A DNA stretch of 64,000 bases from Aestuariispira ectoiniformans. GTDB taxonomy: Bacteria > Pseudomonadota > Alphaproteobacteria > UBA8366 > Aestuariispiraceae. The notes beneath the pieces were generated by a model. It did no database searches. It saw only the letters and a program-made list of their open reading frames with translations, and was not told the origin of the DNA. Shown one piece after another: positions 1 to 64,000 of the stretch. The stretch spans positions 4,171,588 to 4,235,587 of the forward strand of contig NZ_CP062788.1 in NCBI RefSeq assembly GCF_025136295.1. The letters are read 5' to 3'. The position numbers and the translations under genes are program-made. How positions within the stretch are numbered: the stretch's first letter is position 1; every line of letters begins with the position of its first letter.

Positions 1-140
1 CCCCCAGGAGAGTCGGAAATCCTATGAGATATAAAATACAGAAAACCTGACCTTAAGATCGGTCGAAGCAATGAATGACACCGCGCTCGCCGAATAGGCC
101 CCCTGACGATGATAATCATCATTACTAAGAGGAAGCGCAG

Positions 141-1358
141 CTACTCGTTCAATATCGGCACCAATCTCATATGGCTTTCGATGGCCGCAATGATTTCCTC
201 CGGCAATTGAACTTCCGAGTGAAAGTCAGCCCAAGTGTCCCTTATACGCACAGCCATCTCTTTTGCGGCTCTCATTGCTATTGCCCCCGGAAGTTTTGCC
301 TGATCAATGAACGTCGTGAACCGGTCAGATGACAATTCGTGAAACTGCTTCGTCCCGGCGAAATTCATTCCGAGGTCTTCCTGTCCGACATATGTCAACG
401 TAGACAGGTAGTCATACAGAGGAGCCAGCTTGGGCGTCTTCCCATCCGGGTAGATGAGCGACCAGTTCTTGAGATGCATATCCCCATTTCCGATGGCTGC
501 ATTCAAAACGATCCGTTGGACAAAATCGACAATCGCCCCTTCGTCGGTTTCAGCCCAGAGAACCCTGGCGATCATGCCGAAGTTTCCCTTCTTATACTTG
601 TCATTCGGATACACCCTGAAGACCTGGGCAAAATCTTCGATATGTATCCGTGCACCGTCTTCAGTCCGGTCGAATCTCTGAATAGCAAACACGTCACCCA
701 AGTCAGTGCGGATACCGCTCGGCAGCCCTTCGATGACATCGATGGGAACGAGATCGAAGTCCGGAACATCAAAGCCGAGACGTTTTGCAAAGGTCATCAT
801 CCAGAACTCATTCTCCGGAACGGCCTGGAATTTCTCCGAGGGAAACTTCAGTATCCAATTGCCACCTTTACCGGTTGCGGGAACCGTCAGCCCTCCGGAT
901 GCAGCACGCAGAGCCGATAACTTCATCTGCACACCGGCCAAACTGAATTTCAGGGGGCCATCGCGGGTCGCGGTTTCATCTGCGGCCAACTCGTGCTCTG
1001 GAATGCCCTCGCTGTCTTCCTTGTTCAACCGTGCGATGACCGCGCCGGGCAAATCCTCTCCAAGCGCCTTGAGCAATTGAAATTCACGGGTCGGATGAAT
1101 GCCATCCTTCTCCGCCACATAGTCTCTGAGCTTACCTTCCGGGAGCAGGTTTGAAAGAAAGGGATCAATCTTGTTTTGCCGCGCCTTCAGCTTCAGAGTG
1201 ACGCCCCCTGACGGGGTTTTGAAGCCAAGGGAGGCCGTCGGCCGGTCAGGATTTGATATATAGCCTTCATCCAGCGAAAAGACAGAACGGTCCCCGCCCA
1301 GGTCAACGACCTGGCCGACACGAACTCCGTGTAGAATGATGTCCAATACCTCGGCCAC
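141..1358 (-). CDS. hipA: HipA-family Ser/Thr kinase toxin
   Basis: This is a 405-residue HipA-type kinase, the toxin of a type II toxin-antitoxin pair; known relatives phosphorylate a translation factor such as glutamyl-tRNA synthetase. Visible family motifs are FSLAGVQMK (residues 138-146, the HipA signature), ILKF with a likely ATP-binding Lys at 171, the catalytic segment NGDMHLKN (291-298) and the metal-binding-type DYLST (316-320). All appear intact, so the protein looks active. Residues 1-100 form the usual N-terminal subdomain. The gene starts 3 nt after the hipB stop, so the two are co-transcribed. It sits next to an integrase on a probable mobile element, which fits a stabilising addiction role. 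The cellular target is not predictable from sequence. Confidence 0.88.
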   Translation of the reverse strand: MAEVLDIILHGVRVGQVVDLGGDRSVFSLDEGYISNPDRPTASLGFKTPSGGVTLKLKARQNKIDPFLSNLLPEGKLRDYVAEKDGIHPTREFQLLKALGEDLPGAVIARLNKEDSEGIPEHELAADETATRDGPLKFSLAGVQMKLSALRAASGGLTVPATGKGGNWILKFPSEKFQAVPENEFWMMTFAKRLGFDVPDFDLVPIDVIEGLPSGIRTDLGDVFAIQRFDRTEDGARIHIEDFAQVFRVYPNDKYKKGNFGMIARVLWAETDEGAIVDFVQRIVLNAAIGNGDMHLKNWSLIYPDGKTPKLAPLYDYLSTLTYVGQEDLGMNFAGTKQFHELSSDRFTTFIDQAKLPGAIAMRAAKEMAVRIRDTWADFHSEVQLPEEIIAAIESHMRLVPILNE

Positions 1359-1361
1359 CTA

Positions 1362-1658
1362 TCAGTCCTCGTCTTCCAGGGCGTAAAGCGGTTTTTCTTC
1401 GCCCTCGGATACCGTACTCCCTTCAAGCAGGGCTTCTATCGCCGGCACCAATTCCCTTGGGGCGAACACCATCTCAAGACCAAGGGCACGAAGCACCGCT
1501 ACCGTCGTTGCCGTGCGCGCGTTGGCCCCGCGTTCCAAGCTCGATATCTGAGCCTGGGTAACCCCCGCTTTCTGAGCAAGAGCATCTTGCGAAAGCCCGA
1601 GGGCCCGCCGTCTTCTTTTCAGGGTATCGCCTATGCTCTCTAGTTGAGTAAGTTTCAT
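1362..1658 (-). CDS. hipB: HipB-like XRE-family antitoxin and repressor
   Basis: This 98-residue protein has an XRE/Cro helix-turn-helix at about residues 10-55 (GDTLKRRRRALGLSQDALAQ, then GVTQAQISSLERG). It precedes hipA in the same direction with 3 nt between the genes, the standard antitoxin-first order. HipB proteins dimerise, bind their own promoter and neutralise HipA. The C-terminal 35 residues are acidic (ending in LYALEDED) and may be the flexible, protease-sensitive part. An imperfect TATC-N10-GATA dyad 25 bp upstream is a candidate autoregulatory operator. Confidence 0.85.
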   Translation of the reverse strand: MKLTQLESIGDTLKRRRRALGLSQDALAQKAGVTQAQISSLERGANARTATTVAVLRALGLEMVFAPRELVPAIEALLEGSTVSEGEEKPLYALEDED

Positions 1659-1682
1659 ATCAAAACCAATATGACTTTAGTT

Positions 1683-1700
1683 TATCCATATCGATAGATA
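1683..1700. promoter_or_regulatory. Candidate HipB operator upstream of hipB
   Basis: TATC at 1683-1686 and GATA at 1697-1700 form an inverted repeat with a 10-nt spacer, about 25 bp upstream of the hipB start. Known E. coli HipB operators are TATCC-N8-GGATA, so the geometry is similar but not identical. The surrounding DNA is AT-rich and suits a promoter. This is inference from position and pattern only. Confidence 0.35.
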
Positions 1701-1731
1701 TATGAAACTACGCCCACAATCAAGGTACACG

Positions 1732-1778
1732 ATATAAATACCTATATAGAATACACAACTTCATATAGGTATTTATAT
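1732..1778. repeat. 16-bp perfect inverted repeat in AT-rich DNA between hipB and integrase
   Basis: The arms 1732-1747 (ATATAAATACCTATAT) and 1763-1778 (ATATAGGTATTTATAT) are perfect reverse complements separated by 15 nt. The repeat lies in a 193-nt intergenic stretch downstream of the integrase and upstream of hipB. It could be a second protein-binding site for HipB, an excisionase-type or integrase arm site, or a weak transcription barrier. Nothing else is recognisable in 1659-1851. Confidence 0.6.
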
Positions 1779-1851
1779 AGAACTCTATTACCTGAATCTT
1801 CTTGAAGATAGGGCCATTCACCCTCCTCACACACAAACCGGACAGCACCTC

Positions 1852-3414
1852 CTACTCCCACTGATCCTCCTCATCATCATCCATCAGAGGCATGCATGCA
1901 CTGCTCCACATGCCGTTGGGGCGGCGGTCCAATCCATGGCTGGCGAGGGTAAGGGGCGAGATGTGATCGTAATGGTCCTTGATCACCTCGACCGAGTTGC
2001 CGCTTTGCGTCGCCACCCGCTCAATCGGGATTTTGTTATAGAGCATCTGATAGTTGATATAGGTGTGCCTGAAGGTATAGGGCGAGAAACCGCGACCGCC
2101 GAGCCCGGCATCCTCGAACAACCGGCCAAGAGCCTTGCGAACCAGCCTGAGCGGAAAGACCTGTCTTTGCAGCAGTTCCGGATCGGACATCACCTCTTCA
2201 AAGGAACGCCCCTCACAGACAATCGGCGCCAATTCGCGGAATACGTCAGCCATGTCATATTCACAGACAATGTCCCTGATCTTCCTCTTCTCATAGACCG
2301 AAATCTGGATGGCCTTGCGTTTCTTGCTGCGCGCGATCACCTCCATCACATGCTTCCAACGCATTCGGCTCGCACCGACGGGCCGCATGCCGGTATTCAC
2401 CATGATCTTGATGTAATAGATATGCAGCAGCCGATACCAGGCCCGCTGGGTGATACGGGTTTCCCGGCCATTGGACCGGTCAATCACCACCAGCTTGTGA
2501 TGGGAGCGTTCCACATAGGCTGAACCATATTTCATCACCGACTTGATGCGGAGACGCATCGCCTGAGCCAGCCGTTTCTCCGCGGCTTCGATCAGCTGCT
2601 CCAATTCATGAAGCTTGAGCCAGTTCGCCTTATTGTCCGTGCTCGCGCGAGGGTCATAACTATCATAGTCGGAAAGCGTCAGCTTTTCCGGTTTCCGGAT
2701 TGTGAAGTCGGGGATCTGGGATCGTTTGATCAGCCTGTGTTGAGCGGCATATTGATAGAGCCCCTTGATCGGGTTCATCTGACGCTTCAACGTCGCCTCC
2801 GTCGGCACCCGACGCATTGTCCTGGTAATCGGTGTCTCAACGAGCTGACCGTCCCGGATATAGCGAATGGACGCCTTGTCCGGCAACGTTGTCGAATAAC
2901 GCAGCCGCCATTCGCGATAGGATGATTTGTTGCTCGGCGCCAGCAGGTGGAATTCATCGATATCCGCCAAAGACTTGAAACCCTGCTCCTTGACCCAAGG
3001 GAGGAAGTGTTTCTCCAACACCGTCCGGTCCTGATAGAAGGTTGAATAGGTGAGCTGGTCTTTTTCATATTCGCCATGCCTGTATTCCAGATAGTCCCGG
3101 ATGACCCGCATGATCGGCTCATATTTCAACGGCAGCCCGCGTGCCTGCCGGCCCATCAGTTCACCGTATTTCTCTTTCGCAACAGTAGCCGCCGCGGGCA
3201 GGTCGCATTTGCCTGTCGAGCGGCGCACAAGACGCTGGCCCTTCTGCAGGATTTCGAAATAGTAGTTATTCGAATTTTCCCGACGGTAGAGGTTCAACAC
3301 CTCAGGGATCAAGGGAATACGCTCTCCGAGCTGCTGCTGTGCTGCGGCCATGTCAACATTCCATTTATGATTGAACTGTGTCTGGACCATGTGTCTCATG
3401 AACCATGAGCTCAT
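1852..3414 (-). CDS. Tyrosine-type site-specific recombinase (integrase)
   Basis: This phage-type integrase of about 520 residues catalyses integration and excision of the surrounding element. The C-terminal catalytic domain shows the first active-site Arg in NTGMRPVGASRM, the box II segment SPYTFRHTY (Arg-His retained, the usual first His replaced by Tyr, as in many phage integrases) and a likely nucleophilic Tyr in KDHYDHIS. Residues before about 250 form the arm-binding and core-binding region. The frame is open up to a TTG at 3447, but the ATG at 3414 is preferred; no good ribosome binding site separates the options. The gene reads away from the tRNA-Arg fragment about 130 bp upstream, the usual int-att arrangement. 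Confidence 0.88.
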   Translation of the reverse strand: MSSWFMRHMVQTQFNHKWNVDMAAAQQQLGERIPLIPEVLNLYRRENSNNYYFEILQKGQRLVRRSTGKCDLPAAATVAKEKYGELMGRQARGLPLKYEPIMRVIRDYLEYRHGEYEKDQLTYSTFYQDRTVLEKHFLPWVKEQGFKSLADIDEFHLLAPSNKSSYREWRLRYSTTLPDKASIRYIRDGQLVETPITRTMRRVPTEATLKRQMNPIKGLYQYAAQHRLIKRSQIPDFTIRKPEKLTLSDYDSYDPRASTDNKANWLKLHELEQLIEAAEKRLAQAMRLRIKSVMKYGSAYVERSHHKLVVIDRSNGRETRITQRAWYRLLHIYYIKIMVNTGMRPVGASRMRWKHVMEVIARSKKRKAIQISVYEKRKIRDIVCEYDMADVFRELAPIVCEGRSFEEVMSDPELLQRQVFPLRLVRKALGRLFEDAGLGGRGFSPYTFRHTYINYQMLYNKIPIERVATQSGNSVEVIKDHYDHISPLTLASHGLDRRPNGMWSSACMPLMDDDEEDQWE

Positions 3415-3541
3415 GTCAACAGATGCCGATCCGCAGAATCCGAACAAAATATAATAATTTGTTGACTTTATAGCGTAAGTAAAAGCATATTTTTGCCAAA
3501 TAAATTTTCAAAAATTTATACAACTTATACGCTAGTTTCCG

Positions 3542-3586
3542 CTCCGAAGGCAGAGGTCAGAGGTTCGAATCCTCTTGGGTGCGCCA
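3542..3586 (+). other. tRNA-Arg(CCG) 3' fragment, attachment site of the element
   Basis: These 45 nt read as the 3' part of a tRNA-Arg gene: anticodon loop CTCCGAA (3542-3548, anticodon CCG), the 3' side of the anticodon stem GGCAG, the T arm AGAGG-TTCGAAT-CCTCT (3559-3575, five perfect pairs), the acceptor 3' strand TGGGTGC, discriminator G and encoded CCA (3584-3586). The sequence before 3542 does not pair with the anticodon stem and has no D arm or acceptor 5' strand, so this is not an intact tRNA. The identity block starts in the anticodon loop, a common crossover region for tyrosine integrases. Confidence 0.85.
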
Positions 3587-3619
3587 TTCTCCCAGTCCGG
3601 AACATCAAAACGTTAGCGA

Positions 3620-4462
3620 TTATGGAATTGATCCCATCACGCAGTTCACATGGGTCAAGAACGGACGTCTGGGCGGGACGGCTTGTTGATTGTCGGTTAA
3701 CGGTCGACCACCCTCAATGAGGTTTTCTCCGTAAGTCACTTCCAGAGAAATCCTTCCCACCTTTGTCAGCGCGGTATTGCCGTTTTTATGATCGACCGTT
3801 TCATCCACCCCGATCAGGATGAAGCCCAAGTTCGGTTCCTTGTTGCCAACCAGGTCGCGCAATAGGGCGGAAACCTCGACTTCGTAAGTCACCCAATCGA
3901 ATTTCACCGGGAAACTGTCGCTGCTCGGCGGAGGGTTGCCCACGGGTAAATCCGGCAGGCCCGCGATTGCCTTCGCCGGGTAAAGAACATTCCTGCTGGT
4001 TCCAACCACCGGACTGGGCTGCAGGCGCCAGTCGCTGGTCGCCAATTGGAGTTTTCTGACCCAACTGCCGGCAACATTCGTGGCTTCGTGATCCCTGTGA
4101 AATTCAGTGCCGACATTGGAAAACCGCAATGTCGCAGCAACGATGCTTTTATTGTCCAAAGATGACAGGTCGAAACAAAAGGCGCCGCGATAGACGGCAT
4201 TCCCCCAGCGCTGACAGGGTGCCGGCTGTGTCCCCGCATCGTAAAACCGCTTATAGCCAGCCCAGACGACATCAGGCGGCGGCGTTTCAGGGTTGGACCC
4301 CTTTGTATTGAGGCCACAATAGACGGGCCAGTCCTGCCCGCCATCCACATATTCCGCAGTCGAGGTTTCACTCAGATGAAGTGTCGTGGTCTTGAGCCCG
4401 GGACCACCGCAACCAGCCGCGATCAGGGCCAACATAATGACGGAGCAATGAAAATACTTCAT
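3620..4462 (-). CDS. Secreted lipoprotein, DNRLRE/CBM-like domain suspected
   Basis: The ATG at 4462 is preferred because it begins a typical lipoprotein signal, MKYFHCSVIMLALIAAGC, with lipobox LIAAGC (lipidated Cys at residue 18). The mature part is about 260 residues and beta-rich. The segments TTTLHLSETSTAEYVDGG, AFCFDLSSL and IVAATLRFSNVG resemble DNRLRE-type (disaggregatase-related) beta-sandwich domains found on extracellular carbohydrate-active proteins. That assignment is a resemblance only. The stop lies 33 bp beyond the element boundary, so this is the first chromosomal gene. It is followed on the same strand by a secreted PEP-CTERM-like protein, and both may be surface-exposed. 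Confidence 0.6.
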   Translation of the reverse strand: MKYFHCSVIMLALIAAGCGGPGLKTTTLHLSETSTAEYVDGGQDWPVYCGLNTKGSNPETPPPDVVWAGYKRFYDAGTQPAPCQRWGNAVYRGAFCFDLSSLDNKSIVAATLRFSNVGTEFHRDHEATNVAGSWVRKLQLATSDWRLQPSPVVGTSRNVLYPAKAIAGLPDLPVGNPPPSSDSFPVKFDWVTYEVEVSALLRDLVGNKEPNLGFILIGVDETVDHKNGNTALTKVGRISLEVTYGENLIEGGRPLTDNQQAVPPRRPFLTHVNCVMGSIP

Positions 4463-4546
4463 ACCACACCCCATGCATACCATAACACCACATACAAGTT
4501 ACACCAAAAGTTGCAACAAAGCAAAACAATGCAATTTGACCCGAGA

Positions 4547-5206
4547 TCAAAATCTCCACCGTCGGCACGCCAATACCATCAGGCCTCCCAACATCACGAA
4601 CGACAACGATCCCGGCGCAGACACAGGCTGTATCGTCCGCCCGCCGATCACCTGACCGCCCGTCACATACCAACCGTCGACCACCGTATAGCTGGCGTCG
4701 ATAGTCAGCCCATACCCAAAACCTACACCCGCAGCGATATTGTCCCCAATCCTGTCCAGAAAATTGAAATCGCCGAATGTACCGGGTTTTGAATAGTCTT
4801 CATAATAGAAGGTGAAATGGGGAATAAAGCCGGCATACGCGCCGAAGAACTCAATATAGTAGAGCGGACCACCTGAGGGACCGTATTGCACCCAATCACC
4901 GCGATTGAAGGTGTAAACCCGCCCGGCTGAGTCTTCCAATGTCGCATTGATGAAAGCGTCACGATAACGCGGAGAGCCAGAGCCACCGATATAAGCGGCA
5001 TTGTGGTTCACCATAAACCTCAACGTGAACCCCTGAACGAGACCCTGATATTCAGCCGAATTAGACCTATAGGGTTCCAGATCCGCATCATAGGGATTCA
5101 AGGCGCCATTGATCTCGTTGATCAGTCCGGCAGCCGAGGGAGAAGGCATGGCAAGCCACCCGGCAATAGCCAGGACCAGCGCCGAAGCGAATGACTTGAG
5201 ATGCAT
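4547..5206 (-). CDS. Secreted protein with PEP-CTERM-like C-terminal sorting tail
   Basis: The ATG at 5206 is chosen because GGGGGAGGAA lies just upstream in the transcript. A signal peptide (MHLKSFASALVLAIAGWLAMPSPSAAG) precedes a beta-rich body with many Tyr, Phe and Gly residues. The C-terminus, VSAPGSLSFVMLGGLMVLACRRWRF, has the tripartite form of PEP-CTERM tails: a short Pro motif, a hydrophobic helix and a basic end. The Pro motif here is VSAP instead of VPEP. Such tails are cut by exosortases and occur in bacteria that make exopolysaccharide. No exosortase is in this window. The body is not a recognised family. Confidence 0.6.
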   Translation of the reverse strand: MHLKSFASALVLAIAGWLAMPSPSAAGLINEINGALNPYDADLEPYRSNSAEYQGLVQGFTLRFMVNHNAAYIGGSGSPRYRDAFINATLEDSAGRVYTFNRGDWVQYGPSGGPLYYIEFFGAYAGFIPHFTFYYEDYSKPGTFGDFNFLDRIGDNIAAGVGFGYGLTIDASYTVVDGWYVTGGQVIGGRTIQPVSAPGSLSFVMLGGLMVLACRRWRF

Positions 5207-5369
5207 TTCCTCCCCCTGACCGAACACACACTGAAATCTTCCACCTCTTTTGAGGCATAAAATATGCCAATACAGCGTTTCCCTTGTCAGCAGAGAAGTT
5301 ACCAGCCTCTTTGCAACGCCGGGTGATGTCGTGTTGTAAAATGTTCCGACATCTCGATCACACAGCCTT

Positions 5370-6863
5370 TTACTTTCCGCACCGCATCAGGCCTGCCAGG
5401 CACCCCAGCCCCTCTGCAATTTGTGTAAGGTCCGGCGCGGCATATCCCACCACCAATCCATTTACTACGTTGCGGACCGAATGCTGATATCGTGACACAG
5501 GCGGCACAAGAAATCCCTTCGATGCGGCCGCAACGGAGAGTTTCTCCGCGTCATGTTTTGAATCCAAGGCAAGCACGGCATGCAGACCGGACTCCAGACC
5601 CGTCAGAGATCCGGGTATCGACAATTCCCGCAAGACACTTTGAACAGCCATTCTTTTCTTCTTATACAGCTTGCTCATCCTCCGAATGTGTTTTTCCAGA
5701 TGACCGGAGCCGACAAACTGAGACAGCGCCAGTTGGGATGTTGTGTCCTGACCGTATTCATGGATCGTTCGGTAGCGCGTCATCGCCTGGACCACGTCAG
5801 CCGAGGCGATAACATATCCCAGCCGAATATCCGGAAAGAGTGTCTTGGAGAAAGTTCCCAGATAAATAACGCATTGGTTGGGTAGTGATGCCAGCGGCGG
5901 GAGTGGAGGCACGTCATAGCGAAACTCACCATCGTAATCGTCCTCCAGCACGATAACCCCGTTATCCATTGCCCACTGCACAAGCTTTCGACGGCGCCGG
6001 GACGATAACCTGCCGCCCAGCGGAAACTGATGAGAGGGCGTGACATAGACAAACGACACGTCAGATGCATTTGAGGGCAGAGCATCGACAACGAGGCCAT
6101 CCGAATCCACAGGACAATATATGATTTCCGCCTCCGCACTTTCAAAAAGCTGCCGGACCAGCGGATAGCCGGGATCCTCCATAATCACCTTGGAGCCCGG
6201 CTGCAGGTACAGCCTTGCAAGCAGGCTAACTGCATGCGTGATGCCCATGCTGACGAAGACCTGCTCCGGCGTTGCGTTCAGCCCACGCGACCGCCGGCAA
6301 AAATCCGAAAGCACAACCCGCAGATCACGGATGCCCTGAGGATCGCCATAGTCGGGGCCAGGGGCCTTTACGGACGCATCAGACATGCATTTTTTCCACG
6401 TGTTTCGCGGGAATTCCAACACAGAGGGCCGGCAGGGCCTGAAGTCAATCCAGGCACGGCTCATACTATCCGTTGCCGGTTCAGGGACAACAGCGGGCGA
6501 CGTGACAATTTCATCGACCACCCTATTGTCATCAGAAGATATTTGCTCCACAGATTGTGAGACAAACACGCCTACTCCCGGTTTTGGGGTCAGTAACTCT
6601 TCGGCGCTTAGTATCTCAAACACCGCAACCACAGTTCCCCGGGCAGCCCCCATCTCACGGGCAAGCTCGCGTGACGACGGCAATAGGTCGCCCGGTCTAA
6701 GCCGCCCGGAACGGATCGCCTTGCGCAGGTGGTTCGCAATCTGATCGGTGATGCTTCCCGCCGCTCGATCCTCGGCCGAAAAAGCATCCAGCGAGACAGT
6801 GCCTTGTCGTCGTGTGGTCACAATACTGGTCCAGTTAAATCTTCCCTTTCCGGACCATAACAA
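5370..6863 (-). CDS. MocR-family transcriptional regulator (GntR HTH plus aminotransferase fold)
   Basis: This 497-residue protein joins a GntR winged helix (about residues 35-100, including SGRLRPGDLLPSSRELA) to a type I aminotransferase-like domain (about 140-490). The PLP Lys is K340 in YLGTFSKTLFPD, and EDDYDGEFRY (307-316) is the usual MocR signature. Relatives such as PdxR, GabR and TauR sense PLP or amino compounds and control a divergent gene. The divergent partner here is the 6948-7834 pair. Two palindromic TGGACC-type sites (6825-6874) overlap the first codons of the annotated ATG. Translation may therefore really begin at the GTG at 6821, which would keep the helix-turn-helix intact. 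Confidence 0.85.
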   Translation of the reverse strand: MLWSGKGRFNWTSIVTTRRQGTVSLDAFSAEDRAAGSITDQIANHLRKAIRSGRLRPGDLLPSSRELAREMGAARGTVVAVFEILSAEELLTPKPGVGVFVSQSVEQISSDDNRVVDEIVTSPAVVPEPATDSMSRAWIDFRPCRPSVLEFPRNTWKKCMSDASVKAPGPDYGDPQGIRDLRVVLSDFCRRSRGLNATPEQVFVSMGITHAVSLLARLYLQPGSKVIMEDPGYPLVRQLFESAEAEIIYCPVDSDGLVVDALPSNASDVSFVYVTPSHQFPLGGRLSSRRRRKLVQWAMDNGVIVLEDDYDGEFRYDVPPLPPLASLPNQCVIYLGTFSKTLFPDIRLGYVIASADVVQAMTRYRTIHEYGQDTTSQLALSQFVGSGHLEKHIRRMSKLYKKKRMAVQSVLRELSIPGSLTGLESGLHAVLALDSKHDAEKLSVAAASKGFLVPPVSRYQHSVRNVVNGLVVGYAAPDLTQIAEGLGCLAGLMRCGK

Positions 6864-6874
6864 TGGACCGGAAA
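6825..6874. promoter_or_regulatory. Paired MocR-type operator sites
   Basis: ACTGGTCCAGT (6825-6835) is a perfect odd palindrome. TTTCCGGACCAT (6847-6858) and ATGGACCGGAAA (6863-6874) form an inverted repeat with a 4-nt spacer and one mismatch. All contain the TGGACC/GGTCC core described for MocR-family regulators such as TauR. They sit at the 5' end of the MocR gene facing the divergent gene pair, as expected for autoregulation plus activation. Binding is inferred. Confidence 0.5.
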
Positions 6875-6947
6875 TGTGACAATGATGGCGGGCTAACAGG
6901 ACGGATGCCTACCGCGAGGCCGGAAACCAAAAAATGGAGATATAAAG

Positions 6948-7388
6948 ATGGGGCTTTATAAGCCGCGCTATTTTCGCACCCACGATATGATCGACTGCTC
7001 CGGCATCAGATTGAAACCCTATACCATCGCTTTGGAAGACCGGAGAGACATCAACCTGGAGCCCATATTTGACTATGCGAATTATGCCCTGTCGGGATCG
7101 CAAATTCCCTGGCTTCAAAATCATGGCCTCGGCTACCTCGTCTACCACACAGGCGAAGACGGCAATTGGCTGTTGCTTCGGACGTGGACCCAGGGCGACA
7201 TCGTTGCCGGGCTCATCTCCGCAGATCATGGCTGCGGGTTCAAGACACTTGAAGTGCCGTGCATTGAATGCGTTTGGGAAGCCGTAATCAGCCAGCATGA
7301 GCGCGACGCATGGGTTCGCCACATGATGTCTGGACAGACAGACGCAGACGGTTACCTGGCAGATAAACTGGCCGATGGCCTCTACTGA
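6948..7388 (+). CDS. Conserved hypothetical protein, MocR-linked
   Basis: This 146-residue soluble protein has no signal peptide or membrane segment. I do not recognise the family. It is rich in Trp, Tyr and His and contains segments such as GYLVYHTGEDGNWLLLRTW and SADHGCGFKTLEVPCIECVWEA, the latter with two Cys three residues apart. GGAG precedes the ATG. Its stop overlaps the start of the GNAT gene (TGATG), so the two are translationally coupled. It lies divergent from a MocR regulator and is the likeliest regulated target. The pair may act on an amine or amino acid. Confidence 0.6.
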   Translation: MGLYKPRYFRTHDMIDCSGIRLKPYTIALEDRRDINLEPIFDYANYALSGSQIPWLQNHGLGYLVYHTGEDGNWLLLRTWTQGDIVAGLISADHGCGFKTLEVPCIECVWEAVISQHERDAWVRHMMSGQTDADGYLADKLADGLY

Positions 7389-7834
7389 TGATCGTACGCG
7401 AAGCGATACCGGCCGATGTGGATAGGTTGCACGAATTGATGGTCGAACTGGCGAAGTTCGAAGAGTACATCGACGAATTTGCGGTCACGAAGTCCTGCAT
7501 CCTGGAACAGGGGTTTGGAGAGAACGCCACCTTCAAGGCCTTCGTTGCTGTATATGACGGCGAAATTGTCGGAATGGCCGTAACCTATGTCATTCGATGG
7601 ACATATACACTTCGGCCAAAGCTGGTGCTGAAAGAGCTTTATGTTGATCGCACGAAACGACAACAAGGAACCGGCAAGGCCCTAATTTCAGCAGTCCAAA
7701 GCCATGCAGCATCTCTGGGTGCAGGAGAGATTATATGGACTGTCATGGCTGGCAATGAATATGCGGAACGCTTCTATTTGTCCGCAGGAGGTGAACCGGA
7801 CCGCAAATGGTTGAACTGGTCGATGAAACCGTAA
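7388..7834 (+). CDS. GNAT-family N-acetyltransferase
   Basis: This 148-residue protein has the GNAT fold: N-terminal IVREAIPADVDRLHELM, then the central strand and acetyl-CoA pyrophosphate loop LKELYVDRTKRQQGTGKAL (R/Q-x-x-G-x-G motif) and the C-terminal NEYAERFYLSAG, typical of motif B. It acetylates a small molecule or protein amine with acetyl-CoA; the substrate is unknown. It overlaps the preceding hypothetical gene by 3 nt. It ends 19 bp before the convergent LysR gene. Confidence 0.8.
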   Translation: MIVREAIPADVDRLHELMVELAKFEEYIDEFAVTKSCILEQGFGENATFKAFVAVYDGEIVGMAVTYVIRWTYTLRPKLVLKELYVDRTKRQQGTGKALISAVQSHAASLGAGEIIWTVMAGNEYAERFYLSAGGEPDRKWLNWSMKP

Positions 7835-7852
7835 CCTCATCAGCCCATTCGG

Positions 7853-8743
7853 TTATTCTGACAGTTGCCGCCTCAACCATCCCCGGAACGCCCTGAAAGC
7901 CGGGCCATTCTTGCTGTCTGCCCAGCACAGGTAATAGTAGCGTGTATTCTGCGCGGACCACTGGTCGTCACCGATTATTTGGACCAGGCGGCCACTGGTC
8001 AAATACGGTTCGGCATAAACCCGGGGCAGCCATGCCACACCATACCCGTCCAGTGCCGCAACAAGCGTCAGTGCACTAGGCAGTCGGGTGACCCTGGTAT
8101 GCGTTTGATGGGCCACGCCATGATCAACAAACCAGTTGGACATTTCGACGTCCCGGTCCTCATCCAGAACCCATGGCAGTTTGGTCAGGTCCTGCGGCGA
8201 TTGAATGGAAACAGCGCCCAGAACCGAAGGCGCGGCCACGACGACATCGCTACCTTCAAGCAGCCTTTCGCAATTCACCCCCGGCCAGTTACCGTCACCA
8301 TGCCGGACGGCAGCATCAAAATCACCCTGTGCAAGATCATGCACCGTCGCATCGGTATTGATACGAAGATCAATTTCCGGGTGATGCTGCAGAAAATCAC
8401 GCAGGCGCGGCATCAGCCAATATTGGGCAAAATGCGGTGTGACCGTGATATTGAGGATATTGTCGTCACGCCGAAACTGGTCGATATCACCAGCAATCGC
8501 CCGGAAATTCCGGAGCAGATTACCGGCCAGTCCTGCGGCTTCCGGCAACATGACCAGACGGTTGCCGGACCGGGTAAACAATTTGCGCTGCAAACGGTCT
8601 TCCAAGCCTCGCAGGTGCTGACTTACCGCACCATGCGTCACATTGAGCATCTCCGCAGCAGCACCGACAGTACCTGTTTCATGAACCGCCGCGAACGCAC
8701 GAAGGGAATTCAGCGGCAACCATCCAATATCGTTTCTCTTCAT
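7853..8743 (-). CDS. LysR-family transcriptional regulator (GcvA-like)
   Basis: The ATG at 8743 gives a 296-residue protein; the frame stays open further upstream, but that extension is unlike LysR proteins. The N-terminal winged helix reads LPLNSLRAFAAVHETGTVGAAAEMLNVTHGAVSQHLRGLE with VSQH as the recognition helix. The rest is a two-lobed effector domain with FDAAVRHGDGNWPG, typical of the GcvA group. LysR genes usually control a divergent neighbour, here the epoxide hydrolase region starting at 8842-9048. The effector is unknown. Confidence 0.85.
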   Translation of the reverse strand: MKRNDIGWLPLNSLRAFAAVHETGTVGAAAEMLNVTHGAVSQHLRGLEDRLQRKLFTRSGNRLVMLPEAAGLAGNLLRNFRAIAGDIDQFRRDDNILNITVTPHFAQYWLMPRLRDFLQHHPEIDLRINTDATVHDLAQGDFDAAVRHGDGNWPGVNCERLLEGSDVVVAAPSVLGAVSIQSPQDLTKLPWVLDEDRDVEMSNWFVDHGVAHQTHTRVTRLPSALTLVAALDGYGVAWLPRVYAEPYLTSGRLVQIIGDDQWSAQNTRYYYLCWADSKNGPAFRAFRGWLRRQLSE

Positions 8744-8841
8744 AATAATAGAAAAACTAACAGTAACGCAGCTTTTCTGGCAAGCATCAAACAAATCATA
8801 CTCTTAGTTTTTATAAGTTAATAAACAGAGAGAGAAACACA

Positions 8842-9051
8842 ATGTCGTATATTTTCTACAATTTATCCATTGGGAACACAGCCACCCGCCACACCCAAGG
8901 TTCCGGCATCGACCAGGAGGTCATTCACCGAATTTGCCTGCAGGCGCGGTTCGAGCGCGCAAAAGTCGTTCGTCAGTGTTTTGCAATACTGACACGCGCA
9001 ATACTCAAGCGCATGACCGCCACGAATTACATCGGCAGGAGCGCCTCATGA
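8842..9051 (+). CDS. Small open reading frame, uncertain
   Basis: A 69-codon frame begins at an ATG after a purine-rich stretch (AGAGAGAGAAACACA) and ends in an ATGA overlap with the epoxide hydrolase start. The overlap and the leader position favour translation coupled to the next gene. The product resembles no family I know and has no signal peptide. It may equally be an untranslated leader, so confidence is low. The rest of 8795-9047 should hold the divergent LysR-controlled promoter. Confidence 0.3.
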   Translation: MSYIFYNLSIGNTATRHTQGSGIDQEVIHRICLQARFERAKVVRQCFAILTRAILKRMTATNYIGRSAS

Positions 9052-10424
9052 ACCACCTAACCAGCGAAGTGCAGGCATTCGAGGCCCGCGCGACTGATAC
9101 TGACCTCGACGATCTTCGCACACGGCTGGCCGCAGCGCGGTTGCCGGAGGCCGAGACGGTCTGCCGCGCCGCCCCCGGCGCCGGCCGATGGGAGCAGGGC
9201 GTTCCCCTTGCCGACCTCATTGATGTCGTGAATTACTGGCGCACCGAGTATGACTGGCGGTCGTTCGAGGCACGCCTCAACAAGATCGGGCAGTTCCGCA
9301 CAACCATTGACGGTCTGGGAATCCATTTTCTGCACCGCCGGTCCACACGCCAGGACGCCATCCCGCTGATCATGACCCACGGCTGGCCGGGAAGCATTGC
9401 TGAATTCGTCCATAACATAGACGAACTGGCAGACCCGAAGGATCGGAACGCCCCGGCCTTCCACGTCGTGACACCATCACTGCCAGGCTTTGGCTACAGC
9501 GACAGACCGACGGCCACAGGGTGGGGAACCGAAAAGATTGCGGCCGCCTGGGTGGACCTGATGGGAAGGCTCGGCTACGGAAAGTTCGCCGCGCACGGCG
9601 GCGACTGGGGCGGTGTGATCACCGCGATTCTCGGCAGCAGGTTTCCGGAGCAGGTTCTCGGACTCCACACAACACTCGCACAGGCACCGCCGGGGCTGAC
9701 AGCCGACGGCCTGACGGCGATCGAACGCGAATGGACCGAGGAGACACGCGACTTCTGGCGTCACCGCGCCGCCTATGCGAAACAGCAGGCGACCAGGCCG
9801 CAGACGATCGGCTATTCTCTTGTCGATTCACCAGTCGGGCTTCTTGCCTGGATTCTGGACAAATTTTCTGAATGGACAGATACCGAAGACAGCCCGTTCG
9901 AAACGATTTCCAGAGATCGTATTCTTGACAACGTCACCTTGTACTGGCTGACGCAAACAGGCGCATCGGCAGCGCGCATCTATTACGAAAGTCACAATTC
10001 GCTCGACCCCGAGCTTCGGATCGATGTCCCGTCCGCAATCAGCGTCTATCCCCGCGACATCGAGAAGTGCCCACGTGCCTGGGCACAGGAGCGGTACCGG
10101 CAAATCGTCCGCTGGAGGTCACCTGAAACGGGAGGACATTTTCCGTCGCTGGAGGTTCCCGAGCATTTCGTCAGGGATCTGCAGGAAGGCCTTGCAGCAG
10201 TGCTGGCCGCTAGCGCGGCAGTGGGTCATAACATACGAAACCGCAGGCGGTGTGAAGGCAATGCCTGTAGAGCACACCCCTCACACCGACATCCCCCAAT
10301 AGTCCCAGAAAGCGGGACATGGCCCTGTTTCAGCGAATGGTCCAAGTCAGATACAAAGCCTGCATCTCGCACGTATCCAAGGCGCCAATTTGATCACCAT
10401 GCGCCAGATGACTACAGCAGGTGA
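9048..10424 (+). CDS. Epoxide hydrolase (EHN/alpha-beta hydrolase family), extended C-terminus
   Basis: The ATG at 9048 follows CAGGAGCG and gives a 458-residue frame. Residues 10-110 are the epoxide hydrolase N-terminal region. HGWPGS (111-116) is the oxyanion motif, HGGDWGG carries the nucleophile D186, and GGHFPSLEVPE carries the catalytic H364. These enzymes open epoxides to diols. Family members normally end within about 20 residues of that His-Phe-Pro motif. Here the frame runs about 70 residues further with unusual composition and overlaps the convergent cysG-like gene by 95 bp. A TAG in another frame at 10211-10213 would give a normal-length protein, so a late frameshift is likely. 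Confidence 0.8.
   Translation: MNHLTSEVQAFEARATDTDLDDLRTRLAAARLPEAETVCRAAPGAGRWEQGVPLADLIDVVNYWRTEYDWRSFEARLNKIGQFRTTIDGLGIHFLHRRSTRQDAIPLIMTHGWPGSIAEFVHNIDELADPKDRNAPAFHVVTPSLPGFGYSDRPTATGWGTEKIAAAWVDLMGRLGYGKFAAHGGDWGGVITAILGSRFPEQVLGLHTTLAQAPPGLTADGLTAIEREWTEETRDFWRHRAAYAKQQATRPQTIGYSLVDSPVGLLAWILDKFSEWTDTEDSPFETISRDRILDNVTLYWLTQTGASAARIYYESHNSLDPELRIDVPSAISVYPRDIEKCPRAWAQERYRQIVRWRSPETGGHFPSLEVPEHFVRDLQEGLAAVLAASAAVGHNIRNRRRCEGNACRAHPSHRHPPIVPESGTWPCFSEWSKSDTKPASRTYPRRQFDHHAPDDYSR
10249..10318. other. Structured region at the 3' end of the epoxide hydrolase frame
   Basis: GGTGTGA (10249-10255) pairs with TCACACC (10281-10287) and encloses AGGC-AAT-GCCT (10256-10266). A second stem GTCCC/GGGAC spans 10302-10318. 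Neither is followed by a clean T run. Such structures between convergent genes suggest that this stretch is really intergenic, which supports an earlier true end for the epoxide hydrolase. Confidence 0.35.
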
Positions 10425-11298
10425 GCTCTTGCAGCGTGGCATCACGACGCGCAAAGCCCAATATTTCCTTTGGTATGCGAGGATCGAAATAGATAATTTC
10501 TGCCGTTTCAATTGCCCGGATCACACCATAGGGCAATCGCATCGGGTCCGTTTCGCAGATATCAATTCTGCGCGGGCCACTCGAAGGGTCTTTTTCCCGA
10601 TCCACAAAGTCGCGCATTGCCGCCAAAACCACCTCACGTGGCGTATCGGAGCTTTCAGGACGAGCCCCCCTCCCCCAATCGGTGAAGAAATATGTCCAGA
10701 AGCGATTACGTATCCGCCCATCCGGCAGCAGACTGGCGACCATTCCCCGGGCGCTGCGCGCCATGGCCGCCAGCGGCCCGACAGACGTGGGTATCGCCGC
10801 CTCCAGACGTTGTCTCAGAATGCGGGCCAAAGCCGGTGCAGAACCACCGGTGCAAATAGCCACCATGACCGGCGCCCGGTCCAGGATCGCTGGCGTGATA
10901 AAGTCGCATCTGTCGGTCTGGTCCACCACATTGACCGGAATATTGCGGGCCTTCGCCGCGGCCTCTACCTCCTGCGTGACGAAATCATCGCCGCCGCCAT
11001 CAAAAACCATCACGGCCCCATCCAACATTCCCGGCGTGAAGGGCCTGCCCTCATGCGTGATAAGACCGGTATCCCGCATTTGGCGGATATCGGCACAAAG
11101 GTTGGACGCGATCACCGTGATCCTGGCCTCGGTCCTGCATAACAGGCGCAGTTTACCGGCTGCTGCCTCGCCGCCGCCAATCACAACGACCTTGCGATTA
11201 GCCACTTTCACAAAAGCCGGAAAATAGGGGAATTTCTCTTCCGCCACCGCCTCGTCCGGCTTCAGCGTCTTATTCTGCAGCGCGCGGGACAGTCTCAT
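10330..11298 (-). CDS. CysG-like precorrin-2 dehydrogenase/ferrochelatase with degenerate SUMT tail
   Basis: The ATG at 11298 is preceded by AAGGAG and overlaps the nasA stop by 29 bp; an upstream GTG at 11334 is less likely. The 322-residue product has a CysG N-terminal module (Rossmann segment KVVVIGGGEAAAGKLRLL, then NVVDQTDRCDFITPAI) that oxidises precorrin-2 and inserts iron to make siroheme. About 95 C-terminal residues resemble only the start of uroporphyrinogen methyltransferase (IRAIETAEIIYFDPRIPKEI), and the expected glycine motif GAGPGDP is replaced by ICETDPM. Methyltransferase activity should therefore come from another gene. Siroheme is the NirB cofactor, which explains its place as last gene of the operon. 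Confidence 0.8.
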   Translation of the reverse strand: MRLSRALQNKTLKPDEAVAEEKFPYFPAFVKVANRKVVVIGGGEAAAGKLRLLCRTEARITVIASNLCADIRQMRDTGLITHEGRPFTPGMLDGAVMVFDGGGDDFVTQEVEAAAKARNIPVNVVDQTDRCDFITPAILDRAPVMVAICTGGSAPALARILRQRLEAAIPTSVGPLAAMARSARGMVASLLPDGRIRNRFWTYFFTDWGRGARPESSDTPREVVLAAMRDFVDREKDPSSGPRRIDICETDPMRLPYGVIRAIETAEIIYFDPRIPKEILGFARRDATLQELTCCSHLAHGDQIGALDTCEMQALYLTWTIR

Positions 11299-13936
11299 CA
11301 ACAATCTCCTTGAGTTCGGACAGGCAGGAACCACAACCGGTCCCTGCCTGTAATAGCCGCCCCAATTCCTCTACACTGATTGCCTGCCGGCCCTGAATTG
11401 CGTCGGTAATCGCCGCCAGCCCAACCGAATAACAGGAACAGACCAGTCGATCATTGACCCCTATGCCGGATGCTGTACGTCCGACAAGCAGACCTGCGCG
11501 AGCCCCCTCATCCAAAGCCCCTCCACCAAAGAGAGAGGCGATCCAATTCCGGTCGAGGACCGGACGATCCGGCGCGGCAAACAGGGCTGACGCAACCTGA
11601 TCGTCCACCAACCTTGCCAGACGGGTCACGCCACGCTGACGGTCGGAATATTCGATGATCTGCCCTTCCTCATGCGGCCCCAGAAGCGAACGGAAAATAT
11701 GGGGCACGTCGCCGGCAATCTCATAGATCAGGCAGCCCGGCGCAGCCGCCTTTACCCAATATGGCAGGCCGGACAGGTCAATGTCCTGGCGGGAAAAGAG
11801 CAGGCCCTGCCACATAGGCTGATAAGGACCGATCCGGACGGGGAATAACTTACTTTCCGGCTGACCTGAATGCGGGTCGGTTTCCGGCGGAACAAGACGG
11901 CCGATGCCGCCGTCGGAAGAGAAACTGTCACTCCAATGCATGGGCATGAAGATCGCCCCTGCCGCCTGCGCCTCTGTCACGGAAACACGCATCAGCAAGT
12001 TTCCATACTGGCTTTCAACACGCGCCAAACCGCCATCAACCAGGCCGTAATGGGCGGCATCCTTGGGATGAATCTCCAGCAGGGGTTCCGGCCGATGGGC
12101 CGCCAGACGCGCCACCGGTCCGGTCCGGGTCATCGTATGCCATTGATCCCGGTATCGCCCGGTATTGGCAATCAGCGGATAGTCACCATCCGCCAGGGCG
12201 CGAGGCTCTTTCTGGCGTACAGCCAACATGTTTGCACGACCGTTGTTGGTCGTAAAACAACCATCCGTATAGAGACGTCGCACGTCTGCCGGTCGCGACT
12301 TGTCGCGGGAGGCGGGCCACTGAAAAGGTTCCATGCTGTCATAGGCACCTTTACGGGTCTTGCTCCATTGGCCGATATCAAAGGCACGAATCCCATCATT
12401 CTCAAATTCCGACAGGGCTGCGAATTCTGCAAAAATCTCTGCCGGATCACGATAGGCAAAGGCCTTCTCAAAACCGAGAACCTGGGCGACCTGAGACATG
12501 ATCCACCAGTCGGGCTTGGCCGAGCCTGGGGCCTTACGGAATGCACGTTGTCGGGAAATACGGCGTTCCGAATTGGTGACTGTGCCGGATTTCTCCGACC
12601 AGGCCGCCGCCGGCAAGACAATATCAGCATAGCGCAGGGTGTCATTTTCCCTCACCACATCGGAGGCAATAACCAGCGGACAGATTTCCAACGCATCCCG
12701 AACCCGGCTGGTATCCGGCAGGCTGACCGCAGGGTTGGTGCCCATCACCCAAAGCGCCTTGATCTCGCCCCGCTCAACGGCACGGAAGAGTTCAACTGCC
12801 TTATAGCCCTCACCCTGACGCAGATTAGGCGCCTTCCAGAAACGACGCAGCCGGTCCACATCCATCGGGTCGTTGGGGTCCATATGAGCGGCCAATTGGT
12901 TCGCGAGCCCGCCCACTTCACGCCCGCCCATGGCGTTTGGCTGCCCCGTGACCGAAAATGGACCTGAGCCCGGCTTGCCCACCCTGCCCGTCGCCAAATG
13001 ACAGTTGAGGATGGCGTTGACCTTGTCACTTCCCTGGCTGGACTGATTCACCCCTTGAGAAAAAACGGTGACCGTCTTGTCGCATTCAGCAAACCAACGA
13101 TAAAGGGTCCTGAGGTCTTTGGCTTCGAGACCACAAGTCATAGCCGTTTGTTCAACCGTCGGGCAGTCCTCCCGTGCAGAGGCAACGGTGGCGGCATAGC
13201 CGCCCACATGGCGGGTCAGGTAATTCCAGTCCGCCAAACCGTTATCGTCGACCCAGGTCAGCAACCCGTTGAACAGGGCTACATCGCTGCCGGGCCTGAT
13301 CGCCAGGTGAAGGTCAGCGATATCGCAACTTGCGGTGCGGCGCGGATCTATCACGACCACCTTCGTCCCCCGAGCAGCCTTAGCGGCGCGCAGCCTTTGA
13401 TACAAGACCGGGTGACACCAGGCCAGGTTGGAGCCTGCCAGGATGACCAGATCCGCCAGTTCCAGGTCTTCATAGCAGCCGGGCACAACATCCGCCCCGA
13501 AAGCCCGTTTGTGGCCCACCACAGTAGAGGCCATGCAGAGCCGGGAATTCGTATCGATATGGGGTGAGCCGATGAAGCCCTTGATCAGCTTGTTGGCAAC
13601 ATAATAGTCCTCGGTCAACAACTGGCCGGAAACGTAGAAGGCCACCGATTTCGGGCCATGACGATCAATGGTTTCACGCAACCGTCCCGCCGTTTCCGCA
13701 ATGGCACGATCCCAATCACAGTCCACACCGTCGACATTGGGGAACAGCAAGCGGAAATCACGCTCTGCCTCGGCATCCAGGCTGTCAATCAGGGCGGCCC
13801 CCTTTGAACAGAGCCGCCCTTTGTTGGCGGGGTGATCCGGGTCACCGCCAACGGCCCAGCCTTCCTGCGTGGCCGAAATGATTACCCCGCAGCCAACGCC
13901 GCAATAGGGACATGTTGTTTTCACCTCATCCTGCAT
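11270..13936 (-). CDS. nasA: Assimilatory nitrate reductase catalytic subunit
   Basis: This 888-residue molybdopterin oxidoreductase reduces nitrate to nitrite in the cytoplasm. The N-terminal [4Fe-4S] motif has Cys at 9, 12, 16 and 43 (CPYCGVGC, GRLCSKG). The bis-MGD domains follow, and a C-terminal BFD-like [2Fe-2S] domain reads LVCSCYSVG to GTGCGSC, typical of NasA rather than respiratory enzymes. There is no Tat signal, which agrees with a cytoplasmic assimilatory role. The start overlaps the nirD stop, and the gene belongs to the leftward nirB-nirD-nasA-cysG operon. No separate NasB/NasG electron-transfer gene is adjacent. Confidence 0.93.
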   Translation of the reverse strand: MQDEVKTTCPYCGVGCGVIISATQEGWAVGGDPDHPANKGRLCSKGAALIDSLDAEAERDFRLLFPNVDGVDCDWDRAIAETAGRLRETIDRHGPKSVAFYVSGQLLTEDYYVANKLIKGFIGSPHIDTNSRLCMASTVVGHKRAFGADVVPGCYEDLELADLVILAGSNLAWCHPVLYQRLRAAKAARGTKVVVIDPRRTASCDIADLHLAIRPGSDVALFNGLLTWVDDNGLADWNYLTRHVGGYAATVASAREDCPTVEQTAMTCGLEAKDLRTLYRWFAECDKTVTVFSQGVNQSSQGSDKVNAILNCHLATGRVGKPGSGPFSVTGQPNAMGGREVGGLANQLAAHMDPNDPMDVDRLRRFWKAPNLRQGEGYKAVELFRAVERGEIKALWVMGTNPAVSLPDTSRVRDALEICPLVIASDVVRENDTLRYADIVLPAAAWSEKSGTVTNSERRISRQRAFRKAPGSAKPDWWIMSQVAQVLGFEKAFAYRDPAEIFAEFAALSEFENDGIRAFDIGQWSKTRKGAYDSMEPFQWPASRDKSRPADVRRLYTDGCFTTNNGRANMLAVRQKEPRALADGDYPLIANTGRYRDQWHTMTRTGPVARLAAHRPEPLLEIHPKDAAHYGLVDGGLARVESQYGNLLMRVSVTEAQAAGAIFMPMHWSDSFSSDGGIGRLVPPETDPHSGQPESKLFPVRIGPYQPMWQGLLFSRQDIDLSGLPYWVKAAAPGCLIYEIAGDVPHIFRSLLGPHEEGQIIEYSDRQRGVTRLARLVDDQVASALFAAPDRPVLDRNWIASLFGGGALDEGARAGLLVGRTASGIGVNDRLVCSCYSVGLAAITDAIQGRQAISVEELGRLLQAGTGCGSCLSELKEIVDETVPRAAE

Positions 13937-14276
13937 TGATCGCTCCCATCTGCGACGATGTCAGACCAATACGCACCTTGCCGTCAACGATCCGGCTTTC
14001 CACCTTGCGGGCACAGCCATCCTCGGCGCCCTGCGCCTCACCGGTTTCCAGCGAGAAGACCATGTTATGCAGCGGACAGGTCACAAAATGACCATGCACA
14101 ATCCCCTGTGCCAGTGGCCCATCCTTATGCGGGCAGCGGTCAACCAGCGCAAAAACCTCACCATCCACCGTTCTGAAAACAGCAATTCGGTCGGTTTCGG
14201 TCTGATAGGTACGCGCGCCCTGAAGCGGAATATTGTCCACCGGCCCGAGGTCTACCCAGTTCAGTAATTCGGTCAT
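13926..14276 (-). CDS. nirD: Nitrite reductase small subunit (Rieske)
   Basis: This 116-residue Rieske-type protein has the two iron-sulfur ligand boxes CPHKDGPL and CPLHNMVF separated by about 16 residues. It is the partner of NirB in NAD(P)H-dependent assimilatory nitrite reduction to ammonium. It lies 5 nt after nirB and overlaps the nasA start by 11 bp. Length and placement are typical. Confidence 0.93.
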   Translation of the reverse strand: MTELLNWVDLGPVDNIPLQGARTYQTETDRIAVFRTVDGEVFALVDRCPHKDGPLAQGIVHGHFVTCPLHNMVFSLETGEAQGAEDGCARKVESRIVDGKVRIGLTSSQMGAINAG

Positions 14277-14281
14277 CGGCC

Positions 14282-16762
14282 TTACTCCGCGGCTTGCAGG
14301 AAGGAGAATTCGTGTGCATCGACGCTCTCTTTGACACGTTCAGCCCAGGGATCACGCTGGCTCGTCTCCTGGCTTTTCAGAAAACGCACATAGAGCGCCG
14401 CACGATTGTCGGCGTCGTCGACCACCCGCTCCTGCACGTGTTTCAGACCAACCCTTTCAATCCAGGGCGCGGTACGCTCCAGATATCGCGCTTCTTCCCG
14501 ATAAAGCTGGATGAAGGCGCAGCAATATTCCTTCACCTCTTCGCGTGTCTTGACCTTGCACAGCAGTTCGGTGGCCCGCACATGCATGCCGCCATTGCCA
14601 CCCACATGCAGATCCCAACCGCCCTCGGTTGCGATCACACCAAAATCCTTGATGGTTGCCTCCGCACAGTTCCTTGGGCAGCCCGAAACCGCCATTTTGA
14701 ACTTATGGGGCATCCAGGACCCCCAGGTCATCTGTTCCAGCTCCACCCCCATGCTCATGGACATCTGGGTTCCAAAGCGACACCATTCCTGCCCGACACA
14801 GGTTTTGACCGTGCGCAGCGACTTGCCATAGGCATGACCGGAAACCATGCCTGCCGCATTCAGATCCGCCCATACCGCAGGCAGGTCTTCCTTCTTTACG
14901 CCCAACAGGTCGATCCGCTGGCCGCCCGTGACTTTCATGGTGGGGATATCGAATTTATCCGCCACATCGGCGAGGGCGCGCAGCTCTTTTGGATTAGTCA
15001 GCCCGCCCCACATGCGCGGCACCACGGAATAGGTGCCGTCCTTTTGGATATTGGCGTGGACGCGTTCGTTGATGAAGCGGGACGCCCCATGGTCCACATA
15101 GTCACCCGGCCAGGCCGCAAGCAGATAGTAGTTCAACGCCGGTCGGCAGCTATGGCAGCCATCCGCGGTTTTCCATTCCAGCGCCTGCATCACAGCCGCC
15201 ATGGACTTCAGGCCCTGGGCCTTGATCAGTCGACGCACCGTGTCGTGGTCGTGATCGGTGCAAGGGCAGATCGGCTTTGCCGCATCCGCCTCGAACTCAC
15301 CGCCCAACGTAACCGCCAGAAGGTTTTCCACCAGGCCGCTGCAGGACCCGCAGGAGGCTGACGCCTTGGTATGGGCACGAACATCATCCAGCGAGGACAG
15401 CCCCTGTTCGTTTATGGCGGCAACAATCGTGCCTTTGCAAATGCCGTTGCAGCCACAGATTTCCGCATCGTCGGGAAGGGCGGCAACGGCATCCCTAGGG
15501 TTTCCGACAGACCCTCCCGCGAAAGCCTGACCAAAGGCCAGCGTATCGCGCAACTCACCAACGTCAGTGGCGTCCTTGAGCATCTGGAAATACCAGGCCC
15601 CGTCGGCAGTATCGCCATAAAGCACCGCCCCCTTTATGCGCCCCTCCTCCAGTACGATCCGCTTGTAGATACCGCGGCCTGCATCGCGAAAGACGATTTC
15701 CTCCACCTCATCACCGCCGGAGAAATCCCCCGCCGAAAAGACATCCACACCTGTCACTTTCAGCTTGGTGGAGGTAACTGAACCCGGATAGCCGTCGCTT
15801 TCCAGCTCTGCCAGATGATCGGCACAGCTTTTCGCCATTTCAAACAGCGGCGCAACCAGACCGTAGCACTGACCGCGATGTTGAACGCATTCGCCGACCG
15901 CCTTGACGGCCGGATCGCTGGTGGTCATGAAATCATCCACCACGATTCCGCGTTCAACGCTTAGACCCGCACGGTCGGCCAGCCATCCATTGGGTCGAAT
16001 TCCAACCGCCATGACCACAAGACTGGCGTCCAGGTGGCGCCCATCCTTCAGCCAGACACCGGTTACATGTTCGTCACCGGTGATCTCCCGGGTATCTGCC
16101 TCGGTGATCACCTCAATCCCGCGACGTCCCAATTCCTGCTGCAGCAGATAACCGGCAGAGGCATCCAACTGCCTCTCCATGACGTGGCCTGCCAGATGCA
16201 GGACCGTTACCTTCATACCGCGTGCCTGAAGACCAACCGCGGCTTCCAACCCCAGTAGCCCGCCGCCGATCACAACAGCCCTGCCGCCGCTTTCAGCGGC
16301 TTTCAACATCACATCCACGTCATCCACATCGCGGAAGGTAACCACCCCCGGCAGATCCTTGCCTGCAATCGGGATCACGATGGGCATGGAACCGGTGGCC
16401 AGCAGCAATCGATCATAGGAGACAGCAAGCCCACTTTCCGCAGTCACGGTTTTATTCGCGCGGTCTATATCGACAACCGGGTCTCCGCTCTGCAACGTAA
16501 TCCCGTTTTCTTCATACCAATCCTGTCCGTTGATCACGATGTCATCGAAGTTCTTTTCCCCTGACAGCAAGGGAGACAGCATGATCCGGTTGTAATTAAC
16601 ACGCGGTTCCGCGCCAAAAACGGTGATGTCGTATTTGCCGGGTGCGCGGGTCAAAAGTTCTTCGACCGTGCGCATACCCGCCATGCCGTTTCCGATTACC
16701 ACCAATCGTGGACGGCGACCTTGTAGCAATGCAGGGTCCTTGCTCGCAGGGATTTTTGTCAT
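14282..16762 (-). CDS. nirB: NAD(P)H nitrite reductase large subunit
   Basis: This 826-residue siroheme enzyme reduces nitrite to ammonium. An N-terminal FAD/NAD module (VIGNGMAGMR, VVIGGGLLGLEAA) is followed by two BFD-like cysteine clusters (CGCNGICKG to CGSC; CPCTD to CHSC). The nitrite/sulfite reductase part carries the siroheme-[4Fe-4S] ligands CVGQEWC and CPRNC. It is the first gene of the operon and starts at ATG after AAGGAG. A roughly 180-nt leader with a paired hexaloop structure and a terminator precedes it, so expression should depend on NasT antitermination when nitrate is present. Confidence 0.94.
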   Translation of the reverse strand: MTKIPASKDPALLQGRRPRLVVIGNGMAGMRTVEELLTRAPGKYDITVFGAEPRVNYNRIMLSPLLSGEKNFDDIVINGQDWYEENGITLQSGDPVVDIDRANKTVTAESGLAVSYDRLLLATGSMPIVIPIAGKDLPGVVTFRDVDDVDVMLKAAESGGRAVVIGGGLLGLEAAVGLQARGMKVTVLHLAGHVMERQLDASAGYLLQQELGRRGIEVITEADTREITGDEHVTGVWLKDGRHLDASLVVMAVGIRPNGWLADRAGLSVERGIVVDDFMTTSDPAVKAVGECVQHRGQCYGLVAPLFEMAKSCADHLAELESDGYPGSVTSTKLKVTGVDVFSAGDFSGGDEVEEIVFRDAGRGIYKRIVLEEGRIKGAVLYGDTADGAWYFQMLKDATDVGELRDTLAFGQAFAGGSVGNPRDAVAALPDDAEICGCNGICKGTIVAAINEQGLSSLDDVRAHTKASASCGSCSGLVENLLAVTLGGEFEADAAKPICPCTDHDHDTVRRLIKAQGLKSMAAVMQALEWKTADGCHSCRPALNYYLLAAWPGDYVDHGASRFINERVHANIQKDGTYSVVPRMWGGLTNPKELRALADVADKFDIPTMKVTGGQRIDLLGVKKEDLPAVWADLNAAGMVSGHAYGKSLRTVKTCVGQEWCRFGTQMSMSMGVELEQMTWGSWMPHKFKMAVSGCPRNCAEATIKDFGVIATEGGWDLHVGGNGGMHVRATELLCKVKTREEVKEYCCAFIQLYREEARYLERTAPWIERVGLKHVQERVVDDADNRAALYVRFLKSQETSQRDPWAERVKESVDAHEFSFLQAAE

Positions 16763-16800
16763 TGTCCTGTGGCTCCTTCTCGCATCTTGCGAAATTGCAC

Positions 16801-16855
16801 AAAAAAACGCCCGATGCCGGCCCCCTTCCCTTGGAAGAGATCAAGCAACGGACGT
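16801..16855 (-). terminator. Attenuator terminator in the nirB leader
   Basis: On the minus strand ACGTCCG (16849-16855) pairs with CGGGCGT (16807-16813), directly followed by T7 (16801-16807). An internal CTTCC/GGAAG hairpin fills the loop. The 5' arm shares GTCCG with hexaloop hairpin P2, so the two folds exclude each other. This is the expected switch for nitrate-dependent antitermination ahead of nirB. Confidence 0.7.
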
Positions 16856-16884
16856 CGTTATCCGGAGAATCCTGCATTGGATTC
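16801..16884 (-). promoter_or_regulatory. NasT/ANTAR-target leader of nirB: paired hexaloop hairpins
   Basis: Read on the minus strand, P1 is GAATCC-[AATGCA]-GGATTC (16867-16884), a perfect 6-bp stem with a six-base loop. After two bases comes P2, CGGAT-[AACGAC]-GTCCG (16849-16864), with a wobble closing pair. Both loops have A at position 1 and G at position 4, the recognition pattern of ANTAR proteins. The 3' strand of P2 also forms the 5' arm of a terminator (16801-16855). Binding of NasT to P1-P2 would therefore block termination. The nasT gene is 2 kb away. The structure is seen directly; the mechanism follows known ANTAR systems. Confidence 0.85.
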
Positions 16885-16895
16885 AGTTATATAGC

Positions 16896-16920
16896 GGTCT
16901 GGCGTCAGACCAGTCTGGTC
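16896..16920. promoter_or_regulatory. Overlapping palindromes upstream of the nirB leader hairpins
   Basis: GGTCTG-GCGT-CAGACC (16896-16911) and GACCAG-T-CTGGTC (16908-16920) are perfect inverted repeats sharing their middle arm. They lie between the sigma-54-like promoter and hairpin P1, inside the predicted leader RNA. They could be a protein operator or part of the folded leader. They do not match the FNR or NtrC consensus. Confidence 0.4.
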
Positions 16921-16950
16921 GGCATCTTTGCCGGTACCTGGTTCTTACGA

Positions 16951-16966
16951 TACAAGATACATGCCA
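16951..16966 (-). promoter_or_regulatory. Sigma-54-like promoter for nirB-nirD-nasA-cysG
   Basis: The minus strand reads TGGCATGTATCTTGTA. It has the -24 GG and ten bases to the -12 dinucleotide, but that dinucleotide is GT instead of GC. Other consensus positions (TGGCA, TTG) match. The predicted start is near 16940, giving a leader of about 178 nt that includes both hexaloop hairpins. Sigma-54/NtrC control is common for nas genes. No clear NtrC box was found. Confidence 0.45.
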
Positions 16967-17218
16967 AAGAGAAATTTCGACTAAAGAACAAAATAAGACA
17001 CTGAAAATAAATGATTATATTTCTAGCGCGAAATTGATGATATCGGCTCACAATAGATAATTGCATAAAAATTACACACAATAAAATCATCACGATTAAA
17101 AAATAGGCATGTCTTGCAAACCTTGCATGATGCGCCACGTCTACCGTCGCAACCGCACATATGAAAATCTATTTCGAAACAATAGATTAAACACACTTAT
17201 GCTGCGACGCGACAAAAC

Positions 17219-17234
17219 TGGCCTATAGATTGCT
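17219..17234 (+). promoter_or_regulatory. Sigma-54 promoter for narK
   Basis: TGGCCTATAGATTGCT contains TGGC and TTGCT with the exact ten-base separation between the invariant GG and GC. The predicted transcription start is near 17245, five bases before hairpin P1 of the narK leader. That close fit between promoter and RNA element supports both assignments. Confidence 0.6.
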
Positions 17235-17249
17235 ACAGAAAGAAAGTGA

Positions 17250-17287
17250 GCCGCAATGATGCGGTGTCCTCCTAAAGGCGGGAGGAC
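17250..17287 (+). promoter_or_regulatory. NasT/ANTAR-target leader of narK: paired hexaloop hairpins
   Basis: P1 is CCGC-[AATGAT]-GCGG (17251-17264, extendable by one G.T pair). P2 is GTCCTCCT-[AAAGGC]-GGGAGGAC (17266-17287), an 8-bp stem with a wobble closing pair. Both loops are six bases with A1 and G4. The GGAC of P2 can instead pair within GGACGA/TCGTCC (17284-17302), an alternative hairpin, but no U tract follows it. The exact termination signal of this leader is therefore unclear. Between here and narK (17303-17464) are further stems, GGGCCAC/GTGGCCC and GGTCG/CGACC, and no gene. Confidence 0.78.
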
Positions 17288-17464
17288 GACAGTTCTTCGT
17301 CCAATGGCGGGCGACCAACTTTCGGACCGGGTGCAGGCGCATAAACGCCGGGCAGAACGGGCCGGGATGAGATCGGGCCACCGTTGGAATCAGTAGATGT
17401 GACCTGCGTGGCCCTGGGCTTAACCCGTCGGTCGTTAGACGACCCAAACGAAGGGCTACTTGTT

Positions 17465-18823
17465 ATGGAAATCAGAAACAAGGCAACACGCATCACTCTA
17501 TTCAGCCTGAAGTCGGTGCAGATGCGCACTTTTCACCTGACATGGCTGGCATTCTTTCTTTGTTTTTTCGGCTGGTTCGGCATCGCACCGCTCATGCCTC
17601 TGGTGCGGGACGATCTGGGGCTGAGCAAGGCTGAAATCGGCAACACCATCATCGCATCGGTGGCGATCACGGTGCTGGTCCGCCTATTAATCGGGCCTCT
17701 TTGCGACAAGATCGGGCCCCGCAAAACCTATACAGGCCTGTTGATCTTCGGCGCACTGCCCGTGATGATGATCGGGCTGGCGGATACTTATGAGACCTTC
17801 CTGCTGGCACGGTTGGCAATCGGCTCCATCGGCGCGTCCTTCGTTATCACGCAGTATCACACGTCCATGATGTTCGCGCCCAATGTGGTCGGCACCGCCA
17901 ATGCAACGACCGCCGGCTGGGGCAACCTCGGCGGCGGCGTCACCCAGATGGCCATGCCCGCGATCCTTGCGATCATTCTGGGTCTTGGCGCAAGCGAGGT
18001 CATGGGCTGGCGTCTGGCAATAATTGCCCCCGGGGCGATCATGCTGGTGGTGGCCGCCCTGTATTGGATTTTCACCACTGACTGCCCGGACGGCAATTAC
18101 CGGCAGATGCGCGAAAGCGGACAGTTGCGCCCGGAAGACGACCACAGCGGCGCAGCGAAAGGCTTTCTCACCGCCATCGGCGATGCGCGGGTCTGGGCGC
18201 TATTCATTGTCTACGCCGCCTGTTTTGGCGTGGAATTGACCATCAATAATATTGCTGCGATCTATTTCTTCGACCGCTTCGAACTGGACCTGCAGACAGC
18301 GGGCCTCATCGCCGGCCTCTTCGGATTAATGAATATCTTCGCCCGCACGTTGGGCGGGGTTTTCTCTGATCGTTTTGCTGCCAAGGGCGGCCTGTCCGGC
18401 CGCGTCCGCTTCCTGTTCCTGGCACTTTTTGTCGAAGGAGTGGCCCTGATCGGTTTCTCCATGATGGACGCACTGGTCATTGCTGTTGCGGTGATGGTGA
18501 TCTTCTCGCTTTTCGTCCAGATGTCTGAAGGCGCCACCTTCGGGATCGTCCCCTTCATTAACCGAAAGGCTCTGGGTGCCGTTGCCGGGATTGTCGGCGC
18601 GGGCGGCAATGCCGGGGCGGTCGCCGCCGGTTTCCTCTTCAAATCGGAAGCACTGAGCTATCAGGACGGTCTTTTCTATCTCGGCGTCGCCGTTGTGATC
18701 TGCTCCTTTGCGGCGCTGGCGGTTCGTTTCTCGCCGGAAACCATCGCCCAGGAAAAGGCACGCTTCGAACAGGCAATGCTGGAACGCAGCGCACAAACCG
18801 CCCCGGCAATGGGTGGCGACTGA
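17465..18823 (+). CDS. narK: Nitrate/nitrite transporter, MFS NarK family
   Basis: This inner-membrane protein of about 452 residues has 12 predicted membrane segments. The NarK-family signatures are the nitrate motif around GWGNLGGGVTQ, and LLIGPLCDKIGPRKTYTGLL for the MFS loop 2-3. It brings nitrate in for NasA and can export nitrite. The ATG at 17465 is preferred; an in-frame ATG at 17384 would place coding sequence over leader RNA structure and adds a non-MFS head. No NrtABC-type ABC importer is present, so this is the locus transporter. Confidence 0.88.
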   Translation: MEIRNKATRITLFSLKSVQMRTFHLTWLAFFLCFFGWFGIAPLMPLVRDDLGLSKAEIGNTIIASVAITVLVRLLIGPLCDKIGPRKTYTGLLIFGALPVMMIGLADTYETFLLARLAIGSIGASFVITQYHTSMMFAPNVVGTANATTAGWGNLGGGVTQMAMPAILAIILGLGASEVMGWRLAIIAPGAIMLVVAALYWIFTTDCPDGNYRQMRESGQLRPEDDHSGAAKGFLTAIGDARVWALFIVYAACFGVELTINNIAAIYFFDRFELDLQTAGLIAGLFGLMNIFARTLGGVFSDRFAAKGGLSGRVRFLFLALFVEGVALIGFSMMDALVIAVAVMVIFSLFVQMSEGATFGIVPFINRKALGAVAGIVGAGGNAGAVAAGFLFKSEALSYQDGLFYLGVAVVICSFAALAVRFSPETIAQEKARFEQAMLERSAQTAPAMGGD

Positions 18824-18837
18824 TTGTATTGAGTAGC

Positions 18838-18865
18838 GGGGAGACAGGCCACAGGCGGTCTCCCC
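18838..18865. terminator. Stem-loop between narK and nasT
   Basis: GGGGAGAC (18838-18845) and GTCTCCCC (18858-18865) form a perfect 8-bp stem with a 12-nt loop. No T run follows on the + strand. It may be a weak terminator, or an RNA-processing element that separates transporter expression from regulator expression. Confidence 0.45.
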
Positions 18866-18922
18866 ATCCAACCGTCGGCATAAGCGGAAGAATAACGGAA
18901 CAGGGATCACGGCAGGAGCCAC

Positions 18923-19510
18923 ATGAAAGCAGAAGAATTCAGTATTCTGATTATTGACGAAGACCCGGACCGTGCCGCCATCGTGGAGCGCGGTCTGGTC
19001 GAGGCAGGCTATGCCCGCGTCAGCCGCATCGGCACCTCTTTCAATCTGGTAGACAGGGTGCAGGCCCTGGCCCCTGACGTCATCATCATCGACCTTGAAA
19101 ACCCTGATCGCGACACACTGGAGCAAATGCTGCAGGTCTCCCGCGCCATCGCCCGTCCAATCGCCATGTTTGTTGACCAAAGCGACAACACAATGATCCG
19201 CGCCGCAGTACAGGCAGGCGTCAGCGCCTATGTCGTAGACGGTCTGCGCCAGGACCGGATTAAGCCGATCGTGGAAATGGCAATCTCCCGATTTGACGCC
19301 TTCGACCAACTGCGCCGCGAACGCGATGACGCCCAGGCAAAATTGCAGGACCGCAAAATCATCGAACGCGCCAAGGGGCTTCTCATGCGGGAAAAGGGGC
19401 TTACAGAAGACGACGCCTACGCCCTGCTGAGAAAAAACGCCATGCAGCAAAACCGCAAGATCGCCGACATCGCGCAAAGCGTCATTACCGCTTTTGAACT
19501 GGAGTTTTAA
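18923..19510 (+). CDS. nasT: NasT, ANTAR-domain RNA-binding antiterminator
   Basis: This 195-residue protein has an N-terminal receiver-like domain (ILIIDEDPDRAAI, VIIIDLENPDRD) and a C-terminal ANTAR domain at about 125-186 (IIERAKGLLMREKGLTEDDAYALLRKNAM). The position of the usual receiver Lys reads VVDG, so phosphorylation control is doubtful, as in other NasT/AmiR proteins. NasT binds paired hexaloop RNA and prevents termination. Its targets are visible at 16801-16884 and 17250-17287. The nasS gene follows after 2 nt, and NasS holds NasT inactive without nitrate. Confidence 0.93.
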   Translation: MKAEEFSILIIDEDPDRAAIVERGLVEAGYARVSRIGTSFNLVDRVQALAPDVIIIDLENPDRDTLEQMLQVSRAIARPIAMFVDQSDNTMIRAAVQAGVSAYVVDGLRQDRIKPIVEMAISRFDAFDQLRRERDDAQAKLQDRKIIERAKGLLMREKGLTEDDAYALLRKNAMQQNRKIADIAQSVITAFELEF

Positions 19511-19512
19511 GA

Positions 19513-20598
19513 ATGCCCGGCCGTCAGATTCATCTTGGTTACGTCCCCCTTGTTGATTGCGCAATACCGGTGGTCGCCCGGGAGCTTGGCTTTGCCGAGG
19601 CAGAAGGCCTGGACCTGATCCTGGGACGCGAACTTTCCTGGGCATCCATCCGCGACAAGCTGGCCGTAGGCCTCTATGACGCGGCCCATTTATTGGCCGG
19701 TATTCCGCTCGCCGCCCGGTTGGGATTGGGCGGCATGCCTCAACAGAACCTGATCGTGCCCATGGCCCTTGGCAGGGGCGGCAATGCGATCACGGTCAGT
19801 ACACGCCTATATCAAAGGATGCTGGAGGCCGCACCGGAGATCATGGCTGGTCCACGCGGCAAGACCGCGAAGGCGTTAAAGAAAGTAATCGAACTGGATC
19901 AGGCCGCTGGACGCCCGCTCCTGTCCTTCGCAACCGTATTCCCCTTTTCCAGCCACAATTATGAATTGCGCTATTGGCTTGCAGAGGGAGAAATCGACCC
20001 GGACCAGGACGTGAATATCGGTATCATTGCGCCACCCCGCATGTTCGACAGCCTGCGCAACGGCTGGATCGACGGCTATTGCGTGGGGGAACCCTGGAAC
20101 CTGCGCGCGGTCGATCGCGGCGACGGTGTTATCGTCGCCCTCAAAGAGGACATACACCCTGACAGCCCGGAAAAGGTCCTGGGCGTGCGGGAAGAATGGG
20201 CGAATAGCAACCGGGAGGCCCTGCTGGCACTAGTCCGCGCCTTAACCAGGGCCGCAGAATGGGCAGACAAGCTGGAAAACCGCAGTGAACTGGCACGCTT
20301 GCTCAGCGACGAAAATTATGTGGGCGCCCCGTACGAAATCCTTCATGCGTCACTGGCTGGCAGGCCAGTTCTGAAACCCGGAAGTCCACCTATGGATTTC
20401 CCGGAGCGCCATGTCTTTTTCCATCAGAATGCAACAATCCCGTCCTGCGAACAGGCAGCCTGGCTGACCAGCCAGATGCAGCGCTGGGACCAGGCCCCAC
20501 CGGATCTCGATATGACCGACACCATCCGGCAAGTCTATCGACCGGATATCTATCAGGACGCCTCAACCAAGCGGCACCAAATCAAGTCCATCACTTGA
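19513..20598 (+). CDS. nasS: NasS, cytoplasmic nitrate/nitrite sensor
   Basis: This 361-residue protein is related to the NrtA substrate-binding proteins but lacks a signal peptide, the hallmark of NasS. Segments such as LGYVPLVDCAIPVVARELGF, LPFSSHN-type PFSSHNYELRYWL and DGYCVGEPWN line the nitrate site in relatives. NasS binds NasT and releases it on binding nitrate or nitrite. Gene order nasT-nasS matches Paracoccus. The 3' end overlaps the convergent PfkB gene by 36 bp. Confidence 0.92.
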   Translation: MPGRQIHLGYVPLVDCAIPVVARELGFAEAEGLDLILGRELSWASIRDKLAVGLYDAAHLLAGIPLAARLGLGGMPQQNLIVPMALGRGGNAITVSTRLYQRMLEAAPEIMAGPRGKTAKALKKVIELDQAAGRPLLSFATVFPFSSHNYELRYWLAEGEIDPDQDVNIGIIAPPRMFDSLRNGWIDGYCVGEPWNLRAVDRGDGVIVALKEDIHPDSPEKVLGVREEWANSNREALLALVRALTRAAEWADKLENRSELARLLSDENYVGAPYEILHASLAGRPVLKPGSPPMDFPERHVFFHQNATIPSCEQAAWLTSQMQRWDQAPPDLDMTDTIRQVYRPDIYQDASTKRHQIKSIT

Positions 20599-21648
20599 TC
20601 CGGCCATCAGGTCATCAATCGACAACAGCCCGGTTTGCGTGTCGATTTCACCGACAACCGCCGCCGCGTTGCGGGCGGCCCGTTCGGCGGCGGCATCAGT
20701 ATCGGCACCCATGACAATCTGCGCGGCGAAGGTTGATGCGTAGGCATCGCCTGCCCCCACAGTCCCCCGAACCTCCACGGGCAAGGCAGGTACAAACCGG
20801 ATCGCCCCCCGATCCGAAATATAAGCTCCTTCACCGCCATTCGTCACAATGACAAGCCCAGGACCTGCCTGATGAATCGCCGTGAAGAAATCGCCAAGCG
20901 CAACCCGCCTTTTACCGACAGGCAGCCCATCTTCCAAAAGCGCAGGCCCTTCAACAAAACAATCCTCGTCCACGCCATGGGGGCGGTCCATGGACTGCAA
21001 TGGCAACGCGGCACAAAGCTGTGACGCCTCAACAGCGTTTATCACCAACAGGTCGATATGGCGCATGGCCTTCAGGCATTCCTGACCACGATAGGTGAGC
21101 TGGCGAATTCCGGGATTTGCAGCCACAAAGGCACCGGCCTTCCTCCCCTTCAGGGCCGCATCGGGGAAGCAAGCCGCTGACTGTCCAGAAAATGCCGTGA
21201 TATAAACCAAATCACGGCCCTTAAAAATCTTTGGGTCAAGATCCTCGTTCACGAGCAACGTATTCGCTCCGCGGCAGACAAATATTGACGGATTATTGTC
21301 ATGGGCGGAAAGCATGATCGACTTGCCGGTCGCCTTCTCTCCGGTGCGAATAATACCGCTGGTATCGACAGCTTCCTCCTGCAAACGCGCAATGATCACA
21401 TCCCCATCAAGGTCTTTGCCCAGCTTGGCGAGACAGGCAACCTCAAGGCCCTGACGCGCCATGGATACGGCGGCATTGGTCGCGCCTCCACCAACGTAGG
21501 AGCTTATCTGTGCGACCTCCAGCTTGCGCCCCTCTTCCATCATCAGAAAGGATGCGGTCGCATTATGCATGGTCACGCGTTCAATCTCCCGACTTGCGAC
21601 CGGAGCAATGATATCAATCGTGGCGCTGCCTATTGTCAGTGCCTTCAT
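20563..21648 (-). CDS. PfkB-family carbohydrate kinase
   Basis: This 361-residue ribokinase-type sugar kinase has the N-terminal GGGATNAAVSMARQG and the C-terminal anion-hole motif GTVGAGDAYASTF with the catalytic Asp. Compared with ribokinase (about 300) it has an insertion around 215-240 (MDRPHGVDEDCFVEGPALL). It is divergent from the SorC regulator at 21859 and shares that intergenic region, so it probably belongs to the same sugar regulon. The substrate is unknown. Its stop overlaps nasS. Confidence 0.8.
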   Translation of the reverse strand: MKALTIGSATIDIIAPVASREIERVTMHNATASFLMMEEGRKLEVAQISSYVGGGATNAAVSMARQGLEVACLAKLGKDLDGDVIIARLQEEAVDTSGIIRTGEKATGKSIMLSAHDNNPSIFVCRGANTLLVNEDLDPKIFKGRDLVYITAFSGQSAACFPDAALKGRKAGAFVAANPGIRQLTYRGQECLKAMRHIDLLVINAVEASQLCAALPLQSMDRPHGVDEDCFVEGPALLEDGLPVGKRRVALGDFFTAIHQAGPGLVIVTNGGEGAYISDRGAIRFVPALPVEVRGTVGAGDAYASTFAAQIVMGADTDAAAERAARNAAAVVGEIDTQTGLLSIDDLMAGSSDGLDLVPLG

Positions 21649-21703
21649 AACGTCTTTCCCAACAGAACGAGTTGATCTACAATATGAGCAATTGCCCGTT
21701 TAT

Positions 21704-21717
21704 TGAGTAAATACTCA
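21704..21717. promoter_or_regulatory. Candidate SorC operator between the PfkB kinase and sorC genes
   Basis: TGAGTAAATACTCA is a perfect 14-bp palindrome, with a TGAGCA half-site 20 bp to the left. The same TGAGCA/TGCTCA core recurs in the 22878-22908 repeat ahead of the transporter operon, so a common regulator is likely. It sits about 60 bp upstream of the leftward kinase gene. The assignment to SorC is by proximity. Confidence 0.5.
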
Positions 21718-21858
21718 GCAATGTGAGACGGAATGTCAACCGTTGCTGTTAAACGGGAAGATTGATGCAGACACGGGCGTCGGCTAATCTTGCAACCTCA
21801 AAAGTGGGGACAGGTCACCGGTATCCATCGGTTAAAACACAAAAAAACAGGATAAATC

Positions 21859-22803
21859 ATGGCCAGACGGGAAGAGAAACTGGACGCCGCAGCGAGAGCC
21901 GCCTGGCTTTACTACGTCGCAGGAAAGACACAGGACCAGATCGCCTCCATTCTGGGCGTTTCCCGCCAATCCGCGCAACGTTTGGTCTCCACCGCCGTCT
22001 CGGAGGGGCTGGTCCGTGTTCGAATAGACCACCCCATCTCCCATTGCATGGATCTGGCCAAACAGTTGAAAGAAAAATTCGGCCTGAGGTCAGCAACGGT
22101 CACGCCCAGCGACACGGCGTCGGATTCGACAACTTTGGGCATCGCCGAAGCAGCATCCGAAGAGATTGAAAAAACCTTGCGACAGCCGGAACCCCTCGTG
22201 ATCGCCATAGGCACCGGACGGACCCTGAAGGCCGCCATCGAACAGCTGCCACCCATGGAATGCCCCCAGCACAAGATTGTCTCCCTTACCGGCAACATTG
22301 CACCAGACGGCTCTGCCGCCTACTACAACGTGATCTTCACCCTTGCCAATCTGGTGGAAAAGGCCCGCTCTTTCCCGATGCCTCTCCCTGTGCTCGCCTC
22401 CTCCAAGGCGGAAAAAAACACGCTTCATAAACAGGACATGATCCGGACAACCCTGGACCTGGCAAAAGACCCGGACGTTACCTTTGTCGGGATCGGGGAT
22501 CTGGGCCCCGACGCACCGCTTTACCAGGACGGCTTCATCACCGATGCGGAACGTCAGTCCCTGAACAATGCAGGTGCCGTCGGCGAGATTGTCGGCTGGA
22601 TCTATGACGGCGACGGCCAGATCATCAGGGACGGCATCTATGAGCGCGTGGCCAGTGCGCCCCTTCCCTCCCCGGAAACCACCCGCGTGATTGCCGTTGC
22701 CATGGGCCCTAAAAAAGTTCCAGGCATCCACGGCGCCCTCAAAGGCCATCTGATCAACGAATTGATTACCGATGAACGCACGGCCGAAGCCCTGCTAAAA
22801 TAA
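21859..22803 (+). CDS. SorC/DeoR-type sugar-binding transcriptional regulator
   Basis: This 314-residue protein has an N-terminal helix-turn-helix (AWLYYVAGKTQDQIASILGV, SRQSAQRLVSTA) and a C-terminal phosphosugar-binding domain from about residue 60 (VIAIGTGRTLKAAIEQL, GDLGPDAPLYQDGFIT). SorC-family regulators bind a sugar or sugar phosphate and control adjacent catabolic operons. It lies upstream of and in line with the polyol operon, with an inverted repeat (22878-22908) in between. The inducer is likely a polyol-derived phosphate. Confidence 0.88.
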   Translation: MARREEKLDAAARAAWLYYVAGKTQDQIASILGVSRQSAQRLVSTAVSEGLVRVRIDHPISHCMDLAKQLKEKFGLRSATVTPSDTASDSTTLGIAEAASEEIEKTLRQPEPLVIAIGTGRTLKAAIEQLPPMECPQHKIVSLTGNIAPDGSAAYYNVIFTLANLVEKARSFPMPLPVLASSKAEKNTLHKQDMIRTTLDLAKDPDVTFVGIGDLGPDAPLYQDGFITDAERQSLNNAGAVGEIVGWIYDGDGQIIRDGIYERVASAPLPSPETTRVIAVAMGPKKVPGIHGALKGHLINELITDERTAEALLK

Positions 22804-22877
22804 TGTAATTCAACAATCCTCGGACGAACGCTGCAGTGCAGCGACGAATCCCTATTGACATTCGCGCGCCCCTGTCA

Positions 22878-22908
22878 GAGCATTTGCTCATAACAAAAGC
22901 AAATGCTC
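22878..22908. promoter_or_regulatory. Candidate SorC operator upstream of the polyol operon
   Basis: GAGCATTTGC (22878-22887) and GCAAATGCTC (22899-22908) form a perfect 10-bp inverted repeat with an 11-nt spacer. It ends 23 bp before the binding-protein start. The TGCTCA core occurs three times in this area and again near 21684-21717. This position, close to the ribosome binding site, suits a repressor. Confidence 0.5.
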
Positions 22909-22931
22909 AAAACATGTTCGGGGAGGATATG

Positions 22932-24239
22932 ATGAACCTGAAACCGATGATAATCGGTGCGTGCTCCGTTCTGGCGCTTGCCGGAATGGCGCGGGCCGAA
23001 ACCATAACCATCGCAACCGTGAACAACGGCGACATGATCCGCATGCAAAAGCTGACGGATGATTTCACCGCCAAGAATCCCGGCATCGAGCTGGAATGGG
23101 TCACGATGGAAGAAAACGTCCTTCGCCAGAAGGTCACCACCGACATTGCCACCAAAAGCGGCCAGTATGACGTGATGACCATCGGGACCTACGAGGTGCC
23201 GATCTGGGCCAAACAGGACTGGCTGGTGCCGCTGAATTTCGACAAAAGCTATGACGTGGACGACCTACTGCCTGCTATCCGCAGCGGCCTGACCGTGGAT
23301 AGCAACCTTTATGCTGCGCCGTTTTACGGCGAAAGCTCCATGGTTATGTATCGCACGGACCTGATGAAGGCGGCAGGCCTGGAAATGCCGGACAAGCCGA
23401 CCTGGGACTTCATCGCCAAAGCCGCAAAAGCCATGACCGACAAGGAGAAAGGCGTCTACGGCGTCTGCCTGCGTGGTAAGGCCGGTTGGGGCGAGAACAT
23501 GGCCTTCCTGACGGCCGCCTCCAATTCATTTGGCGCACGTTGGTTCGATGAGAGCTGGCACCCGCAATTCGACAGCCCCGAATGGAAAAAAACGTTGTCC
23601 TTCTATGTGGACCTGATGAATGAAGCGGGCCCCCCGGGCGCGTCCAACAACGGGTTCAATGAAAACCTGGCCCTGTTCCAGACCGGCAAATGCGGGATGT
23701 GGATTGATGCCACTGTTGCGGCCTCATTCGTCACCAACCCGAAGGAATCCCAGGTTGCCGACAAAGTCGGTTTCGCGCTGGCGCCAGACGCCGGATTTGA
23801 AAAGCGCGCCAACTGGCTTTGGGCCTGGTCCCTTGCCATTCCGGCCGGCACGCAAAAACGTGAAGCGGCAGAGAAATTCATCGCCTGGGCGACCAGCAAG
23901 GACTATCTGAAACTGGTGGCCGAGAAAGAAGGCTGGGCCAATGTCCCGCCGGGCACGCGCACATCGCTCTACGAAAACCCGGCCTATCAGGATGCGGCGC
24001 CCTTCGCGGCAATGACCCTGGCCTCCATCAATTCCGCCGACCCCAAGCACCCGACCGTCAAACCGGTTCCCTATGTCGGCGTGCAATTCGTGGCGATTCC
24101 CGAATTCCAGGGCATCGGCACGGCGGTCGGCCAGCAGTTCTCCGCAGCTCTGGCCGGTCAGGTTTCTGTGGACGACGCCCTGCAACGGGCCCAGGCCCTG
24201 ACCACGCGTGAAATGATGAAAGGCGGCTATATCAATTAG
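22932..24239 (+). CDS. smoE: ABC transporter periplasmic polyol-binding protein (SmoE-like)
   Basis: The ATG at 22932 is preceded by GGGAGG at the right spacing (an adjacent ATG at 22929 is too close). A signal peptide MNLKPMIIGACSVLALAGMARA leads a 435-residue family 1 solute-binding protein. It captures a sugar alcohol in the periplasm for the SmoFGK transporter. The family resemblance is to SmoE of Rhodobacter (sorbitol/mannitol). A strong stem-loop follows the gene and probably keeps its mRNA level above that of the permeases. Confidence 0.86.
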   Translation: MNLKPMIIGACSVLALAGMARAETITIATVNNGDMIRMQKLTDDFTAKNPGIELEWVTMEENVLRQKVTTDIATKSGQYDVMTIGTYEVPIWAKQDWLVPLNFDKSYDVDDLLPAIRSGLTVDSNLYAAPFYGESSMVMYRTDLMKAAGLEMPDKPTWDFIAKAAKAMTDKEKGVYGVCLRGKAGWGENMAFLTAASNSFGARWFDESWHPQFDSPEWKKTLSFYVDLMNEAGPPGASNNGFNENLALFQTGKCGMWIDATVAASFVTNPKESQVADKVGFALAPDAGFEKRANWLWAWSLAIPAGTQKREAAEKFIAWATSKDYLKLVAEKEGWANVPPGTRTSLYENPAYQDAAPFAAMTLASINSADPKHPTVKPVPYVGVQFVAIPEFQGIGTAVGQQFSAALAGQVSVDDALQRAQALTTREMMKGGYIN

Positions 24240-24250
24240 CCATGGCGGGC

Positions 24251-24287
24251 GTGGATGCCTGTCATGCTCCCTCGGGCAGGCATCCAC
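24251..24287 (+). terminator. Stem-loop between binding-protein and permease genes
   Basis: GTGGATGCCTG (24251-24261) and CAGGCATCCAC (24277-24287) form a perfect 11-bp stem with a 15-nt loop that can fold further. No T run follows. Intercistronic stems at this place in ABC operons commonly allow partial read-through and protect the upstream mRNA for the binding protein. Confidence 0.65.
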
Positions 24288-24376
24288 CTCATCAAAACAT
24301 GTTAGCTTCAACAAGAATGCGTTCGTCCGGGCACCCTCAAGATCGGTGCCCTGTTAAAAATGGGTGAAGGGCTACC

Positions 24377-25249
24377 ATGGCAACCAAGAATACAAGAGCT
24401 TCCGCACGTATGATGATGGCTCCGGCCGTGATCATGCTGTTCATCTGGATGATCGTCCCGTTGGCGATGACGCTGTATTTTTCCTTCCTGCGGTACAATC
24501 TCCTCAACCCGGCTGTGACCGATTGGGCCGGTAGCTTCAACTACACATTCTTCCTGACAGACCCGGCCTTCAATGCGGCGCTGATCAATACGCTGCTGCT
24601 GGTCGGTGGTGTTCTGGCAGTTACTGTAATCGGGGGAACTTTACTCGCCCTCCTGATGGATCAGCCATTCTGGGGGCGTGGCATCGTGCGCCTGCTCGTC
24701 ATCTCGCCATTCTTTGTCATGCCCACGGTTTCCGCCCTCGTCTGGAAAAACATGCTCATGCATCCGGTCTATGGGCTATTCACCTGGATTGCGCATGTCT
24801 TTGGCCTGGAAGGGATCGACTGGCTGTCCGATATCCCGCTGACCTCCATCACCCTGATCGTGTCCTGGCAGTGGTTGCCTTTTGCGACGTTGATTTTCCT
24901 GACCGCCCTACAGTCCCTGGACCGTGAACAGATGGAAGCCGCCGAGATGGACGGCGCAGGACCGGTCTCCCGTTTCATCTATATCGTGCTGCCGCATCTG
25001 GCGCGCGCGATCACCGTGGTGATCCTGATCGAAACGATCTTCCTGCTAAGTGTGTTTGCCGAAATTCTGGTGACCACGAATGGTGGTCCGGGCACGGAAA
25101 GCACCAACATCACCTATCTGATCTACAGCCAGGCCCTGCTGCTCTTCGATGTGGGCGGCGCATCGGCAGGTGGCATCATTGCTGTCATTCTTGCCAATAT
25201 TGTTGCTGTTTTTCTGATCCGTCTGATCGGCAAGAATTTAGAGGCGTAA
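24377..25249 (+). CDS. smoF: ABC polyol transporter permease (SmoF-like)
   Basis: This 290-residue inner-membrane protein has six predicted helices. The cytoplasmic EAA loop reads EQMEAAEMDGAGPVSRFIYIVLPHL, the contact site for the ATPase. It is a MalF-type permease paired with the next gene, which starts 3 nt downstream. Its position after the binding protein and the strong likeness of the whole cassette to smoEFGK support a sugar-alcohol substrate. Confidence 0.88.
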   Translation: MATKNTRASARMMMAPAVIMLFIWMIVPLAMTLYFSFLRYNLLNPAVTDWAGSFNYTFFLTDPAFNAALINTLLLVGGVLAVTVIGGTLLALLMDQPFWGRGIVRLLVISPFFVMPTVSALVWKNMLMHPVYGLFTWIAHVFGLEGIDWLSDIPLTSITLIVSWQWLPFATLIFLTALQSLDREQMEAAEMDGAGPVSRFIYIVLPHLARAITVVILIETIFLLSVFAEILVTTNGGPGTESTNITYLIYSQALLLFDVGGASAGGIIAVILANIVAVFLIRLIGKNLEA

Positions 25250-25251
25250 CC

Positions 25252-26082
25252 ATGGCAAATACAAAACACCAAGGAAAAACCCTGGCGGTGACCGTGCTTG
25301 CTTGGCTGGTGGCATTGCTGATCTTCTTTCCGATCCTCTGGACCATCATCACCAGTTTCAAGACGGAGGGCGAGGCCATTGCCTCTACACCGTCCTTCCT
25401 GTTCTTCGACTGGACACTGGAAAACTATGCGGAGGTTCAGTCCCGCTCCGACTATTTCAGCCATGTGATGAATTCGGTGGTGATCTCCTTCGGCTCCACC
25501 TTTTTAGGACTGCTGATCGCGGTTCCCGCCGCCTGGTCCATGGCCTTTGCACCTTCCAAGCATACCAAGAACATCCTGATGTGGATGCTGTCGACCAAGA
25601 TGTTGCCGCCGGTGGGCGTTCTGGTACCGATCTATCTCTACTTCCGGGATTGGAACCTGCTGGATACCCAGATCGGTCTTGTGCTGGTCCTGACCATGGT
25701 CAATCTGCCGATCATCGTCTGGATGCTCTACACCTATTTCAAGGAAATTCCCGGCGACATTCTTGAAGCCGCGCGCATGGACGGCGCATCGCTGGCCAAG
25801 GAGATTCTCTATGTCCTGACGCCGATGGCGGTGCCGGGCATCGCATCCACCCTGCTGCTCAACATCATCCTGGCATGGAATGAGGCTTTCTGGACCCTCA
25901 ACCTGACTGCTGCCAAGGCCGCCCCACTCACCGCTTTCATTGCCTCCTATTCCAGTCCCGAGGGGCTGTTCTGGGCAAAGCTATCAGCCGCATCAACACT
26001 CGCGATCGCCCCGATCCTGATCATCGGATGGTTTTCGCAGAAACAGCTCGTCCGCGGGCTGACCTTTGGTGCTGTTAAGTAG
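25252..26082 (+). CDS. smoG: ABC polyol transporter permease (SmoG-like)
   Basis: This 276-residue MalG-type permease has six predicted helices and the EAA loop [25 protein letters not shown]. It forms the heterodimeric channel with the preceding permease. The start is 3 nt after the previous stop, indicating translational coupling. The ATPase gene follows 13 bp later. Confidence 0.88.
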
Positions 26083-26095
26083 GAAAGACACAGTC

Positions 26096-27094
26096 ATGAG
26101 TCGTATTCAACTGGAACAAGTCACAAAAACCTTCGGCAATCTGACGGTTATCCCGCCCTTGGACCTGACCATCGAAGAAGGCGAGTTCGTCGTCTTCGTT
26201 GGCCCATCCGGCTGTGGCAAATCCACACTTCTGCGCCTGATTGCAGGCCTGGAGGATGTTTCCAGCGGCCAGATCAGGATCGGCGGTACGGATGTTACCG
26301 AGGCCGCCCCGGCCAAGCGGGAACTCGCCATGGTCTTTCAGTCCTATGCGCTTTATCCGCATATGTCGGTTGAGGGAAATATCGCCTTCCCGCTGAAAAT
26401 GGCGAATATGGACAAGACCTCCATCGCGAAGAAGGTCGCCGAAGTCGCCAAGATCCTGGACCTGACGGACTATCTGGACCGCAAACCGCGCCAACTATCC
26501 GGCGGCCAGCGCCAGCGTGTCGCCATTGGCCGGGCCATCGTACGCGAGCCCAAGGCCTTCCTTTTCGATGAACCCTTGTCCAACCTGGATGCGGCGCTGC
26601 GCGTTAACATGCGCCTGGAGATCAGCGAACTTCATAACAAGCTGCAATCCACCATGATCTATGTGACCCATGACCAGGTCGAAGCCATGACTATGGCCGA
26701 CAAAATCGTCGTCCTGAATGGCGGGCGGGTGGAACAGGTCGGCACCCCCATGGAGCTTTACAACAATCCGGCCAATGTCTTTGTCGCGGGGTTCATCGGT
26801 TCGCCGAAAATGAACCTGTTAAACGGGGCGCTTGCCGCCAACTATCAGGCGGACACGCTGGGTATCCGTCCGGAACATATCCTCCTGAACCAGGAGGCGG
26901 GACAATTGTCCGGCACGGTGAATGTGGCTGAACATCTGGGTTCCGACACGTTCATCCATGTCCAGGTCGACGGTATCGGCCCGGTTACGGCCAGGGTCGA
27001 TGGTGAAATGGGTATCCGCCATGGTGACCACGTTTCCCTCACTTTCCGGGAAGACAAAATCCATCGCTTTGACAACGCGGGAGGCGTGCTGTGA
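26096..27094 (+). CDS. smoK: ABC polyol transporter ATP-binding protein (SmoK-like)
   Basis: This 332-residue MalK/UgpC-type ATPase has Walker [10 protein letters not shown], signature LSGGQRQR, Walker B FLFDEP and the H-loop YVTHDQ, plus a C-terminal OB-type regulatory region after about 235. It energises SmoFG. The ATG at 26096 removes an upstream in-frame extension that would overlap smoG. Its stop overlaps the GTG start of smoS (GTGA). Confidence 0.9.
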
Positions 27095-27885
27095 CCGGCG
27101 GACGCCTCCAGGGAAAACGCGCCCTGATCACCGGCGCGGCGCGCGGGATCGGGTTGGCTTTTGCGGAGGCCTATCTCAGCGAGGGTGCATCTGTTGTTAT
27201 CGCAGATATTGACGGCAACGGTGCGGCGGATGCAGCGGCATCGCTCGCAGAGCGTTTCGGTGACGACCGCATGGCATCGGTGGCCATGGATGTAACCAGT
27301 CAGGACAGTATTGATGCCGCCATTGCCTTTACCCAGGACCGTTTCGGCGGTCTGGATATCCTAGTCAACAATGCCGCCCTATTCGACCTGGCCCCGATTG
27401 CAGAGATCACGCGCGACAGCTACCACCGCCTGTTTTCGGTCAATGTGGAGGGGCCACTCTTCACCCTCCAGGCCGCAGCGCAGGCGATGATCTCTGGCGG
27501 TACGGGTGGCAAAATCGTCAACATGGCCAGTCAGGCCGGACGCCGGGGGGAGGCACTGGTCACCGTCTACTGTGCAACCAAGGCAGCCGTCATCAGCCTG
27601 ACCCAGTCGGCGGGTCTGGACCTGATCAAACATGGGATCAACGTCAACGCCATCGCACCCGGTGTGGTGGATGGCGCGCATTGGGACCATGTGGACAGCC
27701 TGTTTGCACATTACGAGAACCGTCCCCTGGGCGAGAAGAAGCAACTTGTCGGCGAGGCCGTACCCTTTGGCCGTATGGCCACAGCCAAAGACCTCACCGG
27801 CATGGCCGTTTTCCTGGCAAGTAGCGAAAGTGACTATGTCGTCGGACAGACCTTCAATGTCGACGGCGGCAATTGTTTGAATTGA
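27091..27885 (+). CDS. smoS: Sorbitol dehydrogenase, SDR family (SmoS-like)
   Basis: This 264-residue short-chain dehydrogenase has TGAARGIG for NAD, the LVNNAA motif, catalytic Ser in NMASQAG and YCATK. Long stretches match what I recall of Rhodobacter SmoS (for example [20 protein letters not shown]). It oxidises D-sorbitol to fructose and related polyols such as galactitol. It starts with GTG overlapping the ATPase stop. The fructose formed would feed the fructokinase at 30978. Confidence 0.88.
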
Positions 27886-27897
27886 AAGGCAGTAAGA

Positions 27898-28674
27898 ATG
27901 TATCTGAAAAAGCTCAGACTGGATGGTCGTGTCGCCGTCGTTACCGGCGGCGGTCAGGGGATTGGTTTTGCCTGCGCGCGGGCTCTGGGCGAGTTCGGCG
28001 CCAAAGTAATTATCGCCGACGTATTGGCCGACAGAGTGAATGCCGCCGTCAGTCAGCTAAATGACCTGGGCCTGGACACGCATGGAACAGACCTGGATGT
28101 CACGAACTCCCGCATGGTGGATGAGGTCGTCAGTACCCTTGTCCGTGACCACGGCAAAATAGATATACTGGTCAACAACGCAGGGGTCGCAGTCAGTGAC
28201 GTTCCCGCGGAAGAGACCAGCGACGAGCATTGGCGCCTTCATATGGATGTCAACCTGGACGGCCTGTTCTGGTGCTGCCGGGCATTCGGACGGGAGATGC
28301 TGAAACAGGGCAAGGGCAGTATTGTGAATATCGGCTCTATGTCCGGTGTCATTGTCAACAAACCCCAACCGCAATCTTTCTACAACGCCTCCAAGGCCGC
28401 AGTCCATCAGTTGACCCGGTCACTTGCCGCCGAATGGGGTAATCGTGGTGTGCGCGTCAACGCCGTCGCCCCGACCTATATCGAAACGCCGCTAACCAAA
28501 TTCGGTATCGAGGAAAATCCCGACCTCTACAAAATCTGGCTGGAGATGACCCCGATGAACCGGGTCGGCCAACCGGACGAAATCGCCTCTATCGTTCAGT
28601 TCCTGGCCTCGGACGCCTCCAGCATCATGACGGGTTCTATCGTCATGGCGGACGGCGGTTATTCCTGCTGGTAA
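27898..28674 (+). CDS. Second SDR polyol/sugar dehydrogenase
   Basis: This 258-residue short-chain dehydrogenase has TGGGQGIG, LVNNAGVA, catalytic Ser in IGSMSG and YNASK. It resembles SDR enzymes acting on arabitol, threitol or sorbose, but the substrate cannot be fixed from sequence. It follows smoS by 12 nt. Because a ribulokinase-type enzyme lies two genes downstream, oxidation of ribitol or D-arabitol to D-ribulose is a reasonable proposal. Confidence 0.82.
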   Translation: MYLKKLRLDGRVAVVTGGGQGIGFACARALGEFGAKVIIADVLADRVNAAVSQLNDLGLDTHGTDLDVTNSRMVDEVVSTLVRDHGKIDILVNNAGVAVSDVPAEETSDEHWRLHMDVNLDGLFWCCRAFGREMLKQGKGSIVNIGSMSGVIVNKPQPQSFYNASKAAVHQLTRSLAAEWGNRGVRVNAVAPTYIETPLTKFGIEENPDLYKIWLEMTPMNRVGQPDEIASIVQFLASDASSIMTGSIVMADGGYSCW

Positions 28675-28696
28675 ACCGCGAGGCAGAATAAAAAGC

Positions 28697-29383
28697 ATGA
28701 CATGCAAACTGGTCATTTTCGACTGCGACGGGGTGCTGGTCGACAGTGAGGTTATTTCACTGTCGGTCCTTCGCGACTATATCGCCGGGCTCGGCGTTCA
28801 TATCAGCGATGACGAATGTCGTAATCTGTTTCTGGGCGTCAGTCTCGAAACCACCTGCAGGGTTCTCACAGACGACTACGGACTGACGCTGGACGGAGAC
28901 CAACTCGCCGGGATGCGGAAAATGCTATACGACCGGTTCAAGCAGGAATTGAAGGCCATCCCCGATGTTGATCAGGTGATCCCGACGTTGGAGATGCCCT
29001 TTTGTGTCGCATCGTCAAGCCAGGTGGAACGGATCAGGCTGGCCCTCATGGCAACCGGTTTGCTGCCACTGTTCGACGGAAATATCTTTAGTGCCACCAT
29101 GGTTAAAAACGGCAAACCCGCGCCGGATCTTTTCCTGCATGCGGCGGGGGAAATGAACACCGCCCCAGGTGATTGCATTGTTATTGAAGACAGTCCGGCC
29201 GGCATCACCGCAGCAAAGCGTGCCGGCATGAAAGTCTTTGCTTTCACCGGCGCCTCTCACGCCGGACAGGAAGATCACGCCGCCAGCATTAAACATCTGG
29301 AGCCGGATGTAACCTTTGATAAAATGCACCAGTTACCCGCTTTAATTACAGAATTTTCCCTGGGTGGTGGAGCCAATGAGTAA
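28697..29383 (+). CDS. HAD-superfamily sugar phosphatase or mutase
   Basis: This 228-residue HAD protein has motif I FDCDGVLVDSE, motif II ASSSQ, motif III KNGKPAPD and motif IV IEDSPAG, with a beta-phosphoglucomutase-type cap at about 18-85. Such enzymes remove phosphate from sugar phosphates, or isomerise them. In this operon it may dephosphorylate a dead-end polyol phosphate. Its last codons overlap the FGGY kinase start (ATGAGTAA). Confidence 0.78.
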   Translation: MTCKLVIFDCDGVLVDSEVISLSVLRDYIAGLGVHISDDECRNLFLGVSLETTCRVLTDDYGLTLDGDQLAGMRKMLYDRFKQELKAIPDVDQVIPTLEMPFCVASSSQVERIRLALMATGLLPLFDGNIFSATMVKNGKPAPDLFLHAAGEMNTAPGDCIVIEDSPAGITAAKRAGMKVFAFTGASHAGQEDHAASIKHLEPDVTFDKMHQLPALITEFSLGGGANE

Positions 29384-30959
29384 ATTTGTTGTTGGTGTCG
29401 ACGTCGGCACAGGAAGCGCCCGTGCCGGTGTTTTCAGCCGGAATGGCCAGCTCATGGCGAAAAAAGAGCACCCTATTGCGATCAACCGGCCCGTCGCCAA
29501 CCATGTGGAACAAAATTCAGAGGATATCTGGCGGGCGGTTTGCCTTGCCGTACAAGGGGCACTGCAAATCGCAGGCGTTAAAGGCGGCGATATTGAAGGT
29601 ATCAGCTTTGATGCAACCTGCTCTCTGGTTGTCAGGGACAAATCCGCCGCCCCACTGACTGTTTCGACAACTGGCGAAAACCGTTGGGACACGATCGTCT
29701 GGCTGGACCACCGCGCCCTAGCAGAGGCCGATGAATGCAGCGCCCTGCCTCATAAGGTGCTGGACTATGTCGGCGGCACCATGTCGCCGGAGATGGAAAT
29801 TCCCAAACTGATGTGGTTGAAGCGTAATTTGCCGGACACCTGGTGCAAGGCTGGTTATTTCTTCGACCTGGCGGATTACCTGACCTGGCGGGCCAGTGGC
29901 TCCAACGAACGTTCCGAATGTACGTTGACCTGCAAGTGGACTTATCTCGCCCATGAGGATCATGGCTGGCAATACGATTTCCTGGAAGCAGTCGGTCTCG
30001 CCGACATGCCCGACCGCGGGAATCTTCCCCCGAAAGCAAGCCCCATCGGCAAAAATATCGGCACCCTGGACCAGGCGGCAGCCGATCAGCTCGGCCTGAC
30101 GACAAAATGTCAGGTCGGTGTTGGCCTGATTGATGCCCATAGTGGCGCTTTGGGCGTTGTCGGCGGCTTCGGTGACGGGCTATCCAACGTCGAGGAACAT
30201 CTGGCTCTGATTGCAGGAACATCCAGTTGCGTCATGGCCCTCTCCCAGTCCGCCAAAGCCTGTAATGGTGTCTGGGGTCCCTATTATGGCGCCGTTCTGC
30301 CCGGATACTGGCTGAACGAGGGCGGCCAGTCCGTGACCGGCGCATTGCTGGACCACGTCATTCGCTGGCATCCCGCGGGCGGTCAGCCCACCTCCGACCT
30401 GCATGCCCGCATTTGTGAGCGCATCATGGATCTCCGCTCAGAGGAAGGCTATGCACTTGCAAGTCGCCTGCATGTATTGCCCGATTTTCACGGTAACCGC
30501 TCTCCCTTGGCAGATCCGCATGCGTTGGGCGTGATCAGCGGCCTCGATCTGGATCTCAGCTTCGACAATCTGTGCCGGCTCTACTGGCGCACCGCCATCA
30601 GTATTGCACTCGGTGTCAGGCATATTCTGGAAGCCCTGAATGCGGCAGGATTTGTAATCGAGAACCTTCACGTGACGGGCGGGCATACCAAGAACCCGCT
30701 ATTGATGGAACTGTATGCCGATGCGACGGGATGCACCGTGATCGAACCCGCAGCCGAGGACGCGGTCCTGCTGGGAACTGCCATGGTGGCGGCAACCGCC
30801 GCCGGTTGGCATGCGGATCTGGCCTCATCGGCCCTTGCCATGCATCAGGGTGAAACCAGTCGTCGCCCAAACCCGAAGGCGATGGACCAATTCGACCGTG
30901 ACTACAAAATCTTCCTGAAGATGCATGAACAACGCCGCATCCTGGACCAGATCAATTGA
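29376..30959 (+). CDS. FGGY-family carbohydrate kinase, ribulokinase type
   Basis: This 527-residue two-domain sugar kinase starts at the ATG at 29376. The N-terminal phosphate loop is GVDVGTGSARAGVF; ISFDATCSLVV and IVWLDHRALAEAD are characteristic of the D-ribulokinase branch of FGGY kinases rather than of xylulokinases. The C-terminal ATPase segment is LHVTGGHTKNPLLMELYADATG. The probable reaction is D-ribulose plus ATP to D-ribulose 5-phosphate, entering the pentose phosphate pathway. This differs from the xylulokinase of classical smo/mtl operons. Confidence 0.8.
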   Translation: MSKFVVGVDVGTGSARAGVFSRNGQLMAKKEHPIAINRPVANHVEQNSEDIWRAVCLAVQGALQIAGVKGGDIEGISFDATCSLVVRDKSAAPLTVSTTGENRWDTIVWLDHRALAEADECSALPHKVLDYVGGTMSPEMEIPKLMWLKRNLPDTWCKAGYFFDLADYLTWRASGSNERSECTLTCKWTYLAHEDHGWQYDFLEAVGLADMPDRGNLPPKASPIGKNIGTLDQAAADQLGLTTKCQVGVGLIDAHSGALGVVGGFGDGLSNVEEHLALIAGTSSCVMALSQSAKACNGVWGPYYGAVLPGYWLNEGGQSVTGALLDHVIRWHPAGGQPTSDLHARICERIMDLRSEEGYALASRLHVLPDFHGNRSPLADPHALGVISGLDLDLSFDNLCRLYWRTAISIALGVRHILEALNAAGFVIENLHVTGGHTKNPLLMELYADATGCTVIEPAAEDAVLLGTAMVAATAAGWHADLASSALAMHQGETSRRPNPKAMDQFDRDYKIFLKMHEQRRILDQIN

Positions 30960-30977
30960 AGAGGACGAAGCCCCGTC

Positions 30978-31904
30978 ATGATTTTGTGTTGCGGTGAAGC
31001 CCTGATCGACATGCTGCCGGATAACAGTATGGGGCGACTGAGTTTTACCCCCTATCCCGGGGGTGCAGTCTATAACACGGCAATTGCTCTGGGCCGCCTT
31101 GACGTGCCGGTCAGCCTGTTTAGCGGCATTTCCACGGATTTCTTTGGAGACCTTCTCCGGGCGCAGCTTGGAGAATCAAATGTGGATACCGGGCTTCTCC
31201 ATTTTGCCGACCGTCCCACCACCCTGGCCTTCGTCACGCTTAAAGACGGCCAGGCGTGCTATGTCTTCTATGATGAAAACACCGCAGGTCGCTGTCTGGG
31301 CGTATCCGATATCCCCACGGTACCGGCAGAGGTGAAGGCTTTTTTCTTCGGCGGTATCTATCTGGGGCAAGAACCTTGCGGTACCACGTTCGAAACTTTC
31401 ATGGGCCAGGTGCATGGCTATTTCGTCACCATGCTCGACCCGAATATCCGGACGGGTTTCATCGCCGACGAGGCTGCCTACCGGTCCCGGTTGGACAGGA
31501 TGCTTGGCTACGCCGACATCGTAAAGCTCTCGAACGAAGACCTGGCCTGGATTGACAGTGATGCGGAGATGGCGGACTGGGCGCAAAGTTGGCTAAACCG
31601 CGATGTCTCCCTCATCGTCGTCACCCGCGGCGACAAAGGTGCTGTCGCCTTTAGCCGAGACGCCATTGTGGAAGTGCTCCCCGGCCAGACCACCGTCGCC
31701 GACACCGTTGGTGCCGGTGATACCTTCAATGCGGGCCTGCTCGCCTCTTTTCAGGCGCAGGGGTTGCTCACCAAAACCGGCATCGGCGACTTATCCGAAG
31801 ATGCTATCGCGCGCGCACTGACTTTCGCCGCCGAGGCGGCGGCTATTACCGTCTCCCGCCCCGGAGCAAACCCGCCCTGGCGGGAAGAATTATCTGCGGC
31901 ATAA
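30978..31904 (+). CDS. frk: Fructokinase, PfkB family
   Basis: This 308-residue kinase has the N-terminal GGAVYNTAIALGRL and the C-terminal DTVGAGDTFNAGLL with the catalytic Asp, as in bacterial fructokinases. It would phosphorylate the fructose made by SmoS. It is the last gene of the rightward polyol operon, 18 nt after the FGGY kinase, and ends 23 bp before the convergent SulP gene. Confidence 0.82.
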   Translation: MILCCGEALIDMLPDNSMGRLSFTPYPGGAVYNTAIALGRLDVPVSLFSGISTDFFGDLLRAQLGESNVDTGLLHFADRPTTLAFVTLKDGQACYVFYDENTAGRCLGVSDIPTVPAEVKAFFFGGIYLGQEPCGTTFETFMGQVHGYFVTMLDPNIRTGFIADEAAYRSRLDRMLGYADIVKLSNEDLAWIDSDAEMADWAQSWLNRDVSLIVVTRGDKGAVAFSRDAIVEVLPGQTTVADTVGAGDTFNAGLLASFQAQGLLTKTGIGDLSEDAIARALTFAAEAAAITVSRPGANPPWREELSAA

Positions 31905-31927
31905 CACATCTCGCGCAACGGCACGGA

Positions 31928-33697
31928 TCAATCCGCCGCATCCACAAGCTTCTTACCCTGCTTTCCACTTTTGCCGCAGACTTCCGACATGGCCGTCATT
32001 GCATGATACTGAGACAGGAACACCTCGCCACTCAACTCCGACAGGAAATCGGTACGCTGTAACCGGTCCATGACAGGGCCTTTCACCTCCGACAGATGCA
32101 GGCGGATGCCCATATCCTGCAGCCGGTGATTGATCGCTTCCAGGGATTCCAAAGCACTGGAATCGATCTCGTTGACCGCCGAGCACATCAGGATCACGTG
32201 ACGCAGGCCTTCGTCTCCCACCACCCGGTCGAGGATATAATCTTCCAGATAGCGAGCATTGGCAAAATACAGGCTCTCATCCACCCGGATGGTCAGCACC
32301 GCCGGATCGGTCAGCACCTTGTGACGGTTGATGTTGCGGAAATGCTGGGTTCCCGGCACACAACCAACCTCGGCAATATGCGGGCGCGACGTGCGATAGA
32401 GGAACAGCAGGATCGACAGCCCGACACCGACGGACATGCCAACCTCCACCCCAAACCCCAGCGTCAGCAGGATCGTCGCCGCAACCGCCGCAAAATCCGC
32501 CTTGGAATAACCCCAGGTGAAACGCAGGATGGAAAAATCCACAAGCGACAGCACCGCAACGATGATCGTCGCCGCCAGGGTTGCCTTGGGCAGGAAATAG
32601 AGCAGCGGCGTCAGCAACAGGGCTGCCAGCAGAATACCTACGGCGGTAAAAGCGCCCGCGGCGGGCGTTTGTGCCCCCGCATCGAAATTCACCACGGACC
32701 GGGCAAAGCCCCCTGTTACCGGATAACCGCCCGTCAGCGACGAGGCGATATTGGAGGCTCCCAGCCCGATCAATTCCTGGTCGGGCACGATCCGCTGGCG
32801 TTTTTTGGCGGCCAGTGTCTGGGCGACAGAAACGGATTCAACAAAACCGATGATGGAGATCAGCACCGCAGACCCTGCAAGACTGGTCCAGAGGTCCAGG
32901 TCAAAAGACGGAATCGTCACAGGCGGCAGCCCCTGTGGCACCGCGCCAACGATCGCTACTCCCTTGCCGTCCAGCCCGAAGCCCCAGGTGACGACGGTCG
33001 TCACCGCCACCGCAAGCACCGGGCCCGCCTTGGCCAGAACATCACATAAACCGTCCGACAGGCCGAAGCGGCGCAACAGGGGTTTCAGCCCCTTGCGCAC
33101 CCAAAAGAGAAAGACAATGGAGGCCAGCCCAATCACGAGCGTTACAGGATTGGTATCCGCCGCGTTAGAGGCCAGCGAATGGAGGATTTCCACCAGGGTA
33201 TGACCAGAGGCCGGAATACCCAGAACATGCTTCAACTGGCTGGACGCGATCAGCAGGCCGGAGGCGGTGATGAAACCGGCGATGACCGGATGGCTCAGGA
33301 AATTCGCCAGAAAGCCCAAGCGAAACAGGCCCGTTGCCAACAGGATCAGCCCTGACAGGAAGGCCAGGGTCATGGCGGCAAAGGCATATTCCGCCGTCCC
33401 CTGCAGCGCCATGTTACCGACGCTCGCCGCCGTCATCAGGGAAACCACGGCCACCGGCCCAACGGCCAATGCGCGGCTGGTGCCAAACAGGGCATAGGCC
33501 ACCAACGGCAGGATAGAGGCATAGAGCCCCATCTCCATAGGCAACCCCGCCAGCAGGGCATAGGCCAATGATTGGGGGATCAGCATGATCGTCACGATCA
33601 ACGCGGCCAGGGCATCATCGGCCAGAACGGAACGATTGTAGGTGCGCCCCCATTCCAGGATCGGCAGGTAGCGTTGCAGGAACTTCACGGCAGTCAC
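31928..33697 (-). CDS. SulP-family anion transporter with STAS domain
   Basis: This 589-residue membrane protein has about 11-12 hydrophobic segments (the early PQSLAYALLAGLPMEMGLYAS is the SulP signature) and a C-terminal STAS domain from about 445 (LTIRVDESLYFANARYLEDYI, EIDSSALESL). The family moves sulfate, bicarbonate or other anions. Here it follows the sulfide/persulfide oxidation genes on the same strand. Uptake or export of the sulfur oxyanion product is therefore a plausible role. Confidence 0.86.
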   Translation of the reverse strand: MTAVKFLQRYLPILEWGRTYNRSVLADDALAALIVTIMLIPQSLAYALLAGLPMEMGLYASILPLVAYALFGTSRALAVGPVAVVSLMTAASVGNMALQGTAEYAFAAMTLAFLSGLILLATGLFRLGFLANFLSHPVIAGFITASGLLIASSQLKHVLGIPASGHTLVEILHSLASNAADTNPVTLVIGLASIVFLFWVRKGLKPLLRRFGLSDGLCDVLAKAGPVLAVAVTTVVTWGFGLDGKGVAIVGAVPQGLPPVTIPSFDLDLWTSLAGSAVLISIIGFVESVSVAQTLAAKKRQRIVPDQELIGLGASNIASSLTGGYPVTGGFARSVVNFDAGAQTPAAGAFTAVGILLAALLLTPLLYFLPKATLAATIIVAVLSLVDFSILRFTWGYSKADFAAVAATILLTLGFGVEVGMSVGVGLSILLFLYRTSRPHIAEVGCVPGTQHFRNINRHKVLTDPAVLTIRVDESLYFANARYLEDYILDRVVGDEGLRHVILMCSAVNEIDSSALESLEAINHRLQDMGIRLHLSEVKGPVMDRLQRTDFLSELSGEVFLSQYHAMTAMSEVCGKSGKQGKKLVDAAD

Positions 33698-33723
33698 AGC
33701 CTCTCGACTTCTCTCTCTGCCTG

Positions 33724-33739
33724 CCCGGCCAAGGCCGGG
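33724..33739. other. GC-rich hairpin between SQR fusion and SulP genes
   Basis: CCCGGCC-AA-GGCCGGG is a perfect 7-bp stem with a two-base loop in the 75-bp gap between the two leftward genes. No T run follows on the minus strand. It may slow transcription or set relative expression. Confidence 0.4.
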
Positions 33740-33772
33740 TCAGGCTCGCACAGGTTTTGGGTTAGATGAGGG

Positions 33773-35446
33773 TCAGGTGGAAACAAGCTTTTCCGGTTTT
33801 GCCAGCCATTCACGACCGCGCAGCATGGCTTTCCAGTATATCGGCGGCAGCATCTTTTCCTTGAGCAGCCATGCCAGACGGCTGGGCTGCGTGCCATCAA
33901 TCATCCAGCTCGGGAAACTGGGCAGCAGTTTGCCGCCATAACCGAATTCGGCCAGGACGATTTTGCCACGCTCCACCGTCAGCGGACAGGAACCGTAGCC
34001 ATTGTAAAGCGAGGTCGCGCTGCCTCCATGGATATCGGCAATAACATTATCCGCCACGACAGGGGCCTGCTTACGGGCCGCCGCGGCTGTCTTGGCATTG
34101 GGGGCATTCATCACATCCCCCAGCGACCAGACATTCTCATATGTTTTGTGGCGTAATGTGGACTGGTCGACGTCGACCCAACCGGCCTCGTCCGCCAGCG
34201 GCGACACCTTGATGAAATCGGGCGCGCATTGCGGCGGGCAGACATGGATCATATCGAATTCAACTTCGACAGCCCTTGCTTCCTTCTCCGGCTCCTGAAC
34301 CGCGAAGACAGCCTTTTTGGCCTCCCCGTCGATGGAAACCAGATTGTTGAAGAAATTCAGCTTCGCGTGATAGCGGTCGATATAATTCATGAGGGCCGGA
34401 ACATATTCCTTCACCCCGAACAGAACGCCGCCTGCGTTGTAGAAACCCACGTCGATATTGTCCAACACACCATTTCGGTACCAGTGATCGGCGGACAGAT
34501 ACATCGCCTTTTGAGGCGCACCGGCGCATTTGATCGGCATCGGCGGCTGGGTGAAAATCGCCCGGCCGGATTTCATGTTCCGGACCAACTCCCAGGTATA
34601 GGGGGCCAGGTCATAGCGATAGTTGGAGGTGACACCGTTTTTCCCGAGCGTATCCACCAGCCCGTCAACACGGTGCCAGTCCAGCTTCAATCCCGGACAA
34701 ACGATCAGGCGCTGGTATTTCACCACCCGGCAACCATCCAGAATCACCGCATCATTTTCCGGCTCAAAGGCAGCAACGGCGGCCTTGATCCAATGAACCT
34801 TGCCCGGGATCAGGGACGCCATGGTCTTGGCGGTGTCAGACGGATCGAAGATCCCACCGCCCACCATGGTCCAGCCGGGTTGGTAGTAATGAACATCAGC
34901 CGGCTCCAGAATTGCAACATCCAGGTCGGGGGAGCGTGCCATCAGGCTGGACGCCACAGCGATACCTGCAGCACCACCGCCGACGATCACAACGTCATGG
35001 CTGGCATCGGGGTGATCGGTGGGCGTCTTGCCCTTATTGGCAATGCGGCGAACTACACCGGCCATATCGTATCCCGCCGCCTTGGTTGCCGCCAGAATAT
35101 CGGCCACCGACTGGCTTTTCGCCTGGGACAGGGACCAGAGCGTGATGGACCGCGTCCCGGACCGGCAATAGGCCAGCACCGGCTTGGGCAGCGCCTGCAT
35201 GGCATGGTCGAAATCTTCCGCATCCTCGTCGCGCACCTTGCCCGAGGTGATCGGCAGATAGCGCGTTTCCAGCCCATGCTTTTTAGCTTCGGCCTCTATT
35301 TCATCGAAAGTCGGCTGATCGGGGCCTTCCCCGTCGGGCCGATTGCAGATGATCGATCGAAATCCGGTTGCGGCCAATGCCGCCACGTCAGCCAGTTCGA
35401 TCTGCGGGCTGACAGACAGCACTTCATTTACTTTTTTCGGTTCCAT
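33773..35446 (-). CDS. Fusion of DUF442 (PTP-like) domain and sulfide:quinone reductase-like flavoprotein
   Basis: The ATG at 35446 follows GGGAGGA. Residues 1-110 are a DUF442/TIGR01244 phosphatase-like domain with YCRSGTRS at 93-100. From about 150, HDVVIVGGGAAGIAVASSL begins an FAD/NAD-type domain related to sulfide:quinone oxidoreductase, with CAGAPQKAMYLSADHW and CPPQCAP as Cys-containing segments. SQR oxidises sulfide to persulfide and reduces quinone. DUF442 is more often fused to the MBL persulfide dioxygenase in alphaproteobacteria, and that enzyme is the neighbouring gene here. The role of the DUF442 part is uncertain. Confidence 0.85.
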   Translation of the reverse strand: MEPKKVNEVLSVSPQIELADVAALAATGFRSIICNRPDGEGPDQPTFDEIEAEAKKHGLETRYLPITSGKVRDEDAEDFDHAMQALPKPVLAYCRSGTRSITLWSLSQAKSQSVADILAATKAAGYDMAGVVRRIANKGKTPTDHPDASHDVVIVGGGAAGIAVASSLMARSPDLDVAILEPADVHYYQPGWTMVGGGIFDPSDTAKTMASLIPGKVHWIKAAVAAFEPENDAVILDGCRVVKYQRLIVCPGLKLDWHRVDGLVDTLGKNGVTSNYRYDLAPYTWELVRNMKSGRAIFTQPPMPIKCAGAPQKAMYLSADHWYRNGVLDNIDVGFYNAGGVLFGVKEYVPALMNYIDRYHAKLNFFNNLVSIDGEAKKAVFAVQEPEKEARAVEVEFDMIHVCPPQCAPDFIKVSPLADEAGWVDVDQSTLRHKTYENVWSLGDVMNAPNAKTAAAARKQAPVVADNVIADIHGGSATSLYNGYGSCPLTVERGKIVLAEFGYGGKLLPSFPSWMIDGTQPSRLAWLLKEKMLPPIYWKAMLRGREWLAKPEKLVST

Positions 35447-35474
35447 GAACGTGTCCTCCCAGACATAAACAAGG

Positions 35475-36362
35475 TTAGAGCTGGTTGATGGGGACTTTGA
35501 GGAAATAGCGCCCGTCCTTGTCTGCGGGCGGCAAAGCACCGGCACGCATGTTGACCTGAAGAGACGGCAGGATCAGGCGGGGCAGGTCGAGTTGAGCATC
35601 CCGCTCCGTACGCATTTTGACGAATTCCTCCTTCGTCTTGCCACCGCCCACATGGATGTTGTTGGATTTTTCTTCGGCGACCGTGGTTTCCCACGCGATC
35701 TCGCGCCCTTCCGGACCGTAGTCATGACACATGAACAGGCGCATCTCTGCAGGCAGGGAAAGAACCTTCTGAATGGAATCGTAGAGGGTGCCTGCATCAC
35801 CACCGGGGAAATCCGCACGCGCGCTGCCGCCATCCGGCATGAACAGTGTATCGCCAACAAAGGCGGCATCCCCCATCACATGGGTCATGCAGGCCGGTGT
35901 GTGACCGGGGGTATGCATGGCAAATGCCGTCAGCTCGCCGATCCGATAGGTATCCCCATCATCAAAAAGCCGGTCGAACTGGCTGCCGTCACGGCGGAAT
36001 TCCGTCCCTTCATTGAAAACCTTCCCGAAGGTTTCCTGTACGATCATGATGTTCCTGCCGATGCCGATCTTGCCGCCCAGACGATCCTGGATATAGGGCG
36101 CTGCCGACAGGTGATCCGCATGAACATGGGTTTCGATCAGCCATTCCAGGTCCAGTTCATTCTTCCGGATGAAATCAATAATCTCATCGGCATGGTCATA
36201 GGTAATGCGACCGCCCGCATAGTTGATATCCATGACTGAATCGACCACGGCGCAGGATCGGCTGTTCGGGTCCTTGACCACATAGCTGATGGTGTTCGTA
36301 TCCGGGTCGAAAAACGGGAATACGTCAGGCTTTTCACCCATGTTGACAGGGTAATCAGACAT
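35475..36362 (-). CDS. MBL-fold hydrolase, persulfide dioxygenase-like
   Basis: The ATG at 36362 gives 295 residues and is preceded by AAAGGA; an ATG 18 nt upstream is possible. The metal motif THVHADHLSAAPYI (HxHxDH) is clear, with later His ligands in HTPGHTP and CHDYGPEG. Length and motifs fit the Blh/ETHE1-like group that oxidises glutathione persulfide to sulfite. It lies upstream of the SQR fusion in the same operon, giving sulfide to persulfide to sulfite. Confidence 0.85.
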   Translation of the reverse strand: MSDYPVNMGEKPDVFPFFDPDTNTISYVVKDPNSRSCAVVDSVMDINYAGGRITYDHADEIIDFIRKNELDLEWLIETHVHADHLSAAPYIQDRLGGKIGIGRNIMIVQETFGKVFNEGTEFRRDGSQFDRLFDDGDTYRIGELTAFAMHTPGHTPACMTHVMGDAAFVGDTLFMPDGGSARADFPGGDAGTLYDSIQKVLSLPAEMRLFMCHDYGPEGREIAWETTVAEEKSNNIHVGGGKTKEEFVKMRTERDAQLDLPRLILPSLQVNMRAGALPPADKDGRYFLKVPINQL

Positions 36363-36387
36363 GATGACAGGTCCTTTCATACTGACT

Positions 36388-36831
36388 TCAGGTTGACGAG
36401 GGGGTTGCTGCGCCAGTCTGGAACACGGCACGTAGAAGCCTCGCCGCGATAATCCCCGCAATCAGGGCCGCAACGAAAATCAAGACCTCCATGCGCCCCG
36501 TGCCCAAGGCAGGCAGTGATCCGCCGGGGCAAAAGCCCGCAATTCCCCATCCGATACCGAATATTGCCGCCCCGCCGACGAGGGGTATATCGATGTCCTT
36601 CTTGGTCGGCAGTTGGAATGTCTCGGCCTGAACCGGCCCCGAACGCGCCAGAACCAATCGGTACCCGATGAAGGTCACGACCAGGGCGCCGCCCATCACA
36701 AAAATCAGGCTGGGGTCCCAGCTTCCTGCGATATCGAAGAAATTCAGAACTTTGGCCGGGTTCGCCATGCCGGAAATGGAAATACCAAGACCAAAGACAA
36801 GACCGATCGCATAGGCAGTAATCAAACGCAT
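36388..36831 (-). CDS. YeeE/YedE-family membrane protein (second half)
   Basis: This 147-residue protein has four predicted helices and the conserved GIAGFCPGGSLPALGTG segment with the Cys used for thiosulfate passage in YeeE relatives. It pairs with the next upstream gene, 4 nt away, and the two together equal one full-length YeeE. A sulfur-compound transport role is supported by the surrounding persulfide genes. Confidence 0.82.
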   Translation of the reverse strand: MRLITAYAIGLVFGLGISISGMANPAKVLNFFDIAGSWDPSLIFVMGGALVVTFIGYRLVLARSGPVQAETFQLPTKKDIDIPLVGGAAIFGIGWGIAGFCPGGSLPALGTGRMEVLIFVAALIAGIIAARLLRAVFQTGAATPSST

Positions 36832-36835
36832 GGCC

Positions 36836-37267
36836 TTATCCTCCCAACAGATGACGTAGAATGAAGACCGTAATCCCGGTCGCGACCATGAAGGTCAGGG
36901 TGGCAACGATGGACCGTGGGGACAGCCGCGCCATCCCGCACACCCCGTGGCCCGAGGTGCACCCGCTGCCGAAAGTAACCCCGACACCGACAAGGAAACC
37001 GCCAATCACAAGCATCAGCGTGGACACCGGAACCTGAATTGTCGGATAGGCGCCAGTTATCAGGAAAAAGGCGGTCGGGCCGGAGACCATTCCAACCAGA
37101 ATTGCCGCCCGCAGGCTCCAGTCGGAGGCAGACGCCGGTTTCAACACACCGGCCAGGATTCCCGTTGCCCCGAAGATTCGCCCATGCAAAAACATCAGGG
37201 CGACGGCAGCCAGTCCAATCAGGACACCGCCCAGAAGAGAGGCATAGGGCGTGAATGTCGTTTCCAT
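36836..37267 (-). CDS. YeeE/YedE-family membrane protein (first half)
   Basis: The ATG at 37267 (METTFTPY) gives 143 residues; the upstream open frame overlaps the DUF2892 gene and looks non-coding. Four helices and the GSGCTSGHGVCGMARLS motif with two Cys mark the family. Split YeeE pairs like this accompany BigR-type sulfide detoxification operons. It lies 5 nt after the DUF2892 gene. Confidence 0.82.
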   Translation of the reverse strand: METTFTPYASLLGGVLIGLAAVALMFLHGRIFGATGILAGVLKPASASDWSLRAAILVGMVSGPTAFFLITGAYPTIQVPVSTLMLVIGGFLVGVGVTFGSGCTSGHGVCGMARLSPRSIVATLTFMVATGITVFILRHLLGG

Positions 37268-37272
37268 CACAT

Positions 37273-37485
37273 TCACCGTGCGCAGGTCCGCATGCCCAGG
37301 ATACGATAAAGCGGGCAAAAGCGCAGCGCCGCCGTGACAATCAGCACAAGGCCAACAACAACAGCGCCATACATCCACACAGGATTCGCCCACAGTGCGA
37401 AGCTGGTTACAAAAGGCAAGGCCACCAGGACAGCGCCGATTATCAGGCGCATCACGCGGTCGATCGTTCCAACATTGGCTTTCAT
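37273..37485 (-). CDS. DUF2892 small membrane protein
   Basis: This 70-residue protein has two hydrophobic helices, the N-terminal NVGTIDRVMRLIIGAVL signature of DUF2892 (inner-membrane YgaP-like) and the C-terminal FCPLYRILGMRTC with two Cys. The family is often fused to or beside rhodanese or persulfide genes. It is the first gene of the leftward sulfur operon, and a 15-bp dyad lies about 60 bp upstream. Confidence 0.8.
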   Translation of the reverse strand: MKANVGTIDRVMRLIIGAVLVALPFVTSFALWANPVWMYGAVVVGLVLIVTAALRFCPLYRILGMRTCAR

Positions 37486-37541
37486 CGCTAGTCCTCCATT
37501 AAATCTGGAGAACAGTTTACGCGACCGTTGCCAAGCCTGTC

Positions 37542-37556
37542 GGTGACATTATCACC
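37542..37556. promoter_or_regulatory. Candidate Crp/Fnr-type operator ahead of the sulfur operon
   Basis: GGTGA-CATTA-TCACC is a perfect 5-bp-arm dyad resembling GTGA/TCAC half-sites of the Crp family, but with a 5-nt spacer instead of 6. It lies between the Crp/Fnr regulator gene and the first sulfur-operon gene, both transcribed leftward. This is the expected place for its target site. Confidence 0.45.
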
Positions 37557-37612
37557 AACGGAAAAAATTAAATGATTTCAGGAAAGAAGCTTTTTCAGTG
37601 ACGGTCAGGATT

Positions 37613-38275
37613 TCAGTGTGTTTTGGCCAGTCTTTCAAGCGCCGCACGGTCCTGGATTTCGATTGTGCCACGCGCCAGCTTCACCCATTCGCGCCGCTGG
37701 AATTCCTGTAACTGCCGGGAAATGACCTCCCGTGCACTGCCAAGTTCGGTTGCCAATTGATGATGGGTCGCCACCACCCGGTCACTTTCCTTGCCAAGCG
37801 CCAAAAGCTTTTGTGCCAGCCGAATATCAATCCGGCGAAAGGCGATTTCCTCGATGACAAAAAACAGGTCGGTAATGCGTTTTGAATAGGCGGTAAACAC
37901 AAACCGTCGGAAGGTGCCGGACCGGGCGATCAGATCCTCGAACACGCCGCGTGGGACGGCCACGGCACGGACGTCCGTCTCTGCCACGCCTTCCGCGCTG
38001 TAATCCTCATAGGCCAGCAGGCAGGCCGTGGTCAGCACACAGCTTTGCCCGCTATGAACGCGGTAAAGAACAATCTCGCGGCCGGTATCGGAGACCTGTT
38101 GCACCCGCACGGTTCCGTCCAGCAGTAACAGCAGGTTTTCCGGCGCCTTGCCCGGGCCGAAGATCACCGCCCCTTCCGGGACTGTCACGATCTTGCTCTG
38201 GCTGACCAGAGTGTCCCGCACGGGCGCTTCAAGGCCCGCCAGGCCGGGAAAGCGGTCAACCCACATCTCGGTCAT
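37613..38275 (-). CDS. Crp/Fnr-family regulator of the sulfur operon
   Basis: This 220-residue protein has a cyclic-nucleotide-binding-like sensor domain (about 10-125) and a C-terminal winged helix (about 150-215; HHQLATELGSAREVISRQLQEF). The N-terminal Cys cluster of FNR is absent. Instead C79 and C85 in SGQSCVLTTACLL lie in the sensor domain. A thiol-based, possibly persulfide-responsive mechanism is an inference from these Cys and the adjacent sulfide genes. It may act at 37542-37556. Confidence 0.84.
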   Translation of the reverse strand: MTEMWVDRFPGLAGLEAPVRDTLVSQSKIVTVPEGAVIFGPGKAPENLLLLLDGTVRVQQVSDTGREIVLYRVHSGQSCVLTTACLLAYEDYSAEGVAETDVRAVAVPRGVFEDLIARSGTFRRFVFTAYSKRITDLFFVIEEIAFRRIDIRLAQKLLALGKESDRVVATHHQLATELGSAREVISRQLQEFQRREWVKLARGTIEIQDRAALERLAKTH

Positions 38276-38349
38276 GACATGTCACTCCTGCTGAACATCT
38301 GTCTGTTGGCGGCCATTATGCCCTGAAAGATGTATTAGACCATAGACAA

Positions 38350-38469
38350 CTACAACCCCAGCGCAAGGCGGATGGCGTAGGCGATGGCCCCCAACACCGC
38401 CACACCGGCAATCCATAGCGCCACGAACCACGCCAGTTGTCTAAGGTTCCGCCGCGTTCCGCCTGCCAT
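38350..38469 (-). CDS. DUF2474 small membrane protein of bd-type oxidase
   Basis: This 39-codon gene overlaps the cydB stop (TGATG). The product has a basic N-terminus (MAGGTRRNLRQLAWF) and one hydrophobic helix (ALWIAGVAVLGAIAYAIRLAL). The size, single helix and place after cydB match DUF2474, a small protein linked to cyanide-insensitive bd-type oxidases and comparable to CydX. It probably stabilises the oxidase. Confidence 0.78.
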   Translation of the reverse strand: MAGGTRRNLRQLAWFVALWIAGVAVLGAIAYAIRLALGL

Positions 38470-39473
38470 CAGTGATACCCCTCCTCCGGATCGACCTTGC
38501 CCCGGAAAATCCAATAGGCATAACCGGAATAGGCCAGGATGATCGGAATGAGAACAACCGCCCCGACCAGGATGAAGGCCAGGCTTTCATCGGGGCCTGC
38601 GGCCTGCCAGATCGTGATATTCGGGGGTACGATCATCGGGTAAAAGCTGATCCCGATCCCGATGTAGCATAGTACGAAAATACCAAGCGCGCCCAGGAAA
38701 GGCCACGCATCCCTGCCTTTCCGCAGCCCCGCAACCAGCAGAACGACGCATCCCGCCAGCAGCAAGGGAACAACCGCACTGAAAATCAGGTTGGGCCCTT
38801 TGAACCAACGGGACAAATACAGGTCGTTCAGGAAGGGCGTCCACAGGCTGACGGCACCGATCAGGACAAGCGTGGCAGCACAGAGGCCCCAACTCGCCCG
38901 GCGCATCTGCCGTGCCATCTCGCCCTCTGTTTTCATGACCAGCCAGGTCGCCCCCAACAGGGTATAACCAATCACCAGCGCCACCCCGGTCGTCAGGCTG
39001 AACAGCGTAAGCCAGTCCCACCAGCCACCGGCATAGGCGCGGTTCTGGACATCAATGCCCTGCACCAATGCGCCCAGTGCAATTCCCTGGGCAAGGGCCG
39101 CGATCAGGGACCCACCTGAAAATCCGATATCCCAAAGGAAACGGCCACGCACCGTCCGCGACCTGAATTCAAAGGAAACACCCCGGAAGATCAGGCCGAG
39201 AAGCATTGCAATCAACGGCGCATAGAGCGCCGGCAGTATTGTTGCATAGGCCAGGGGAAAGACGGCAAACAAGCCGCCGCCGCCCAGCACCAGCCAGGTT
39301 TCATTCCCATCCCAGACGGGCGCGACGGAATTCATGGCGATGTCACGGTCCCGGTTGCTGCGCAGGAAGGGAAACAATATTCCGACCCCCAGGTCGAAAC
39401 CGTCGAGAACAACATAGGCAAGAACCGCGAAGGCGATCAGCCCTGCCCAGATGAAGGCGAGATCCAATTCCAT
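38469..39473 (-). CDS. cydB: Cytochrome bd-type ubiquinol oxidase subunit II
   Basis: This 334-residue inner-membrane protein has about eight helices. The N-terminal FIWAGLIAFAVLAYVVLDGFDLGVG is the CydB signature. With CydA it oxidises ubiquinol and reduces oxygen to water without proton pumping. It follows cydA by 5 nt and overlaps the DUF2474 gene. Confidence 0.92.
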   Translation of the reverse strand: MELDLAFIWAGLIAFAVLAYVVLDGFDLGVGILFPFLRSNRDRDIAMNSVAPVWDGNETWLVLGGGGLFAVFPLAYATILPALYAPLIAMLLGLIFRGVSFEFRSRTVRGRFLWDIGFSGGSLIAALAQGIALGALVQGIDVQNRAYAGGWWDWLTLFSLTTGVALVIGYTLLGATWLVMKTEGEMARQMRRASWGLCAATLVLIGAVSLWTPFLNDLYLSRWFKGPNLIFSAVVPLLLAGCVVLLVAGLRKGRDAWPFLGALGIFVLCYIGIGISFYPMIVPPNITIWQAAGPDESLAFILVGAVVLIPIILAYSGYAYWIFRGKVDPEEGYH

Positions 39474-39478
39474 GATCC

Positions 39479-40894
39479 TTACTCCCCTTTTCCGTCAGGC
39501 GTGGCGTGACTGGCTTCCATGGACGGCCCGGGCATCAACCCGGCGGCCCAGGTCGCGCCGATCTCTTCACCCTCCCCGCTATTAGGGCGTTTGCCCATCA
39601 GGCGAAGGACATAAAAGGTGCCAGCCCCGAAAACCGCGAAATAGACCAGCACGAAGGCAACCAGCGACGTGCCGACGGCCGAGGCCTCAATCGGGGATGC
39701 GGAATGGACCGTGCGCAACAGGCCATGCACCGTCCAGGGCTGCCGCCCCACTTCGGTCGTGATCCACCCGGCCAGAACCGCCAGGAATCCGGACGGTCCC
39801 ATGACGACCGCCGCCCGATACAGCATCGGTGCGTCATAGAGCGACTTGCGCAGGCGTGCGAGACCGCTCCACAGGCCAAGCCCCACCATCGCAAAACCCA
39901 GGCCGACCATAATCCGGAAACTCCAGAAGATGATCTCCGCCGGCGGGCGATCTTCCTTGGGAAAGGCCTTCAGGCCCTTCACTTCGCCGTCCCATTCGTG
40001 AACGAGGATCAGGGACCCCAGATGAGGAATTTCAACGGCGTTCCGGGTTACTTCCGCCGTATCGTCGGGGATGCCGAACAGGATCAGGGGCGCGCCTTTA
40101 TGGGTGTCATAATGGCCCTCCATCGCCGCGACCTTCTCCGGTTGATGTTCCAGCGTGTTCAGCCCATGGAAATCACCGGCAACAATCTGCAGCGGGGCAA
40201 CGATCAGCGCCATCCACATCGCCATGGAAAACATCGTTCGCGCGGACCGGTTAGACCTGTCGCGCAGCAGATGCCATGCGCCCACCGCACCGACCACGAA
40301 GGCCGTCGTCAGGTAAGCCGCCAACACCATATGCACCAGCCTGTAAGGAAAAGACGGATTGAAAATCGCTGCCGCCCAGTCATCGGGCACAAACTGCCCC
40401 ACCTCGTTGACGGCGTAACCCGCCGGGGTCTGCATCCAGGAGTTCACCGACAGAATCCAGAAGGCGGAAAACAGGGTACCAACCGCCACCATCAGCGTGG
40501 CAAAGAAATGCAGTTTCGGTCCCACGCGTTTCATGCCGAACAGCATCACCCCCAGGAAACCCGCCTCCAGGAAGAAAGCCGACAGCACCTCATAGCCCAT
40601 GAGCGGCCCCAGAATCGGCCCGGTCTTGTCGGCATAGACGCTCCAGTTCGTACCGATCTGATAACTCATCACGATACCGGAGACCACCCCCATGCCAAAG
40701 ACAACGGCAAAGATCGTCTTCCAGTAGTGGAAGACCCGTATGAACCGTTCCTGCCCGGTCCACAGCCAAAGGCCTTCCAGCACCGCCAGAAAGCTTGCAA
40801 GTCCGATTGTGAAGGCCGGGAAGATGATATGGGCCGATACCGTAAAGGCGAACTGGAACCGGGCCAGGGTAAGCGCATCGGTGAATTCCAGCAT
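39479..40894 (-). CDS. cydA: Cytochrome bd-type ubiquinol oxidase subunit I
   Basis: This 471-residue protein has the N-terminal FAFTVSAHIIFPAF with the likely heme-ligand His at 22, and GWITTEVGRQPWTVHGLLRT, typical of the bd family. The length is shorter than E. coli CydA because the Q loop is short, which is the cyanide-insensitive (CIO) pattern. It supports respiration when sulfide blocks heme-copper oxidases, so its place beside the sulfide oxidation genes makes sense. The promoter should lie in 40895-41277. Confidence 0.92.
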   Translation of the reverse strand: MLEFTDALTLARFQFAFTVSAHIIFPAFTIGLASFLAVLEGLWLWTGQERFIRVFHYWKTIFAVVFGMGVVSGIVMSYQIGTNWSVYADKTGPILGPLMGYEVLSAFFLEAGFLGVMLFGMKRVGPKLHFFATLMVAVGTLFSAFWILSVNSWMQTPAGYAVNEVGQFVPDDWAAAIFNPSFPYRLVHMVLAAYLTTAFVVGAVGAWHLLRDRSNRSARTMFSMAMWMALIVAPLQIVAGDFHGLNTLEHQPEKVAAMEGHYDTHKGAPLILFGIPDDTAEVTRNAVEIPHLGSLILVHEWDGEVKGLKAFPKEDRPPAEIIFWSFRIMVGLGFAMVGLGLWSGLARLRKSLYDAPMLYRAAVVMGPSGFLAVLAGWITTEVGRQPWTVHGLLRTVHSASPIEASAVGTSLVAFVLVYFAVFGAGTFYVLRLMGKRPNSGEGEEIGATWAAGLMPGPSMEASHATPDGKGE

Positions 40895-41277
40895 TCAAAG
40901 CCTCCTTTCCGAGAGGTCTGTTCCACTGAACTGTCCGCGCCTGCGAGTGGTTGAGTTCATACGTAGGTTACCGGCTGCAGGCGATCGGCAACAGGCGAAA
41001 CCTTATTGCGAGATTGGCCTCATACTCTGTGACTTCATCACAAAATGCTTTAGGGCAGAATGACGCAAGGTCACAATGACGCAAAGGCAGAATGCCGCAG
41101 GGCCTGCCTTGGTCTTTATGCCGCCTCACAAGTTACCATACCGGTGACGTCACAACAGTTAGCCGGAAAAATCCGGACAGAATGCTTGAACTTGCAGCCC
41201 ATACCAGCATGATCTGATGCAACTAGAGGCCCTTCACATAGGCAAACAGCCATCGTTCAAGTTCTGGGGAGATTTCC
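40895..41277. other. Intergenic region between divergent cydA and SDR genes
   Basis: No gene is apparent. At 41054-41102 three degenerate tandem copies of a 15-17-nt unit occur (GGCAGAATGACGCAAGG, TCACAATGACGCAAAGG, CAGAATGCCGCAGGG). They may bind a regulator of cydA or the SDR gene. No FNR-type TTGAT-N4-ATCAA site was found. The SDR ATG is preceded by GGGGAGAT. Confidence 0.4.
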
Positions 41278-42012
41278 ATGAAAGCAATCGTTACCGGCCA
41301 TTCCCGTGGCCTGGGCGCAGCCATGACCGAAGACCTGCTGTCCCGTGGCGCAAGCGTGCTCGGCCTGTCGCGCAGTATCAACGAAGACCTGCAATCGCGT
41401 CATCCGTCCCTGTTACAGCAGGTGTCCATCGATATGATCGATCCGGCCAACCTGATTGCTTGGCTGGATAGTGGCGCCCTGGCAGGGTTTTTGGAGAATG
41501 ACGAGCCGGTTATGCTGGTCAACAATGCCGGTATTGTGGAACCCATTGGCCCCGCAGGCAGCCTGGATCACAACGGCATTGCCCGTGCCGTGGGCCTGAA
41601 CGTCACCGCCCCTCTGCTGCTGGCAGATGCCTTTATCGGCGCAACCAGCGGCAATGCCGACCGACGCGTCCTCCATGTCTCCAGCGGGGCTGGCCGCAAA
41701 CCCTATGCCGGGTGGAGCATCTATTGCGCGACCAAGGCCGCCCTCGACCATCACGCAGCCTCCGTCGCTCAGGACAAACCGGCGGGCCTGCGCATTTCCA
41801 GTGTTGCCCCCGGCGTCATCGACACCGACATGCAGAACACCATCCGGTCCACCCCGGCAGACCGTTTCGTTCTACGTGATGACTTCGTTGCATTGAAGGA
41901 AACCGGATCTCTGACAAGTCCGGAACAGCGCGGCAATGAGATGATTGCACATTTGCTGGCGGATGATTTCGGTCAGTCCCCTATCGTCGATATCCGGGAC
42001 TTCGCGGCCTGA
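41278..42012 (+). CDS. SDR-family oxidoreductase
   Basis: This 244-residue short-chain dehydrogenase has an N-terminal nucleotide-binding motif TGHSRGLG, VNNAG at about 82, catalytic Ser in VSSGAG and YCATK. It resembles the sepiapterin-reductase-like/YciK-type group, but the substrate is unknown. It is transcribed alone and followed by a strong terminator. Confidence 0.78.
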   Translation: MKAIVTGHSRGLGAAMTEDLLSRGASVLGLSRSINEDLQSRHPSLLQQVSIDMIDPANLIAWLDSGALAGFLENDEPVMLVNNAGIVEPIGPAGSLDHNGIARAVGLNVTAPLLLADAFIGATSGNADRRVLHVSSGAGRKPYAGWSIYCATKAALDHHAASVAQDKPAGLRISSVAPGVIDTDMQNTIRSTPADRFVLRDDFVALKETGSLTSPEQRGNEMIAHLLADDFGQSPIVDIRDFAA

Positions 42013-42038
42013 TCCGATTAAGAACCTAAATGCTGAAA

Positions 42039-42068
42039 GGGGACCGACCATAATTCGGTCCCCTTTTT
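42039..42068. terminator. Bidirectional rho-independent terminator
   Basis: GGGGACCGA (42039-42047) and TCGGTCCCC (42055-42063) form a perfect 9-bp stem with a 7-nt loop, followed by TTTTT on the + strand. It closes the SDR gene and also lies just after the leftward methyltransferase gene. Confidence 0.88.
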
Positions 42069-42071
42069 CAG

Positions 42072-42800
42072 TTAGCGCTGTGCCTTGATTATCATCATCA
42101 TGGGGCGATCCATTTCTTCTTCCAGCGCCGGCATCTCTTCCAGTTGCTCTGCACTGGGCGACCATTCGTTAAGATGCTCAATACGGAACCCGTTATGGAT
42201 CAGGCTGTTCAAGGTAGTCCCAAGGGTACGGTGATATTTGACCACCCCGTCAGCCAACCAGTTTGTGGTTCGCTTTCCCTCCACGGAATATTGATTCAAC
42301 GGCCAGATTCGTACGCCCTCTTTACCCTCGCTCCATCCGGGGCTGACCGGAGCCATGAAGATAGGATGTTCGATAGTGCACACCAGATGCCCCTGGGGGC
42401 GCAACGTCCGATAGATGCGCCTTACAAGATCATCAAAATCCTCCACATAGTGAAAGGCGAGCGAACTATAGACCAGGTCAAAAACCGCCTCCGGCAGATC
42501 GACCCGATCCAGATCGGCAATCTGGTATTCGACCTCGTCGTCGTTGGTCTCCTGTTTCGCCCGATCTATCATCTTTTCGGACAGGTCGAGGCCAAGCACC
42601 TCCCCTGCGCCATTGGCCCGTGCCCAGCGAGAAAACCAGCCAAAACCACAGCCCAAGTCGAGGATTTTCTTGTCGGTCAAATCCGGCAGGATTGCCTGGA
42701 TGGATGGCCATTCGGGTGCGCCAGCCAAACCATGAACCGACCGGTTCAACTGACTATAGCCTTCAAAGAAAGTGGGATCGTCGTAGATATTCTGTGCCAA
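42072..42800 (-). CDS. Class I SAM-dependent methyltransferase
   Basis: This 242-residue methyltransferase has motif I ILDLGCGFGWFSRWA, the acidic motif II VLGLDLSEKM and a YSSLAFHYVEDF motif typical of small-molecule (ubiquinone/BioC-like) methyltransferases. It starts with TTG at 42800, which follows GGAGAT at suitable spacing. The substrate is unknown. Confidence 0.8.
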   Translation of the reverse strand: MAQNIYDDPTFFEGYSQLNRSVHGLAGAPEWPSIQAILPDLTDKKILDLGCGFGWFSRWARANGAGEVLGLDLSEKMIDRAKQETNDDEVEYQIADLDRVDLPEAVFDLVYSSLAFHYVEDFDDLVRRIYRTLRPQGHLVCTIEHPIFMAPVSPGWSEGKEGVRIWPLNQYSVEGKRTTNWLADGVVKYHRTLGTTLNSLIHNGFRIEHLNEWSPSAEQLEEMPALEEEMDRPMMMIIKAQR

Positions 42801-43192
42801 TTTTTATCTCCATCTGAAAAAGCCGATGGACGGCGCACCCTGCACATTGATACCCCGCCCAGGCGGCGAGGGTGCAGGCGCGCGAAACGCTGGTTTCCTA
42901 GCGTCGACAAACTACCCGCATCCCGCCTGTTGGGATGCCGGCAGTCCGGCTGACGATATGGATATCCTTTTCGCACATGACGCCACTATGCTGACCTGCA
43001 TGCGCTTCGTCAACCCGGCCCCATGGCGGGAATCAAACACTGCAAGCGACTGAAGCGACCGTTCCAACGGCACTCACAGTGACGCCAAATCGGCAGAGTC
43101 AAAATTAAGGCATCGCCGAAATGGAAGAAGCCACCCTTCGGCGGCTTCTTCCTATCCATTCTTCAAAATCGCTCCGGTCTGACCGGAGGGCC
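42801..43192. other. Intergenic region with a 10-bp stem-loop near psuG
   Basis: No convincing gene is seen. GGAAGAAGCC (43123-43132) and GGCTTCTTCC (43143-43152) form a perfect 10-bp stem whose loop can pair further. On the minus strand it lies 40 bp after the psuG stop and probably ends that transcript, although the following T run is weak. The rest should contain the promoter of the methyltransferase. Confidence 0.55.
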
Positions 43193-44110
43193 TCAGCCTG
43201 CGCAATAGGCCTTTGCGATGCGCGCGGCGATCCGTGCGTTGTTCTTTACCAGCGCCAGGTTGGCAGCAACGGACACACCTTCGCTCAGCTCTGCCAGACG
43301 GGACAGGAGGAAGGGCGTGGCATCCTTGCCGCGAACATTCTGTTCCTCAGCTTCCTGCAGGGCCGTTGCGATCCAGCCGTCGATGACCGGCTTGGCGATT
43401 TCGTCGGCTTCCGGAATCGGATTGGCGATGACTTCCCCGGCACCCATCTGCAGGTCTTCACGTGTTTTCAGGATAAGCGCCACGGCGTCCGCGTCATCAA
43501 CCTTCTGGTCCACGCGCAACCCGCTTTCACGACTGTGGAAGGCCGGGAAATCAGCAGTCTGATAGCCCAGGACCGGCACGCCGTTGGTTTCCAGGAATTC
43601 CAGGGTTTTCGGCAGGTCCAGGATCGACTTCGCGCCAGAGCAGACAACGGCCACCTGGGTACGTGACAGTTCTACCAGGTCTGCGGAGATGTCCATGCTG
43701 ACCTCTGCGCCGCGATGGACACCACCGATCCCGCCAGTTGCAAACAGGCGGATGCCTGCCATTGCCGCGCAGATCATGGTGCTGGCCACCGTCGTCGCGC
43801 CATCCTGTTTCAGGGCGACAACCGTCGCCAGGTCACGGCGACTGACTTTGACAACATTGCTGTTCTGGGCGAATTCGACGATCTGGTCATCGGACAGACC
43901 GACAACGATACGCCCCTTCACAATGCCGACCGTTGCGGGCACGGCCCCTTCTTCGCGGATGACGGCTTCCAGGTCGCGCGCCACTTCCAGGTTTTGCGGC
44001 CAGGGAAGGCCATGCGAAATAATAGTGGATTCCAGCGCGACAACGGGACGGCCTTCAGCAAGGGCCTGGGCCACGTCCGGATGTATGTCGAGATAGTCCT
44101 TCAACGCCAT
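43193..44110 (-). CDS. psuG: Pseudouridine-5'-phosphate glycosidase
   Basis: This 305-residue protein of the PsuG/IndA family has PVVALESTIISHGLPWPQN near the N-terminus, SRRDLATV and GGIGGVHRGAEVSMDISADL in the centre and ANPIPEADEI, all family signatures. It cleaves pseudouridine 5'-phosphate to uracil and ribose 5-phosphate. The kinase gene for the preceding step lies just upstream on the same strand. Confidence 0.92.
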   Translation of the reverse strand: MALKDYLDIHPDVAQALAEGRPVVALESTIISHGLPWPQNLEVARDLEAVIREEGAVPATVGIVKGRIVVGLSDDQIVEFAQNSNVVKVSRRDLATVVALKQDGATTVASTMICAAMAGIRLFATGGIGGVHRGAEVSMDISADLVELSRTQVAVVCSGAKSILDLPKTLEFLETNGVPVLGYQTADFPAFHSRESGLRVDQKVDDADAVALILKTREDLQMGAGEVIANPIPEADEIAKPVIDGWIATALQEAEEQNVRGKDATPFLLSRLAELSEGVSVAANLALVKNNARIAARIAKAYCAG

Positions 44111-44151
44111 GAATCACTTTCCTTTTTGTAAGAACGACGGATTGGTCAAAG

Positions 44152-45096
44152 TCAGAAATAGGTGGGAGCGGCAATGGTCGCGATACGCGCCTGCAGATCA
44201 GCGGGTTTGATCCCGTCGCGGACCGGATCGTCCGATTCGGATGTCAGGGACGCCATGGCAAGGCCATGGGTGACGGAAACGGTCGCCGGAATGCCCTGTG
44301 CGTAGGCCGCAAGGAAACCCGCATAGAACGAATCGCCTGCGCCATTCACATTTTTCAATGCCGTATCGGGAATAGACCAGTGGCCACATTCCTCGCTGGT
44401 CGCCATCACGGCACCGTTCGGCCCCATAGTCACGACAACGACCTTCACCCCTTGGGAGACGAGTTCCCGCGCGGCCGAAGCGGCATCTTCCGAGGTCTCG
44501 ATGGTCTTGCCCGCCAGCACCGCAATCTCGTAGCCATTGCCGACCAGCACATCCACATTTTGCAGATTCCCGACCAGCTTTTCCGCCTTTGCAGGCGAAA
44601 CGGGAGCGGCACAGAAGAGGCGCTCCCCTTTTTGCTTGCTCAGCAGTTCCAGCGTCTCAGCCGGCAGGTTGGCATCGGCCAGCCAGACCTGCCAACGCCG
44701 CGCCTGCGCCAGGACACTGTTCACATAGGCGGCGTCATAGGTGTCATAGATGGCCATGTCCGCCAAACCGACGGCCAGTTCGCCATCCACATCCATGACG
44801 GCAGTATAGCTGGCTGTCGGATGTTCAGAGCGTCGCTGAATCAGCTTGGAATCGATACGGTAGTCTTCCAGCCCGGCAATGAGGCGATCACCTTCGCCAT
44901 CGCCGCCGACCAGCGTGGACATGCCGATTTCCAGGCCCAGATTTGCCAGATTGCGCGCGATGTTATGAGCCACGCCACCGGGCGTCTTACGGCTCACGAT
45001 CGGGTTGGACGCACGGGCGCGAAACGGCACCAGACATTTGGCGATGCGGTCATGATGCAATGCCCCAAAACATAGTATGGAAACGGTTTCGCCCAT
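44152..45096 (-). CDS. psuK: PfkB-family kinase, probable pseudouridine kinase
   Basis: This 314-residue ribokinase-family protein has GGVAHNIARNLANLG and the C-terminal NVNGAGDSFYAGFLAAY. It lies 41 nt upstream of psuG in the same direction, the usual kinase-glycosidase pairing. It therefore most likely phosphorylates pseudouridine. The name rests on context as much as on sequence. The stretch 45097-45300 upstream holds its promoter and no gene. Confidence 0.8.
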   Translation of the reverse strand: MGETVSILCFGALHHDRIAKCLVPFRARASNPIVSRKTPGGVAHNIARNLANLGLEIGMSTLVGGDGEGDRLIAGLEDYRIDSKLIQRRSEHPTASYTAVMDVDGELAVGLADMAIYDTYDAAYVNSVLAQARRWQVWLADANLPAETLELLSKQKGERLFCAAPVSPAKAEKLVGNLQNVDVLVGNGYEIAVLAGKTIETSEDAASAARELVSQGVKVVVVTMGPNGAVMATSEECGHWSIPDTALKNVNGAGDSFYAGFLAAYAQGIPATVSVTHGLAMASLTSESDDPVRDGIKPADLQARIATIAAPTYF

Positions 45097-45300
45097 TGAT
45101 TTACCTTATCCTGCAGCATAGGAAAGGACGCTTTTATACTGTCCCGCCGGGAGGCTCAAGCAAATGCCGTCCCGGATTTCTTCCCCATCAATCAGCCCCC
45201 AAACATCCCTTCCATCATACACATATCGTCCGGCCTGTGGTATGGCAGATTGCGGGTCATGGTCTCGCAATAGGAAAAACATCTGTTCCGGGTATCGCGC

Positions 45301-45338
45301 AAAAGAAAAGCGCCCGAGGGTCTCCTCGGGCGCTTTTT
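45301..45338. terminator. Terminator after atpC
   Basis: GCGCCCGAGG (45310-45319) and CCTCGGGCGC (45324-45333) form a perfect 10-bp stem with a GTCT loop. On the minus strand it is followed by TTTTCTTTT, and on the + strand by TTTTT. It ends the atpHAGDC transcript. Confidence 0.9.
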
Positions 45339-45359
45339 GAAACCGGATACCGGTGATTA

Positions 45360-45776
45360 TCAGGCGTATGCCGGCTGTTCCGCAGCAGCGACGCGCGCAA
45401 CAGCAACCGCCAAACCAGCTTCGGCAGCGGCTTTGTCCTCGGCATTTTTCGCCGTACGGACGTCGTCGCTGAAATCGGACACCAACTGCTTGGCAGCAGC
45501 GATATCAATTTCAGAAACATTCACCACTTCTTCCGCCAGTACCGTGCAGCGTTCCTTGGTTACTTCCAGGAAGCCGCCGGCGACGAAGATACGCTGCTCA
45601 ACATTACCGCTCTTGAACACGGAAATCGTGCCCGGACGGACCGTTGAGATCACCGGGGAATGGCCGGGAAGGACGCCAAGGTCCCCCTCTGCTGCCGGCA
45701 GGACGACCATTTCCACGTCCTGGGACAGAAGAAGTTTTTCCGGCGACACCAGTTCGAATGCGACCGTATCGGCCAT
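45360..45776 (-). CDS. atpC: F1 ATP synthase epsilon subunit
   Basis: This 138-residue protein has an N-terminal beta-sandwich (FELVSPEKLLLSQDVEMVVLPAAEGDLGVLPGHSP) and a short C-terminal helical part. It links the catalytic head to the rotor and inhibits ATP hydrolysis. It is the last gene of the operon, directly before the terminator. Confidence 0.95.
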   Translation of the reverse strand: MADTVAFELVSPEKLLLSQDVEMVVLPAAEGDLGVLPGHSPVISTVRPGTISVFKSGNVEQRIFVAGGFLEVTKERCTVLAEEVVNVSEIDIAAAKQLVSDFSDDVRTAKNAEDKAAAEAGLAVAVARVAAAEQPAYA

Positions 45777-45803
45777 ATCCCGTCTCCTTTACTCGAGTAT
45801 CCG

Positions 45804-48126
<2,323 letters not shown>

Positions 48127-48169
48127 TTGTTAGCGTCCTTTCGGTTCCTCTAAGGTTACCGGGTCGGGA

Positions 48170-49699
<1,530 letters not shown>

Positions 49700-49702
49700 C
49701 CT

Positions 49703-50257
49703 CTAAGCTCCCTTCATTGCAAGCTTGAGTTTCTGCAGCTGCGTGCTAACGGACGAATCCACCATCTGGCTGCCGATTTTCACGACGAGGCCACCGATGA
49801 GATCCGGGTTTACGGAATGATTGACAGCCACCTTTTTGCCAACGGCTTGCTTCAGGGCCTTTTCAATGGCCGCGATGCGCGTTTTTGTTAGGCTTTTGGC
49901 AGATGTCACGTCGGCAGTCACCTCACCACGGCTGGAAGCCAGCATGGCAAGATACGCCTTAATCATGGCACGCAGCGCGAACAAACGACGATTCGCCGCC
50001 ACGTAACCCACGAAATTCTTGGTCAGATCATTGGCACCTGCCTTTTCAAGCAGAGCGGCAACGGCCTTCCCCTGTTCCTCTCGACTGATCACCGGGCTGC
50101 GAACCAGCCTCCGGAAATCCTCACTTTCGTCGAGCATTGTTTCGACCTGATGCAAGTCATCGGCAACTGTATCCAGCTGCTTCTGTTCGCTCGCAAGATC
50201 GAAGAGCGCTGTCGCGTAGCGATCAGCAATCTCTTTAACGCCACCTGAGGCTGCCAC
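49703..50257 (-). CDS. atpH: F1 ATP synthase delta subunit
   Basis: This 184-residue stator subunit has an N-terminal six-helix domain (EIADRYATALFDLASEQKQLD) and the C-terminal NPDLIGGLVVKIGSQMVDSSV signature. It is the first gene of the operon. Fo genes are absent from this window, as in other alphaproteobacteria with split operons. Confidence 0.95.
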   Translation of the reverse strand: MAASGGVKEIADRYATALFDLASEQKQLDTVADDLHQVETMLDESEDFRRLVRSPVISREEQGKAVAALLEKAGANDLTKNFVGYVAANRRLFALRAMIKAYLAMLASSRGEVTADVTSAKSLTKTRIAAIEKALKQAVGKKVAVNHSVNPDLIGGLVVKIGSQMVDSSVSTQLQKLKLAMKGA

Positions 50258-50598
50258 GGCTGAGAGACCCCTCTTTATGGAAAAACCCTAGTAATTAGCC
50301 ATGAAAGCAGGCCGCCGAAGAAATCTTCGAACGAGTGCCCACCTCCCTGAGGCGCGCATGCTTTAGCACAGGGGTTTGAGGCTTGCAATATGAGTCGCTC
50401 CAGATTTTTAAGCCTCTCCCTGGACTTCTTCAAAACAAAGGCGATTTTCATGTCGCAACCGGTAAAATGGGAATTGACCTCCCCCCTTGCAGACGGTTTA
50501 CAAATCCACCACCTGAAACGCAGCGATTCTATCGCGTTGCATCAACGTCGCGCCCTGCGCACCTTCAATACAACTTACCAAGACAACAAGGATCCCCC
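50258..50598. other. Divergent promoter region of atpH and cytochrome c'
   Basis: No gene is supported. Open frames here lack a plausible start and family resemblance. The leftward part should hold the atp operon promoter and the rightward part that of the cytochrome gene at 50599. No clear consensus promoter or repeat was recognised. Confidence 0.5.
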
Positions 50599-51057
50599 AT
50601 GCTTCGTTATGTAAAATGTGTCGGCCTGGCCGCCGTGCTGTGCACTGGTCTGGCCACTCCTCTTTTTGCCCAGGATGCCGCAACCGGTGTCGTCAAAGAC
50701 CGCCAGGAGGCCATGAAGCAGATCGGTGCCGCCATGAAGGTTCTTGTAAAAACCGTCAAAGGTGAAGACGAGACCGATGCAACAGCCCTTAAAGCGGCAG
50801 CCCTCAGCATCAGTGACCATGCGGGCGACAAATTCACCGCCCTGTTCCCCGAAGGCAGCCTGGGCCACCCCAGCGAGGCAAAAGCGGAAATCTGGCAGGA
50901 CTGGCCCCGTTTCGAAACGCTATCCGGCGACCTGCTGGCAAATGCCATCGACCTTGCCAAGAACATCGAGGAGACGGGTCAGCTCAACAAGGCCGCCTTC
51001 ATGAAAGTCGCCGGCACCTGCCGGGATTGCCACCAGACCTTCCGCGAAAAAGACTGA
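50599..51057 (+). CDS. Periplasmic class II cytochrome c (c'-like)
   Basis: The ATG at 50599 follows AAGGAT and begins a signal peptide (MLRYVKCVGLAAVLCTGLATPLFAQ). The 152-residue precursor is helical and ends with the heme site TCRDCHQTF (CxxCH close to the C-terminus), as in cytochrome c' and c-556. It carries electrons or binds nitric oxide. It is unlinked to a visible operon and convergent with priA. Confidence 0.85.
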   Translation: MLRYVKCVGLAAVLCTGLATPLFAQDAATGVVKDRQEAMKQIGAAMKVLVKTVKGEDETDATALKAAALSISDHAGDKFTALFPEGSLGHPSEAKAEIWQDWPRFETLSGDLLANAIDLAKNIEETGQLNKAAFMKVAGTCRDCHQTFREKD

Positions 51058-51069
51058 CCTTACGCAGGC

Positions 51070-53280
51070 TTAAAGAAAACTGTAAGGGTCCACATCTACC
51101 TGGACCCTTACATTTGACGGTATCTTCAGCGGCTCCAGCCAGGCCCTTAGCACCTTCTGGATGCTGATTCCCTTGTCCACCTTCAACAAAAGCCGCCTGC
51201 GGTGCCGACCGCGCAGCAAGGCCATCGGCGCCGGAGCTGGCCCCAACGTCAGAATGCCTTCCCCGTAAGGCGCGGTCCGGGCGAGCATATTCGTCACATC
51301 GTCGACGTTACGCTCATCAAGGCCCGACACGATCACCCCCGCCAGACGGCCAAAAGGCGGCATGGTTGCCATTTCACGCATCTCCGCCTCTGCGGCGAGA
51401 AAGCCGTCGCGATCCCCTTCGGCCAGCGCCTGCATGACCGGATTTTCCACATTGGTCGTCTGGATCAGGACATGCCCCGGCTTGCCGTGACGGCCGGCGC
51501 GGCCCGCCACCTGATGCAGCAATTGATAGGTTCTCTCCGACGCCCGCAGGTCGCCACCGGCCAGCCCGATATCCGCATCGATCACCCCGACCAATGTCAG
51601 ATCGGGAAAGTGATAGCCCTTGGCGACAATCTGGGTGCCGATAATCAGGTTGGTCTCATTGCTGGTCACCCGTTCGACAAAGGCCGCGGCGGCGGCCGGA
51701 CCATAGAGCGTATCGGAGGTGACCATCTCCAACCGCGCATCGGGCAGGATTTCCGATACTTCCTCCGCAAGACGCTCCACCCCCGGACCGCAGGCGCGAA
51801 AACTGTCTTCCGCCCCGCATTCGGGACAGGCATCCGGTTTACGCTCCACATGACCGCAGTGATGACATTCCAGACGTTTGGAAAAACGATGCTCTACCAG
51901 CCAGGAGGTGCAATTGGGGCAGGCCATCCGGTGACCGCAACTGTCACACAGGGTCAGCGGTGCATAGCCCCGGCGGTTCAGGAACAGCATCGCCTGCTCC
52001 CCCCGCGCCAGCGTTTCCTCCAGCGCGGTGACCAGGGGCGGCGAAATCCATCGCTGCCGCCCCGGCGAATCTTTCAAGGTATCGACCAGTTTGATTTCCG
52101 GCAGTTCCGCCACGCCGTGGCGCTCCGGCAGGTGCAGCCGCTCATAGCGGCCCTGCTGAACATTGACCACCGTCTCCAGCGACGGTGTCGCCGAGGCCAG
52201 GATTACCGGACAGGAAGCCCCCTGCCCCCGCACCACCGACATGTCCCTGGCGTGGTAAATCACGCCGTCTTCCTGTTTGAAGGAACTGTCATGTTCCTCA
52301 TCGACAACAATCAGGCCGAGATCGGGAAAAGGCAGATGCAGTGCAGACCGCGCGCCGACCAGAACCTTCACCTTGCCTTGGGCAACCGCCTTCCAGGTGT
52401 CACGCCGTTTGGCCCCGGTCAGGTCCGAATGCCATTCCGCCGGTGCGGCCCCGAATCTGTCTTCAAAGCGGGAAAGCCACTGCGCGGACAGGGCAATCTC
52501 CGGCAACATCACCAGCGCCTGACGCCCCTGGCGCAGGCATTCGGCAATCGCCTCGTAATAAACCTCCGTCTTCCCCGACCCCGTAACCCCGTCGAGCAGG
52601 GTCACCGAAAAGGACTTGTCGCGAACCTTGGCCACCAACTGTCCGGAAGCTTCCTGCTGAAGTGCGGAAAGCGCCGGCCCCTGGCAGTCGGCATCCGGTT
52701 GCGGCCAGTTGCTGCCGGGGTCGATAGCCACCGCCTGCAGAACCCCGCCGTCGGCCAGCCCCTTGACCACGCCGGAGGAGACCCCGGCCTCCTGCGCGAG
52801 GTCAGCCGCCGTCCTGGCAGGGCCGTCCTGCAGCAATGCCAGCACGCGGCTTCGTGCGGCAGTCATGCGAATTTCGGGTGGATTGTCCGCAAGCATGTAG
52901 ACGATACGCGGTTTGACCGGCTCAAAGACGCTCGAAACACTCATCCCCATCCGCAGGACCGATCCCTGCGGCGCAAGGCAATAGGCCGAAACCCAGTCGA
53001 CAAATTTCCGGTTCGCCTCCGGCAGGGGGGGCATGCGGAAGACCGATTCGATTTCCTTGACCTTCGATTCGTCCAGATCGCTGTCACCCGATTCGGACCA
53101 GACGACGCCGACCATCCGCCTGGGGCCAAAAGGAACCGTCACGAAGTCACCGGCAGCGACATCCATGCCTTCCGGCACGCGATAGTCATAGGCCCCTGCC
53201 AGTGGCAAGGGCAGGAGAACCTTGACCCGGCGGCTATCATTCGCGAAAAGGTCTGTCGAACTGGAAGCGTGGGACTTCAT
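51070..53280 (-). CDS. priA: Primosomal replication restart helicase
   Basis: This 736-residue protein has the N-terminal DNA-binding part, Walker A DGVTGSGKTEVY, DEEH box and the paired zinc knuckles (CDSCGHRMACPNC, CHHCGHVERKPDACPEC) between helicase motifs. It reloads the replisome at stalled forks. It is chromosomal housekeeping, near the ATP synthase and transaldolase genes as in relatives. Confidence 0.95.
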   Translation of the reverse strand: MKSHASSSTDLFANDSRRVKVLLPLPLAGAYDYRVPEGMDVAAGDFVTVPFGPRRMVGVVWSESGDSDLDESKVKEIESVFRMPPLPEANRKFVDWVSAYCLAPQGSVLRMGMSVSSVFEPVKPRIVYMLADNPPEIRMTAARSRVLALLQDGPARTAADLAQEAGVSSGVVKGLADGGVLQAVAIDPGSNWPQPDADCQGPALSALQQEASGQLVAKVRDKSFSVTLLDGVTGSGKTEVYYEAIAECLRQGRQALVMLPEIALSAQWLSRFEDRFGAAPAEWHSDLTGAKRRDTWKAVAQGKVKVLVGARSALHLPFPDLGLIVVDEEHDSSFKQEDGVIYHARDMSVVRGQGASCPVILASATPSLETVVNVQQGRYERLHLPERHGVAELPEIKLVDTLKDSPGRQRWISPPLVTALEETLARGEQAMLFLNRRGYAPLTLCDSCGHRMACPNCTSWLVEHRFSKRLECHHCGHVERKPDACPECGAEDSFRACGPGVERLAEEVSEILPDARLEMVTSDTLYGPAAAAAFVERVTSNETNLIIGTQIVAKGYHFPDLTLVGVIDADIGLAGGDLRASERTYQLLHQVAGRAGRHGKPGHVLIQTTNVENPVMQALAEGDRDGFLAAEAEMREMATMPPFGRLAGVIVSGLDERNVDDVTNMLARTAPYGEGILTLGPAPAPMALLRGRHRRRLLLKVDKGISIQKVLRAWLEPLKIPSNVRVQVDVDPYSFL

Positions 53281-53373
53281 GAGGTAAGTTCCGGGTTAAG
53301 TACTCTGGCTGGTCATGGCTACTGGCCTGGGCCACCCTTCCGACACTAGCACGAGCAAACGGATAAGCGACCC

Positions 53374-54027
53374 ATGAAATTCTTTATCGATACCGCTGAC
53401 ATCGACGAAATCAAGGACCTTGCGGCAACAGGTCTGGTTGACGGCGTAACTACCAACCCTTCGCTGGTGGCACAATCCGGCCGTGACTTTTTTGAAGTCA
53501 TCAAGGAAATCGCCGGTGTCGTCGACGGCCCGGTTAGCGCCGAGACGGTCGCAACCGACCACGAGACCATGCTGAAGGAAGGCCTGAAGCTGGCCAAACT
53601 GGCCGACAACATCACCGTCAAAGTTCCCCTGACGGTTGACGGTCTGAAAACCTGTAAGGCGCTGAGCGACGATGGCATCAAGGTGAATGTCACCCTGTGC
53701 TTCTCCGCCGGTCAGGCGCTGCTGGCGGCAAAAGCCGGTGCGGCGTTCATCTCGCCCTTCGTCGGCCGTCTGGACGACATCGGCTTCGACGGTCTGGACC
53801 TGATTGCAGAAATCTGCACCATCTATGGCAACTACGATTTCGATACCGAAGTCCTGGTCGCCAGTGTTCGCGGTCCGCTGCATGTAATCGACGCCGCCAA
53901 GATGGGCGCGGACGTTGCAACCGTACCGCCGAAAGTCCTGCGTCAGCTTTATAACCACCCGCTGACCGACAAAGGCCTGGATGCCTTCCTGAAGGACTGG
54001 GCCGCGACCGGCCAGACAATTCTCTAA
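53374..54027 (+). CDS. Transaldolase, small (TalC/Fsa) type
   Basis: This 217-residue protein is a single TIM barrel of the short transaldolase group: [31 protein letters not shown], the Schiff-base Lys in NITVKVPLT and [12 protein letters not shown]. It transfers dihydroxyacetone units in the pentose phosphate pathway. It would connect the pentulose phosphate from the polyol operon to glycolysis. Confidence 0.93.
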
Positions 54028-54067
54028 CTCTCGACGGTACAGCATAAACGGGCGGGGAGGTCCGACG

Positions 54068-54793
54068 ATGAACCAAGGAAACGCCGAACAGGGCTTTCCC
54101 GAAGATTTGACGGACGCGCAGGTAAAGGCCTACCTGCGCGCCCACCCAGACTTTCTGGTTCGCCATGCGGACCTCTTCCGTACCCTGACGCCGCCCGCCC
54201 GTGAACTGGGCGACGGCATCACTGACCTGCAGCAGGCGATGATCGACTACCTGCGCGAACAGGTCAGCAAGACCGAAGACCTTGCCCAACTGCTGATCGA
54301 CAACAGCCGCGACAATCTCACCTCGCAGACACAGATTCACGAATGCGTGCTGGGGCTGCTGGCTGCCGCCTCCTTCGAGGAACTGATCGAGACAGTCACA
54401 ACAGACCTCGCGGTTTATTTGAACCTGGACGTTGCCGCCCTCTGCATCGAGGCGGAAGACGGCCTCGGCCTTGAGATCGACGGATTGCGCAGTGTCTCGC
54501 CCGGAACGGTTGATGCGCTCGTGCCTGAAGAACATCCCGTCGATCTTCGCGGCGAAATCAACGGCAGCCCCGAAATCTTCGGTGGTGCAGCCCCCCTGAT
54601 CGAATCGCAGGCCCTGGTGCGGTTGAATATCGCCCCGAACACGCCCGCCGCCCTCCTGGCGTTCGGCAGCCGCGACCCGCAACGTTTCAATGCAACACAG
54701 GCGACGGAACTGCTTCAGTTTCTGGGACATGCCCTGGCGGAACTGATCCGCATTTGGCTTGCCCTGCCCACCGGTGACGACGAAGAAGAATAG
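54068..54793 (+). CDS. DUF484 family protein
   Basis: This 241-residue protein has the DUF484 opening (VKAYLRAHPDFLVRHADLFRTLTPP), a helical linker at 55-85 and a GAF-like domain. In many proteobacteria it precedes xerC and its function is unclear. Here xerC is replaced by a VOC-domain gene. It lies 40 nt after the transaldolase gene. Confidence 0.85.
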   Translation: MNQGNAEQGFPEDLTDAQVKAYLRAHPDFLVRHADLFRTLTPPARELGDGITDLQQAMIDYLREQVSKTEDLAQLLIDNSRDNLTSQTQIHECVLGLLAAASFEELIETVTTDLAVYLNLDVAALCIEAEDGLGLEIDGLRSVSPGTVDALVPEEHPVDLRGEINGSPEIFGGAAPLIESQALVRLNIAPNTPAALLAFGSRDPQRFNATQATELLQFLGHALAELIRIWLALPTGDDEEE

Positions 54794-54803
54794 GATTTGC
54801 TGC

Positions 54804-55235
54804 ATGACTGATTATGGTCCGGATCGATTGACGGCCCCGCTGACGCAAGGCGTCGACCATGTGGGACTGACCGTTCGCGACCTCAATCAGTCCGTGGATT
54901 TCTTCGTCAATTGCCTCGGCTGGGAAATGATCGGGGAAAAGCCCGATTATCCCGCCGTCTTCGTCAGCGACGGCCATATAAAAATCACCCTGTGGCAGGT
55001 GCGGGATGCCGATGACTGCGTCTATTTCGACCGCCGGAACAATATCGGCCTGCATCACCTTGCCCTGAAGGTCGACAGTCTTGCCACCCTGCAACGCCTG
55101 CACGAGCGGATCGCGGGCTGGGTCGGGGCGATGATCGAATTCTCCCCCGAACCATCAGGCGGCAGCCAGAAAATCCATATGATGATCACCGAACCGGGTG
55201 GCAACCGGATTGAATTTGTCTGGGCCCCCAGATAA
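54804..55235 (+). CDS. VOC (glyoxalase/bleomycin-resistance) family protein
   Basis: This 143-residue two-repeat protein has VDHVGLTVRDLNQSVDFF, GLHHLALKV and GGNRIEFVW, which supply the metal-binding His, His and Glu. It resembles glyoxalase I-like isomerases and dioxygenases; the substrate is unknown. It starts 10 nt after DUF484, so they are probably co-transcribed. Confidence 0.8.
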   Translation: MTDYGPDRLTAPLTQGVDHVGLTVRDLNQSVDFFVNCLGWEMIGEKPDYPAVFVSDGHIKITLWQVRDADDCVYFDRRNNIGLHHLALKVDSLATLQRLHERIAGWVGAMIEFSPEPSGGSQKIHMMITEPGGNRIEFVWAPR

Positions 55236-55345
55236 CCCTACACTCCCGCAAAACGCGAATGCCCCACCACATTGCAACGTTTTCCTCTGCGTCAACGGAA
55301 CTTGTTGCGGCGGCTTAAAAAGCTTGATACATGCAAGGCAACGGT

Positions 55346-55530
55346 GACCCTGCGTCCGATCGTGACGTGGGGCTTAAAAGGGAACACGGTGAGGCGTACC
55401 CAACAGGGACCGAATCCGTGGCTGCCCCCGCAACTGTAACCGGAGTGCATCCCCTCAAAGCCACTGAGCGAACTGCTTGGGAAGGCGGGATGAGACAACC
55501 TCCGCGAGCCAGGAGACCTGCCGTTGTCCT
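55346..55530 (+). ncRNA. Cobalamin riboswitch
   Basis: The conserved blocks appear in order: GGGAACACGGTGAGGCG, GGCTGCCCCCGCAACTGTAA, GCCACTG, GGGAAGGCGGGATGA, and the B12 box GCCAGGAGACCTGCC at 55508-55522. Adenosylcobalamin binding would lower expression of the downstream metal importer. About 170 nt separate the aptamer from the TTG start at 55702. This stretch contains a TGTGATT/AATCACA stem and no obvious gene. Confidence 0.95.
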
Positions 55531-55701
55531 GTGATTGCCCCGAAAGAGGAAATCACATGTTTCGTCCGGACGCCGGGGTGAGCGTCTGCGTCGCGGAAGA
55601 CAGCAGGCCAGCCCTATCGTTTTCCAAGCCGCCATGTCCCCCGCGTCTCCTTTAGTCACGCCCGATAAACGGGTCGTATTTGATATATTGGGAGACACGA
55701 A

Positions 55702-56496
55702 TTGTTTCATAAAGCTGTGATTGCGGGCCTCACTATGGCCGCCGCCCTCATCGCGACACCTGCCAGCGCACATTTCCAACTCATCTACACGCCCGAGGTC
55801 AACCTCGCCCGGCCCGGCACCGTGCCGTTCAAGCTGATCTTCTGGCATCCGTTTGAAAACGGTCACGCCATGGATATGGGCCAACCGGAAGAATTTTTCT
55901 ACGTCCACAAAGGCAAAAAAACCGACCTGCTGGACAGCTTGAAGCCAATCACCTTCAAGGGCGCGGAAAACGAGGCCGCCGCCTATGAAGCGGACGTAAA
56001 AATCAAACGCAGCGGCGATTACATCCTGGTCGTCAAACCCGCGCCGTATCTCGAACAAAGCGAAGATATCTTTATCCAGCAGATCACCAAAAGCTTTGTG
56101 AACAAAGGCGGCCTGCCGACGGACTGGATGGAACCGGTCGGCCTGCCGACCGAAATCGTGCCCATGAACAAGCCGACGAATATCCTCGCCGGGTCCACCT
56201 TCAGCGGTCGGGTTCTTGCCAACGGCGCGCCGGTTGCCGGTGCGGAGATTGAAATCGAATATATGGCGGCTGAACCCGTCATGACGGAAAACAAGGCAGG
56301 CCTGCCAAAGGCCGTCCCCATGCCCGGCGGCGCGGTCGTGGCGATCACCGACGCCAACGGCTATTTCACCTTTGGCATCCCGAAAGCAGGTTTCTGGGGC
56401 TTTGCCGCCCTTGGCAGCGGCCCGGAGAAAGAGCATGAGGGCAAGAAGATGTCCCAGGATGCCGTCCTGTGGGTTCGCGCCTACGATATCCAGTAG
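55702..56496 (+). CDS. DUF4198 periplasmic component of cobalt/nickel importer (NikK-like)
   Basis: A TTG start at 55702 is preceded by GGGAG. The 264-residue product has a signal peptide ending in TPASA and a mature DUF4198 domain with a His-rich opening (HFQLIYTPEV, FWHPFENGHAMDMG) and a C-terminal carboxypeptidase-regulatory-like fold. NikK-type proteins assist ECF metal import at the outer face. It is the first gene after the B12 riboswitch. Confidence 0.83.
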   Translation: MFHKAVIAGLTMAAALIATPASAHFQLIYTPEVNLARPGTVPFKLIFWHPFENGHAMDMGQPEEFFYVHKGKKTDLLDSLKPITFKGAENEAAAYEADVKIKRSGDYILVVKPAPYLEQSEDIFIQQITKSFVNKGGLPTDWMEPVGLPTEIVPMNKPTNILAGSTFSGRVLANGAPVAGAEIEIEYMAAEPVMTENKAGLPKAVPMPGGAVVAITDANGYFTFGIPKAGFWGFAALGSGPEKEHEGKKMSQDAVLWVRAYDIQ

Positions 56497-56517
56497 GTGC
56501 AGGGAAGGGGTAAACAG

Positions 56518-57129
56518 ATGCATATTGTCGACGGAGCATTAACAACAGAGGTTGTCGTTACCGGCGGCGTCCTCGCCGCGGGCGGCATCGCAATTGGCCT
56601 GAAAAAGCTTTCCATGGAGCAGATTCCGACTGCCGGGGTCCTGAGTGCGACCTTCTTTGTCGCCTCTTTGGTCCATGTACCGATCGGCCCGTCCAGCGTC
56701 CACCTGATCATGAACGGGCTTGCCGGTATTGTGCTGGGGTGGGCCGCCTTTCCGGCCTTGTTCGTCGGCCTGCTGCTGCAGGCCGTGTTCTTCGGTTTCG
56801 GCGGGCTGACGGTCCTTGGCATAAACACAATCAATATCGCCCTGCCCGCCGTCATCTGCGGATATCTTTGCCGCCGGGGCGTCATGGCCGACAATCCCCG
56901 CACAGCCGCCATCTGGGGCGGTGTCGCCGGGGCGCTCGCCATCGCCCTGACAACAGTATTCGTTGCCCTCTCACTGGCGGCATCGGGGGATGAATTCCTG
57001 CTCCCCGCGAAAACGGTTTTCTTTGCCCATATTCCGATCATGGCGATCGAGGCGTTTCTGTCAGCGGCAGCCGTCTTCCTGATCCGCCGGGTGAAACCGG
57101 AACTGTTCGACGTCTTCAAGGCCGCCTAG
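56518..57129 (+). CDS. cbiM: ECF metal transporter substrate-binding membrane protein CbiM
   Basis: The ATG at 56518 gives the canonical MHIVDGAL start, in which the N-terminal Met-His chelates the metal. The 203-residue protein has about six helices and the VHVPIGPSSVHLIMNGLAG signature. It is the S component that determines Co(II)/Ni(II) binding. The B12 riboswitch argues for cobalt. Confidence 0.92.
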   Translation: MHIVDGALTTEVVVTGGVLAAGGIAIGLKKLSMEQIPTAGVLSATFFVASLVHVPIGPSSVHLIMNGLAGIVLGWAAFPALFVGLLLQAVFFGFGGLTVLGINTINIALPAVICGYLCRRGVMADNPRTAAIWGGVAGALAIALTTVFVALSLAASGDEFLLPAKTVFFAHIPIMAIEAFLSAAAVFLIRRVKPELFDVFKAA

Positions 57130-57141
57130 GAGGGACATCAC

Positions 57142-57741
57142 ATGATCCGCAAAACAATTCTCATGTCAGTGCTCGCCGCCGGTCTTGTTGCCGCAACACC
57201 GGCGGCTGCCCATAAAGTCATCGCCTCTGCCTATGCAGAGGGTCAAAAGATTGAAGGCGAAATCGGTTTCTCCAACGGCGACATGGCAGCCGGTGCCTTG
57301 GTCGAGGTCTTCGACGACAGCGACCGGAAGCTTGGGGAAACCAGGACGGATGCTGACGGTATCTTCGATTTTACCCCCAAAGAGAAGGTGGTCCATATCT
57401 TCAAGGCCAATCTGGGTGCCGGGCATGTTGCGCAATACCGTATGGAGATCGCCGACCTGCCGGAAGACCTGGCCGGTGGTCCCTCCATCGTGTCTGCGGT
57501 CCAGGCGGCAGAGGTAGAATCGCCGGAGCAGGCCCCGACAACCGGTAACCTGAAAGATTTCAAACGCCTCGTCGAGGATGCGGTGCGCCGGGAAGTAAAA
57601 CCGCTGCGCCGGGAAATCGCCGCCTATAAGGAGAAAAACGATATGCAGTCGATCCTGGGCGGTATCGGCTATATCGTCGGGATTTTCGGATTTGGTTTTT
57701 ATATCGCCGCACGGCGGCAGGCAAAGAAAGCAAATACGTGA
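57142..57741 (+). CDS. NikL-like accessory subunit of ECF metal transporter
   Basis: This 199-residue protein has a signal peptide ending in TPAAA, a mature N-terminal His (HKVIASAYAEGQKIEG), a beta-rich domain with DADGIFDF, a charged helix and one C-terminal helix (ILGGIGYIVGIFGFGFYIAA). This layout matches NikL, which replaces CbiN/NikN in some transporters. Its stop overlaps cbiQ. Confidence 0.75.
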   Translation: MIRKTILMSVLAAGLVAATPAAAHKVIASAYAEGQKIEGEIGFSNGDMAAGALVEVFDDSDRKLGETRTDADGIFDFTPKEKVVHIFKANLGAGHVAQYRMEIADLPEDLAGGPSIVSAVQAAEVESPEQAPTTGNLKDFKRLVEDAVRREVKPLRREIAAYKEKNDMQSILGGIGYIVGIFGFGFYIAARRQAKKANT

Positions 57742-58544
57742 ACCATATCCTGAGCGCGGAGGAAAAGGCACGGATCGGCAACAGCCCCAAACCCATTACC
57801 GGGGGCCAGTCTGCAATTCACGACCTGGACCCGAGGGCCCGGATCATTGCAGCCTGCCTGTTCGCTGTTGCCGTGGTTTCCCTGCAAAGCTTCCCCGCGC
57901 TCATTCTCGCCCTCCTTGCCTCATTACTTACCATGGGGACAGCCCGGATGCCTGTCGGGCGCACGCTGAGGCGCATGTTGATGATGGACGGTTTCATCAT
58001 CTTCATGCTGGTCCTGCTTCCCTTTACGACGCCTGGCGAAATAGCCTTCACCCTGGCAGGCTTCCCGGCCTCCTGGGAAGGTATTCTGCGGGCCTGTGAA
58101 ATCGGCCTGAAAGCCAACGCGGTGATCCTGGCCCTGATGACGCTGGTCGGGACGATGGAATCCGTGGCGCTCGGCCACGCGCTCAGCCACCTGCGCGTGC
58201 CGGACACCCTGGTCCACCTGATGTTGTTCACCGTGCGCTATATCGAGGTCCTGAACGACGAATACCGGCGTCTGCGCGTTGCCATGAAGGCCCGCAACTT
58301 CCGGCCGGGAAACAATCGGCATACCTATCGTTCCATCGGGTATCTGCTGGGCATGCTGCTGGTTCGCGCGCTGGAACGTTCTGAACGCATCCTCCAGGCC
58401 ATGAAATGCCGGGGGTTCAATGGCCGCCTGCACCTTCTGGACGACATGCAGTATCGCCGCGATGATCTGGTTTTCGCCCTTATTGTCGGCGCCCTGCTGG
58501 TCGCCCTGTTCTTCGTGGAGTTTTCCAATGGCACCCTTCTTTGA
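57738..58544 (+). CDS. cbiQ: ECF transporter transmembrane protein CbiQ
   Basis: This 268-residue energy-coupling T component has about five helices and the coupling motifs near RRLRVAMKARNF and LERSERILQAMKCRGF, the family's A-R-G segments that contact the ATPase. It overlaps the NikL-like gene by 4 nt and the cbiO gene by 17 nt. Confidence 0.9.
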   Translation: MNHILSAEEKARIGNSPKPITGGQSAIHDLDPRARIIAACLFAVAVVSLQSFPALILALLASLLTMGTARMPVGRTLRRMLMMDGFIIFMLVLLPFTTPGEIAFTLAGFPASWEGILRACEIGLKANAVILALMTLVGTMESVALGHALSHLRVPDTLVHLMLFTVRYIEVLNDEYRRLRVAMKARNFRPGNNRHTYRSIGYLLGMLLVRALERSERILQAMKCRGFNGRLHLLDDMQYRRDDLVFALIVGALLVALFFVEFSNGTLL

Positions 58545-59217
58545 TCTTGCCGACATTCATTACGCCTATGCCGGACGGCCCGCGGTGCTGAACGGTGTGG
58601 ACCTGCAGTTGTTTGACGGGGAACGGTTGTGCCTGACCGGACATAACGGGGCGGGAAAAAGCACACTGTTCCATGTCATGATGGGCCTGATCAGGCCGCA
58701 GGCCGGACAGGTGACCGCCTTCGGACAGATCCGTATGACGGAAAAAGACTTTCACGAGGTCCGCCGCCGCACGGGATTGGTCTTTCAGGACCCCGACGAC
58801 CAGCTTTTCTGTCCGACCGTGGCGGAAGATATCGCCTTTGGTCCCCTGAACCTGGGCAAAAGCAAAGAGGAAGCGCTTGCTATCGTGGAGAAAGTGCTGG
58901 ACCAGTTGCATCTCACCAACTTCCGCGACCGGATCACCCATAAACTGTCCGGTGGCGAGAAACGCCTTGTCTCGCTGGCGACCGTCCTCGCCATGGAACC
59001 GGACGTATTGCTTCTGGACGAGCCGACCAATGCCCTGGATGAACCGACGACGGAACGCCTTGTGGAAATTCTGCAGAACCTGCCGCAGGCCATGATTGTC
59101 ATCTCCCATGACCCGCATTTCCGGCGCAGGATCGCTACGCGGACATTGCGCCTCGATGACGGTGTCATTGGCGAACCGGAAGCCAAAACCAGTTGCCGCC
59201 ACGCAATCGCCAGCTAG
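58528..59217 (+). CDS. cbiO: ECF transporter ATPase CbiO
   Basis: The ATG at 58528 lies within the cbiQ end. The 229-residue ATPase has Walker A GHNGAGKST, the Q loop with FQDPDDQLF, signature KLSGGEKR and Walker B VLLLDEP. It powers metal uptake through CbiQ-CbiM. It is the last gene of the riboswitch-controlled operon. Confidence 0.92.
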   Translation: MAPFFDLADIHYAYAGRPAVLNGVDLQLFDGERLCLTGHNGAGKSTLFHVMMGLIRPQAGQVTAFGQIRMTEKDFHEVRRRTGLVFQDPDDQLFCPTVAEDIAFGPLNLGKSKEEALAIVEKVLDQLHLTNFRDRITHKLSGGEKRLVSLATVLAMEPDVLLLDEPTNALDEPTTERLVEILQNLPQAMIVISHDPHFRRRIATRTLRLDDGVIGEPEAKTSCRHAIAS

Positions 59218-59280
59218 CCCCTTAGACGCGCGGCCATAAGCCGACAGTCTGTCCATCCTCTCTCTGAGATGACTCGACTC

Positions 59281-59297
59281 ATCCCCTCCAGGGGGAT
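59281..59297. promoter_or_regulatory. Candidate CsoR/RcnR operator
   Basis: ATCCCC-TCCAG-GGGGAT is an inverted repeat with perfect 6-bp arms and a C/G tract, like CsoR- and RcnR-type operators. It ends 12 bp before the repressor start and may overlap the transcription start or ribosome binding site. Metal release of the repressor from it would induce the exporter. Confidence 0.65.
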
Positions 59298-59308
59298 AGG
59301 ATATTACT

Positions 59309-59572
59309 ATGATACACAGCTCTCATACCGACGTGACCAACCGCCTGAAACGGGCCGAGGGTCATTTGCGAAAGATCATCGCGATGATGGAAGGCGAACG
59401 CGCCTGTGTGGATATCGCCCAGCAACTGCATGCCGTGGAGGCAGCGGTCGCAAAAGCGAAACAGACGCTCATCCACGATCATATCGACCATTGCCTGGAA
59501 CAGGCCGTCATGGACGGACGAAAACCCAAGGATGTCCTGAACGAGTTTAAGGAAATTTCGAAATACCTCTGA
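59309..59572 (+). CDS. CsoR/RcnR-family metal-responsive repressor
   Basis: This 87-residue all-helical protein has the family opening VTNRLKRAEGHLRKIIAMM and the metal positions C33, H58 and C62, spaced like the Cys-His-Cys triad of CsoR/InrS, with an extra H3 near the N-terminus as in RcnR. The downstream gene encodes an RcnA-like exporter, which favours nickel or cobalt sensing over copper. The ligand pattern leaves the metal open. Confidence 0.85.
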   Translation: MIHSSHTDVTNRLKRAEGHLRKIIAMMEGERACVDIAQQLHAVEAAVAKAKQTLIHDHIDHCLEQAVMDGRKPKDVLNEFKEISKYL

Positions 59573-59589
59573 ACGGAAGGATGTCCTGA

Positions 59590-60399
59590 ATGGATATCGT
59601 CGCGTTGATGAAGGACGGAACCGCCTCCCCCGTCCTGATGCTCTTTCTGGCGCTTGCCATCGGTGCCCTGCACGGTCTCGAGCCCGGCCACTCCAAAACC
59701 ATGATGGCGGCCTTTATCATCGCCGTTAAAGGGACAATCACCCAGGCGGTCCAACTGGGCCTCGCCGCCACCGTCTCGCATAGCGTCATTGTCTGGATTC
59801 TGGGCCTTGTCGCCCTCTATTATGGCCAGCAGTTGATTGGTGAGACGCTGGAACCCTGGTTCGTGATGACATCCGGCGGCATTATCATTCTGGTTGCCCT
59901 CTGGGTATTTGCCCGAACATGGCAGGTCTGGCGTAAAAACACCGCCTCCCACAAAGACAGCCATCACCACCATGACCACGGGCATCACCACTCACATGAT
60001 CACAGCCACCCGCCAGGCGACGCCCATGCCCTGGCACATGCCCGCGAGATCGAGGGGCGGTTCGGCCAGACCACCCGGGCAACGACAGGTCAGACCATCG
60101 CCTTTGGCCTGACCGGCGGGCTGATCCCCTGCCCGGCCGCGATTACCGTTCTGATCCTATGCCTGCATACCAACCAGTTCTGGTTGGGCGTTGGTCTGGT
60201 TTCGGCCTTCAGCATCGGCCTTGCCATCACGCTGGTCAGCGCTGGTGTAGTCGCCGCAATCGGCCTGCGCTATGCCAGGACAAAAACGGACAAGCTGGAC
60301 GAAATAATGGCCCGCGCACCTTTCCTGTCCGCGGGCCTGATCGGTCTGATTGGCTGCTATATGGCTTATTCGGGATGGAGCCACATCGGGCCCCTCTAA
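59590..60399 (+). CDS. rcnA: RcnA/NicO-family nickel/cobalt exporter
   Basis: This 269-residue membrane protein has about six helices, the GALHGLEPGHSKTMMAAF motif of the NicO family, a cytoplasmic His-rich loop (SHHHHDHGHHHSHDHSH at about 122-138) and GGLIPCPAAITVL. It exports excess Ni or Co. It starts 17 nt after the repressor gene and immediately follows a cobalt import operon, so uptake and efflux are encoded side by side. Confidence 0.88.
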   Translation: MDIVALMKDGTASPVLMLFLALAIGALHGLEPGHSKTMMAAFIIAVKGTITQAVQLGLAATVSHSVIVWILGLVALYYGQQLIGETLEPWFVMTSGGIIILVALWVFARTWQVWRKNTASHKDSHHHHDHGHHHSHDHSHPPGDAHALAHAREIEGRFGQTTRATTGQTIAFGLTGGLIPCPAAITVLILCLHTNQFWLGVGLVSAFSIGLAITLVSAGVVAAIGLRYARTKTDKLDEIMARAPFLSAGLIGLIGCYMAYSGWSHIGPL

Positions 60400-60402
60400 G
60401 CG

Positions 60403-61035
60403 TCAGCCGGAAATCAGGTTTTCGATTGTGTCGGCAACTTTCTTGGAGGCTTCGCCATGTTTGAACATGGTGAGATATTCCCCGTCCGGCCCCATGAAAT
60501 AGATGAAGGCCGAATGATCCACCAGATAGTTTCCATCCTCATCCGGCTCGTTCAGCTTGTAGTAGACGCGAAATGCCTTGGCTACCTCAGCGACTTGCTT
60601 CTCGCTGCCTGTCAGCCCAACCATGCGCGGATGGAAGTTGGCCACAAAATCCTTCAGCATGTCCGGCTTGTCGCGTTTGGGGTCGACGGAAATGAACATC
60701 GGTACAACCTTCGATGCCCCGTCCGGGTCCATGTCTTCCAGATCAAGCATCGCATTGCCGACGATTTGCAGGTCCGTCGGGCAGACATCCGGGCAGAAGC
60801 TGTAACCGAAATACATCAGCCGGTACTTTCCTTTGAAGTCGGCTTCCGTGACAGCCTTGCCATCGGAATCAATCAGGCTGAAAGGCCCACCGATTTTAAC
60901 ATCCGGCATCGCAAGGCCAGCGTTTTGTGCGTCGTTTGACCGCAATTGCTGCACCACAACGATTGCAACCAGTCCAATGGCTGCCAGGGTCGCCAGGGCG
61001 CCGATCAATACGGGGGCCGAAAATGCACGTTTCAT
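60403..61035 (-). CDS. SCO1/SenC copper chaperone
   Basis: The ATG at 61035 gives 210 residues with an N-terminal membrane anchor (LIGALATLAAIGLVAIVVV) and a periplasmic thioredoxin fold. The copper ligands are CPDVC and the His in LVDHSAF. SCO proteins help assemble the CuA site of cytochrome c oxidase. No oxidase structural genes are adjacent. Confidence 0.9.
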   Translation of the reverse strand: MKRAFSAPVLIGALATLAAIGLVAIVVVQQLRSNDAQNAGLAMPDVKIGGPFSLIDSDGKAVTEADFKGKYRLMYFGYSFCPDVCPTDLQIVGNAMLDLEDMDPDGASKVVPMFISVDPKRDKPDMLKDFVANFHPRMVGLTGSEKQVAEVAKAFRVYYKLNEPDEDGNYLVDHSAFIYFMGPDGEYLTMFKHGEASKKVADTIENLISG

Positions 61036-61317
61036 GGAAATTTCCCGTTGCTGACTATTCCGGATGAGTAGAAACAACACATAATGGCCAGAGTAAGACA
61101 ACACAAGGCGTGCGCGAAGCCCTGCGACGAGATGCCATATCCTTTTGCCGCAATCCCCCCATCATTTCCGACACCTGTCGCCAAGCCATTGTAAAGCCCC
61201 GCAGATGCCCCAATTCTGCCACAGAGCATTTAGATTGTGTGACGGTGTGTGAAATCTTAAAATGGTTCTGAATTTGCGGGCGGCTTTCTTATAACCGCTT
61301 GAGGGGGTTAGATTATT
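61036..61317. other. Divergent promoter region of SCO and chvI
   Basis: No gene is supported; long frames here are antisense to chvI. The segment should contain both promoters. A purine-rich GAGGGGG lies 13 bp before the chvI ATG. No convincing operator was recognised. Confidence 0.45.
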
Positions 61318-62019
61318 ATGAAGAACAAAATTGCATTGGTGGACGATGACCGCAATATCCTGACGTCGGTCTCCATGGCACTGGAAGCCGAAGGGTTTGA
61401 GGTCACGACCTACACCGATGGTGAAACCGCCCTTGCAGGCCTGAACACGAGCAATGTGGATCTGGCCGTTCTGGATATCAAAATGCCGCGCATGGATGGC
61501 ATGGAACTGCTGCAGCGCCTGCGCAAGACCAATCATCTGCCGGTTATCTTCCTGACATCGAAAGATGACGAGGTTGATGAACTGCTTGGCCTGCGCATGG
61601 GGGCGGACGACTATATCAAAAAGCCGTTTTCCCAACGCCTGCTGATTGAGCGTATCCGTGCGTTGCTGCGCCGCGCCGAGGCCGATGCCAATAACGAGCC
61701 CAGCAAAAACGGCGGCGTCATGACCCGTGGCGAGCTGATTTTGGATTCCGACCGTCATGTCTGCACCTGGAAGGGCCAGGTGGTTCAGCTCACGGTGACG
61801 GAATTCCTGATCCTGAAAGCCCTGGCACAGCGCCCCGGCCATGTGAAGAACCGTGACCAGCTTATGGATGCAGCCTATGGCGAGAATATTTATGTGGATG
61901 ACCGGACGATCGACAGCCACATCAAACGCCTGCGCAAAAAGTTCCGGGTTCTGGACAAGGAATTTTCCCAGATTGAAACACTCTACGGTGTGGGCTATCG
62001 CTATTCCGAAGCTGCATAA
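61318..62019 (+). CDS. chvI: ChvI-type response regulator
   Basis: This 233-residue OmpR-class regulator has a receiver domain with phospho-acceptor D53 ([13 protein letters not shown]) and conserved Lys in DDYIKKPF, then a C-terminal winged helix ([28 protein letters not shown]). ChvI controls envelope and acid-stress genes in alphaproteobacteria. The kinase gene follows 18 nt later. Confidence 0.9.
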
Positions 62020-62037
62020 CCCAAACCGGCAGAGCTG

Positions 62038-63687
62038 ATGGATACCCCGGACCAGTCCCCACAGACCGGCAAGACCGCGCCGCAGGCACCCAAGCGCCAC
62101 CGGCGTTTACTGTCGCCGCTCACGCGCAAGATCCTTGCGGTGAACTTTGTTGCCCTGGCCATTCCCGTGGCGGGCATGCTGTATCTTGGCCCCTACCGCG
62201 ATCAGTTGATTGCCCAGGAAATGGAAGCCCTGCGCACCCATGGGGAAATTTTTTCAGGGGCTTTGGGGGAAGGTGCGATCAGCATCCTGGACAACGGCCA
62301 GGAAGTGCTCAGCCTGGTTCCGGCGCGCCACATCGTCCGCCGTCTGTCCAACCCGTCCCGCGTCCGCGCACGCCTGTTCCTGGGCGATGGCAGCCTGGCC
62401 GCCGACAGCCGCAGGCTTGGCGGATTCGGGAATGAGGTCACCATCGAAAGCCTGCCGGAAATCAGCGAAGAATCGAAGCTGCTTTCCACCATCCTGGACA
62501 TGATGGCGGGCGTCACCGCCATGATGGAAGACCATGCCCATCCGGTCTATCAGGACCGTAACGGCCAGACGGCTGCCGACTTCCCCGAAGTCACCCGGGC
62601 CTTGCGCGGTGATATTGCCGGCGTCGTGCGCCAGCGCCGGAACGGCAAGCTGATCCTGTCGGTGGCCCTTCCGGTCCAACGCTATTACCAGGTCATCGGG
62701 GCGCTGCTGCTTTCCAAGGAAGGCAATGAGATCGAGGCCGCCATGCGGGAGGTTCGCCTCAACATCCTGTTCGTTTTTGCAGGTGCGCTGGTCATTACAA
62801 CGCTGATGTCGCTTTACCTGGCCGGAACAATCGCACGGCCGGTGCATAAACTTGCCGAGGCTGCAGAGCGCGTCCGCCACACGGTCGGTAAAACCGACGA
62901 ACAAATCCCGGACTTCTCCGCCCGTAAGGATGAGATCGGCGATCTGTCCGGTGCGCTCAGGGAAATGACCAATGCGCTACGTGCACGCCTTACCGCCATT
63001 GAAAGCTTTGCCGCCGACGTTTCTCACGAGATCAAGAACCCGCTGACCAGCCTGCGCAGTGCGGTTGAAACCGTCGCCCGCGTCAAGGACGAGAAACAAC
63101 GGGAAAAACTGCTGCGTATCATTCAGGACGATGTTTTGCGTCTCGACCGGTTGATCACGGATATTTCCGATGCATCCCGACTGGATGCGGAACTCTCCCG
63201 CGCCGATACGGCGGAAGTCAGCGTTGTGGACCTGATTGGCGCATTGATCGACATGCATAATGCAACCGCGGAAGATCGCGGCATTCCTTCGATCCACCTG
63301 GACTGCCTGGGCGACGGTCCCTTCCTCGTCAATGGTATCGGTGACCGGCTGGTACAGGTGTTCCGCAATCTGGTAGGGAATGCGGTCACCTTCTCACCGA
63401 AAGACGGCCGCATCACCATCCGGGTATGGCGTGAGGGCAATATCATCAATGCGGTTGTAGAAGACGACGGCCCCGGCATTCCAGACAACAAGCTGGAAGC
63501 CATATTCGACCGCTTCTATACCGAACGTCCCGAAGCGGAGAAATTCGGCACCCATTCCGGGCTTGGGCTGGCGATTTCCAAACAGATCATCGAGGCCCAT
63601 AACGGCACGATTCGCGCGGAAAACCGCCGACACGCAAACGGAGATCCGAAAGGGGCCCGCTTCGTGGTCAAACTGCCGGCGGCCTGA
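62038..63687 (+). CDS. chvG: ChvG-type sensor histidine kinase
   Basis: This 549-residue kinase has two membrane helices (about 30-46 and 240-262) flanking a periplasmic sensor, a HAMP region, the H box FAADVSHEIKNPLTSLRSA and ATPase motifs VEDDGPGIPDNK and GLGLAISK. Genes hprK and ptsM, usual ChvG neighbours in relatives, are absent; a sulfatase on the other strand follows. The stops of the two genes abut. Confidence 0.9.
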   Translation: MDTPDQSPQTGKTAPQAPKRHRRLLSPLTRKILAVNFVALAIPVAGMLYLGPYRDQLIAQEMEALRTHGEIFSGALGEGAISILDNGQEVLSLVPARHIVRRLSNPSRVRARLFLGDGSLAADSRRLGGFGNEVTIESLPEISEESKLLSTILDMMAGVTAMMEDHAHPVYQDRNGQTAADFPEVTRALRGDIAGVVRQRRNGKLILSVALPVQRYYQVIGALLLSKEGNEIEAAMREVRLNILFVFAGALVITTLMSLYLAGTIARPVHKLAEAAERVRHTVGKTDEQIPDFSARKDEIGDLSGALREMTNALRARLTAIESFAADVSHEIKNPLTSLRSAVETVARVKDEKQREKLLRIIQDDVLRLDRLITDISDASRLDAELSRADTAEVSVVDLIGALIDMHNATAEDRGIPSIHLDCLGDGPFLVNGIGDRLVQVFRNLVGNAVTFSPKDGRITIRVWREGNIINAVVEDDGPGIPDNKLEAIFDRFYTERPEAEKFGTHSGLGLAISKQIIEAHNGTIRAENRRHANGDPKGARFVVKLPAA

Positions 63688-64000
63688 TCACCACTCACCG
63701 AAGATCACACCTTTTTTCTGCCAGGTATCGGTGCGGGCCTCCACATCTTCGTCAGACAGATTGGCCCGCACATTGCGGCCCGCAGCCAGCCAGTCAAACA
63801 ACGCTTCCTTGAACCCCGCAAGGACATCGGATACGCCCGGATCGTCCGCCAGGTCGTGCAACTCGTCCGGATCGCGTTCCAGGTCAAACAACTGAGGACG
63901 GAAGCCCTGGTAGTAAATGTATTTCCAGCGCGCATCGCGCAGCATCCAACCATGGCAGTCGTTGACGCCAAGGCCCAGCGTCAGCCGCGCGCCGCGATGG
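63688..64000 (-). CDS. Sulfatase-family hydrolase, C-terminal part only
   Basis: The frame is open to the window edge and encodes about 103 C-terminal residues. NDCHGWMLRDARWKYIYYQGFRPQLFDLERDPDELHDLADDP is the conserved C-terminal signature of alkaline-phosphatase-fold sulfatases and phosphonate monoester hydrolases. The active-site formylglycine region lies outside the window, so the substrate class cannot be judged. Confidence 0.8.
   Translation of the reverse strand, partial: HRGARLTLGLGVNDCHGWMLRDARWKYIYYQGFRPQLFDLERDPDELHDLADDPGVSDVLAGFKEALFDWLAAGRNVRANLSDEDVEARTDTWQKKGVIFGEW

Follow-up and report, generated by a model that had tools for sequence, protein, structure and literature searches.

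A predicted NasT-controlled antitermination leader with three ANTAR-type hexaloops ahead of nirB in Aestuariispira ectoiniformans

The closest described relatives of the leader analysed here are known to us from excerpts of the published accounts, and the statements in this paragraph extend as far as those excerpts. A dimer of EutV grips one hexaloop at a time, and among the roles assigned to its residues in RNA contact, G at loop position 4 (G4) is contacted but A at position 1 (A1) is not; it has been proposed that the first hairpin (P1) recruits the protein and the second (P2) antiterminates (PMC8934654). Lengthening the P1–P2 linker by 20 nt abolished antitermination by EutV, and the EutX RNA is noted to have a further, single hexaloop (PMC8934654). 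The P1–P2 linkers of the Enterococcus faecalis eut leaders measure 5–12 nt, and cutting that of eutP to 3 hurt induction (PMC3369931); for actinobacterial ANTAR targets, linkers of 2–25 nt have been accepted. SELEX with NasR revealed a preference for a C:G closing pair (PMC7496416). In Paracoccus, nitrate frees NasT from NasS (PMC3795266), and in Pseudomonas NasT binds NalA, the leader of nirBD, and permits nirBD transcription (PMC12830290). On that account, a NasT antiterminator ahead of nirB is an already known kind of element (PMC12830290).

We examined a 64-kb stretch of the A. ectoiniformans genome, hereafter the window, in which two divergent leaders occupy the nirB–narK intergenic region (Table 1). 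The minus strand carries nirB followed by the nirD-like, nasA-like and cysG-like genes, which we infer to form one operon, and the plus strand carries narK, nasT and nasS consecutively. The nasA-like ORF also matched the Fdh-alpha and NasC models under their cut-offs, the probable start of narK was read by eye as the ATG at 17465, and the name nasS was assigned from its position beside nasT. A REC-ANTAR protein and an NMT1-like sensor are thus encoded together, as is typical of NasS–NasT, and the nirB leader sits ahead of genes for nitrate/nitrite assimilation, as is typical of NasS–NasT leaders. The original prediction had placed nasT–nasS 2 kb from the leader, in agreement with the starts of nasT (18923, 2.0 kb away) and nasS (19513). 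A sigma-54 gene is present in the genome. The best 19 matches to NasT were 81–86% identical, 18 of them in Thalassospira and one in a Rhodospirillales MAG, and by these protein matches the source genome appears close to Thalassospira. Elsewhere in the window, a cobalamin riboswitch (RF00174) was found at 55325–55539 (+) with 132.3 bits.

Table 1. Features of the nirB–narK region (positions in the window)
Feature	Position	Strand	Basis
cysG-like, siroheme synthase N-terminal	10330..11334	-	TIGR01470, 183.6 bits, above cut-off
nasA-like, assimilatory nitrate reductase-like molybdoenzyme	11270..13936	-	Molybdopterin oxidoreductase and BFD domains
nirD-like small ORF between nirB and nasA (approximate)	13937..14276	-	reading by eye, without family search
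nirB, nitrite reductase large subunit	14282..16762	-	TIGR02374, 950.8 bits, above cut-off
Intrinsic terminator, stem-loop and T7	16801..16856	-	predicted -28.0 kcal/mol; outer pairs conserved
P2 hexaloop hairpin CGGAT-AACGAC-GTCCG (antiterminator form)	16849..16864	-	fold and alignment
P1 hexaloop hairpin GAATCC-AATGCA-GGATTC	16867..16884	-	fold and alignment of relatives
Hairpin between P0 and P1, loop not of ANTAR type	16899..16913	-	fold
P0, third hexaloop hairpin CGGC-AAAGAT-GCCG	16920..16933	-	covariation in 23 aligned leaders
Sigma-54-like -24/-12 element TTGGCATGTATCTTGTA, -12 GC replaced by GT	16951..16967	-	pattern match
Sigma-54-like -24/-12 element CTGGCCTATAGATTGCT before narK	17218..17234	+	sequence; similar element in Thalassospira alignment
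narK leader, first hairpin CCGC-AATGAT-GCGG	17251..17264	+	fold; hexaloop not kept in relatives
narK leader, hexaloop a GTCCTCCT-AAAGGC-GGGAGGAC	17266..17287	+	fold and alignment
narK leader, hexaloop b TCGTCC-AATGGC-GGGCGA	17297..17314	+	AAYGGC loop in 31/31 narK leaders
Hairpin just 5' of the narK ribosome-binding site	17430..17444	+	fold
narK-type nitrate/nitrite transporter	17384..18823	+	TIGR00886, 312.0 bits, barely above cut-off (311.7)
nasT, response regulator with ANTAR domain	18923..19510	+	PF03861, 74.4 bits; PF00072, 40.5 bits
nasS, NMT1-like nitrate/nitrite sensor	19513..20598	+	PF13379, 242.1 bits

The two adjacent hairpins with A1/G4 loops, AATGCA and AACGAC, that had been proposed for the nirB leader proved exact on the minus strand, as did the GTCCG common to the second hairpin and the T7 terminator. 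The 5' arm of the terminator, GACGTCCG, consists of the 3' arm of P2 together with the last three bases of the P2 loop, and P1 and P2 are separated by 2 nt. The unconstrained leader folds into the terminator form at -38.3 kcal/mol and the fold with P2 enforced reaches -29.1, a cost of about 9, so P2 would need help to win; this calculated balance suits a switch whose default is to stop. Compared with 200 dinucleotide shuffles, the stretch 16770–16910 has the better fold in 198 cases (z -2.72). Scanning both strands of the window sequence alone for paired A1/G4 hexaloops (stems jointly of at least 10 bp, linker 0–8) gave three matches, all of them between nirB and narK: the nirB leader and two overlapping matches in the divergent narK leader. 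A packaged terminator scan of 16700–17600, which permits loops of 3–8 bases only, listed none. Sigma-54 promoters are marked by a -24/-12 consensus, and a pattern made from it was matched 5' of P2 in 31 of 35 leaders (the window and 34 relatives' loci), the others being L011, where the sequence is Ns, L025, L030 and L035.

Relatives were sought through NasT. An early search gave matches in 40 of 59 genomes, mostly weak ones to the receiver domain, and seven, our own genome included, were below 1e-25. The loci of the other six and of one weaker match (L042–L048, 3.2–3.6 kb each) contained no P2 pattern, and the scan for dual hexaloops matched L044, where a T-run follows, and L046, where the match is probably due to chance. 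Among the 38 loci fetched by NasT similarity, a P2-type hairpin stands at the corresponding place in 34; a leader of this type was not found in the fetched stretches of L037–L040, in which NasT is at most 58% identical. Downstream of L027 and L028 a nirB match was missing, probably owing to the end of the contig. Two alignments, one of 28 leaders and one of 23, were selected manually from 35 so as to reduce redundancy. In the set of 28, position 4 of the P2 loop is always G and position 1 is A in 27 and otherwise G, while the P1 loop has G at position 4 in 27 and A at position 1 in 25, otherwise G; L033 is without a canonical P1. The A1/G4 loops are therefore kept in orthologous leaders; their absence there had been named as an outcome that would refute the original prediction, which thus survives this check.

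Mutually exclusive folds had also been proposed. Position 5 of the P2 loop complements its partner in the 3' arm of the terminator in 28 of 28 aligned leaders (A-U in 16, G-C in 12), and across four sets, comprising 89 leaders, the pair is kept in 81 of the 82 that could be scored (26 A-U, 55 G-C; the exception is A-C in L088). The remaining seven are without a terminator arm of the form searched for, and the count is not fully independent since part of the set was chosen with a model that contains these pairs; all 11 loci found with Rfam's own model for P11 have G-C. As the loop base of P2 complements the terminator arm, the two folds exclude each other. A model (R1) built on the segment from P1 to the terminator, with P0 not included, recognised the nirB leader as the sole strong match in its own genome (81.4 bits; next 13.7 bits, E 3.4), in a scan that scored 150 of 2070 first-look candidates and is blind to leaders without this terminator, such as that of narK.

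The two hairpins of the original prediction are real, but its description as a "dual-hexaloop" switch with the "full logic" of an antiterminator was incomplete, for a third hexaloop hairpin, P0, is about as conserved. ANTAR targets are usually drawn with two hexaloops and not more, although the excerpted accounts do not state it as a rule, and P0 extends the motif: the nirB leader carries three hexaloops, and is triple, not dual. In 23 aligned leaders the P0 loop has G at position 4 in all, and A (21) or G (2) at position 1, while the remaining positions vary. The helix is paired in 88.8% of cells, six of its seven pairs have changed on both sides, and RNAalifold recovers it unaided. Its covariation of 0.471 compares with 0.210 in shuffles (reached by 0 of 500) and at most 0.199 when slid, in shuffles that do not keep relatedness and with 12 of the 23 rows being the window and Thalassospira-type relatives. 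The closing pair is C-G in 22 of 23 leaders, which agrees with the C:G preference given in the excerpted NasR SELEX work (PMC7496416). Inverted repeats are a usual form of DNA site, and P0 follows closely on the sigma-54-like element; it could be supposed that P0, perhaps with nearby palindromes, is a DNA site for a protein acting near the promoter, such as NtrC, and not an RNA element. We regard this as very improbable, as the spacer of a DNA dyad would have no need of a strand-specific A1/G4 pattern, and arms that change while pairing is kept fit RNA pairing better than an invariant DNA motif.

The specificity of the hexaloops was assessed by counting hairpins with A or G at loop position 1 and G at position 4 (R1/G4) in the 125 nt upstream of P2, with one stem mismatch allowed. 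Any qualifying hairpin in this interval counts, so that in L033 the second is not P1, and L011, with Ns upstream, was left out here and from the pair scoring. At least two such hexaloops occur in all 34 NasT-linked leaders (14 of 14 representatives below 70% identity; shuffled mean 0.86, maximum 4; mean 1.5 in the comparison of loop classes below). A scan of the class, in which 23 of 385 genomes matched and P2 was placed by hand, gave at least two in 14 of 20 leaders (13 of 19 representatives; shuffled 0.88, maximum 4). Left out ahead of the counting were L076, L078 and L084, which duplicate L031, L034 and L033, and L094, L095 and L097, which are plain terminators. From the scan of the phylum (43 match rows, 30 with loci and 13 without), 24 leaders of other classes were counted; our own locus, L088, which had entered an earlier count, L102 and L103, which belong to the same class, and L117 and L125, in which a P2-type hairpin was not seen, were set aside. 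At least two upstream hexaloops were present in 6 of these 24 (shuffled 0.39, maximum 4), some of which (L112, L120) are probably chance hairpins. Under a stricter rule demanding unbroken stems of at least four pairs, 29 of 34 NasT-linked and 10 of 20 class-scan leaders still qualified (39 of 54; shuffled 1.2, maximum 6).

Other loop classes served as controls. Among the 34 NasT-linked leaders, at least two hairpins of class R1H4 were present in one against 5.4 in shuffles, of class Y1G4 in none against 1.5, and of class Y1H4 (C or T at position 1, non-G at position 4) in 11 against 4.4 (maximum 9). For the 20 class-scan leaders the corresponding values were 5 against 3.9 (R1H4), 5 against 3.9 (Y1H4) and 1 against 0.9 (Y1G4), and for the 24 of other classes 0 against 2.7, 3 against 3.1 and 0 against 0.4. 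Judged by these controls, the excess belongs to R1/G4 loops in particular, the one exception being the smaller Y1H4 excess in the NasT-linked set. These counts bear on a reading in which NasT uses a dual-hexaloop antiterminator but not P0, a hairpin that would do no more than shape or stabilise the transcript near its 5' end. The canonical motif does have two hairpins, 18 of the 24 other-class leaders are without a second upstream hexaloop, and in the window A1 of P0 can pair with U6 to close a tetraloop (T occupies position 6 in 8 of the 23 P0 loops). A plain hairpin, however, would not keep a six-base loop with G4 in 23 of 23 and A1 in 21 of 23 while the rest varies, and the R1/G4 excess is far beyond that of any other loop class, so that we consider an idle P0 unlikely, if still worth bearing in mind. 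Downstream of the class-scan leaders we recognised by eye nirB, genes for nitrate-transporter binding proteins and a porin-like gene. In L098 and L099, a NasT-type leader with terminator stands, by eye, ahead of a porin/outer-membrane-like gene, which suggests control of outer-membrane uptake by NasT there.

Residues 8–188 of NasT align with the structures 6wsh and 6ww6, labelled 'Response regulator', which we take to be EutV. With an offset of 2 between the NasT and EutV numbering, derived here, all five contact residue types fit: NasT has R, K, Y and M at the positions of EutV R142, K143, Y164 and M172, and a conservative R at that of K147. The conserved loops, the covariation between terminator and P2 loop and the kept EutV-type contact residues uphold the earlier reading as a NasT-type antiterminator. 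The genome does encode a second ANTAR protein (match at G000:C1:2300922, 32 bits, over the cut-off), and the leader might in principle be read by this AmiR-like protein instead of NasT. Its neighbours, however, resemble by eye a substrate-binding protein and ABC permeases and not nitrate genes, and nasT is linked to such leaders in relatives, albeit in loci that were fetched by NasT; we hold this alternative to be extremely improbable. The second ANTAR gene itself lies at 835–1629 (+) of L130 (G000:C1, about 2300334–2301128) and looks by eye to be part of an AmiC–AmiR-like pair.

Based on these comparisons, the nirB leader (about 16762–16940, minus strand) is very probably a transcription antiterminator under NasT control that carries three ANTAR hexaloops. 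As a prediction, NasT-dependent antitermination of nirB–nirD–nasA–cysG is well supported by the sequence evidence, from which we also infer NasT binding, a response to nitrate and the use of sigma-54 at this leader. We propose that a sigma-54 promoter would start the leader transcript. Without nitrate, NasS would hold NasT, the RNA would form the terminator and transcription would stop before nirB. With nitrate, freed NasT would dock on the nascent hairpins in the order P0, P1, P2; the loop and 3' arm of a P2 held by NasT would then be barred from the terminator, and polymerase would read through nirB–nirD–nasA–cysG. P0 would serve as an added recruiter of NasT ahead of P1 and P2, presumably as an extra recruitment hairpin, and might load NasT as dimers in series or as an oligomer that NasT forms once freed. 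A distance of about 51 nt separates the loops of P0 and P1, and the hairpin that lies between them has a loop whose size and sequence differ by eye among relatives. Since 20 additional nt abolished EutV action, P0 may not work by a EutV-type hand-over; given this distance, it may instead raise the local concentration of NasT, bind an oligomer or be drawn near by the intervening hairpin. The P1–P2 linker of 2 nt is shorter than the 5–12 nt of E. faecalis eut and at the lower edge of the actinobacterial 2–25, as far as the excerpted reports go.

The divergent narK leader also carries hexaloops. In 31 aligned narK leaders, hexaloop a has by eye G at position 4 in all, and position 1 is taken by A in 19 of them and by G in the other 12; G1 and G4 are kept in L022–L029, L032, L033, L036 and L009. 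By analogy, G1 in place of A1 would be in line with EutV contacting G4 and not A1. The consensus fold of the narK leader retains only a, b and a three-pair helix, and the arms of the hairpin just 5' of the ribosome-binding site co-vary by eye in several Thalassospira rows. In the window, no run of four T was found from hexaloop a to the narK start. Since the narK leader has no T-run terminator, NasT would have to act there otherwise, through Rho, translation or as a decoy, and as narK, nasT and nasS are consecutive, feedback on the regulator is possible. Two further candidates in this leader were rejected: a small ORF beginning with an ATG in hexaloop b was discarded, since AACGGC, which contains no ATG, stands at this place in many relatives, and a long-range pairing of hexaloop b with a conserved downstream GGCCGCC appeared by eye partial in many rows and was not clean in the window.

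We compared the region with Rfam. A search of 16700–17500 gave no match at E ≤ 10, P11 (RF00625) and narK RNA (RF03032) included, and neither of these two families had a match in the own genome at E ≤ 0.001. P11, titled a Pseudomonas small RNA, matched in 15 of 299 genomes, 11 over the cut-off, and these 11 loci (L131–L141) lie by eye ahead of nirB-like ORFs. Eight of the 11 have two R1/G4 hexaloops upstream of GGAC-AAAGGC-GTCC (shuffled 0.11, maximum 2). The nirB-like ORFs downstream and the three hexaloops make it probable that P11 represents the NalA leader and not a free-standing small RNA. Compared with the nirB leader here, P0, P1 and P2 lie closer together in P11, which is without the separate hairpin between P0 and P1.

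That Rfam types P11 as 'Gene', and that leader transcripts ending at the terminator would build up in the form of a small RNA, fits a reading of the nirB leader as a constitutive attenuator or as the 3' end of a separate small RNA, with no control by NasT. Such a reading gives no reason for the conserved A1/G4 loops, for the bases that P2 shares with the terminator or for the linkage of nasT–nasS, and the excerpted review has NasT binding NalA and permitting nirBD transcription (PMC12830290); it therefore seems to us hardly credible beside control by NasT. Two NasT-type leaders scored above the cut-off of the narK RNA model, at 58.3 and 55.1 bits; in L108 at 1544–1611 (-) and L114 at 1479–1545 (+), the model spans a sigma-54-like promoter and an ANTAR-type dual hexaloop. 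Like the leaders here, RF03032 begins with a sigma-54-like element, after which come an A1/G4 hexaloop and sequence for another one; the Rfam model pairs the first hairpin only and leaves the second unpaired. In 12 of 20 RF03032 loci, looked at by eye, we saw three hexaloops in one (L157), two within the transcript in seven and one in four. A match to Atu_C3 (RF02498) in L080 was dismissed as chance, being under the gathering score (34 of 100 bits) and having a loop that is not A1/G4.

The triple-hexaloop form was not found in searches of an incomplete collection of open-access papers. We lean somewhat towards a wider picture in which NasT-type leaders before nirB would generally have three hexaloops, P0 would load NasT before P1 and P2 emerge, P11 and narK RNA would belong to the same ANTAR-target family, and the narK leader would offer NasT a second site, with feedback on the regulator genes. 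If so, the terminator-less narK leader would feed back on nasT–nasS by another mechanism. Two Rfam families, neither labelled as ANTAR targets in the search output, would be linked to NasT by these comparisons. For an ANTAR dimer that can hold one hexaloop at a time, the excerpted EutV work proposes that the recruitment hairpin is handed over to the antitermination hairpin (PMC8934654), and natural three-hairpin leaders, in which the distance of P0 differs by lineage, make this model testable. A wider rule for ANTAR-target searches is suggested, with A or G at position 1, G at position 4 and three hairpins allowed.

Set beside the known systems, again within the excerpts of their published accounts, the nirB leader resembles NalA in its putative start from a sigma-54 promoter (with NtrC in the case of NalA), in lying ahead of nirB and in having a hairpin that would block elongation unless NasT binds (PMC12830290). 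For the NasS–NasT systems of Paracoccus denitrificans and Bradyrhizobium diazoefficiens, binding of NasT to the nasA leader RNA and the need of a leader hairpin for expression are described, and NasT-type hairpins have been predicted before nirA, coxS, narK and bjgb; these are described as hairpins HI and HII or as a 'NasT-interaction hairpin', and not as three hexaloops (PMC3795266, PMC5424462, PMC6759348). With nasF of Klebsiella oxytoca the leader shares A1/G4 loops closed by C:G and would share nitrate-responsive ANTAR antitermination of nitrate assimilation, but NasR is a one-component NIT-ANTAR protein that acts on a two-hairpin motif (PMC7496416). The EutV targets of the E. faecalis eut genes are likewise A1/G4 hexaloops, the second overlapping the terminator, and are read by a dimeric ANTAR protein (PMC3369931, PMC8934654). 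EutV is controlled by phosphorylation, whereas NasT here would be held by NasS, and the eut leaders have two hairpins joined by a linker of the length given above, whereas the nirB leader has a third hexaloop (PMC3369931, PMC8934654).
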